From positions 1 through 37,382 of the forward strand of contig JAADFB010000028.1 of assembly GCA_013153095.1 (NCBI GenBank): a stretch of DNA of 37,382 nt, given 5' to 3'. This stretch comes from Campylobacterota bacterium. Its GTDB lineage: Bacteria > Campylobacterota > Campylobacteria > Campylobacterales > Nitratiruptoraceae. Both the position numbers and the translations under genes were made by a program. A model generated the notes under the pieces. That model was given only the letters and a program-made list of their open reading frames with translations, was not told the DNA's origin and did not search any database. Shown piece by piece: positions 1 to 37,382 of the stretch; position 1 is the stretch's first letter, and every line of letters begins with the position of its first letter.

Positions 1-1
1 A

Positions 2-571
2 AATCGAATCTCCAAAGATAAAATATTAATCAGCGAGGGGGTAGTTGACCATCTAGACCACTCTTCCCCTAAGCAGTTTGAGGGTGGAAAGTTGGGAGTT
101 GATGCAACAGGCAAAGAGGTTGAAGAAGGGGTTGAGGAGCTGTTAGAGGATGAGGTGTTATTGAAAAAGTTGAAAGGGGTGGATCCAAACATCTTAAAAC
201 TAAAGCAGTATAAAAAAGAGACAAAAAACCCAATAGTGGTAGTGGAGTATAAAAAAGAAGCTCCCGTTCCCTTACTTTTTAAAAAGCTAGATTCTTTTAA
301 AAAACATATAAAAATCTTAATAGTTGTAGACGAAGATAGTAAAAACCCCTATATGCTGGTTTGGAGAGTAAGCAATAGTATAGATGCAAAAAGAGATGTT
401 TTCTTAGAGCCGTTCATTATGGTAGATGCGACCAAGAAGGATAAGAAGATAGATAATTTTCCTAGAGTTTGGCCTCAAGAAGTGTTTTGTTCTAAAGAGG
501 TGCTGGAGAGGTTAGAAAAGATGGAGTTGATCGAATTAGATAGAGAATTTTTAGAAAGGTTTAGAATTTGA
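2..571 (+). CDS. UbiD-family decarboxylase (menaquinone-biosynthesis type), C-terminal part, truncated by window edge
   Basis: Frame open from nt 2 (NRISKDKILISEGVVDHLDHSSPKQFEGGKLGVDATGK...), with UbiD C-terminal motifs 'KLGVDATGK' and 'LFKKLDSFKKHIKILIVVDEDSKNPYMLVWRVSNSID'. The ORF-track start at 92 is an internal TTG. Confidence 0.8.
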   Translation, partial: NRISKDKILISEGVVDHLDHSSPKQFEGGKLGVDATGKEVEEGVEELLEDEVLLKKLKGVDPNILKLKQYKKETKNPIVVVEYKKEAPVPLLFKKLDSFKKHIKILIVVDEDSKNPYMLVWRVSNSIDAKRDVFLEPFIMVDATKKDKKIDNFPRVWPQEVFCSKEVLERLEKMELIELDREFLERFRI

Positions 572-813
572 GAATTGATAAGTTTATGAACGCGGTTAAT
601 ATCGTAAAAAGACGCAGTATCGCCCAAGATATGTTAAAAAATGGGGTAGTTTATCTTAACAACTCGTTAGCAAAAGCCAGCAAAGAGGTAAAAGTTGGAG
701 ATGTAATTACGATAAAGTTTTTAGATGGTCAAAAAAGTTACAAGGTTTTACAAATTCCTACAACTAAAAATATTCCAAAAGCTAAGATGGAGGAGTATGT
801 AAAGAGATTATAG
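568..813 (+). CDS. S4-domain RNA-binding protein (RqcP/Hsp15-like)
   Basis: 81 aa, MRIDKFMNAVNIVKRRSIAQDMLKNGVVYLNNSLAKASKEVKVGDVITI is a typical S4 fold; TTG start overlaps the upstream stop. Confidence 0.85.
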   Translation: MRIDKFMNAVNIVKRRSIAQDMLKNGVVYLNNSLAKASKEVKVGDVITIKFLDGQKSYKVLQIPTTKNIPKAKMEEYVKRL

Positions 814-861
814 CTTAAAGTAAGTTTAATCTCCCTTCCTTAAAACTTTTAGATCGATTTT

Positions 862-870
862 TGTTACAAT
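862..870 (+). promoter_or_regulatory. Extended -10 (TGTTACAAT) upstream of trpD
   Basis: TG-n-TACAAT 19 nt before ATG 890 in a 76-nt intergenic gap; no clear -35. Confidence 0.5.
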
Positions 871-889
871 TACGGAAAAAGGGAGAGGA

Positions 890-1852
890 ATGTTTAAAAA
901 GCTTTTTGCCAATGAATTAACCAAAGAGGAAGCTAAACAGTTTCTAATCCAACTTTATGAAAAAGGAGAGAGCGCTAAAGAGATCGCACAAGCCGCTAAG
1001 ATTATGCGAGATCACTCTATAAAACTTCCCATTCCTAAAGAGTTACAAGATAGATTAATTGATGTGGTAGGTACGGGAGGAGATAGAAGTGGAACTTTTA
1101 ACATCTCTACCACAGTAGCTTTACTCCTTCCTGCTTTGGGTTGTTATGTAGCAAAACACGGAAATAGAAGCGTAACAAGTAAAAGCGGTAGCGCGGATAT
1201 GTTGGAAGCGTTGGGGATAGAGTTAAATCTAACCCCCTCCCAGCAGGTAAAACTTTTAGAAAAGACCGGATTTTGTTTTATCTTTGCCAAAAACCATCAC
1301 CCTGTTATGAAGCATATTATGCCTATTAGAAAAGAGATACCTCATCGCACCATCTTTAACCTCTTAGGCCCTCTAACCAATCCAGCAGGAGCCAAAAAGT
1401 ATCTTTTAGGAGTATTTGATAAGGAGTTTGTTCCCAAAATGGCAAAAGCTTTAAAAGAGTTGGGAGCAAAAAGAGCGATTGTACTAAGTAGTGAGGATAG
1501 AATGGATGAGGCTAGTATTAGCGCTCCAACTTTTCTAGCCAAATTGGAAGATGGAGAAATTACCTATTTTACCATTACCCCTAAAGATGCAAATCTTCAC
1601 ACCTATCCAAAAGAGGAGATTTTAGGAGGGGATGCTGTTGTAAACGCCTCTATCACCAAAAAGATCCTAGAAGGGGAAGAGAAAGGGGCAAAACTGGAAG
1701 TGGTGCTTTTAAATACCGCTTTAGCTTTGATGGCCAATGGAACTACTCAAAGTTTACAAGAGGGGGTTGAGGTAGCAAGGGAAGCGATTGAGAGTAAAAA
1801 AGCAAAAAGAAAGCTAGAAGAGATTATTGAAGTTAGTAAGGAACTGGTGTGA
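890..1852 (+). CDS. trpD: Anthranilate phosphoribosyltransferase
   Basis: Motifs VVGTGGDRSGTFNIST, KHGNRSVTSKSGSADMLEALG, RTIFNLLGPLTNPA. Confidence 0.95.
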   Translation: MFKKLFANELTKEEAKQFLIQLYEKGESAKEIAQAAKIMRDHSIKLPIPKELQDRLIDVVGTGGDRSGTFNISTTVALLLPALGCYVAKHGNRSVTSKSGSADMLEALGIELNLTPSQQVKLLEKTGFCFIFAKNHHPVMKHIMPIRKEIPHRTIFNLLGPLTNPAGAKKYLLGVFDKEFVPKMAKALKELGAKRAIVLSSEDRMDEASISAPTFLAKLEDGEITYFTITPKDANLHTYPKEEILGGDAVVNASITKKILEGEEKGAKLEVVLLNTALALMANGTTQSLQEGVEVAREAIESKKAKRKLEEIIEVSKELV

Positions 1853-2253
1853 AGATCGAAGCGGGAGAGAGGGAGTTAAAGCGGGTGGTAGAGTGTATTG
1901 AGCGTCAAGATAAAAGAGTTATTTTATTGCAGGGAACGTTAGGAAGTGGAAAGACAACTTTAGTTAAAGCGTTTGCAAAAAGATTTGGGGAGGAGGGGGT
2001 CACCTCTCCCACCTTTTCGATCCAGCAAGTTTACGGAAATAATATTTACCATTACGATCTTTACAATGTAGGGACAAAAAAGTTTATGGAGTTAGGATTG
2101 TTTGAAGAGCTGGTAAAAGAGGGGTGGCATTTTATCGAGTGGGCAGATGAGGAGTTAGAGGAGCTTTTAGAAGTGATTGGGATAGAGTTTTTAAAAGTTA
2201 TAATAACCCCTTTAAGCGAGAGTAAAAGAGAGTATCAATGCATCGACTCATAG
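1849..2253 (+). CDS. tsaE: tRNA threonylcarbamoyladenosine biosynthesis ATPase TsaE
   Basis: Walker A LLQGTLGSGKTTLVK, 'VTSPTFSIQQVY', 'HYDLYNV', 'FIEWADE'; GTG start overlaps trpD stop. Confidence 0.93.
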   Translation: MKIEAGERELKRVVECIERQDKRVILLQGTLGSGKTTLVKAFAKRFGEEGVTSPTFSIQQVYGNNIYHYDLYNVGTKKFMELGLFEELVKEGWHFIEWADEELEELLEVIGIEFLKVIITPLSESKREYQCIDS

Positions 2254-2960
2254 CTGAAAAACTTGTTAGACGGATAAAAAATAAAGTGATCGTTAAAGGG
2301 GTAAATTTAGAGGTTAGAAGTGGGGAGATAGTTGGGCTTTTAGGACCAAATGGAGCGGGTAAAACTACCACCTTTTATATGATTTGCGGTTTGGTAAAGC
2401 CTAGTGAGGGGAAAGTTTATATCGATGAAGAAGATGTCACTGAACTACCTTTACATCTAAAAGCTAAAAAAGGAATCGGTTATCTACCTCAGGAATCTAG
2501 TGTTTTTAAAGATTTGACGGTTGAAGAGAACCTCTTTATTGCGGCGGAAGCAGCCTATAAAGATAAAGAAAAACAGCGCAAAGCGGTTGAGGAGATGTTG
2601 GAACTTTTTAATATTGAACCTATTCGCCATAGAAGGGGAAATGAGTTAAGTGGTGGAGAAAGAAGAAGGTGTGAGATTGCTAGAGCGTTGGTAATTCGTC
2701 CTAGATTTTTGCTTTTGGATGAACCGTTTGCAGGAGTTGATCCAATCGCTGTAGGAGATATTCAAAACATCGTAAAAGAGTTAAAAATTTCTGGGATAGG
2801 AGTGTTAATTACCGATCACAATGTTAGAGAAACGCTAGATGTGTGTGATTGGGCGTATGTGTTAAAAGATGGAAGGATTTTAGCTAGTGGAAGTAGCCAC
2901 GATGTGGCAAGAGACCCATTAGTTAAAAAGTACTACTTAGGAGAGAGTTTTGTCTTCTAG
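2238..2960 (+). CDS. lptB: LPS export ABC transporter ATP-binding protein
   Basis: LGPNGAGKTTTFYMICGLVKPSEG, LSGGERRRCEIARAL, LLLDEPFAGVDPIAVGDIQ, LITDHNVRETL. Confidence 0.95.
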   Translation: MHRLIAEKLVRRIKNKVIVKGVNLEVRSGEIVGLLGPNGAGKTTTFYMICGLVKPSEGKVYIDEEDVTELPLHLKAKKGIGYLPQESSVFKDLTVEENLFIAAEAAYKDKEKQRKAVEEMLELFNIEPIRHRRGNELSGGERRRCEIARALVIRPRFLLLDEPFAGVDPIAVGDIQNIVKELKISGIGVLITDHNVRETLDVCDWAYVLKDGRILASGSSHDVARDPLVKKYYLGESFVF

Positions 2961-3696
2961 TTTAAAAGAGCAGTTAGAAAGAGAGTATCAACGGTTTAAT
3001 TCTGAATTTGGTTTAGCAACCCCCGATCCTATCTGGGTAGCCAGAGAGTTTAAAGATGAAAAGGTAGCTTTAACTGCCGCACTTTTTGCCTATGGGAATG
3101 CTAAAAGGATAGTGAAATTTTTAAAGGGGTTGGATTTTAAACTGCTCTTGGAAGGAAGTGAAAAAGAGATATTAAAAACTACCGCCTATTACCGTTTTCA
3201 AAAACCTTTAGATGTAGCTAACTTTTTTATCACTCTTAAACGCGCTACCTCTTTAAAAGAGATTTTTTTAAAAGGTTACCGAAAGGAACACAATGTTTTG
3301 GAAGGGTTAAAAGAGTTGATTAGTTACCTAAAGTCACTAAACTCTTACTCTTCATATGGATATAATTTTTTATTGGGTTCTCCCCCTAGTAAAATTTCGG
3401 GCGGTTCACCTTATAAACGGTGGAATATGTTTTTACGCTGGATGGTTAGAAAAGATAATATCGATTTAGGACTTTGGGGTGATGAGGTTAGAAAAAGCGA
3501 TCTTTTAATCCCTTTGGATACTCACACCTTTAAAGTTTCTTCAAAACTTGGACTTTTAAAGAGAAAAACTTATGATTTAAAAGCGGTTCTAGAATTAACC
3601 AATAAACTTAAAGAGTTTGACCCAAATGATCCCACAAAATACGACTTTGCCCTCTATAGAATGGGACAAAAGGGGTTAAGTTTAGACTCTTTTTAG
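2950..3696 (+). CDS. TIGR02757 (DUF2400) family protein
   Basis: Family-like pattern 'ALTAALFAYGNAKRI', 'YKRWNMFLRWMVRKDNIDLGLW', 'LLIPLDTHTFKVSSKLGLLKRKTYDLKAVLELTNKLKEFDPNDPTKYDFALYRMGQ'; TTG start overlapping lptB. Confidence 0.8.
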   Translation: MSSSLKEQLEREYQRFNSEFGLATPDPIWVAREFKDEKVALTAALFAYGNAKRIVKFLKGLDFKLLLEGSEKEILKTTAYYRFQKPLDVANFFITLKRATSLKEIFLKGYRKEHNVLEGLKELISYLKSLNSYSSYGYNFLLGSPPSKISGGSPYKRWNMFLRWMVRKDNIDLGLWGDEVRKSDLLIPLDTHTFKVSSKLGLLKRKTYDLKAVLELTNKLKEFDPNDPTKYDFALYRMGQKGLSLDSF

Positions 3697-3741
3697 CTAA
3701 CATTGGATAGAATTAGCAAAATTTTATCAATAGGAGAATAG

Positions 3742-4422
3742 ATGGAGGGAATTTTTACCTTTTTTGGGGCAATCTCCCACAACCACACCTTTGTATTTAT
3801 CGCCCATATGCTCCTGACGGCGATAATTGTATTAGTGATAGCCAAACTGGCCACGCGATCTTTAAAAACTGTACCTACCGGCTGTCAGAATGTGATGGAG
3901 GCGTATTTAGAAGGTGTTAAGGCGATGGGAAAAGATGTTATTGGTGAAACTTACGCTTTAAAATATCTCCCCCTAGTTGCAACTTTGGGTTTATTTATTT
4001 TTGTAGCTAATATCTTAGGAATTATCCCCGGTTTTGAGTCTCCATCAGGAAATATCAATTTTACTTTAGCTTTAGCGTTGATTGTGTTTCTTTATTACAA
4101 CTTTGAAGGAATTAGAAAAAACGGTTTTAAAAAATATTTTGCTCACTTTGCAGGACCTGTAAAAGCCCTCTCTCCTCTAATGTTTCCAATTGAGATAGTT
4201 TCCCACATCTCTAGAATTATCTCTCTCTCTTTCCGACTCTTTGGTAATATCAAGGGTGACGATCTTTTCTTGTGGGTGTTGTTGATGCTAGCCCCTTGGA
4301 TCATTCCTCTTCCCGGCTTTGCGTTACTACTTTTTAGTGCATTTTTACAAACATTTATCTTTATGATTTTAACCTATGTGTATTTAGCGGGAGCTGTACT
4401 ATTGCACGAGGAGTCTTTGTAA
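3742..4422 (+). CDS. atpB: F0F1 ATP synthase subunit A
   Basis: '[13 protein letters not shown]', '[28 protein letters not shown]' with the conserved a-subunit Arg, '[19 protein letters not shown]'. Confidence 0.95.
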
Positions 4423-4425
4423 AAG

Positions 4426-4689
4426 ATGTTACCCCTCTCTTGGTTAGAAGGCGTTATCAGTTTCCTCCTAGGCGTCCTTTGGACGCTTCTTGTGCTTACG
4501 GCTATTTTAACCTTTATTGCGCTTTTTAAAAACGGGGTTTTGTTCGCGCTGGTAGTGAGTATCATAACTGCTTCTATTTGGTTAATTTTTATAGTTCTCT
4601 TAGAGATGGCAAATCTACAGATTGAAAAGCTTAAAGAGTTAAAAAAACAGACTAAGCTGCTTCAAGCGATCAAAAACTCTCTAAAATGA
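4426..4689 (+). CDS. Small two-TM membrane protein downstream of atpB
   Basis: 87 aa; two hydrophobic helices followed by a charged helical tail; begins 4 nt after atpB stop. Confidence 0.7.
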   Translation: MLPLSWLEGVISFLLGVLWTLLVLTAILTFIALFKNGVLFALVVSIITASIWLIFIVLLEMANLQIEKLKELKKQTKLLQAIKNSLK

Positions 4690-5219
4690 TCTCTTACGCT
4701 ATTAGCGATCCCCTTGTTTACTCCCAAAACCAACTGAGATTTAAAAAAAGAACTCAAACAGTTTTAAAAAGAAAACAACCTACCTATTTTCTTCTACGGG
4801 ATAAACAAAATCCTAAACTTTACTCTTTAGCAAAAAGTTTAAAGGCTTTAAAGTTTAAAAAGTTTCTAATTAGCCAAGAGATAGAGATAGCGAGAAAGTT
4901 TAACTTTTTTGGTGTTCATCTAACCTCTTCTCAACTTCACCTAATCCCTAAAGCTAGAAGGGCAAAACTGTTTGTAGTAGTAAGTACCCATTCTGTAGAG
5001 GAAATTAAAAAAGCAAAAAAGCTTAGGGCGAACTTGGTAACTTTTAGTCCAATCTTTCCAACTCCAAATAAGGGAGAACCCAAAGGGGTAAAGGTGTTAA
5101 GAAAAGCTAAAGTAAAAACAAAGTTTCCCATTCTAGCTTTAGGAGGAGTTGTGAGTAAAAAAGAGGTGGCAAAGATTAAAAACAAAGCAGCAGGATTTGC
5201 TTCAATTAGATACTTTTAA
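4686..5219 (+). CDS. Thiamine phosphate synthase-like (ThiE/TenI) protein
   Basis: TIM-barrel TMP-synthase pattern 'GVHLTSSQL', 'VVSTHSVEEIKKAKKLRANLVTFSPIFPTPNKG', 'FPILALGGV'. Confidence 0.75.
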   Translation: MISYAISDPLVYSQNQLRFKKRTQTVLKRKQPTYFLLRDKQNPKLYSLAKSLKALKFKKFLISQEIEIARKFNFFGVHLTSSQLHLIPKARRAKLFVVVSTHSVEEIKKAKKLRANLVTFSPIFPTPNKGEPKGVKVLRKAKVKTKFPILALGGVVSKKEVAKIKNKAAGFASIRYF

Positions 5220-6622
5220 ATTGGAATAAATAGTTGATGGTGCATTGAAAGCTTATAAAAGAGAGATTCAGGATCGGTGCAAAAGAGATTGAAAGGGTTT
5301 GCTTTCACAACTTTTTTACTAAAGGGATAAACCAGTAAAGAAGGTGGTTCTTTTCGTAAAGTTCTAATAAGGTTGGTTTTTGCTTTTTTGATTTCAATCG
5401 GTTTTGAGAAGATATTGGCTAAATTTTCAAAATGTTCGATTAACCTCATATCGATAGGTGAGTTGGATTGAAAATCCTCATAAAGTTTTAGTTTCAGCTT
5501 CAACTGAATCGCAATATCAAACAAAATTGAGGAGATATTTTCTACCGAAGGGTTTCCTGTTAAGGGAAGGTACACCTCTTTTACTTTTTCAAAGGGGTAA
5601 CTAGAAAGGGAGATAACCGGCTTTGCAAAAAGGTAAAGCAACTTTCTATACTCTTTTTTAAAAAACAGCTCTTGAGGAACTAGGAAAAGTCCAATTTTAT
5701 GGACTTTAAAATCGTTTTGAAGCAGGTCTAAAGAGGGACGATAAAAGTAATCTATTATCACCTCAACAGTTTTGCTATCGTAACTCCGTAAAAACTCTAA
5801 TGTTTTTATATCGGTAGGATTTGCAACCCTTACAATCAACTTTTTATCTTTTAATTTTGAGTGAAGATAGATAGCTCCTAACATCAACTCTTTTATCCGT
5901 TTAGGTCTATTTTTTTCCATATCGATAAAAAGGTAGCTATCCCTTCCAAAAGGCATAGGAAACTGCCCTACCTCCCGTTTTATAGATTTAAAAATCTCGA
6001 GTAAAATTTGAGGTTTCCCCACTAAGAGCAAAATATCGTTGGGTAAAATCATCGTATCGCTTGAAGGAAGTACGATCCTATTGTCACGATAGATAGCCGC
6101 AATTCTCCAATCTCTTTGTTCAATAGAACCCACATGTCTATAAACGTAACTGCTACCGATAGGAACTAACACCTCCATCACATCCCCAATACCCAATCCC
6201 ACATTTCTAGCTACTACCGGGACGTTGGGAAGATGATCTTCAACTCTACTTGCTAAAATCTCATTTGCATCCAGCCTAATAAAATTCTTTCCCTCTAACT
6301 CTAAATTCCAGCGATCCAAAACTATAACTGTTACATTTTTATCCAACTCTCTAACATTTTTAAAAGAGGCGTAGGTATCTATTTTGGTAGCTAGGACAAT
6401 AATCACCTCTTTATATTTTTTGCTAAAAAGCTTAGAAAGTTTTATAAAAGAGGTTGGATCGAAATGGTAAAAGTGAAGATTCTCTTTAGATTCTTTTGGA
6501 AGAATCTCTTCATCGGTGTACACAATGTGGTACTCATTTTTGGAGATAAAAGTTTTAACCAATCTTCTTAGGAAATATTTTGCTACAATTCCATCAGCCA
6601 GTATCAAAACCCGTTGCACCAT
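5216..6622 (-). CDS. TrkA-type (COG3400-like) protein with N-terminal nucleotide-binding-like and TrkA-C-like regions
   Basis: 468 aa; 'VQRVLILADGIVAKYFLRRLVKT' resembles an NAD-binding start; TrkA-C-like 'VMEVLVPIGSSYVYRHVGSI...RIAAIYRDNRIVLPSSDTMILPNDILLLVG'. Confidence 0.75.
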   Translation of the reverse strand: MVQRVLILADGIVAKYFLRRLVKTFISKNEYHIVYTDEEILPKESKENLHFYHFDPTSFIKLSKLFSKKYKEVIIVLATKIDTYASFKNVRELDKNVTVIVLDRWNLELEGKNFIRLDANEILASRVEDHLPNVPVVARNVGLGIGDVMEVLVPIGSSYVYRHVGSIEQRDWRIAAIYRDNRIVLPSSDTMILPNDILLLVGKPQILLEIFKSIKREVGQFPMPFGRDSYLFIDMEKNRPKRIKELMLGAIYLHSKLKDKKLIVRVANPTDIKTLEFLRSYDSKTVEVIIDYFYRPSLDLLQNDFKVHKIGLFLVPQELFFKKEYRKLLYLFAKPVISLSSYPFEKVKEVYLPLTGNPSVENISSILFDIAIQLKLKLKLYEDFQSNSPIDMRLIEHFENLANIFSKPIEIKKAKTNLIRTLRKEPPSLLVYPFSKKVVKANPFNLFCTDPESLFYKLSMHHQLFIPI

Positions 6623-6644
6623 CTGCCTTTAAAAAGGATCTATT

Positions 6645-7763
6645 TTGCAGTTTCACCTTGATGCCACCTGCAATCTTGCTAGAGCTTGCACACTAATAAC
6701 TAAACATTCTACCATAAAAACCCCCATCTTTATGCCTGTAGGAACAGCTGCAAGTGTAAAATCGTTAGACTCTAAAGATTTGATAGACTTACTCGATACT
6801 TCTATTATCCTAGCTAATACTTACCATCTTTATCTAAGACCAGGAGATGAGGTAATTGCTTCTTTTGGGGGGTTACACCAGTTTACAAATTACCCAAAAA
6901 GCTTTTTAACAGATAGTGGCGGTTTTCAAGCCTTTAGTTTGAGTCAAATTTCAAAGATTTTTGATGAGGGAATAGAGTTTAAAAGCCATATCGACGGCTC
7001 AAAACATCTCTTTACCCCTAAAAAAGTTATAGATATTCAGTACAATTTAAATAGCGATATTATGATGGTTTTAGATGATTTAATTGCACTTCCCGCATCT
7101 AAAGAGAGGGTAAAACTTTCTATAGAGAGAACTATTAAATGGGCAAAAGAGTCTCTTTCTTACCATCAACAGTTAGGAGCTAAAAACAACCTTTTTGCAA
7201 TTATTCAAGGTGGCATAAATTTAGAGTTTAGAAAAAGGTGTGCAGAAGAACTTGCGCAGATGGAATTTGATGGATTTGCAATAGGGGGGTTGAGTGTGGG
7301 AGAAGAAAACAGTAAGATGTATGAAGTTGTGGAGTGGACAACCCAATTTATGCCTGTAGAAAAACCGCGCTATCTGATGGGGGTTGGAACTCCTGAGGAC
7401 CTGGTAGAAGCTATCGAGAGAGGGGTGGATATGTTTGATTGTGTGATGCCTACAAGAAATGCAAGAAACGGCACCCTCTTTACAACTTTTGGAAGGTTAA
7501 ATATTAAATCTTCCAAACATAAAAAAAGCTCCCATCCAATCGATCCTAATTGCAACTGTTACACCTGTAAAAACTACTCCTTAGGTTATCTTCATCATCT
7601 TTTTAAAGCTAAAGAACTAACCTATTACCGTCTAGCTTCCTTACACAATCTTTACTATTATCTTAATTTGATGAAAGAGGCTAGAGAGGCTATAATTGAA
7701 AACCGCTATCCCTCTTTTAAAAAGGAGTTTTACCAAAGGAGAGAAGATGAAACTAGGGGTTAA
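6645..7763 (+). CDS. tgt: Queuine tRNA-ribosyltransferase
   Basis: '[16 protein letters not shown]', '[14 protein letters not shown]', '[13 protein letters not shown]', '[34 protein letters not shown]', zinc motif '[17 protein letters not shown]'. Confidence 0.95.
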
Positions 7764-8544
7764 TATCGATCATATTGCAGTCTTACGGGAAGCTAGAAAG
7801 ATTAACGACCCCGATCCTATCCAAGCCTTAGGAGTAGCTAAGTTAGCAGGAGCAGATCAAATAACTATCCACCTTAGAGAAGACCGTCGCCATATCAACG
7901 ATTTTGACGCAAAGAGGGTTGTGGAATTAAGCCCCTTACCGGTAAATATTGAGTGTAGTATCGATGAGGAGATTATTGAGATAATTTCTAGTTTAAAACC
8001 GCATCGCGCTACCCTCGTTCCAGAGAAAAGAGAAGAGGTTACAACGGAGGGGGGATTAGATGTAATTGAGAAATTTGACAAAATTGAGCAAGCTATCCAA
8101 AAACTGCATAAAAACGAGATAGATGTAAGCCTCTTCATCGATCCCAACTTTGAAATTATTTCAGCTTGTGCAGAAGCGGGGGCGGATATGGTAGAACTTC
8201 ATACCGGTGAATACGCCAACATCTACGCGATGCTTTATTCCAATCTTCCCCATACTCCCCACTCAATAAAAGAGTTGGAACTTTCTAGAAAAGAGTTACG
8301 AGAAAAGCTTTTTCAATCTCTAAGTGAGTTGGAAAACTCGGCCTTATACGGTTCTAGAGCGGGATTATTGATCGCAGCAGGACACGGATTAAACTATCAA
8401 AATGTAACCACAATCGCAACTTTACCTAATATTGTGGAACTAAACATTGGACAAAGCATTATCGCTAGAAGTGTATGGGTAGGTTTTGAGCAAGCAGTTA
8501 GAGAGATGAAGGTATTGATTGATGAAGCCTGTTATAGCGGTTAG
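7747..8544 (+). CDS. pdxJ: Pyridoxine 5'-phosphate synthase
   Basis: [18 protein letters not shown]..., '[14 protein letters not shown]', 'ELHTGEYA', '[10 protein letters not shown]'. The track ORF starts at 7696, but the conserved N-terminus begins at ATG 7747. Confidence 0.95.
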
Positions 8545-9433
8545 CGTTGGGGATGTAAACGGAGTAGGGTTTGAGATCATTTTAAAAGCGCACTCAACTA
8601 TTAAAGAGTGGTGTACCCCTCTTTACTTTACAAACTATGAGATGTTAAAACAAGCGGCTACACTCTTAAATCTTCCTATTCCTAAAGATATAGAAATTGA
8701 ATATATCGATGGGGATTTTAAAATCAAGCCGGGAAAAGTATCGGCTAAAAGTGGAGCTTACAGTTTTAGATCGTTTCAAAAAGCGTTAAATTTTACCGAA
8801 GTTGGAGTATCAAAAGCTTTAGTTACTCTTCCTATCCATAAAAAAGCGTGGGAGAAGGCAAAACTTCCCTACAAAGGACATACCCATTACATCGCAACCC
8901 ACTTTAACACCTCAGCGATAATGATGTTGGGAGGGAGAGAGCTTTTTGTTGCCCTGTTTACTGAACATATCCCCTTAAAGAAAGTGGCTAAAAGAATTAA
9001 AAAAAAGCCTTTAACCTCTTTTCTTTACAACTTTTACACTTCTCAAAAACCTTCAAAAGTGGGAGTATTAGGACTGAACCCCCATGCTGGAGATGGTGGA
9101 GTGTTGGGGGATGAGGAGAAGATAATTAAAAAAGCGATCCAAAAAGTTAATAAAAGAGTTGGGAAAGAGGTGTTTGTAGGTCCGTTAGTTCCAGATATTG
9201 CCTTTACTCCTCATCTTAGAAAAAAGTTTAACTATCTTGTAGCGATGTATCACGATCAAGGGTTGGCTCCTTTAAAAGCGCTCTATTTTGATGAAGCGAT
9301 AAATGTAACTTTAAATATCCCCATCCTTAGAACCTCTGTAGATCACGGTACCGCCTTTGATATAGCTTATAAAAACAGAGCCGATCCCACCAGCTTTATC
9401 AATGCGGTTAAATTTGCCCTAACCTCTTCTTAA
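8522..9433 (+). CDS. pdxA: 4-hydroxythreonine-4-phosphate dehydrogenase
   Basis: '[14 protein letters not shown]', 'GHTHYIATHF', 'VGVLGLNPHAGDGGVLGDEE', 'GPLVPDIAF', 'MYHDQGLAPLKAL', 'RTSVDHGTAFDIAYKNRAD'. Start could be TTG 8519 or ATG 8522. Confidence 0.95.
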   Translation: MKPVIAVSVGDVNGVGFEIILKAHSTIKEWCTPLYFTNYEMLKQAATLLNLPIPKDIEIEYIDGDFKIKPGKVSAKSGAYSFRSFQKALNFTEVGVSKALVTLPIHKKAWEKAKLPYKGHTHYIATHFNTSAIMMLGGRELFVALFTEHIPLKKVAKRIKKKPLTSFLYNFYTSQKPSKVGVLGLNPHAGDGGVLGDEEKIIKKAIQKVNKRVGKEVFVGPLVPDIAFTPHLRKKFNYLVAMYHDQGLAPLKALYFDEAINVTLNIPILRTSVDHGTAFDIAYKNRADPTSFINAVKFALTSS

Positions 9434-9716
9434 CCGATTCCACTTTTTGTTTAAGGCGGTTGGTTTTGGAAGGACGAATATCAAACTTTACAACCCCATA
9501 CACCCGCCTGCTTCCCATCTTCTCCAATACTTCATACATTTTTGGAATCAACGAAGTTAATTCTTCTAGCTTCTCTGCCTCAAGAACGGTTCCCATAGGT
9601 GTTAACTGATACTCCAAACCGCTCTCTTTAATAACCTCTATCACTTTAGCTACATATTTACTTTTGCTCTCCCCTACATCCGTAGGAAAGAGGGCGATCT
9701 CCATTAAAACGCTCAT
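9408..9716 (-). CDS. MTH1187-family (YkoF-like, UPF0045) thiamine-binding protein
   Basis: 102 aa; 'VLMEIALFPTDVGESKSKYVAKVIEVIKESGLEYQLTPMGTVLEAE', 'RVYGVVKFDIRPSK'. Confidence 0.85.
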   Translation of the reverse strand: MSVLMEIALFPTDVGESKSKYVAKVIEVIKESGLEYQLTPMGTVLEAEKLEELTSLIPKMYEVLEKMGSRRVYGVVKFDIRPSKTNRLKQKVESVKKRLGQI

Positions 9717-9718
9717 CT

Positions 9719-10981
9719 TTACTCCTTTAACCGTTTAACTTCAGCTCCTAGTGCGGTAAGTTTCTCTTCTAGTTTCTCATAACCGCGATCAAGATGGTAG
9801 ATTCGATGTACATTGGTTACCCCTTTAGCACACAATCCAGCCAGTACTAAAGCACTACTTGCCCTTAAGTCGGTAGCCATCACATCAGCTCCACACAACT
9901 TTGTAGGACCAATAATAGTAGCCAAATTTCCTTTAAGCTGGATGTTTGCCCCAAATCTTTTAAGTTCCGCTACGTGCATAAACCTGTTTTCAAAAAGTCT
10001 TTCTTCGATAAAAGAGGTTCCATCTGCTAAAAGTGCTAATGACATAAATTGAGCTTGCATATCGGTAGGGAAACCTGGATACTCACTTGTTACGATCTCT
10101 ACCGGTTCAATTTTTTTTGCGGGGAGAATCGTTATCTCATCCCCCTCTATCTCCAATCCAAACCCCATCTGTTGCAATTTTAACAAAACGGCGTCTAAAT
10201 GTTGAGGTTCCACTTTCCTAATAGTGATTTTTGAGTTTGTAATAGCCCCTGCACACAGATAAGTACCCGCTTCAATTCTATCGGGAATAACTTCTACTTT
10301 TGGAGTCTTCAACAGTTCCCCTGCAGTCCCATAAATCTTAATCTCATCACTTCCAATCCCTTCTACCTCCACTCCACTCTTTTTTAACACTTCACACAGT
10401 TGGACAACTTCCGGTTCTTTAGCCGCATTTACTATCGTGGTAGTTCCTTTTGCTAACGCCGCCGCCATTAAGATATTTTCCGTTCCCGTTACGGTAACTT
10501 TATCAAACACTATCACCCCACCTTTTAAACCTTTAGGGGCGTTGGCTACCACATATCCACTACGAATAGAGATTTCTGCCCCCATAGTTTTTAAAGCTTT
10601 TAGATGGAGGTCTATAGGGCGCTGTCCTATCGCACATCCGCCAGGAAGACTAACTTCACAATGTCCAAACCTAGCTAATAGAGGTCCTAGCACCAAAACG
10701 GAAGCTCGCATCGTCCTTACGATGTCATATTTTGCTATAGTGGAGTTGATAGTTGAGGTATCTATTTCTACCTGGTTTTTGTTATACTCATAGGATGCCC
10801 CTAGATTATCTAAAAGTTTTAGTAATGTTTTTATATCCTGTACTTCAGGAAGGTTTGTAAGGAGAAACGGATTTTTAGAAAGGATGGAAAACGCGATCAA
10901 AGGAAGGGCGGAATTTTTAGCCCCAGAGATGGTAACACTGCCTTGAAGCGGTTTCATCCCCTTTATTTGAAGATAATCCAT
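9719..10981 (-). CDS. murA: UDP-N-acetylglucosamine 1-carboxyvinyltransferase
   Basis: [30 protein letters not shown], '[19 protein letters not shown]', '[16 protein letters not shown]', '[17 protein letters not shown]'. The track ORF begins at 11002; ATG 10981 is the likelier start. Confidence 0.95.
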
Positions 10982-11029
10982 AAAGAACCCTTTTTCTGGC
11001 ATTATCGAATTTTTTAAAAAGGTGATTAG

Positions 11030-11518
11030 ATGAAAGATTGGGATTTAGTGTACAAAAATTGGGATAAAAATATGCTTCCAAACACTCTTTTAACCCGTTT
11101 TTTTCATTTAGCTCCAAAGGGAAGAGCGTTAGATATTGCCTGTGGAGTTGGACAAAACTCCCTCTTTTTAGCCCAAAAAGGGTTTATAGTGGAATGTTTT
11201 GATAAAAGTAAGGAAGCTATCAAACTGGTTCCCAAACATCCCCTTATCTTTCCAAAAGTTAGCGATTCAAAAAAGTTTGAGTTTGGAAAGTATGAGCTGA
11301 TAGTTTGCGTGAACTTTTTGGATCGCGACCTTTTTAAAAAGATAATCTCCTCTTTAACTTTTCAGGGGGTTTTGATAATGGAGCTGTTTAACTCAAAAAT
11401 CAACCCCGCCTACTGTGTGGATAAAGGAGAGTTGTGTAGGGCGTTTGGGGAACTAGAAATTTTGTATTATGAAGCTTTAGATCATAAAAGTAAATTGGTA
11501 GCCAAAAAACATTATTGA
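11030..11518 (+). CDS. SAM-dependent class I methyltransferase
   Basis: '[33 protein letters not shown]' is motif I; later '[18 protein letters not shown]'. Confidence 0.8.
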
Positions 11519-12588
11519 GTTAAAATTACTCCCGCTTCTAGATGGGGGGTGTAGGGAAATTGATCAAAAACCGCAAGTTTTAAAATGGAATGGGTTTTAG
11601 TTAGTTCTTGTAGATCGCGATGTAGAGTAAGAGGGTTACAAGAGATGTAGATGATATTTTTGAACCTTTTTATAAACTCCTTGCTCTCTTCATCCAATCC
11701 CGCCCTAGGAGGGTCTACAAAAACGGTTGTAAAGTTAAAAGAGTCTAAATCAACCTCTCTTAATCTTCTAAACTCCCTTTCTCCTTTTAACGCTTGGGCT
11801 ACTTCATTAGAAAGTAACCTCACAAAAGTTACATTAGAAATAGAATTAAGCCTTGCATTCTCTTTTGCGGTTTTAATAGAAGTTTTAGAGGCTTCAGTAG
11901 CTAATACCTTCTCAAAATTAAAAGAAAGGGGTAAGGTAAAATTTCCTATTCCACAGTAAAGTTCTAAAAGGTCGCCTCCAAAATTTCTACTCTCTTTTAC
12001 CGCCCACTCTAGCATCTTTTGATTTACGTAAGGGTTTGGTTGAGTAAAAGAGGTTTCATACTGTAGATATCTAAATTCTCTTCCTAAAACGTTTAATCTT
12101 TCTTCAATGAACTCTTTTTCAACTACAATTTTTACCCCTTTACTTCTTCCTATTAAATCTATCTTCAACCTCTCTTTTAACTCTTTAGCCTTCTCTTTCC
12201 AATTAGAGGTTAATTTTTTGTGATAGATTAAACTAACTAAAGTCTGCCCATTTAAAGAACTTAAAAAATCGACTCTAAAAAGTTTATTAAAAAGCAGTTT
12301 ATCTTTTGATAAAAACTCCAACAATTTAGGCATAAGTTGGTAGATAGGCTCTATAACCATACTACAGGAAGAGATAGGTAATAGCTCTTTAGAAAATGTG
12401 TGCATTGCGTAGGAGTTATCTTTTATCCTAAACTCTGCTCTAGCCCTATAATGTTCTTCTTTTGAGGGAAAAATATCAAACTCTTTTTTAAACAGCTGGT
12501 GAAATCGTTCCACTTTTAAAGTTAACTGCTGTTGATAATCTGGATAGAGAGTACAGCTAGCACATTTTCCAAAATAGGTACAGTTCAT
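11512..12588 (-). CDS. trmA: tRNA (uracil-5-)-methyltransferase
   Basis: 'FTQPNPYVNQKMLEWAV', 'LLELYCGIGNFTLPLS', 'VFVDPPRAGLDEES', 'IIYISCNPLTLHRDL'. Confidence 0.93.
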   Translation of the reverse strand: MNCTYFGKCASCTLYPDYQQQLTLKVERFHQLFKKEFDIFPSKEEHYRARAEFRIKDNSYAMHTFSKELLPISSCSMVIEPIYQLMPKLLEFLSKDKLLFNKLFRVDFLSSLNGQTLVSLIYHKKLTSNWKEKAKELKERLKIDLIGRSKGVKIVVEKEFIEERLNVLGREFRYLQYETSFTQPNPYVNQKMLEWAVKESRNFGGDLLELYCGIGNFTLPLSFNFEKVLATEASKTSIKTAKENARLNSISNVTFVRLLSNEVAQALKGEREFRRLREVDLDSFNFTTVFVDPPRAGLDEESKEFIKRFKNIIYISCNPLTLHRDLQELTKTHSILKLAVFDQFPYTPHLEAGVILTQ

Positions 12589-12611
12589 CTTTAAGGCTTT
12601 CGCTTCTTTTA

Positions 12612-12620
12612 TGATACAAT
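12612..12620 (+). promoter_or_regulatory. Extended -10 (TGATACAAT) upstream of glmU
   Basis: TG-n-TACAAT in the divergent trmA/glmU gap. Confidence 0.5.
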
Positions 12621-12660
12621 TTTAACAAAAAGATGTTTAAGAAGTTGTGGAAGGAAGGTG

Positions 12661-13953
12661 ATGAGTTTTTCGGTAGTAGTGTTGGCCGCAGGTGAAGGTA
12701 GTAGGATGAAAAGCTCCACTCCTAAAGTTCTTCACCAAATTAGCGGAAAACCGATGATTTGGCATATTTTAAAAGAAGCTTTAAAGGTAAGTGATGATGT
12801 AACTGTGGTATTGTACCATCAAGCGGAGAGAATTTTGGAATTTTTAAAGAGTGAATTTGAGAATTTAAATTTTATCTTTCAAGATCATCAAAACTATCCC
12901 GGAACAGGGGGAGCGGTTAGGGATATAGCTCCTAAATATGAGAAAGTGTTGATCTTAAACGGGGATATGCCTTTAGTTAGGGCAGAAGAGTTAAAAAAGT
13001 TTAACGAAATTGAAGCGGATATCGTTTTAGCAGTAATTGAGATCGACGATCCAAATGGATATGGAAGAGTTATTTTAAAAGAGGGGGAAGTTGAAAGAAT
13101 TGTAGAGGAAAAGGACGCTTCAGCAGAGGAATTAAAAGTAAAATTGGTAAATGGAGGGGTTTATCTTTTTAAAAAAGAGGTGTTAGAAAAGTTTGTTCCG
13201 CTCCTTTCTAACCAAAACGCCCAAAAAGAGTATTATCTTACCGACATTATCGCCTTAGCAAAACAAGAAGGGTTAACTATAAAACCGCTTCTGGTAAAAG
13301 AGGAGGATTTTAAAGGGGTAAACTCCAAAAGCGATCTAGCCAAAGCGGAAGAGATTATGCAAACAAGGATAAAAGAGAGATGGATGAAGGAAGGGGTAAT
13401 TATGCGTCTTCCTTCCACCATCTATATCGATATCCAAACCCAATTTTTTGGAGAGTGTGAGATTGAAAGCGGATGCGTTTTTAAAGGAAAAAATAGGATA
13501 ACTTCTAGCTTGATCCGTTCCCAGAGTGTAATAGAAGAGAGTGAAATTCAAAACTCCTCAATTGGCCCTTTAGCCCACATACGCCCCAACTCAAAAATTT
13601 TTAACTCCCATATTGGTAACTTTGTGGAGGTTAAGAAAAGCTCTCTTAGAGGGGTTAAAGCGGGACATTTAAGCTACTTAGGAGATAGTGAAATTGATGA
13701 GGGAACAAATATAGGAGCTGGGACAATAACTTGTAATTATGATGGAAAAAGAAAATATAAAACTATCATCGGAAAAGATGTATTTATTGGAAGCGATACA
13801 AAACTAGTAGCTCCGGTAAAGATTGAGGATGAGGTTATCATAGGAGCAGGGAGTGTAGTAAATAAAGATGTTCCTAAAGGTTCACTAGCCATTAGCCGAC
13901 CGGTCTTAAAAACGATCTCAAATTTTTATTATAAATTTTTTGGAAAAGAGTAG
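12661..13953 (+). CDS. glmU: Bifunctional UDP-GlcNAc pyrophosphorylase / GlcN-1-P N-acetyltransferase
   Basis: '[27 protein letters not shown]', hexapeptide repeats '[27 protein letters not shown]', '[20 protein letters not shown]'. Confidence 0.96.
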
Positions 13954-15219
13954 ATGTTAACCAATAGAAAGATTTTGTTAGGAGTAAGCGGTTCAATTGC
14001 GATCTATAAATCGCTAGAACTGTTGCGTAGATTTAAAAAAGCTAACGCCCTAGTTAAAGTTGTAATGACCCCTTCAAGTGAAAAGTTTATCTCCCCTTTA
14101 ACATTTGAAGGGGCGGGAAGTTTAAAAGTGTTAAATGAGCAAAATGAGGATTGGACAACCAAAAACAACCATATCCACACCGCTTTGGAGTTTGAAACTT
14201 TTATTATTGCCCCTACTACCGCTAACACCTTAAACAAACTCTCCAACGGCATCGCTGATAATTTGTTGTTACAAACAGCTTTAGCGTTTAATAAACCTAA
14301 ACTACTTGCCCCTGCAATGAATAGTAATATGTACACCAACCCTTTAACCCAAGCTTCTTTGCGACTTTTAAAATTGAGCGGGTATGAGATTATTGAGCCT
14401 ACAACCAAAGAATTAGCCTGTGGAATGGAGGGAATAGGAGCGTTAGCACCGATAGAAGAGCTTTTTTTTCAAACTGCTAGAACCCTTTTAAAAGATAGTT
14501 TTTGGGAAGATAGGGTAGCAATAGTAACAGGGGGAGGAACTATAGAAAAAATTGACGAGGTGAGGTTTATATCTAATTTTTCTTCTGGGAAACAGGCGTG
14601 CGCTTTAGCTACTGCACTCTATTTAAGAGGTGCAAAAGTGGAGCTTATCACTACTAAGGAGTGTAAAGAGCTTCCGCAAGAGGTTGAGCTGTTTAAAGTT
14701 GAGTCTGCGCAGGAGATGAAAGAGATTCTTGAAGAGAGGATAAAGGTAGCTAAAAGAGGGGTTGTTAAAAAACCTACCTTAGTTAACGATCTAACTCAAC
14801 CTCAGCTGATTCAAAAAAAGCCTTACCTTTTTATGGCCGCGGCAGTGAGTGACTACCGTCCTAAATACCCTCAAAAAGGGAAACTTAAAAAGGAGAATCT
14901 AGGGGAAGAGTGGTGTTTAGAGCTGGTTAGGAATGAAGATATTTTAAAAAGTGTAGATAAAAGTGGGATCGTTGCTATTGGATTTAAAGCGGAGATGGAT
15001 GAGGAAAAGGCGTTAGAAAATGCCAAAAAGATGTTAGAAGAAAAAAGACTAGATGCAGTCTGTCTAAATCTGGTAAAAGGGGTTACTAAATTTGGAAGCG
15101 ATAAAAATCAAATTGTTTACATCTCAAGAGAAAAAATAGTTAAAAGTCCGATAAAGAGTAAACTGGAGTTGGCGTTAGATATTACCCAGTTGGTAAAGGA
15201 GCTAGATGAACACCCCTAA
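13954..15219 (+). CDS. coaBC: Bifunctional phosphopantothenoylcysteine decarboxylase / phosphopantothenate-cysteine ligase
   Basis: 'LLGVSGSIAIYKSLELLRRF', 'LAPAMNSNMYTNP', 'VTGGGTIEKIDEVRFISNFSSGKQ', 'AAAVSDYRP'. Confidence 0.95.
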   Translation: MLTNRKILLGVSGSIAIYKSLELLRRFKKANALVKVVMTPSSEKFISPLTFEGAGSLKVLNEQNEDWTTKNNHIHTALEFETFIIAPTTANTLNKLSNGIADNLLLQTALAFNKPKLLAPAMNSNMYTNPLTQASLRLLKLSGYEIIEPTTKELACGMEGIGALAPIEELFFQTARTLLKDSFWEDRVAIVTGGGTIEKIDEVRFISNFSSGKQACALATALYLRGAKVELITTKECKELPQEVELFKVESAQEMKEILEERIKVAKRGVVKKPTLVNDLTQPQLIQKKPYLFMAAAVSDYRPKYPQKGKLKKENLGEEWCLELVRNEDILKSVDKSGIVAIGFKAEMDEEKALENAKKMLEEKRLDAVCLNLVKGVTKFGSDKNQIVYISREKIVKSPIKSKLELALDITQLVKELDEHP

Positions 15220-15883
15220 ACATATCGCCATAATTATGGATGGGAACGGGCGATGGGCGCAAGAGAGGGGGCTAAAAAGGATAAAGGGACACGAAAAAGG
15301 GGCGCAAGTTGTTAGAGAAATAACTACCTTTTGTGCTAACCATCCAGAGGTTGAAACCCTAACCCTTTACGCTTTTAGTACTGAAAACTGGAAACGCCCT
15401 AAGATGGAAGTTGAATTTTTGATGAAACTTTTGGATGAGTGGCTTAAAAAAGAGCTAGAAACTTATCAAAAAGAGAACGTAAAGTTTGAGGTTATTGGAG
15501 ATATTTCTAAGTTTAGCCCTAAACTACAGCAAAGGATCAACTATACAAAAGAGGTTACCAAAAACAACACCCGCCTTACCCAAGTATTAGCGTTAAACTA
15601 TGGGGGAAGAGATGAGATTGTACGCGCTTGTAGAAGAGCTAAAAAGGCAAAAGTAGAGCTAAATGAAGAAAGTTTTAATCAATTTTTAGACGCTCCTATT
15701 GGTGATGTGGATATGTTAATTAGAACCGGAGGAGAGAAGAGAATTTCTAATTTTTTACTGTGGAGGATCGCTTACGCAGAGCTTTTTTTTACTAATACCT
15801 ACTGGCCAGATTTTACTCCTAAAGAGCTAGAGAGTTTAATAGAAGAGTTTAAGGGGCGTAATAGAAGGTTTGGAGGAATTTAG
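15206..15883 (+). CDS. uppS: Undecaprenyl diphosphate synthase
   Basis: 'IAIIMDGNGRWAQERGLKRIKGHEKGA', 'LTLYAFSTENWKRP', 'DMLIRTGGEKRISNFLLWRIAYAELFFTNTYWPDF'. Confidence 0.96.
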   Translation: MNTPKHIAIIMDGNGRWAQERGLKRIKGHEKGAQVVREITTFCANHPEVETLTLYAFSTENWKRPKMEVEFLMKLLDEWLKKELETYQKENVKFEVIGDISKFSPKLQQRINYTKEVTKNNTRLTQVLALNYGGRDEIVRACRRAKKAKVELNEESFNQFLDAPIGDVDMLIRTGGEKRISNFLLWRIAYAELFFTNTYWPDFTPKELESLIEEFKGRNRRFGGI

Positions 15884-16689
15884 TGGAACTGCTGTTTACT
15901 ACCTTGTTGGGGGTGCTGATAGGTTCTTTTGTAAATGTGTTGATCGTTAGGATTCCTAAGGGGGAGAGTGTAGTTTTTCCTCCTAGCCACTGCCCAAAAT
16001 GTAACACTCCTTTAAAATGGTATCACAACATTCCCATTCTTTCTTGGCTTTTCTTAAAAGGTAAATGCGCCTTTTGTGGTGAAAAAATCTCATTCCAATA
16101 CCCCTTAGTAGAGATTTTAAGCGGTTTTATCTTTTTTTTAATTTTTTATGTGAACGGGTTTAATCTTTATTCCTTAATCACTTCTTTGGTATTTGTGTTG
16201 CTTTTGGCACTTTCGGTAATCGATCTTTATTATAAGGCGGTTCCCGATAATTTAAATCTCCTAGCTTCACTCTTAGCCGTTTTATCCTCCCCATCTTTGG
16301 AAGAAAACTTAAAAAGTGGATTATTAGTAGCGGGAGGGATGAGTATGTTGCGCTTCTTTGTAAGCTATTATGTGAGCAAAAAAGTTGAGTTTGAATTAAA
16401 AAAAGAGATAAAAAAAGCACCTTGGTTAAAGGTTTACTTTCCCCCTTATGTGATGGTTGAAGCGATGGGAGAGGGGGATATTATTGTGGGATTTACGCTA
16501 GGTGCTCTATTAGGAGTTAAAGCTACTTTGGTTGCTATCTTTCTCTCTGCGTTACTTGCCCTTCCTATCTCCTTGTACTACAAGATAAAAAATAACGACT
16601 CTCAGCTTCCCTTTATCCCCTTTTTAGCTCTAGGAGCGTTTATTAGTTACTTTTTCGCTCAGCCTATTTTGGAGCTTTTAAATGTCTAG
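15883..16689 (+). CDS. Prepilin peptidase (A24 family, PilD/GspO-like)
   Basis: GTG start; 'GSFVNVLIVRIPKGESVVFPPSHCPKCNTPLKWYHNIPILSWLFLKGKCAFCGEKISFQYPLVEILSG' (tetra-Cys N-domain), 'VIDLYYKAVPDNL' and 'GEGDIIVGFTLGALLG' (catalytic Asp motifs). Confidence 0.93.
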   Translation: MELLFTTLLGVLIGSFVNVLIVRIPKGESVVFPPSHCPKCNTPLKWYHNIPILSWLFLKGKCAFCGEKISFQYPLVEILSGFIFFLIFYVNGFNLYSLITSLVFVLLLALSVIDLYYKAVPDNLNLLASLLAVLSSPSLEENLKSGLLVAGGMSMLRFFVSYYVSKKVEFELKKEIKKAPWLKVYFPPYVMVEAMGEGDIIVGFTLGALLGVKATLVAIFLSALLALPISLYYKIKNNDSQLPFIPFLALGAFISYFFAQPILELLNV

Positions 16690-17698
16690 ATTATCCAAAT
16701 ACCTCAACAATCAGATTTTTAAATCGTTTCTCTCCTTTTTTATCCCGTTGTTTGGAATCGCTTCTTTAATCTTTTTTATCAAGCTGGTCTCGGTAACCTC
16801 TATCATCAAAGTTAGCTTTTTAGAACTGTTTCAGATGTACCTTTTTATTCTTCCTCAAATCCTTTTTTTTACTTTGCCTATAACCTTTTTTGCTGCCGGA
16901 GTCGCTGGGCTTTATCGTCTTTCCTTTGAGTATGAAACGATCGCTTTTTTCTCTTTAGGCGTCTCTCCAGCTAAGATCGCTTCTATTTTAGGAAAAACTG
17001 CCTTTTGGCTTACATTAGTTCTTTTACTCTTCTCCTTAGTTCTAATTCCTCAAGCAAAACAGATCTATAAAGGATTTATAGCTATAAAGCGCGCCCAGGC
17101 AAAATTAAATATCAAATCTAGTGAATTTGGACACAGTTTCGGGGATTGGTATTTGTATTTGGGAGAAAAAAGTGACGGAGCGTATACCAATGTCGCCCTT
17201 TATAACAATAAACTTCAAAATCAAGAGAACTTTATAGTTGCACAAAAAGCGATCCTTTCTAATGATGGAAGCGGTTTTAGATTGGTGTTGTATCAAGGAC
17301 ATGTTTATACCTATCAGCCAGATAACTTAAGAGAAATATGGTTTGACAGTATGGAGCTTTATGATACCAAAAGTGGGAGAAGTTTCTATTATGTAAATCC
17401 GTTGGAGTATTGGTTAAGGGCGATAGGAGATCGCAAGAGAGCGTTTGATTTAAGTCTTTTTTTGCTAATAGCACTTTTTCCTTTAGCTTCTGTGTTTTTT
17501 ATAGCCACTCTAGGAATAGCTCACCCTAGGTTTGATAACCGTTCTCCTTTTTTGTTGTCGTTAACGTTGATCTCTATCTATTTTGGAATCGCTTTTGCGG
17601 TGGCTAAATCGTTATTGGTATTATCGGTGGTTTTTGCGATAGGATGGTTTTTTGTAGGATTTTTACTCTTTTACTTTTTAACGTTAAGAAGGTATTAG
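16682..17698 (+). CDS. LptF/LptG (YjgP/YjgQ) family permease
   Basis: 'LSKYLNNQIFKSFLSFFIPLFGIASLIFFIKLVS', 'GLYRLSFEYETIAFFSLGVSPAKI', C-terminal TM bundle. Confidence 0.85.
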   Translation: MSRLSKYLNNQIFKSFLSFFIPLFGIASLIFFIKLVSVTSIIKVSFLELFQMYLFILPQILFFTLPITFFAAGVAGLYRLSFEYETIAFFSLGVSPAKIASILGKTAFWLTLVLLLFSLVLIPQAKQIYKGFIAIKRAQAKLNIKSSEFGHSFGDWYLYLGEKSDGAYTNVALYNNKLQNQENFIVAQKAILSNDGSGFRLVLYQGHVYTYQPDNLREIWFDSMELYDTKSGRSFYYVNPLEYWLRAIGDRKRAFDLSLFLLIALFPLASVFFIATLGIAHPRFDNRSPFLLSLTLISIYFGIAFAVAKSLLVLSVVFAIGWFFVGFLLFYFLTLRRY

Positions 17699-17700
17699 GA

Positions 17701-18429
17701 ATGGTTGTAAAAGCGGTGATCGCTTATGATGGGAGTAGGTTTGATGGGTTTCAGGTTCAAAAACACACCTCCAACACTATCGCCTCTAAATTAAATAGCG
17801 CTCTTAAAAGTTTAGGGATAAACTCCAAGATAGTGGCTAGTGGAAGAACCGATAAAGGAGTTCACGCCACTAGACAGGTTATAAGTTTTCAGCTTCCCTA
17901 TTTTTGGAACGATCTATCCAAGTTAAGAACTCTATTAAATAACCGCCTATCACCTTATATTCTAATTAAATCTCTTCAACAAGTTCCTCCCTCCTTTCAC
18001 GCTAGATTTAGTGCAAAACGGAGAGGTTATAGATATTTGCTCTCCCTTTCCCCTTTTGACCCTTTTAAAGCCGGATATGTAACTTTTTTAAAAGAGAAGG
18101 TTGATTTTAAAAAAATCAAGGAGGGGTTAAGTCTTTTTGAAGGTAAACACGATTTTTATTACTTTCATAAGAGCGGAAGCGATCCAAAAACAACTACTAG
18201 AGAAATATATACGACTAAACTCTATTTTTACCAAAACCTTGCGGTTATCTATTTTGAAGCCAACGGTTTTTTACGCTCCCAAGTGAGAATGATGGTAGAG
18301 GCTCTTTTAGAAGTTGGAAGGGAAAAGTTGCTCCTAAGCGAGTTGAAACTGCAACTAGAAGCTAAGGAGCGTTTTATAACTACTTTAGCCCCTCCTAATG
18401 GGTTATATTTGTGTAAAGTTATCTACTAA
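17701..18429 (+). CDS. truA: tRNA pseudouridine(38-40) synthase
   Basis: 'AYDGSRFDGFQVQKHTSNTIASKLNSAL', 'SGRTDKGVHATRQVISF', 'FLRSQVRMMVEALLEVG'. ATG 17701 follows the permease stop; the track ORF is over-extended. Confidence 0.94.
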   Translation: MVVKAVIAYDGSRFDGFQVQKHTSNTIASKLNSALKSLGINSKIVASGRTDKGVHATRQVISFQLPYFWNDLSKLRTLLNNRLSPYILIKSLQQVPPSFHARFSAKRRGYRYLLSLSPFDPFKAGYVTFLKEKVDFKKIKEGLSLFEGKHDFYYFHKSGSDPKTTTREIYTTKLYFYQNLAVIYFEANGFLRSQVRMMVEALLEVGREKLLLSELKLQLEAKERFITTLAPPNGLYLCKVIY

Positions 18430-19208
18430 TAAAACGCTGCGCTCATATACCCAACTACTGCACTTTTATCTCCGCTGGCGTCTGCGCTTGTTCGATAATC
18501 TAGCACTTTTGATTTTAAACCCAACTCTTTTGCACTAATAATCATTCCGGCAACCCCTAACTTTCCACAAGCTTCACAACTAGCCAACTCTTCTAAACTA
18601 AGTTCATACACCGCTTTTATGCAGTGCATATCTAAAGCTTCCGCCTGTTTTAGGGGATAGTAATGGCTCAAATCGGTACTAATAACGATTGCGTTTTCTT
18701 CATCTTTAAGAATCTCTTTAAACATTTTGGCCAAAGTCAAAGGAGCTATATCTCCATATACCAGCTCTACAACTTTTGCATCGGGAAAATAGTGTTTAAT
18801 AAAGGGCATTTGGGTTTCTGTAGAGTGTTCTAAATGGGCGTTGGGCAGGAATTTTATCTCAAATTTTAACGCTAACTCTTCTAAAAACTTCGTATCAATT
18901 TCTAAAGCTCCGCAGGGAGTTTCATAAAGGTCGTAAAAACTCCCGCTTACTCCTTCTAGGTAGACTCTATGGCTAGGGCCAACCACAACTATACGCTTGG
19001 GAGTTCTATTTGCCAATACCCTAAATCCTACATTTGCAGTAAATCCGCTATAGATGTAACCTGCATGGGGGGAGATTATCGCTTTAGGTTTAATTGAAGG
19101 GAGCTCAACCTGGGAGAGGATTTTATTAAACTCTAAAATCATCTCTTCAACCTGTTTACACTCTAAAGGGTAAAACGCTCCCGCAACGCTCATAACTCTT
19201 TTTTTCAT
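18426..19208 (-). CDS. MEMO1 family / AmmeMemoRadiSam system protein B
   Basis: 'AGAFYPLECKQVEEMI', 'AIISPHAGYIYSGFTANVGFRVL', 'IVVVGPSHRVYLEGVS', 'HLEHSTETQMPFIKHYFPDAKVVELVYGD', 'VISTDLSHYYP'. Confidence 0.93.
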   Translation of the reverse strand: MKKRVMSVAGAFYPLECKQVEEMILEFNKILSQVELPSIKPKAIISPHAGYIYSGFTANVGFRVLANRTPKRIVVVGPSHRVYLEGVSGSFYDLYETPCGALEIDTKFLEELALKFEIKFLPNAHLEHSTETQMPFIKHYFPDAKVVELVYGDIAPLTLAKMFKEILKDEENAIVISTDLSHYYPLKQAEALDMHCIKAVYELSLEELASCEACGKLGVAGMIISAKELGLKSKVLDYRTSADASGDKSAVVGYMSAAFY

Positions 19209-19248
19209 CTTCTCTTTTCAAAGCGATTAGCTTTTACTTCCTCCTTTC

Positions 19249-20115
19249 TTAAAAGTTGTATCCAATTCCAACATAAAACTGCTCCATCTCCATCTTTGAA
19301 GAGAAAAGAGGAGAAAAATTTAGATTCAAACTATCGATAAGCTCTACACTCACCTCATCCACATCCCAACTTCTAAAAGCGTATCCAACGGAGAGAAAAA
19401 GATTATCTAAAATCTGTTTTAACTCATACCTCATCCCAATATCAAGGTTATAGTTTGTTCCATCGGCATCAAAAGAGGATTTAACTAAAGAGTTTTCGAT
19501 AGAGCCGGTTTGAAAATTTATAGAACCTAAAGAGTACAGCCAAATAGAATCATACACCTCATAAGCGGTATTAAAACCCACTCCTAATTTATAAGTTTTT
19601 ATTTTTGTTTTAGTGGTATCCAAGGCGGCTAGAGTCAATTTGATCGCTTTTTGAAGATCGTACATTTTTACAAACGGAACACTAATTCCCGTAGTTACCG
19701 CCAAACCAAAATAGCCTTTGGGAGTTTTGGCTATATCGTAACCTAACTGTAAGTTAAAATCGATCCCTCTAACTTTGTAATCTACCGGTACCGGTAAAGG
19801 GGTGTACTCATCTATCGCTTGGGAGATAGAACCAAAAAAAGGCCACTCTTGGGTTAAAGGACGGGTAAAAAAGGTTGTAAGTTTATCCACTCGATCGCTT
19901 TTGTAAAGGCTTAGATCGAAAGCGTAAAAGTAGTTGGAATCAAATAGATTTTTGTGGGTTTCTTGAAGAAGGAGGGTTTTAGTATCTATATCCATATCCC
20001 CACTTAAGAGATGTTGTAAAGAGAAATCGAAATTAAAAGTACTGTCGGAAACTCTAAGCTCCAACGCGTTAGCTAAAATGGTAGTAAAAACTGCTGCCAA
20101 AACAACCTTTTTCAT
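19249..20115 (-). CDS. Hypothetical outer-membrane beta-barrel protein
   Basis: Signal-peptide-like N-terminus MKKVVLAAVFTTILANA; alternating beta pattern; C-terminus '...FYVGIGYNF' ending in Phe. Confidence 0.65.
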   Translation of the reverse strand: MKKVVLAAVFTTILANALELRVSDSTFNFDFSLQHLLSGDMDIDTKTLLLQETHKNLFDSNYFYAFDLSLYKSDRVDKLTTFFTRPLTQEWPFFGSISQAIDEYTPLPVPVDYKVRGIDFNLQLGYDIAKTPKGYFGLAVTTGISVPFVKMYDLQKAIKLTLAALDTTKTKIKTYKLGVGFNTAYEVYDSIWLYSLGSINFQTGSIENSLVKSSFDADGTNYNLDIGMRYELKQILDNLFLSVGYAFRSWDVDEVSVELIDSLNLNFSPLFSSKMEMEQFYVGIGYNF

Positions 20116-20157
20116 TATATAAACCTTTGTGTGGGATTTAAGATATTATACTTAAAC

Positions 20158-21480
20158 TTACATCCACTCTACTATCTGCTCTACAGATTCAACCGGGTAA
20201 CTTTTTATAGGAAGTTCAACTAAAGGTTTACTGGGGACTATTGCGCGTTTAAATCCTTGCATAGCGGCTTCTTTTAACCTAAACTCTTGCATCATCACAT
20301 CTCTTACCTCTCCAGTAAGTCCTACCTCCCCAATGAAGATACTCTCTTCACTCACGGCTCTATTTCTAAAACTGCTCAAAATTGAAGCCACTACCGCTAA
20401 ATCGGCTCCGGTTTCACTAATTTTAATCCCTCCCACAATATTTACAAACACATCATATTGATTGAAAGGAAGCTCTAACTTTTTCTCTAATAGTGCTAAT
20501 AACATCGTTAAGCGGTTTGGATCAAATCCCGTTGCACTCCGTTTAGGATTGGAGTATCCGCTAGGAGCTACCAACGCTTGCACCTCTAAAATCAGTGGAC
20601 GACTTCCCTCCATTACTACCGTTGCAGTAGAACCAACCAACGCCTCCTTTTTGTTAAAAAAACGTTTAGCGATCTCTTTTGCACTTACCAACCCTTTGGA
20701 AGTCATTTCAAATATTCCTATCTCACTAATTGAGCCAAACCGGTTTTTAAAACTTCTTAAAATTCTTAACTCCCTAGAGCTATCTCCCTCAAAGTAAAGC
20801 ACCGTATCTACCATATGCTCTAAGATTCTAGGTCCTGCAATCGATCCCTCTTTTGTAATATGTCCCACGATAAAGATGGGAATTTGATGCTCTTTAGCTA
20901 TTCGCATCAGCTCAAAAGTTATCGCTTTAACTTGACTAACACTCCCCGGGGCTGAGGTTATCTCTTGAGAGTAGAGAGTTTGTACCGAGTCGATCACTAC
21001 CACATCATATTTTGGCATCTCTTTTACAACATTTTCTAAAACCAGTTCATTTAAAAGATAGAGGTTTTTGGTATTAGCTCCAATCCTATCGGCTCTCATT
21101 TTGATTTGAGAAGCGGATTCTTCAGCACTCACATAGAGCGCTTTTTTACCTTTTTGAGCAAGGTTTGCACACACTTTTAAAAGAAGGGTCGATTTTCCAA
21201 CCCCAGGACTTCCTCCAACCAGCACTAAAGAACCTTCTACCAATCCTCCACCCAAAACTAAATCAAACTCCTCTATTTGGGTAGAGACTCTGTTTATTTG
21301 TTGAGAATTGACTTCAGTGATGGGGGTTACTTTGGTAAGTTTTGTGGCTTTCTTGGAGCTTTTTTGAGTTGTAACCTCTACAAAGGAGTCCCATCCACCA
21401 CATTCAGGACAGCGCCCCATCCATTTTCTACTTTGATAACCGCATTGTTGACACTCAAAAAGTTGTTGTAACTTAGCCAT
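20158..21480 (-). CDS. radA: DNA repair protein RadA (Sms)
   Basis: 'FECQQCGYQSRKWMGRCPECGGWDSF' zinc finger, 'LVGGSPGVGKSTLLLKV', KNRFG motif 'RILRSFKNRFGSISEIGIFEM'. Confidence 0.96.
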   Translation of the reverse strand: MAKLQQLFECQQCGYQSRKWMGRCPECGGWDSFVEVTTQKSSKKATKLTKVTPITEVNSQQINRVSTQIEEFDLVLGGGLVEGSLVLVGGSPGVGKSTLLLKVCANLAQKGKKALYVSAEESASQIKMRADRIGANTKNLYLLNELVLENVVKEMPKYDVVVIDSVQTLYSQEITSAPGSVSQVKAITFELMRIAKEHQIPIFIVGHITKEGSIAGPRILEHMVDTVLYFEGDSSRELRILRSFKNRFGSISEIGIFEMTSKGLVSAKEIAKRFFNKKEALVGSTATVVMEGSRPLILEVQALVAPSGYSNPKRSATGFDPNRLTMLLALLEKKLELPFNQYDVFVNIVGGIKISETGADLAVVASILSSFRNRAVSEESIFIGEVGLTGEVRDVMMQEFRLKEAAMQGFKRAIVPSKPLVELPIKSYPVESVEQIVEWM

Positions 21481-22336
21481 AGATCGCGTCTAAAATAGTT
21501 TCTATATACTCATTTGGATCGAAAGGGGTTAAATCTTCCACCTTTTCACCAGTTCCCACAAACAAAATAGGCAATCCCAACCTATTGGAAATACTTAAAA
21601 TTGCCCCACCTTTAGCGGTACCATCCAGTTTAGTTACAACTATACCATCCACCCCTACCATCTCATTAAACGCGATAGCTTGATTGATCGCCGAGCTTCC
21701 TTGAGTGGCATCCAAAATTAGCAGTTTTCTATGAGGAGCACCTTCCATCGCTTTATTACAAACTCTTACAATCTTTTTCAACTCCTCTCCTAAGTTGTTT
21801 TGGGTATGTAACCTTCCAGCAGTATCGATTAACACATTATCTATACCCTTAGCTTTTGCTTTTTGGATAGTGTCAAATGCAACTGCACTAGGATCGTGTC
21901 CTTGTTTTGTAGCTACAATTGGAACATCCAACCGCTTCGCCCACTCTTTTAATTGCTCAATTGCTGCGGCTCTAAAAGTATCTCCCGCTCCTAAAATTAC
22001 ACTTTTCCCTTGCTGTTTATAAAGATGGGCAAGTTTTGCGATAGTTGTCGTCTTCCCAGCTCCGTTAACTCCTAAGATCAGCTCTACAAACGGTTTAACT
22101 GTTATCTCTTTTGAAGGGGGGATTTTAAAAAGAAGGAGAAGTTCATTTTTTAAAGAGATTCGGTTGATCTTATTTGGAAGAGAATCTAAAATCTTTTCTA
22201 CCAGTTCATACTCTACATCCGCCTCAATTAAAAGCTCTTCTAACTCCTCTTTTGTAATAAATTCCCTCTTCTTTTTAACCCCTTTTTCAAGATTAGTGAC
22301 GGTTTTTTTCAACGCTTTCTTTAGGAATCCAAACAT
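21473..22336 (-). CDS. ftsY: Signal recognition particle receptor FtsY
   Basis: 'ILGVNGAGKTTTIAKLAHLYKQQGKSVILGAGDTFRAAAIEQLKEWA', 'VLIDTAGRLHTQNNL', 'VVTKLDGTAKGGAIL'. Confidence 0.96.
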   Translation of the reverse strand: MFGFLKKALKKTVTNLEKGVKKKREFITKEELEELLIEADVEYELVEKILDSLPNKINRISLKNELLLLFKIPPSKEITVKPFVELILGVNGAGKTTTIAKLAHLYKQQGKSVILGAGDTFRAAAIEQLKEWAKRLDVPIVATKQGHDPSAVAFDTIQKAKAKGIDNVLIDTAGRLHTQNNLGEELKKIVRVCNKAMEGAPHRKLLILDATQGSSAINQAIAFNEMVGVDGIVVTKLDGTAKGGAILSISNRLGLPILFVGTGEKVEDLTPFDPNEYIETILDAIYG

Positions 22337-22877
22337 TTTTAGCCCTTTGAAGGTCTGATTTTAATATCTCGTAAGGCACTGCGCCTACATAATGGATAAA
22401 GTAGTTTCCTCTAGTTAATACAAGTAAAAGCGGTATTGGCATATTCGCACCTGCGTGAAGCTTGGTATAAACTCTTCTTGCAAACTCCTCATTCTCTTTA
22501 TAGCTTTTTGAACAAAAAAAGTCAAACTTCTCTTTACACGCATCCTTATCCAATCCCACTAAAACTACTCTAAGATCGTTACTAAAGCTGTGATATAATC
22601 TCTCCAGCTCAGGAATTTGGGCTTTACACGAGGGACACCAGCTTGTAAAAAAGAGAAGTAGATCGATAGGCTTTTCTTGCGGTTCTAAGAGAATTTTATT
22701 CTCCTTAATTGTGGCTTTTAGTGTCCCCTCTTCCCCTTCAAGTAAGAAGGTTGTTTTTTGCGGTTTTGGTTTAGGTAAAACTGTTTTAGGGATGATAGTT
22801 TGCGAAGTAGAACTACTTTCATCAGCACATCCCACAAAAAATAAAAAGATAGCAATTACAGTTATAGTTAGTTTCAA
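22293..22877 (-). CDS. TlpA-family thioredoxin-like lipoprotein
   Basis: TTG start with SD (AAGGAG); lipobox 'FFVGC'; active site 'LLFFTSWCPSCKAQIPELERL'. Confidence 0.88.
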   Translation of the reverse strand: MKLTITVIAIFLFFVGCADESSSTSQTIIPKTVLPKPKPQKTTFLLEGEEGTLKATIKENKILLEPQEKPIDLLLFFTSWCPSCKAQIPELERLYHSFSNDLRVVLVGLDKDACKEKFDFFCSKSYKENEEFARRVYTKLHAGANMPIPLLLVLTRGNYFIHYVGAVPYEILKSDLQRAKNVWIPKESVEKNRH

Positions 22878-22906
22878 GAACGCTCCTTTTTTAGGGGAGG
22901 ATTATA

Positions 22907-23569
22907 GTGAAAAAAGGCTTAAAGATGACCAAAAAGGCTTTTAGAGAGTTATGTAAACAACGACTCTTAAAAGCTAAAAATAAAAACTCTCTAACTAAAA
23001 AAGTGGAGCGAAATTTAGCTTTTCTTATAGAGAGATTAAATTCCAGAAGTCTTTTAGTTTTTCTTCCCCTAAAACACGAACCTCAACTTTATTCTTACTT
23101 TTCTAAACTTAGAATTAACAAAAAGGTTTATGTTCCCTTTATGCAAGGTGAAAGTTTCAAAATGGTAAAATTGAGATTACCAGTATATAAAAAACGGTTT
23201 GGAATTAGGGAGCCCCTAAACTCCTTTTTCAAACCCAAAATCGATACCGCTATTGTTCCCGTTCTTGGGGTAGATGGGGATTTTAGAAGGATCGGTTTTG
23301 GGATGGGGATGTATGACCGTTTTTTTGCCTCTTTACCTTACCGACCAACTATAATTTTTATTCAACAACGGGAGTGTATTAGTGCCAAAAAGGTTGGAGA
23401 GAGGTTTGATATTCAAGGTGATTTTTTAGTTACCCCAAAACAAATATGGATAAGAGGGAATAGCGATGTGGGTAGAGATTTTAGCAGGAAGTTCTGCCGC
23501 GATAGTAAGTGGCGCTGTAGGATATATCCTATCAAAGAAGTTAGAAAAAGAGAAACTAAAAATCTATGA
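22907..23569 (+). CDS. 5-formyltetrahydrofolate cyclo-ligase family protein
   Basis: 'VFLPLKHEPQL', 'VYVPFMQGESFKMVKL', 'IVPVLGVDGDFRRIGFGMGMYDRFFA'. GTG 22907 has upstream GGGGAGG at good spacing; ATG 22925 is the alternative start. Confidence 0.85.
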   Translation: MKKGLKMTKKAFRELCKQRLLKAKNKNSLTKKVERNLAFLIERLNSRSLLVFLPLKHEPQLYSYFSKLRINKKVYVPFMQGESFKMVKLRLPVYKKRFGIREPLNSFFKPKIDTAIVPVLGVDGDFRRIGFGMGMYDRFFASLPYRPTIIFIQQRECISAKKVGERFDIQGDFLVTPKQIWIRGNSDVGRDFSRKFCRDSKWRCRIYPIKEVRKRETKNL

Positions 23570-25034
23570 GGAGCAAGCTAAAGCAAAAGCTAGGGCGATC
23601 GAACATGAAGCTGAAAAAACCCTTCAAGAAGCTCAATTAGAGATTCAAAAAGCGGAGTTGGAATTAAAAAGGGAGTTTGAGAAGCAGTTAGAAGCCCTTA
23701 AAAAAACTTATGATAAACGGTTTTTGGAGCTGGTAGAAAAAGAGGAATCGCTCAAGCAGATGTTTAAAGACGAGCTAAAACATATCACTTTAGAAAAGCA
23801 GGAGTTAAAAAATGAAAGGGAAGAGTTAAAAAAGCTACAAGAGGAATATGAACGTTTAAAACAGGAGTATGAAAAAAAATATAATGAGGTTTTAGAGGCA
23901 CTTCAAAAGCAAGCCGGTTTAACTATGGAGGAGGCTAGAGAGCTTATTTTACAAAAAGCAACTGAAGAAAGTAGAGGGGAGATAGCAAATATCGTAAGAA
24001 AGTATGAGGAGGAGGCTAAAAGAGAAGCTAAACAACGAGCTAATTATATCTTAGCCCAAGCTACTACCAGGTATGCTGGGGATTTTGCAGCGGAGAGGTT
24101 GATAAACACTGTAAGTATCCCAAGCGAAGATATAAAAGGTAGAATTATTGGGAAAGAGGGAAGGAATATAAAAACTTTAGAGATGCTTTTGGGAGTGGAT
24201 GTGATAATTGATGATACTCCCAATGCGATAATTTTAAGCTCATTTAACCTCTATCGGCGCGCGATTGCGACTAAAGTTATTGAGTTGTTGGTAGAAGATG
24301 GAAGGATTCAACCCGCTAGAATCGAAGAGATTTACGAGAAAGTAAAAGAGGAGTTTGATCAACAACTCTTAGAAGAAGGGGAAGATATTGTGATCGATTT
24401 GGGGGTTGGAACTATCCATCCTGAGCTGGTAAAACTTATTGGAAGGTTGAAATTTAGAGCCAGTTATGGACAAAACGCTTTAGGACACTCTTTAGAAGTT
24501 GCCCACATGGCTGGGATTATGGCGGCTGAGATGGGAGGAGATGAGGTTTTAGCAAAGCGGGCAGGATTACTTCACGACATCGGTAAAGCTTTAACACACG
24601 AATATAGTGGCAGCCACGTAGATTTAGGGGCTGAGATATGTAAACGGTATAAAGAACCCGATGTTGTAATCAATGCTATCTATGCCCATCACGGACACGA
24701 AGAAGCAAAAAGTATCGAAGCGGCGGCAGTGTGTGCAGCTGATACTTTAAGTGCAGCTAGACCAGGGGCTAGGAGAGAGGTGTTAGAAGCGTTTTTAAGA
24801 AGAGTTCAACATATTGAAGAGATCGCCTTAAGTAAGCCTGGAGTTAAGAAAGCGTACGCAATAAATGCAGGAAGAGAGATTAGAGTAATCGTAAATGCGG
24901 ATTTAGTTAGCGATAATGAGTCGGTGCTTTTAGCTAGGGAGATCGCTAAAGAGATAGAGAGCGCAGTTCAATATCCTGGAGAGATAAAAGTTAATGTGAT
25001 TAGGGAAAATAGGGCGATCGATTTTGCTAGATAA
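23466..25034 (+). CDS. rny: Ribonuclease Y
   Basis: N-terminal TM, long coiled coil, KH motif 'IKGRIIGKEGRNIKTLEMLLGVDVIIDDTP', HD domain 'LGHSLEVAHMAGIMA...AGLLHDIGKALTHEYSGSHVDLG'. Confidence 0.96.
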   Translation: MWVEILAGSSAAIVSGAVGYILSKKLEKEKLKIYEEQAKAKARAIEHEAEKTLQEAQLEIQKAELELKREFEKQLEALKKTYDKRFLELVEKEESLKQMFKDELKHITLEKQELKNEREELKKLQEEYERLKQEYEKKYNEVLEALQKQAGLTMEEARELILQKATEESRGEIANIVRKYEEEAKREAKQRANYILAQATTRYAGDFAAERLINTVSIPSEDIKGRIIGKEGRNIKTLEMLLGVDVIIDDTPNAIILSSFNLYRRAIATKVIELLVEDGRIQPARIEEIYEKVKEEFDQQLLEEGEDIVIDLGVGTIHPELVKLIGRLKFRASYGQNALGHSLEVAHMAGIMAAEMGGDEVLAKRAGLLHDIGKALTHEYSGSHVDLGAEICKRYKEPDVVINAIYAHHGHEEAKSIEAAAVCAADTLSAARPGARREVLEAFLRRVQHIEEIALSKPGVKKAYAINAGREIRVIVNADLVSDNESVLLAREIAKEIESAVQYPGEIKVNVIRENRAIDFAR

Positions 25035-25058
25035 GGAAAGTTTTAAAAAGAATTGATT

Positions 25059-25099
25059 AAAATAAGCCTTTCATTAATTTTTTTTGAAGGGCTTATTTT
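25059..25099 (+). promoter_or_regulatory. Long hairpin directly upstream of ATG 25100 (terminator of rny and/or SD-sequestering leader)
   Basis: AAAATAAGCCTTTC / GAAGGGCTTATTTT: 14 bp stem with one G-U pair, loop ATTAATTTTTTTT; the 3' arm contains the SD-like GAAGGG 8 nt before ATG. Confidence 0.75.
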
Positions 25100-25582
25100 A
25101 TGAAAAAACTTCTTTTAACCTCTCTCCTTCTAACCTCCTCCTTTTGTGCAGAAATTTGGGTAGGTGTAGGGAAAATTGGCGGAGATATAGTAACTAGTAC
25201 TGAGTATGCTATCGGTGTAGAAGAGGAGTTTGAGCTGTTTGAGGAGTGGCTTACAGGAGTTGATGTAAGTTATAAACACGCAAAAGTCAAAGAGGAGGAA
25301 GAGGAGGAGAGCTTTAAAGTTTGGGAAGATGCGGTAGATGTAGAAGGGTTGATTGGAAAAGAGTTTGATGAGAAAAATAAACTTTTTGGAGTTGTTGGGT
25401 TAAGATATGGGCAAAGTGATGGGGATGATTTTTACGGTGTAGGAGTGGGAGCGGAATTTCAGCACCTTTTAGAGGATGGAGTAGTAGTAAGCATAGATAT
25501 AGTTAGACATTTTATGAAAAATGAGGATGATCGTTACTATCAAACTAACACCTTGATGTTTAAAGTGGGATATGAGTTTTAA
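25100..25582 (+). CDS. Small outer-membrane beta-barrel-like protein
   Basis: Signal peptide MKKLLLTSLLLTSSFCA, acidic repeat-like segment KEEEEEE, C-terminus '...LMFKVGYEF' ending in Phe. Confidence 0.65.
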   Translation: MKKLLLTSLLLTSSFCAEIWVGVGKIGGDIVTSTEYAIGVEEEFELFEEWLTGVDVSYKHAKVKEEEEEESFKVWEDAVDVEGLIGKEFDEKNKLFGVVGLRYGQSDGDDFYGVGVGAEFQHLLEDGVVVSIDIVRHFMKNEDDRYYQTNTLMFKVGYEF

Positions 25583-25593
25583 AAAGGGGAATT

Positions 25594-26472
25594 ATGAGTA
25601 AAGCGGGATTTGTAGCGGTTGTGGGAAGACCTAACGCGGGTAAAAGTACCCTTTTAAACTGGCTTTTAGGGGAGAAGATAGCGCTAGTTAGTCATAAAGC
25701 CCAAGCTACTAGAAAACGGTTATACGCTATTGTGATGCATAAAGATGCCCAAATTATCTTTATCGACACTCCCGGTTTACACCAAAAAGAGCAGCTTTTA
25801 AACAAGTTTATGTTGGAAGAGGCTCTTAAAGCGATAGGGGATTGCGATCTTATTTTGTTTTTAGCTCCCGTAAACGATCCTATCACCCATTATGAAAAGT
25901 TTTTAGAGCTTTCTAAAGGGAAAAAGCACATATTAGTACTAACCAAAATCGATCTAGTTTCAAAAGAGAAACTTTTACAAAAAATAGCGGAGTATCAAAA
26001 GTTTCAAGATAAATTTTTAGAACTAGTCCCCATTTCGGTTAAGAAAAATATCGGTAAAGAGGAACTTTTAGATACGATCGTAAAATATCTCCCAGAACAC
26101 CCCTACTACTATGATCCCGAACTTTTAACTACCGAAAATGTTAGAGATATTTACAAGGAGCTTATTCGAGAGGCTATCTTTAAGAATGTAAGTGATGAGA
26201 TCCCTTACGAGAGTGATGTGGTAATTGAAAAGATTGAGGAGGGGGAAAAGTTGGATAAGGTGTATGCGATGATTATTGTAGAAAAACCCTCCCAAAAGGG
26301 GATTATCATAGGAAAAAAAGGGGAAACTATCAAAAGAATAGGCAAAGATGCGCGTAAACTCTTAGAGCAGTTTAGCCAAAAAAAGATATATCTAGAGCTT
26401 TTTGTTGTGGTTAAGAAAGGATGGACAAAAAGTAAAAAAGAGTTGGAGTCGCTTGGATATATTTTTAGCTAA
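25594..26472 (+). CDS. era: GTPase Era
   Basis: 'VVGRPNAGKSTLLNWLLGEKIALVSHKAQATRKR', 'FIDTPGLH', 'LTKIDL', KH motif 'SQKGIIIGKKGETIKRIGKDARKLLEQF'. Confidence 0.96.
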   Translation: MSKAGFVAVVGRPNAGKSTLLNWLLGEKIALVSHKAQATRKRLYAIVMHKDAQIIFIDTPGLHQKEQLLNKFMLEEALKAIGDCDLILFLAPVNDPITHYEKFLELSKGKKHILVLTKIDLVSKEKLLQKIAEYQKFQDKFLELVPISVKKNIGKEELLDTIVKYLPEHPYYYDPELLTTENVRDIYKELIREAIFKNVSDEIPYESDVVIEKIEEGEKLDKVYAMIIVEKPSQKGIIIGKKGETIKRIGKDARKLLEQFSQKKIYLELFVVVKKGWTKSKKELESLGYIFS

Positions 26473-26513
26473 TTTAACAAAAAAGCGTATTTGTGGCTCT
26501 TTTAAGCTTCCTT

Positions 26514-26522
26514 TGTTAAAAT
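26514..26522 (+). promoter_or_regulatory. Extended -10 (TGTTAAAAT) upstream of the pilus/transformation operon
   Basis: TG-n-TAAAAT 23 nt before ATG 26546, overlapping the right arm of the TTTAACAAA...TTTGTTAAA inverted repeat. Confidence 0.5.
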
Positions 26523-26545
26523 AGTTCAAAAAAAATCGGGGCTAG

Positions 26546-28066
26546 ATGCAAAAAGAGAAGTTTAAAAGTATAGTCACAATCAATCCGTATAATAATACAA
26601 CTTTTTTGTGTGAAAATTCTGTTTTAAAAAAGTTCCCCTCTTTAAAATTTTACAATAAAAACTTTTATATCTCCTTCCTCCAAACTAAAGATGTGATAGT
26701 TGCTACCATCTCAGTTAGCAAAAATATCCCGGAAGAGGATTTAAGGGATGTTTTAGAACTTAGAGTTTATGAGGAGTTGGATTTAGACCAAACAATAGAG
26801 TATAAGATTGAGTTTGAGGAGATTCCAACCCCTTCTCATGAAAAAGAGCGAAAATTTCAAGTTTTTGTAACAGAACCTACCTTAATTACCGATACTTTTG
26901 AACATATTATCCAAAAAGTTCACTATATCGACGCGATAATCCCTGCACCTTTACTTTTTAAACCGCTTTACACTCAAAAAATAATAGAAAGTGATGAAAC
27001 TCACCTTTTTCTTTACTTTCAAAAAACGGATACCTTTTTAAGTATTTACCATTCGGGGACACTTCTTTATAGCAAATCTTTAAAATACTCTTTTACCGAT
27101 ATAGCTGAAAAACTTAGCGAATTAAAAGGGGAAAATGTTGAGGTAGAAGAGGTTATGAAAACCCTCTCTCAGGAGGGGTTAAAGATAGCCGATCTAGATA
27201 CGATGCATTACTATATGCAGATTTTTAGTGAGATTTTTATGTACCTCAACGATATTATCATCTACGCCAAGAGGGTTAACAATTTAGAGATTATCGATAA
27301 GATTTTTATTAGCTCCGAGATAGGTTTTATTAGGGGGATAGAAGAGTACGCCCAAACCTATCTTGCGCAGGAGGCGTTTGATTTTAATTTCAATTACGGG
27401 ATAGATGCACAAGAGCCTTATATTGAAGACCTTCACTTTTTGATGGTTCTATGTGCAAAAGATATTATCGAGTACGGTTACCCTTATGCAAACTTAACTC
27501 TTTTTAAACGACTTCCTCCTCTTTTTAAACGCCCTTCTGGAGAGTTGTTGATTCTTTCTTTAGTTAGTTTAATTTTGGCATTGGCTTACCCTATTTATAA
27601 CTTTTTATATGCGTATAAACTCAAATATGACAGTGCGATCTTACATCAGCAATATCCAGCTATCCACGCAAAACGGGTCGCTTTAGAAACTCAAATTAAC
27701 GATCTAAAAAAGAGGATGGAGGAGTTAAAGAAAAAGATAGAGTTAAAAAAGAAGGAGTTAGATACTAGGCAAAGCATCCTTAACGCCATCTATGATAAAA
27801 AGGTAAACTATGTGATGAAGGGGGTAACCTTAGCTCAACTCTCCCAGGATATGGTCGATCATAAACTCAAAACCACCTCTATAGATAACAACCAAACCCT
27901 CTTTAACTTCAAAGTTACCGCTTTGGATGAAAAAAGTATCACCCAGTTCATAAAATTTATCAGTGAGCATCGAGACGATCGTTACGATATTAGCACTAAA
28001 GAGATAAATCGAACCGATCCAAATAGCACAGTTTATACCAGTACTTTAGAGGTTGAGGTTCGATGA
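26546..28066 (+). CDS. MshI/GspL-like pilus assembly protein (PilM-like N-half fused to PilN-like C-half)
   Basis: 506 aa; soluble N-half, single TM 'LLILSLVSLILALAYPIYNFLYAY', coiled coil 'ALETQINDLKKRMEELKKKIELKKKELDTR', and PilN-like C-terminus; first gene of the secretin/ATPase operon. Confidence 0.65.
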   Translation: MQKEKFKSIVTINPYNNTTFLCENSVLKKFPSLKFYNKNFYISFLQTKDVIVATISVSKNIPEEDLRDVLELRVYEELDLDQTIEYKIEFEEIPTPSHEKERKFQVFVTEPTLITDTFEHIIQKVHYIDAIIPAPLLFKPLYTQKIIESDETHLFLYFQKTDTFLSIYHSGTLLYSKSLKYSFTDIAEKLSELKGENVEVEEVMKTLSQEGLKIADLDTMHYYMQIFSEIFMYLNDIIIYAKRVNNLEIIDKIFISSEIGFIRGIEEYAQTYLAQEAFDFNFNYGIDAQEPYIEDLHFLMVLCAKDIIEYGYPYANLTLFKRLPPLFKRPSGELLILSLVSLILALAYPIYNFLYAYKLKYDSAILHQQYPAIHAKRVALETQINDLKKRMEELKKKIELKKKELDTRQSILNAIYDKKVNYVMKGVTLAQLSQDMVDHKLKTTSIDNNQTLFNFKVTALDEKSITQFIKFISEHRDDRYDISTKEINRTDPNSTVYTSTLEVEVR

Positions 28067-28695
28067 GTTTAAGCAGAAGTATTGATAAGTTTTTTGAACA
28101 AAGAAAACCTAGTGAGAAGCGGTTAATCTATTTAACTATAGTGTTTGGTACGTTAGCTCTTTCCTATCAATATCTTTTCCCTTATAGTGAGAAGTTTTTA
28201 AAACAGGCTAAACGGGAGAAGGAGAAGATAGAGGAGAAGATAAATATCGATAAAAGTTATATCCAATCTATGACGGTTAACGGGGATCAATTTTTCTACA
28301 TCAAACAGTACAACCGCCAACTCAACGAGCTTAAAAAAAGCTTTATGGCGATAAATGACAAAAAAGAGTATCTAGATCAAAAGATAAAAGAGCTATCCTA
28401 TCTCCTTTACAATAAGAAACGGTGGGCGCAATTTTTAAACTCCCTTACCCAAAAAGCGGAAAAAAATGGGGTAGAGATCGATTATATACTTAACAACTTT
28501 ATGGATGTCCCAAAAAGTTTTGGGCACGTCTTAGAAGTTGAAATAGGATGTAAGGGGGATTTTAAAAACTTGATTGCGTATTTAAACTCCATTGAGCAAA
28601 GCGATTTGGTTGTAGATATTTATGAGATGAAGATGTTGGGTAAAGAGCCAATAGAAACAACTATAAAGGTATCGGTATGGGGATTAAACTATTAG
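28063..28695 (+). CDS. MshJ/PilO-like inner-membrane protein
   Basis: Single N-terminal TM, coiled coil, and PilO-like 'RWAQFLNSLTQKAEKNGVEIDYILNNF...VLEVEIGCKGDFKNLIAYLNSIEQSDLVVDIYEMKM'; ATGA overlap with upstream gene. Confidence 0.7.
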   Translation: MSLSRSIDKFFEQRKPSEKRLIYLTIVFGTLALSYQYLFPYSEKFLKQAKREKEKIEEKINIDKSYIQSMTVNGDQFFYIKQYNRQLNELKKSFMAINDKKEYLDQKIKELSYLLYNKKRWAQFLNSLTQKAEKNGVEIDYILNNFMDVPKSFGHVLEVEIGCKGDFKNLIAYLNSIEQSDLVVDIYEMKMLGKEPIETTIKVSVWGLNY

Positions 28696-29096
28696 CACCT
28701 CTTTTAGCTATCTCGCTGGTATGGGGGAACTATCCCGATATCGATAGGTTAATAGAAAAGGTTAAAGTGAGACGGGTAGGGTTATCTACTAAAGAGATTG
28801 CCCAGTTAAAAAACCCTTTCATTAGTAAGAAAAAGCTAAAAAAGGTTATTAAGGTCAAAAAAGTTAAACGGACAAAAAAGAAAAGATTTAGAGCAACTCT
28901 TTACTCTATCTTCAACAACCGAGCCAAAATTAACGGTCGCTGGAGAAAGATAGGGGATCGTATAGGTCCTTATAGGTTGGTTTTTATCAACGCTAAAGGG
29001 GGATATGTAGTTTTAAGACAGGGAAGAAAAGAATTAAAGCTATTCCTGCCCCGTCGAACCCGTAAAGTTAACCTAATCTCAAGGGGGAATAGTTGA
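28677..29096 (+). CDS. MshK/PilP-like periplasmic protein
   Basis: Signal sequence, basic Lys-rich linker, then 'RATLYSIFNNRAKINGRWRKIGDRIGPYRLVFINAKGGYVVLRQGRKELKLFL', a PilP/GspC-HR-like fold. Confidence 0.6.
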   Translation: MGIKLLAPLLAISLVWGNYPDIDRLIEKVKVRRVGLSTKEIAQLKNPFISKKKLKKVIKVKKVKRTKKKRFRATLYSIFNNRAKINGRWRKIGDRIGPYRLVFINAKGGYVVLRQGRKELKLFLPRRTRKVNLISRGNS

Positions 29097-30598
29097 TGAA
29101 AAAACTGTTTTTACTTCTTTTTATCTCCCTAACCCTTTTAGCAAACTCTTGTGAAAGGAGACTTTTTACCTTAAAAAGTGCGCCGGGGATAAGAATTATT
29201 GAGTTTTTAGATAATCTTGCAGATGAATGTTCCTTAACCCTTCTTTTAAAAGATAAATTTGCAAAAAAGAAGGTGTATGCTAAGCTAAGTCGACTCAATA
29301 TCAAAAACGCCACTTTAGAGGAGTTGTTAGATCTAATCTTACGAGAAAACGATTTAAATTACGAGTTAGAGGGAAATATCTTAAAAGTTAACTATCTTAT
29401 CACTAAAACTTTTCATATCGACTATGTTATCTCAAAGCGAAAAGGGGAAACTGTAACCGATGCTTCCGTAGATGTGGGGGCTACTCAAACGGGAATGACT
29501 ACAAAAGCTGGGATTAGCAAAGGTAAAGGGAGTGGAGGTAGAGGAAGAGATGTAAATAAGATAACTTCCATTGAGGAGTTTGATTTTTGGCAAAACATTC
29601 AAGAGGAGATCTATCAGCTTTTAAACCGCCCTGAAGATGAGTATAAAGCTCCTGAGCCTATTATCAATCCCAAAGCTGGATTAGTTACCGTTACAGCTAC
29701 GGCTAAACAGATAGAGCGGGTTGAAAACTATATCGATACCATAGAAGATCGACTTCATAAAGAGGTATTGATCGACGTTTCTATTTTGGCGGTTTTTTAT
29801 AACAAAAATATCACTACCGGAATAGATTGGAGTAGGTTTAGTTTACTCTTGAATGGAGGATATAATAATGATGGCTCTTTTTCTCCTACAACTCCAATCG
29901 CTACCTATCAGGGGGTTGGGGTTGGAGGAAATTTTAAAGAGATCGAATTTACTTCCACCGCAACCACAATTATCAACTCCTCTCTCCATCTTTCGGCTAT
30001 AATCGATTTTTTACAAAGAAATGGAAAAGTTGTTACCCTCTCCAATCCAAAAATCCTAACTTTAAACAATCAGCCTGCAATTATCTCTATTGGGGATACT
30101 ATTAATTACAACGTTCCCACCTCTATTACTATCAATAGTAATAGCAATTTGGGAGAGAAAGCTTATACCCCTTCTTCTATCTTTGTGGGAATTTTGTTAA
30201 ATATTACCCCTGAAATAACCCAACGAAGAGATATAATTTTAAGAATTAACCCTTCCATTTCAGAATTAAGAAATCCCGAAGATTTAAACAAAAACACCCC
30301 TAGCGGTTTTAGAGAGATAGCTCCAGATACCAAAGAGAAAAAACTCTCTTCTGTGGTTAAAGTAAGAGATGGGTCAACCCTAATTTTAGGAGGTTTAATA
30401 TCCAATACGAGGAACTTTATGGTTAATGGGGTACCAATTTTAAAAGATATACCTATTTTTGGAAATCTTTTTAAAAGTGTAAAGAAAGAAGATCAGCGGT
30501 TTGAACTGGTGTTTGTAATCAAGCCTAAAATTATCGATTCGGATACTTTCAACTTAAGTCTTAAAGATTTTGGATACGATAGACTAGATGTTAAGTAG
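29096..30598 (+). CDS. MshL-type secretin (type II/III secretion, pilus biogenesis)
   Basis: Signal peptide, N-domain, 'VEVL(I)DVSILAVFYNKN', 'NGKVVTLSNPKILTLNNQPAIISIGD', 'VVKVRDGSTLILGGLISNTRNFMVNGVPILKDIPIFGNLFKSVKKEDQRFELVFVIKPKII'. TGATG overlap puts the start at 29096. Confidence 0.9.
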   Translation: MKKLFLLLFISLTLLANSCERRLFTLKSAPGIRIIEFLDNLADECSLTLLLKDKFAKKKVYAKLSRLNIKNATLEELLDLILRENDLNYELEGNILKVNYLITKTFHIDYVISKRKGETVTDASVDVGATQTGMTTKAGISKGKGSGGRGRDVNKITSIEEFDFWQNIQEEIYQLLNRPEDEYKAPEPIINPKAGLVTVTATAKQIERVENYIDTIEDRLHKEVLIDVSILAVFYNKNITTGIDWSRFSLLLNGGYNNDGSFSPTTPIATYQGVGVGGNFKEIEFTSTATTIINSSLHLSAIIDFLQRNGKVVTLSNPKILTLNNQPAIISIGDTINYNVPTSITINSNSNLGEKAYTPSSIFVGILLNITPEITQRRDIILRINPSISELRNPEDLNKNTPSGFREIAPDTKEKKLSSVVKVRDGSTLILGGLISNTRNFMVNGVPILKDIPIFGNLFKSVKKEDQRFELVFVIKPKIIDSDTFNLSLKDFGYDRLDVK

Positions 30599-31361
30599 TG
30601 AGTTAAAAAAAGCCAAAGAGGCGTTTGTAGATAGGGTTGATCCTAATTCCTTTGTTAAGTTTGAATCCAATATCCAATATCTAGAAAAACTACACTCTCT
30701 GTTAGAAAAAGAGTTTAAGATCGCTTTATTAACTGGAGAGCCGGGTATTGGTAAAAGTATGCTCTTAAAACAGTTTCAACAAGAAAGTAAAGAGGGAGTA
30801 TACCTTTTTGATAAGCCGTTTTTTGATCTGGAAGAGTTTAAAGAAAAGTTAAAAGAGGTGTTAGGAGTAAAAAAAAACCTCTTTGAAGAGGTTGAAGAGA
30901 AAATATCAACTCCTATTACTCTTATCTTGGATGAAGCCCAAATTTACAAAGAGGAGTTTTTAGAGTTTTTAAGAGTTTTAGCCGATACCACTAAAGTGAA
31001 ACTTATCCTTTCCCTTCACTCTTTAAATGATGAAACTCTCCTAGCTAAAGAGCATTTCAAAAGTAGAATCTTTACCACCATCACTATGAAACCCCCTTCC
31101 AAAAAGGAGTTAGAAATCTATCTACAAAAGCGACTCTTCCTTTTCCAAGCGTACGACCTTTCTAGTTTAATCGATAAAAAGTTAACCTCGTTTGTTTACA
31201 ACTTCACCAAAGGCAACTTTAGGGAGACTAACCGGTTTATGTATAAACTTTTTGACATTATGGAGTATTTTGAACAAAATAAACCAACTATCCTAAACCC
31301 TAAGAAGATTTCAAAAAAGTTTTTGGAGATGACCGCTTTAGATCTGGGGTATCTTAAATGA
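30588..31361 (+). CDS. MshM/ExeA-like AAA ATPase
   Basis: Walker A 'LLTGEPGIGKSMLLKQF', Walker B 'PITLILDEAQ', 'FLRVLADTTKVKLILSLHSL'. Confidence 0.85.
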   Translation: MLSSELKKAKEAFVDRVDPNSFVKFESNIQYLEKLHSLLEKEFKIALLTGEPGIGKSMLLKQFQQESKEGVYLFDKPFFDLEEFKEKLKEVLGVKKNLFEEVEEKISTPITLILDEAQIYKEEFLEFLRVLADTTKVKLILSLHSLNDETLLAKEHFKSRIFTTITMKPPSKKELEIYLQKRLFLFQAYDLSSLIDKKLTSFVYNFTKGNFRETNRFMYKLFDIMEYFEQNKPTILNPKKISKKFLEMTALDLGYLK

Positions 31362-31993
31362 ACAGTTATGAAGCTCTTTATCTTCGCTGGAAAAAGTATA
31401 GGTTCAAAAAGTTTTTAAAGACAGCCTTGCTTTTAGGAGTTGGAGTAGCAGGGGGATTTTGGGGATATAAAGAGTTTTTTAAAAAAGAGGAAATTGTTCA
31501 AAAAGTAGAACACCTCAATCGTCCCATAACTAACATCATCACCCCTTCTTTAAGTTTTGAAAATAGATTGGCTCGCTATCTCCATTATAAACCTAAACCA
31601 AAAGTCCACAAAAAAGTTACTAAAAAAAAGGTAAAACCCGCTTCTACTCCTCTTCAACCTTCCCCTTCTCAGCTGTTGGAGTTGGAATCTAAACAAGAAG
31701 ACCTAACCACCCTGATAGAAAAGTTCAATATCGCCCCTTCTAAAGAGTTAGCTTTACTAATTGCTAGGGAATTTTATTCCCAACAAAACTATCCCCAAAC
31801 TATAAAATGGAGTATGAAAGCAAATGAGTTTGATAACAAAGATGAAGAGAGTTGGATCCTTTTTTCAAAAGCGGCTTATAAGCTAGGAGATAAGAGAAAA
31901 GCGATCAATGCTTTAAAAGTTTTTGTACAAAAAAGTGGATCTCTAAAAGCTAAGGAGCTGTTACTTTCGATGTATAAAGGAGAGTTTAAGTAA
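31358..31993 (+). CDS. MshN-like TPR membrane protein
   Basis: N-terminal TM 'TALLLGVGVAGGFWGYKEFF', Lys/Pro-rich linker, C-terminal TPR-like 'ELALLIAREFYSQQNYPQTIKWSMKANEFDNKDEESWILFSKAAYKLGDKRKAINALKVF'. Confidence 0.65.
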   Translation: MNSYEALYLRWKKYRFKKFLKTALLLGVGVAGGFWGYKEFFKKEEIVQKVEHLNRPITNIITPSLSFENRLARYLHYKPKPKVHKKVTKKKVKPASTPLQPSPSQLLELESKQEDLTTLIEKFNIAPSKELALLIAREFYSQQNYPQTIKWSMKANEFDNKDEESWILFSKAAYKLGDKRKAINALKVFVQKSGSLKAKELLLSMYKGEFK

Positions 31994-32529
31994 TGAGAAA
32001 ATTTCTTTTTTTCCTTCCTCTTTCCCTTTTAGCTTGGGAGATCACCGTACCTTCTTTAGTCAAAGCGTATAAACGGGGGGCGTATAAGCGGGTTTGTCTA
32101 CAAGGATACTACATCTTTGATAAGTTAAAAAAGGATGAAAATCTTCTTTCTATGTACGCTTTTTCCTGTTTAAGAAGCGATTATATCAACCGCTTAGCCG
32201 TACCTATTTTAATTTTGGGAAAAACTCCTGAATCTAGAAAAAACCGCAGTTACTTCTCTTTAATCCTTGCTCAAAAAAACCTTTTAATCTCCGCTCTTGC
32301 AGATAAAGAGGATTTTAGTAACTTAAAGCTTCCCAACACCAATCACCTAATCTCCAAAGTGTTTAATCTTTACTTTCAAAAAAAGTTTAAAAGAGTCGAT
32401 AATATCTACACCGCCCAAGAGGGTAATGTTACCTATGAGATATGGTTAGAAAAAACCAAAGGTAACTACCCCTACCTCGTAGTAGAGGTTGAAAAAGAGG
32501 GCAAAAAGAGGAAACATATCTACAAGTAG
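31993..32529 (+). CDS. Secreted protein of unknown function in pilus/transformation operon
   Basis: 178 aa; signal peptide 'MRKFLFFLPLSLLAWE'; TAATG overlap with mshN-like gene; no recognised domain. Confidence 0.7.
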   Translation: MRKFLFFLPLSLLAWEITVPSLVKAYKRGAYKRVCLQGYYIFDKLKKDENLLSMYAFSCLRSDYINRLAVPILILGKTPESRKNRSYFSLILAQKNLLISALADKEDFSNLKLPNTNHLISKVFNLYFQKKFKRVDNIYTAQEGNVTYEIWLEKTKGNYPYLVVEVEKEGKKRKHIYK

Positions 32530-32542
32530 CTTTTAGCTACTT
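32524..32542 (+). other. Compact intra-operon hairpin over the stop codon of the unknown gene
   Basis: AAGTAGC-TTTTA-GCTACTT: 7 bp perfect stem, 5 nt loop, followed by TT and then AAGGAT, a possible SD for the ATPase gene. Confidence 0.6.
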
Positions 32543-32559
32543 TTAAGGATACTATCTTG

Positions 32560-34305
32560 ATGAATGAACGACTCTTAAGATTTCTAGTTAACGATCTTAA
32601 TCTGGACGTAAAACAGCTCCAGGAGATTTGGAAACAAAGCAGTTCGTTAAAAAAGTTTATCTATCAAATCATCAACCAAAACATAATCTCTAGCGATAAA
32701 TTGGTAAGTGAGATCGCTAGAAAATTAAGAGAGGGGAGATTAACTTTAGAAGATATTGAGGACTCAATTCCTGCAGAATTGTATGAGAAGGTTTTAAAAC
32801 AGTACGCTAGATTAAGCGGGATAGAGTTTATCGATCTAGATACCTACGGGATCGATGTAAAACTAACTAGCAAAGTCTCCTCCTCTCAACTAAAAAAGAT
32901 AAAAGCTATCCCTATTAAGGAGACCGATTTAAGTATCCTTGTGGCTGTAAGCGACCCGTTAGATATTGGAGCGCAAGATGCAATTCAGAGGTTATTCCCA
33001 AGAAAACCGGTAAAAATAGTTTTAGCTTCTAAAAACCAGATAGAAACCTATCTAAACAAGTTAGAGCTAAATGAAAATATCAAAGAGTATATCAACGAAA
33101 TTAGAAAAGACCTTCAACACGGAGTTGGAGATAAAGATAATCTTGAAGAGTCGAGCGCAATTTTAAAACTGATCGAAGCGATCCTAAAAACCGCAATCCT
33201 CTCTAGAGCTAGCGATATTCATATTGAACCTACAGAAACCAACTGCGTAGTTAGAAATAGAATTGATGGGATTTTGACGGAAAAATTTATCTTTGATAGA
33301 GATATTTACGCGCCGTTAGCTTCTAGATTGAAACTTTTGGCAAATTTAGATATTGCCGAGAAGAGAAAACCGCAAGATGGTCGTTTTAGCGAGACCATTA
33401 TGGGAAAAGAGTACGACTTTAGGATTTCCACCCTTCCTATAGTCTATGGGGAATCGATCGTTATGCGGATTTTGGATAAAAGTAAAGCGATGATCCCGTT
33501 AGAAGAAGCGGGGATGAGTAAACACAACTTTGAGATTTTTACAAAAGCTCTTAGAACTCCATACGGGATCATCCTAGTTACAGGGCCTACTGGAAGCGGT
33601 AAATCTACCACTCTTTACGGAGCGTTGAATATGTTAAGAAGTGTAGAGAAAAAGATTATTACCGTTGAAGACCCTGTCGAGTATCAGATAAATTTAGTTC
33701 AGCAAGCCCAAGTTAACCCCAAAATTGGCTTTACTTTTGCGGCAGCTCTGCGTTCAATCTTGCGACAAGACCCAGACATCATTATGGTGGGTGAGATACG
33801 GGACGAAGAGACTATTAGAATCGCAGTTCAAGCTGCCTTAACTGGACATTTAGTACTTTCAACTTTACACACCAACGACGCTATTAGTGCTATTAACAGG
33901 ATGATCGATATGGGGATAGAGCCTTATTTGGTCAGTGGAGCGTTGATAGCTATAGAGGCTCAGCGACTTGTTAGAAAAATTTGTCCCCACTGTAAGATCG
34001 AAACTGAGTTAGAACCAGAAATTTATAAAGAGATAAAAGAGTATCTTCCTCAAGAGTACCGTTTTTTTAAAGGGAAAGGGTGTAAACATTGTGAATTTAG
34101 CGGTTACAGCGGGCGGGAAATGATTTGCGAAGTGTTGAAGGTGGATGATGATATTCAAAGGATGATAGCAAGAGAGGAGCCTAAGGAAAAGATTCAAGAG
34201 GTGGCGATCCAAAAAGGGTTTAGATCGATGCTTCAAGATGGAATCTTTAAAGCGATAGAAGGTTCTACTACAATAGATGAAGTGTTAAGGGTGACAAGGC
34301 TATGA
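32560..34305 (+). CDS. GspE/PilB/MshE-type assembly ATPase
   Basis: N-terminal GspEN domain, 'LVTGPTGSGKSTTLYGALNML', 'ITVEDPVEYQI', 'LRSILRQDPDIIMVGEIRDEETI', 'GHLVLSTLHTNDA', zinc tetra-Cys 'CPHC...CKHC'. Confidence 0.95.
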   Translation: MNERLLRFLVNDLNLDVKQLQEIWKQSSSLKKFIYQIINQNIISSDKLVSEIARKLREGRLTLEDIEDSIPAELYEKVLKQYARLSGIEFIDLDTYGIDVKLTSKVSSSQLKKIKAIPIKETDLSILVAVSDPLDIGAQDAIQRLFPRKPVKIVLASKNQIETYLNKLELNENIKEYINEIRKDLQHGVGDKDNLEESSAILKLIEAILKTAILSRASDIHIEPTETNCVVRNRIDGILTEKFIFDRDIYAPLASRLKLLANLDIAEKRKPQDGRFSETIMGKEYDFRISTLPIVYGESIVMRILDKSKAMIPLEEAGMSKHNFEIFTKALRTPYGIILVTGPTGSGKSTTLYGALNMLRSVEKKIITVEDPVEYQINLVQQAQVNPKIGFTFAAALRSILRQDPDIIMVGEIRDEETIRIAVQAALTGHLVLSTLHTNDAISAINRMIDMGIEPYLVSGALIAIEAQRLVRKICPHCKIETELEPEIYKEIKEYLPQEYRFFKGKGCKHCEFSGYSGREMICEVLKVDDDIQRMIAREEPKEKIQEVAIQKGFRSMLQDGIFKAIEGSTTIDEVLRVTRL

Positions 34306-35552
34306 TGAGGTATTACAATGTGGTAGTTTTAAGCAAAGGTAGAAAGAACGCCTTTATCGTCAAATCTGGCAATAAAAAAGAGGCGTTAGAGAAAGCAAAA
34401 CTTAAATCGGGAGGGGTAGTAGTTAGGATAGAGGAAACTTCTCCTCCAATTGAAGAGCAGATTAATGAGTTAAAAAAACAGTTTGCGGCACTAAATAAAC
34501 GGGCTAAGATAAAAAGGGCTACCCTAATTGCAACCATTAGGCAGTTAGCGGTAATGACAAATGCGGGTATTCCTATCAACGATGCGTTAACTGAGATCGC
34601 AAACAACACTACCGATATTAGACTTAAAACTATCTTTACAGAGATCGCGGAGAATATCAACGCTGGAATTAGTCTATCCCATTCGGTAGAAAAGTATAAG
34701 GATGAATTAGGAACTTTGACGGTTACGATGATCCGTTTGGGAGAACAAACTGGGGATATGGCTTACTCCCTTTTTACCTTAGCGGATATTTTAGAGCAAA
34801 TTGATGAAAATGTTAGAAAGTTTAAGAAAGCGATCCGCTACCCTTTAATAACTTTAACTGCGATGGCGATCGCTTTTACGATTTTGATTAGTTACGTCGT
34901 TCCTAAATTTAAAGCTATCTTTGCAAAATTCAATGCAGAACTACCTCTTCCTACCAAAATTCTACTTATCCTAGAACACTTTATCAACACCTACGGACTT
35001 TATCTTTTAGGCGGGATTGTTGTGGGTATAACCGTTTTGGTCTACCTTTACCGTTTAAGTCCAGATTTTAAATACACGATGGATAAGCTTTTCTTACGGG
35101 TTTACCTTTTAAAAGATATTATCTTTTATGCTCAGCTTAATAGATTTATTTTGGTATTAACCGAATTGATTAAAGCTGGAATTCCGATAGTAGATGCATT
35201 AGATAATTCGTTAAAGATGGTCTCCAACAGTTATTTAAAAGAGCGACTTAGCGTAGTAAAGACGATGGTTGAAAAGGGTAGCTCAATTGAAGAAGCTTTT
35301 AGGGAGACTGAGCTGTTTGAAAGTATGATTTTACAAATGATTTCAGCGGGTGAAGCTAGTGGACAGTTGGATAATATGCTTCAAAAAATTAGCGAGTATT
35401 ACGGGATGAAATTTGATTACATTTTAGATAACCTCTCTAGCTACATTGAGCCGATAATGTTAGCTATTATCGCCTCTTTAGTTTTACTGCTAGCATTGGG
35501 GATTTTCTTACCGATGTGGGATATGGCAAAAGTTATCAATGGGGGAGGGTAA
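34302..35552 (+). CDS. GspF/PilC/MshG-type inner-membrane platform protein
   Basis: 'TLIATIRQLAVMTNAGIPINDALTEIANNT', 'MTVTMIRLGEQTG'-like repeat motifs, 'QLNRFILVLTELIKAGIPIVDALDNSLKMV', 'MISAGEASGQLDNMLQKISEYY'. Confidence 0.94.
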   Translation: MMRYYNVVVLSKGRKNAFIVKSGNKKEALEKAKLKSGGVVVRIEETSPPIEEQINELKKQFAALNKRAKIKRATLIATIRQLAVMTNAGIPINDALTEIANNTTDIRLKTIFTEIAENINAGISLSHSVEKYKDELGTLTVTMIRLGEQTGDMAYSLFTLADILEQIDENVRKFKKAIRYPLITLTAMAIAFTILISYVVPKFKAIFAKFNAELPLPTKILLILEHFINTYGLYLLGGIVVGITVLVYLYRLSPDFKYTMDKLFLRVYLLKDIIFYAQLNRFILVLTELIKAGIPIVDALDNSLKMVSNSYLKERLSVVKTMVEKGSSIEEAFRETELFESMILQMISAGEASGQLDNMLQKISEYYGMKFDYILDNLSSYIEPIMLAIIASLVLLLALGIFLPMWDMAKVINGGG

Positions 35553-35561
35553 AACCTCACC

Positions 35562-36860
35562 CTAAAAAAAGAGGTTAAAAGAGATTTTAAATTGAGTGTC
35601 ATCCTCTCCGTTTAACGCTTCAGCATAAGAGCCAATGAGATGTAACATAGCAAAGTCGTTTAAAATTGTGCTATACATCAAGGAATAACCAGTTTCACTA
35701 TCGTCATTGTCATCTAAACCGTAGTTGATAATTCCTCTTAGGAAATGGTTTCTTTTTAAACGGTAAAGGATAGAGTTTTCAATTCCCTTATACTCCCCTT
35801 TTCGATCATTATCGCTATAAACCAAAATAGAGGTTAAGTACCAATCTCCAAACCCCTTTTCAATAGGTAGTAAAATGGAGTTGGTATCGATCCCTTTCTC
35901 CTCCTTAGCACTATAAAGTAATCCCACTTTCCACCCGTTATCAAAAAAGTATCTTAATCCTCCTAAAAACTGCTCATCGTCTCCGCTTGAATGTTGATTA
36001 GGTTGTTGATTGTGGGTAGGGCGTTGAGAAGGTCTATTTTTTACTAAGAGTCGTTTTTTATTTCCATTCCCATAATTACCACTGGTAGGGCGCCCGTTAC
36101 CTTGTCCGTAACCGTTACCTTGTCCGTAACCGTTACCTTGTCCGTAACCGTTACCTTGTCCGTAACCGTTACCTTGCATTCCCCCGTGGTTATTATCTCC
36201 GTGGGCTACCGTCTCTCCATAAGAAACTAGAAAAAGGAGTTTATTGTTGTACAAGTAAGAGTACTCAGCCCCTTTAAAATTGCCTATCCCTGCTCTTTGT
36301 AAAGGGGATTTGTACATATCTCTTCCCCTAGCACCGGAAGGGATTCCGTGTAATCCATTATCTGAAAATGCTCGTTGAATATTTCCCAATTGGGTAAAAG
36401 GTGCCAAAAGTCCCGCTCTTAAGAGATGTTGAGGTTCTTGAAAAGCTATGTTTATGTATGCAGTTGAAGAACCCTCTTCAAACAGTTTAGGGGCGTTTTT
36501 GTTATTTGTATTGATGTTTTGTTTAGTAGAACCAAAAAAGGAGAGATACTTGTTAGCAGTTCCCGCAAAATAGAGTTTAATTTTTCCGGTAAGTTTCCTA
36601 TCTGCATCTTTGTCACTGTAGTTAAATCCTGCCATCATTCCAAAGGGTTCATATTCAGTTTTACCTTCAATAAACTCTTTTAAGGTCGCCTTATCTCCTT
36701 CACTAAACCTAAAACCGTTCCTTAAAAACCTCTCCCCTACATCGTTTAACATAGGGATATTTGTGTGGCACGCAAAACAGCTGGTTTTGTACTCTCTAGC
36801 AAATTGAGGTAGCGCCCAGCTTAGATGGATCGAAATAAGAAGCAAAAGTAAAAATCTCAT
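35562..36860 (-). CDS. Outer-membrane/periplasmic protein with single CxxCH heme motif and Gly/Gln/Asn/Tyr tandem repeat
   Basis: Signal peptide; 'KTSCFACHTNIPMLNDVGERFLRNGFRF' CxxCH; beta-barrel-like remainder ending 'KISFNLFF'; repeat (QGNGYG)n; strong SD TAAGGAGGTGAG-ATG. Confidence 0.75.
   Translation of the reverse strand: MRFLLLLLISIHLSWALPQFAREYKTSCFACHTNIPMLNDVGERFLRNGFRFSEGDKATLKEFIEGKTEYEPFGMMAGFNYSDKDADRKLTGKIKLYFAGTANKYLSFFGSTKQNINTNNKNAPKLFEEGSSTAYINIAFQEPQHLLRAGLLAPFTQLGNIQRAFSDNGLHGIPSGARGRDMYKSPLQRAGIGNFKGAEYSYLYNNKLLFLVSYGETVAHGDNNHGGMQGNGYGQGNGYGQGNGYGQGNGYGQGNGRPTSGNYGNGNKKRLLVKNRPSQRPTHNQQPNQHSSGDDEQFLGGLRYFFDNGWKVGLLYSAKEEKGIDTNSILLPIEKGFGDWYLTSILVYSDNDRKGEYKGIENSILYRLKRNHFLRGIINYGLDDNDDSETGYSLMYSTILNDFAMLHLIGSYAEALNGEDDTQFKISFNLFF
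36094..36176. repeat. In-frame 18-bp tandem repeat, about 4.6 copies
   Basis: Unit CCGTTACCTTGTCCGTAA repeated identically at 36094, 36112, 36130 and 36148, plus an 11-nt partial at 36166; encodes QGNGYG repeats on the - strand. Confidence 0.95.
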
Positions 36861-36941
36861 CTCACCTCCTTAATTTTCTTGCGCGCTGATGATAACTAAT
36901 CTGTATGAAAAAAGTGTTAATATTTAGCGCCTATTTTTCTC

Positions 36942-36970
36942 TTGACTTTTTGGTAAAAATTAGGTAAAAT
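36942..36970 (+). promoter_or_regulatory. Sigma70-like promoter in the large intergenic region
   Basis: TTGACT (36942-36947), 17-nt spacer, TAAAAT (36965-36970). Confidence 0.55.
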
Positions 36971-36976
36971 TAAAAA

Positions 36977-37127
36977 ATAATTATCTGGCTAGAGGCCATT
37001 GATATATTATATCTAACTCTTCTCTATATTTATATACAATCATTATCAGGCTAAAAGCCCTTCTCAAATCTTTCTAGTGGATTTTTTCCTTCTTTTTTAA
37101 ATTTCTTTGGAAGTTGGTTAAAAAAGA
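36977..37127 (+). ncRNA. Candidate small structured RNA (no ORF)
   Basis: Lies downstream of the promoter-like element; contains mini-hairpins GGC-TAGA-GGCC-like, GATAT-ATT-ATATC, GGCT-AAA-AGCC, a weak AAATCT/GGATTT + U-run, and a 10+5 bp hairpin at 37091-37127. No + strand ORF follows. Purely sequence-derived. Confidence 0.35.
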
Positions 37128-37185
37128 GGTGGGAAAGTAGAAGCTAAGAAGATTACCAAAATAGTTTAAGACGGGATTTCCCCGT

Positions 37186-37382
37186 CTATCTCATAGAGCA
37201 AGCGCTCATTCCCGGAGGAGTTGTAGGTTGAATCATCTCATTACTTACTCCTCCCTCTTCGTTTACCTTTTCGATAAAATGCCACAACTTATTAGCCGCT
37301 TGATGGTATCGTTTAGCCGTTTCGCTATCAGGATGATAGTAAACTACCGGTTTACCCTCATCTCCACCTTCTCTAATTGCGG
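37186..37382 (-). CDS. Mrp/NBP35 (ApbC) family P-loop ATPase, C-terminal part, truncated by window edge
   Basis: Reverse complement reads AIREGGDEGKPVVYYHPDSETAKRYHQAANKLWHFIEKVNEEGGVSNEMIQPTTPPGMSACSMR*, the Mrp C-terminal pattern of Campylobacterota as I recall it. Not in the supplied ORF track. Confidence 0.75.
   Translation of the reverse strand, partial: AIREGGDEGKPVVYYHPDSETAKRYHQAANKLWHFIEKVNEEGGVSNEMIQPTTPPGMSACSMR

Follow-up and report, generated by a model that had tools for sequence, protein, structure and literature searches.

The start of a small outer-membrane beta-barrel protein gene (hereafter the OMP gene) that follows rny is buried in a hairpin whose 5′ arm also carries the best predicted promoter of the gene. 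We read this hairpin as a translational insulator that would silence only the rny read-through RNA for the OMP gene, and give this reading, the best of those considered, a probability of about 50%; chance and a plain terminator are its main rivals. Computation yielded the hairpin, the score of its promoter, folds of RNAs that include or lack the 5′ arm and a pair of sister loci; the transcription start, the read-through and the repression are what we infer.

The window (the whole stretch of DNA that was analysed, 37,382 nucleotides) comes from an assembly of the genus Nitratiruptor that is 71% complete and in 92 contigs, and all counts within this genome rest on ~60% of the assembly. Nitratiruptor is a deep-sea vent bacterium, the cultured members of which grow near 55 °C. 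The OMP gene lies 65 nt after rny and 11 nt before era:

23466–25034, + strand: rny, encoding RNase Y (522 aa; Pfam RNase_Y_N, KH_1 and HD), the upstream gene and proposed source of read-through
25100–25582, + strand: OMP gene, encoding a small outer-membrane beta-barrel protein (160 aa), assigned from its N-terminus, predicted strands and fold matches
25594–26472, + strand: era, encoding a GTPase (MMR_HSR1 and KH_2 domains)

RNase Y showed 82–88% identity to that of other members of the genus. The N-terminus of the OMP protein is hydrophobic and signal-like, and its structure model has 8 predicted strands (pLDDT 70) with fold matches to OmpX, Ail and PagL-like proteins; the match to OMP_b-brl was weak and under the curated cut-off. 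The era gene is probably co-transcribed with the OMP gene. The run of genes 3′ of era (26546–30598 of the window) resembles a type IV or MSHA-type pilus cluster, the last gene of which encodes a secretin-like protein.

The elements found ahead of the OMP gene were as follows:

25058–25073, + strand: 5′ arm of the hairpin (RNA folding)
25058–25063, + strand: predicted sigma-70 −10 box TAAAAT, lying within the 5′ arm (promoter matrix score 10.0)
25070–25073, + strand: predicted start of OMP transcription, on the last bases of the 5′ arm, placed 12–15 nt past the start of the −10 hexamer
25074–25084, + strand: hairpin loop, 11 nt (RNA folding)
25085–25100, + strand: 3′ arm of the hairpin, the last base of which is the A of the ATG (RNA folding)
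25086–25091, + strand: Shine-Dalgarno-like (SD) GAAGGG (sequence)

The initial annotation had described a 14-bp stem with a 13-nt loop, the 3′ arm of which ended just before the ATG at 25100. Its two arms, AAAATAAGCCTTTC (25059–25072) and GAAGGGCTTATTTT (25086–25099), were found in these positions; of their 14 base pairs, 13 are Watson-Crick and one is U-G. However, the helix extends by 1 bp at either end to give 16 bp (4 of them G-C pairs and one U-G) around an 11-nt loop, and the A of the ATG is itself paired. GAAGGG was, as annotated, the sole SD-like stretch ahead of the ATG and lies within the 3′ arm. The hairpin has a folding energy of −19.1 kcal/mol at 37 °C and −12.4 kcal/mol at 55 °C, and the fold of the region has a z-score of −3.9 (0 of 200 shuffles were equally good). 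Among 290 start regions (−60 to +3) in ~295 kb of the same genome it ranked as the second strongest. In the folding model of the full-length (read-through) RNA, the probability that GAAGGG is unpaired was ≤0.01 between 37 °C and 60 °C; the SD and the start codon of the OMP gene are thus buried in this RNA.

Promoters were scored with a position matrix built from 116 promoters of this genome, a training set from which the OMP gene itself was left out. The best site between 24800 and 25110 was the TAAAAT at 25058–25063, with a score of 10.0 against −2.4 for the runner-up; as the training set was chosen by −10-like hexamers, this score expresses likeness to such sites and not to measured promoters. 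Scores of the training promoters had quartiles of 9.0 and 14.2, and the TAAAAT at 25058 ranks at their 31st percentile. Among all positions of the genome 0.02% scored as high, as did 0.7% of the starts within operons. The result was unchanged when both sister loci were also dropped from the training set. Across the 116 training promoters, A was enriched at +12/+13. Because transcription is predicted to start on the last bases of the 5′ arm, mRNA made from the gene's own promoter should be without the hairpin. Folding of RNAs that begin at 25069–25073 agreed with this: the hairpin cannot form, and the energies were only −3.6 to −3.0 kcal/mol at 37 °C and 0 to about −0.6 kcal/mol at 55 °C, although CU-rich codons within the OMP gene may offer the SD a weak pairing partner. 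The predicted leader of 27–30 nt is near the mean of 30.6 nt in C. jejuni (PMC3847290). By prediction only, the own promoter would start an OMP RNA that is missing the 5′ arm and has its ribosome binding site (RBS) free.

According to the insulator reading, RNA polymerase would start the OMP(-era) mRNA at 25070–25073 from the TAAAAT in the 5′ arm, and this mRNA, with a leader of ~27–30 nt lacking the 5′ arm, would have its SD free and be translated into OMP. The RNA that reads through from rny would contain both arms and fold into the 16-bp hairpin, such that the SD and start codon would be hidden and no OMP translated from it. Transcription of some read-through RNA may additionally stop at the U-rich 3′ arm; termination and SD hiding would each spare the RNA from the own promoter. 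The envelope gene would thereby be insulated from housekeeping read-through.

Similar hairpins were searched for by pairing the segment −65 to −23 of each gene with its segment −20 to +3, and the null expectation was obtained by swapping segments between genes within each class, so that the composition by position was preserved. Stems of at least 16 bp, a threshold that like the gene classes was picked after the data were seen, were found at 3 of 101 tandem starts (gap of at least 40) versus 0.02–0.03 expected by swapping. None was found at 327 in-operon or 144 divergent starts, and random positions gave 2 in 14963. Without the gene in the window there were 2 versus ~0.02 expected (Poisson P of 2e-4). 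The two other loci were:

L087:9892: sister locus of a gene for a secreted EF-hand-like protein, after sufE; arms of 16–18 bp, −10 box in the loop and predicted transcription start past the 5′ arm
L081:15890: sister locus of a gene for a DUF389 protein, after accC; arms of 16–18 bp, −10 box in the loop and predicted transcription start past the 5′ arm

The protein encoded at L087:9892–10992 and its homologues form a paralogous family with a shared N-terminal domain, ~170 residues long, that contains the EF-hand-like motif NGKFYMYDFNHDGVIARNDWIY. A single Nitratiruptor genome had as many as 12 matches to this domain, which often opens very large frames (700–1675 aa). Separately, the other tandem starts with stems of 12–13 bp (L112:4996, L136:8020 and L086:8055) also precede exported or membrane-like proteins, namely an outer-membrane efflux-like protein, a Tat-signal flavoprotein-like protein and a membrane protein.

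No excess of stems was seen in the three related genomes sampled (G001, G006 and G007) or in 250 kb of E. coli K-12, and at the L081 and L087 orthologues that could be read the hairpins of the sister loci were not kept. If this is a real class, it is therefore a small and young one. It is a tentative and rather improbable proposal that a small class of promoter-nested, SD-hiding hairpins serves as chromosomal translational insulators for envelope or exported-protein genes behind housekeeping operons (rny-OMP, accC-DUF389 and sufE-EF-hand) in a genome poor in tandem-gap intrinsic terminators.

Divergent genes showed no excess of stems of at least 14 bp despite many inverted repeats in their leaders, which may represent the SD of one gene paired with that of its divergent neighbour; facing SD sequences of divergent genes would in that case be a source of false leader hairpins. 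Such leader inverted repeats were present at L113:206–276 (amrS, the upstream neighbour of which is off the contig), L104:11801 and L096:875–1613.

Outside this assembly, family-wide and GTDB scans found the OMP gene only in Nitratiruptor sp. EPR_DSHV_bin 51 (G006), where the protein is 58% identical and the gene likewise sits after rny. At the position that matches the TAAAAT at 25058, this genome has ATTGATCTATAAT (matrix score 7.0) and a perfect TATAAT, and its SD is AAAGG. No comparable hairpin was found there by sequence or folding, this being the only orthologous leader. In most other Nitratiruptor genomes the sequence behind rny is without the OMP gene and reads as a convergent gene instead, one that resembles the cation-efflux gene located next to the OMP gene, on its 3′ side, in EPR_DSHV_bin 51. 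One complete genome has a further rny-like copy (G003:C1:1746266–1746872), decayed and interrupted by 8 stops, which adjoins the amrS-like copies of that genome. Roughly one in two Nitratiruptor genomes has a second copy of the amrS-like radical SAM gene, before or after the first (L161–L179; 60–63% identical to the query).

These comparisons bear on a chance or neutral inverted repeat, which we regard as an unlikely explanation that nevertheless has to be taken seriously. Long stems would crop up occasionally because T-rich promoter DNA is complementary in composition to the A/G-rich SD, and swapping over all 654 starts of every kind gave an expectation of 0.36 stems of at least 16 bp, so that a stem at a single site is unusual yet possible by chance. 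Chance persists as an explanation for the single site since the class was unseen in the related genomes and the hairpin is not conserved at orthologues. Against it stand the excess at tandem starts under same-class swapping, the mixed composition of the arm AAGCCUUUC, and the finding that local inverted repeats are not generally in excess at random positions.

The A-tract, the stem AAGCCUUUC/GAAGGGCUU and the U-rich stretch that follows could alternatively form an intrinsic terminator of rny, alone or alongside SD hiding, and this we consider rather improbable. With its A-tract ahead of the stem and U-rich 3′ arm, which ends in UUUU, the site is like an intrinsic terminator that overlaps the next RBS, and it matched a terminator pattern when loops of up to 14 nt were allowed (a stem of 7–11 bp, then CTTATTT/TTATTTT). 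It differs from such a terminator in its long loop of 11 nt, the only 4 G-C pairs in its stem, its interrupted U's and the promoter in its 5′ arm, and there is no U-tract at the sister hairpin at L087:9892. Judged by a G+C-rich stem with a short loop and 5 or more T among the next 8 bases, the site was not returned by the standard scan (loops of up to 8 nt) and passed when loops of up to 14 nt were allowed. Terminator-like sites were scarce in the tandem gaps of the genome (2–4 of 85). Additionally, era lies downstream on the same strand, and its expression requires transcription beyond the site, which the internal promoter would supply.

A ligand-free translational switch of the OMP mRNA, either an RNA thermometer or an RNase Y-controlled leader as the initial annotation had suggested, is very improbable. 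Pairing of the SD and start codon in the full-length RNA would suit a switch, whereas the own-promoter mRNA is predicted to be without the 5′ arm. Both observations that the initial annotation named as refuting it (an mRNA without the 5′ arm and no conserved pairing in close relatives) are indicated: the best promoter points to a start on the last bases of the 5′ arm, and the sole orthologous leader carries no such hairpin. The thermometer was rejected: folding at several temperatures left the model stem fully paired at 55–75 °C, and there was no Rfam match in the window. An autoregulatory element of RNase Y was also rejected, as the same hairpin was not seen 3′ of rny in the other Nitratiruptor genomes checked. 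A DNA operator, with a dimeric regulator on both arms around the promoter, is highly unlikely too: the arms flank the predicted transcription start and the 5′ arm overlaps the −10 box, but the arm sequences differ among the three loci, and the other AAGCC/GGCTT pairs inspected in the genome were nearly all coding, with no comparable promoter.

Compact, terminator-poor genomes must separate neighbouring transcription units, and a promoter-enclosing hairpin would do so at translation. Furthermore, the main mRNA of a gene can lack a strong SD-hiding hairpin that is evident in the genome sequence, which is of concern for riboswitch and thermometer prediction from sequence.

Hairpin-nested promoters are known from the T4 late genes I-TevI, I-TevII, I-TevIII, segB, soc and e and from mobE of phage Aeh1; in this type, a stable hairpin masks the RBS solely on transcripts from upstream promoters, whereas the gene's own promoter starts inside it and leaves the RBS free (PMC2988022). 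The insulator reading of the OMP hairpin resembles these in that the RBS would be hidden in read-through RNA and the predicted own start lies within the structure. It differs in its cellular chromosome, its sigma-70-type promoter and the lack of a phage timing programme, and in that the transcription start and repression are here predicted only. In IS10/Tn10 (Davis, Simons and Kleckner 1985) and IS200 (Beuzon et al. 1999), read-through RNA reportedly folds such that the downstream RBS is blocked, as predicted here; the gene protected here would, however, encode an envelope protein at the boundary of a housekeeping operon and not a transposase. A short literature search for chromosomal cases at ordinary operon boundaries returned nothing close. 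The arrangement is thus known from phage and transposons and is here predicted on a cellular chromosome, in an unusual setting.
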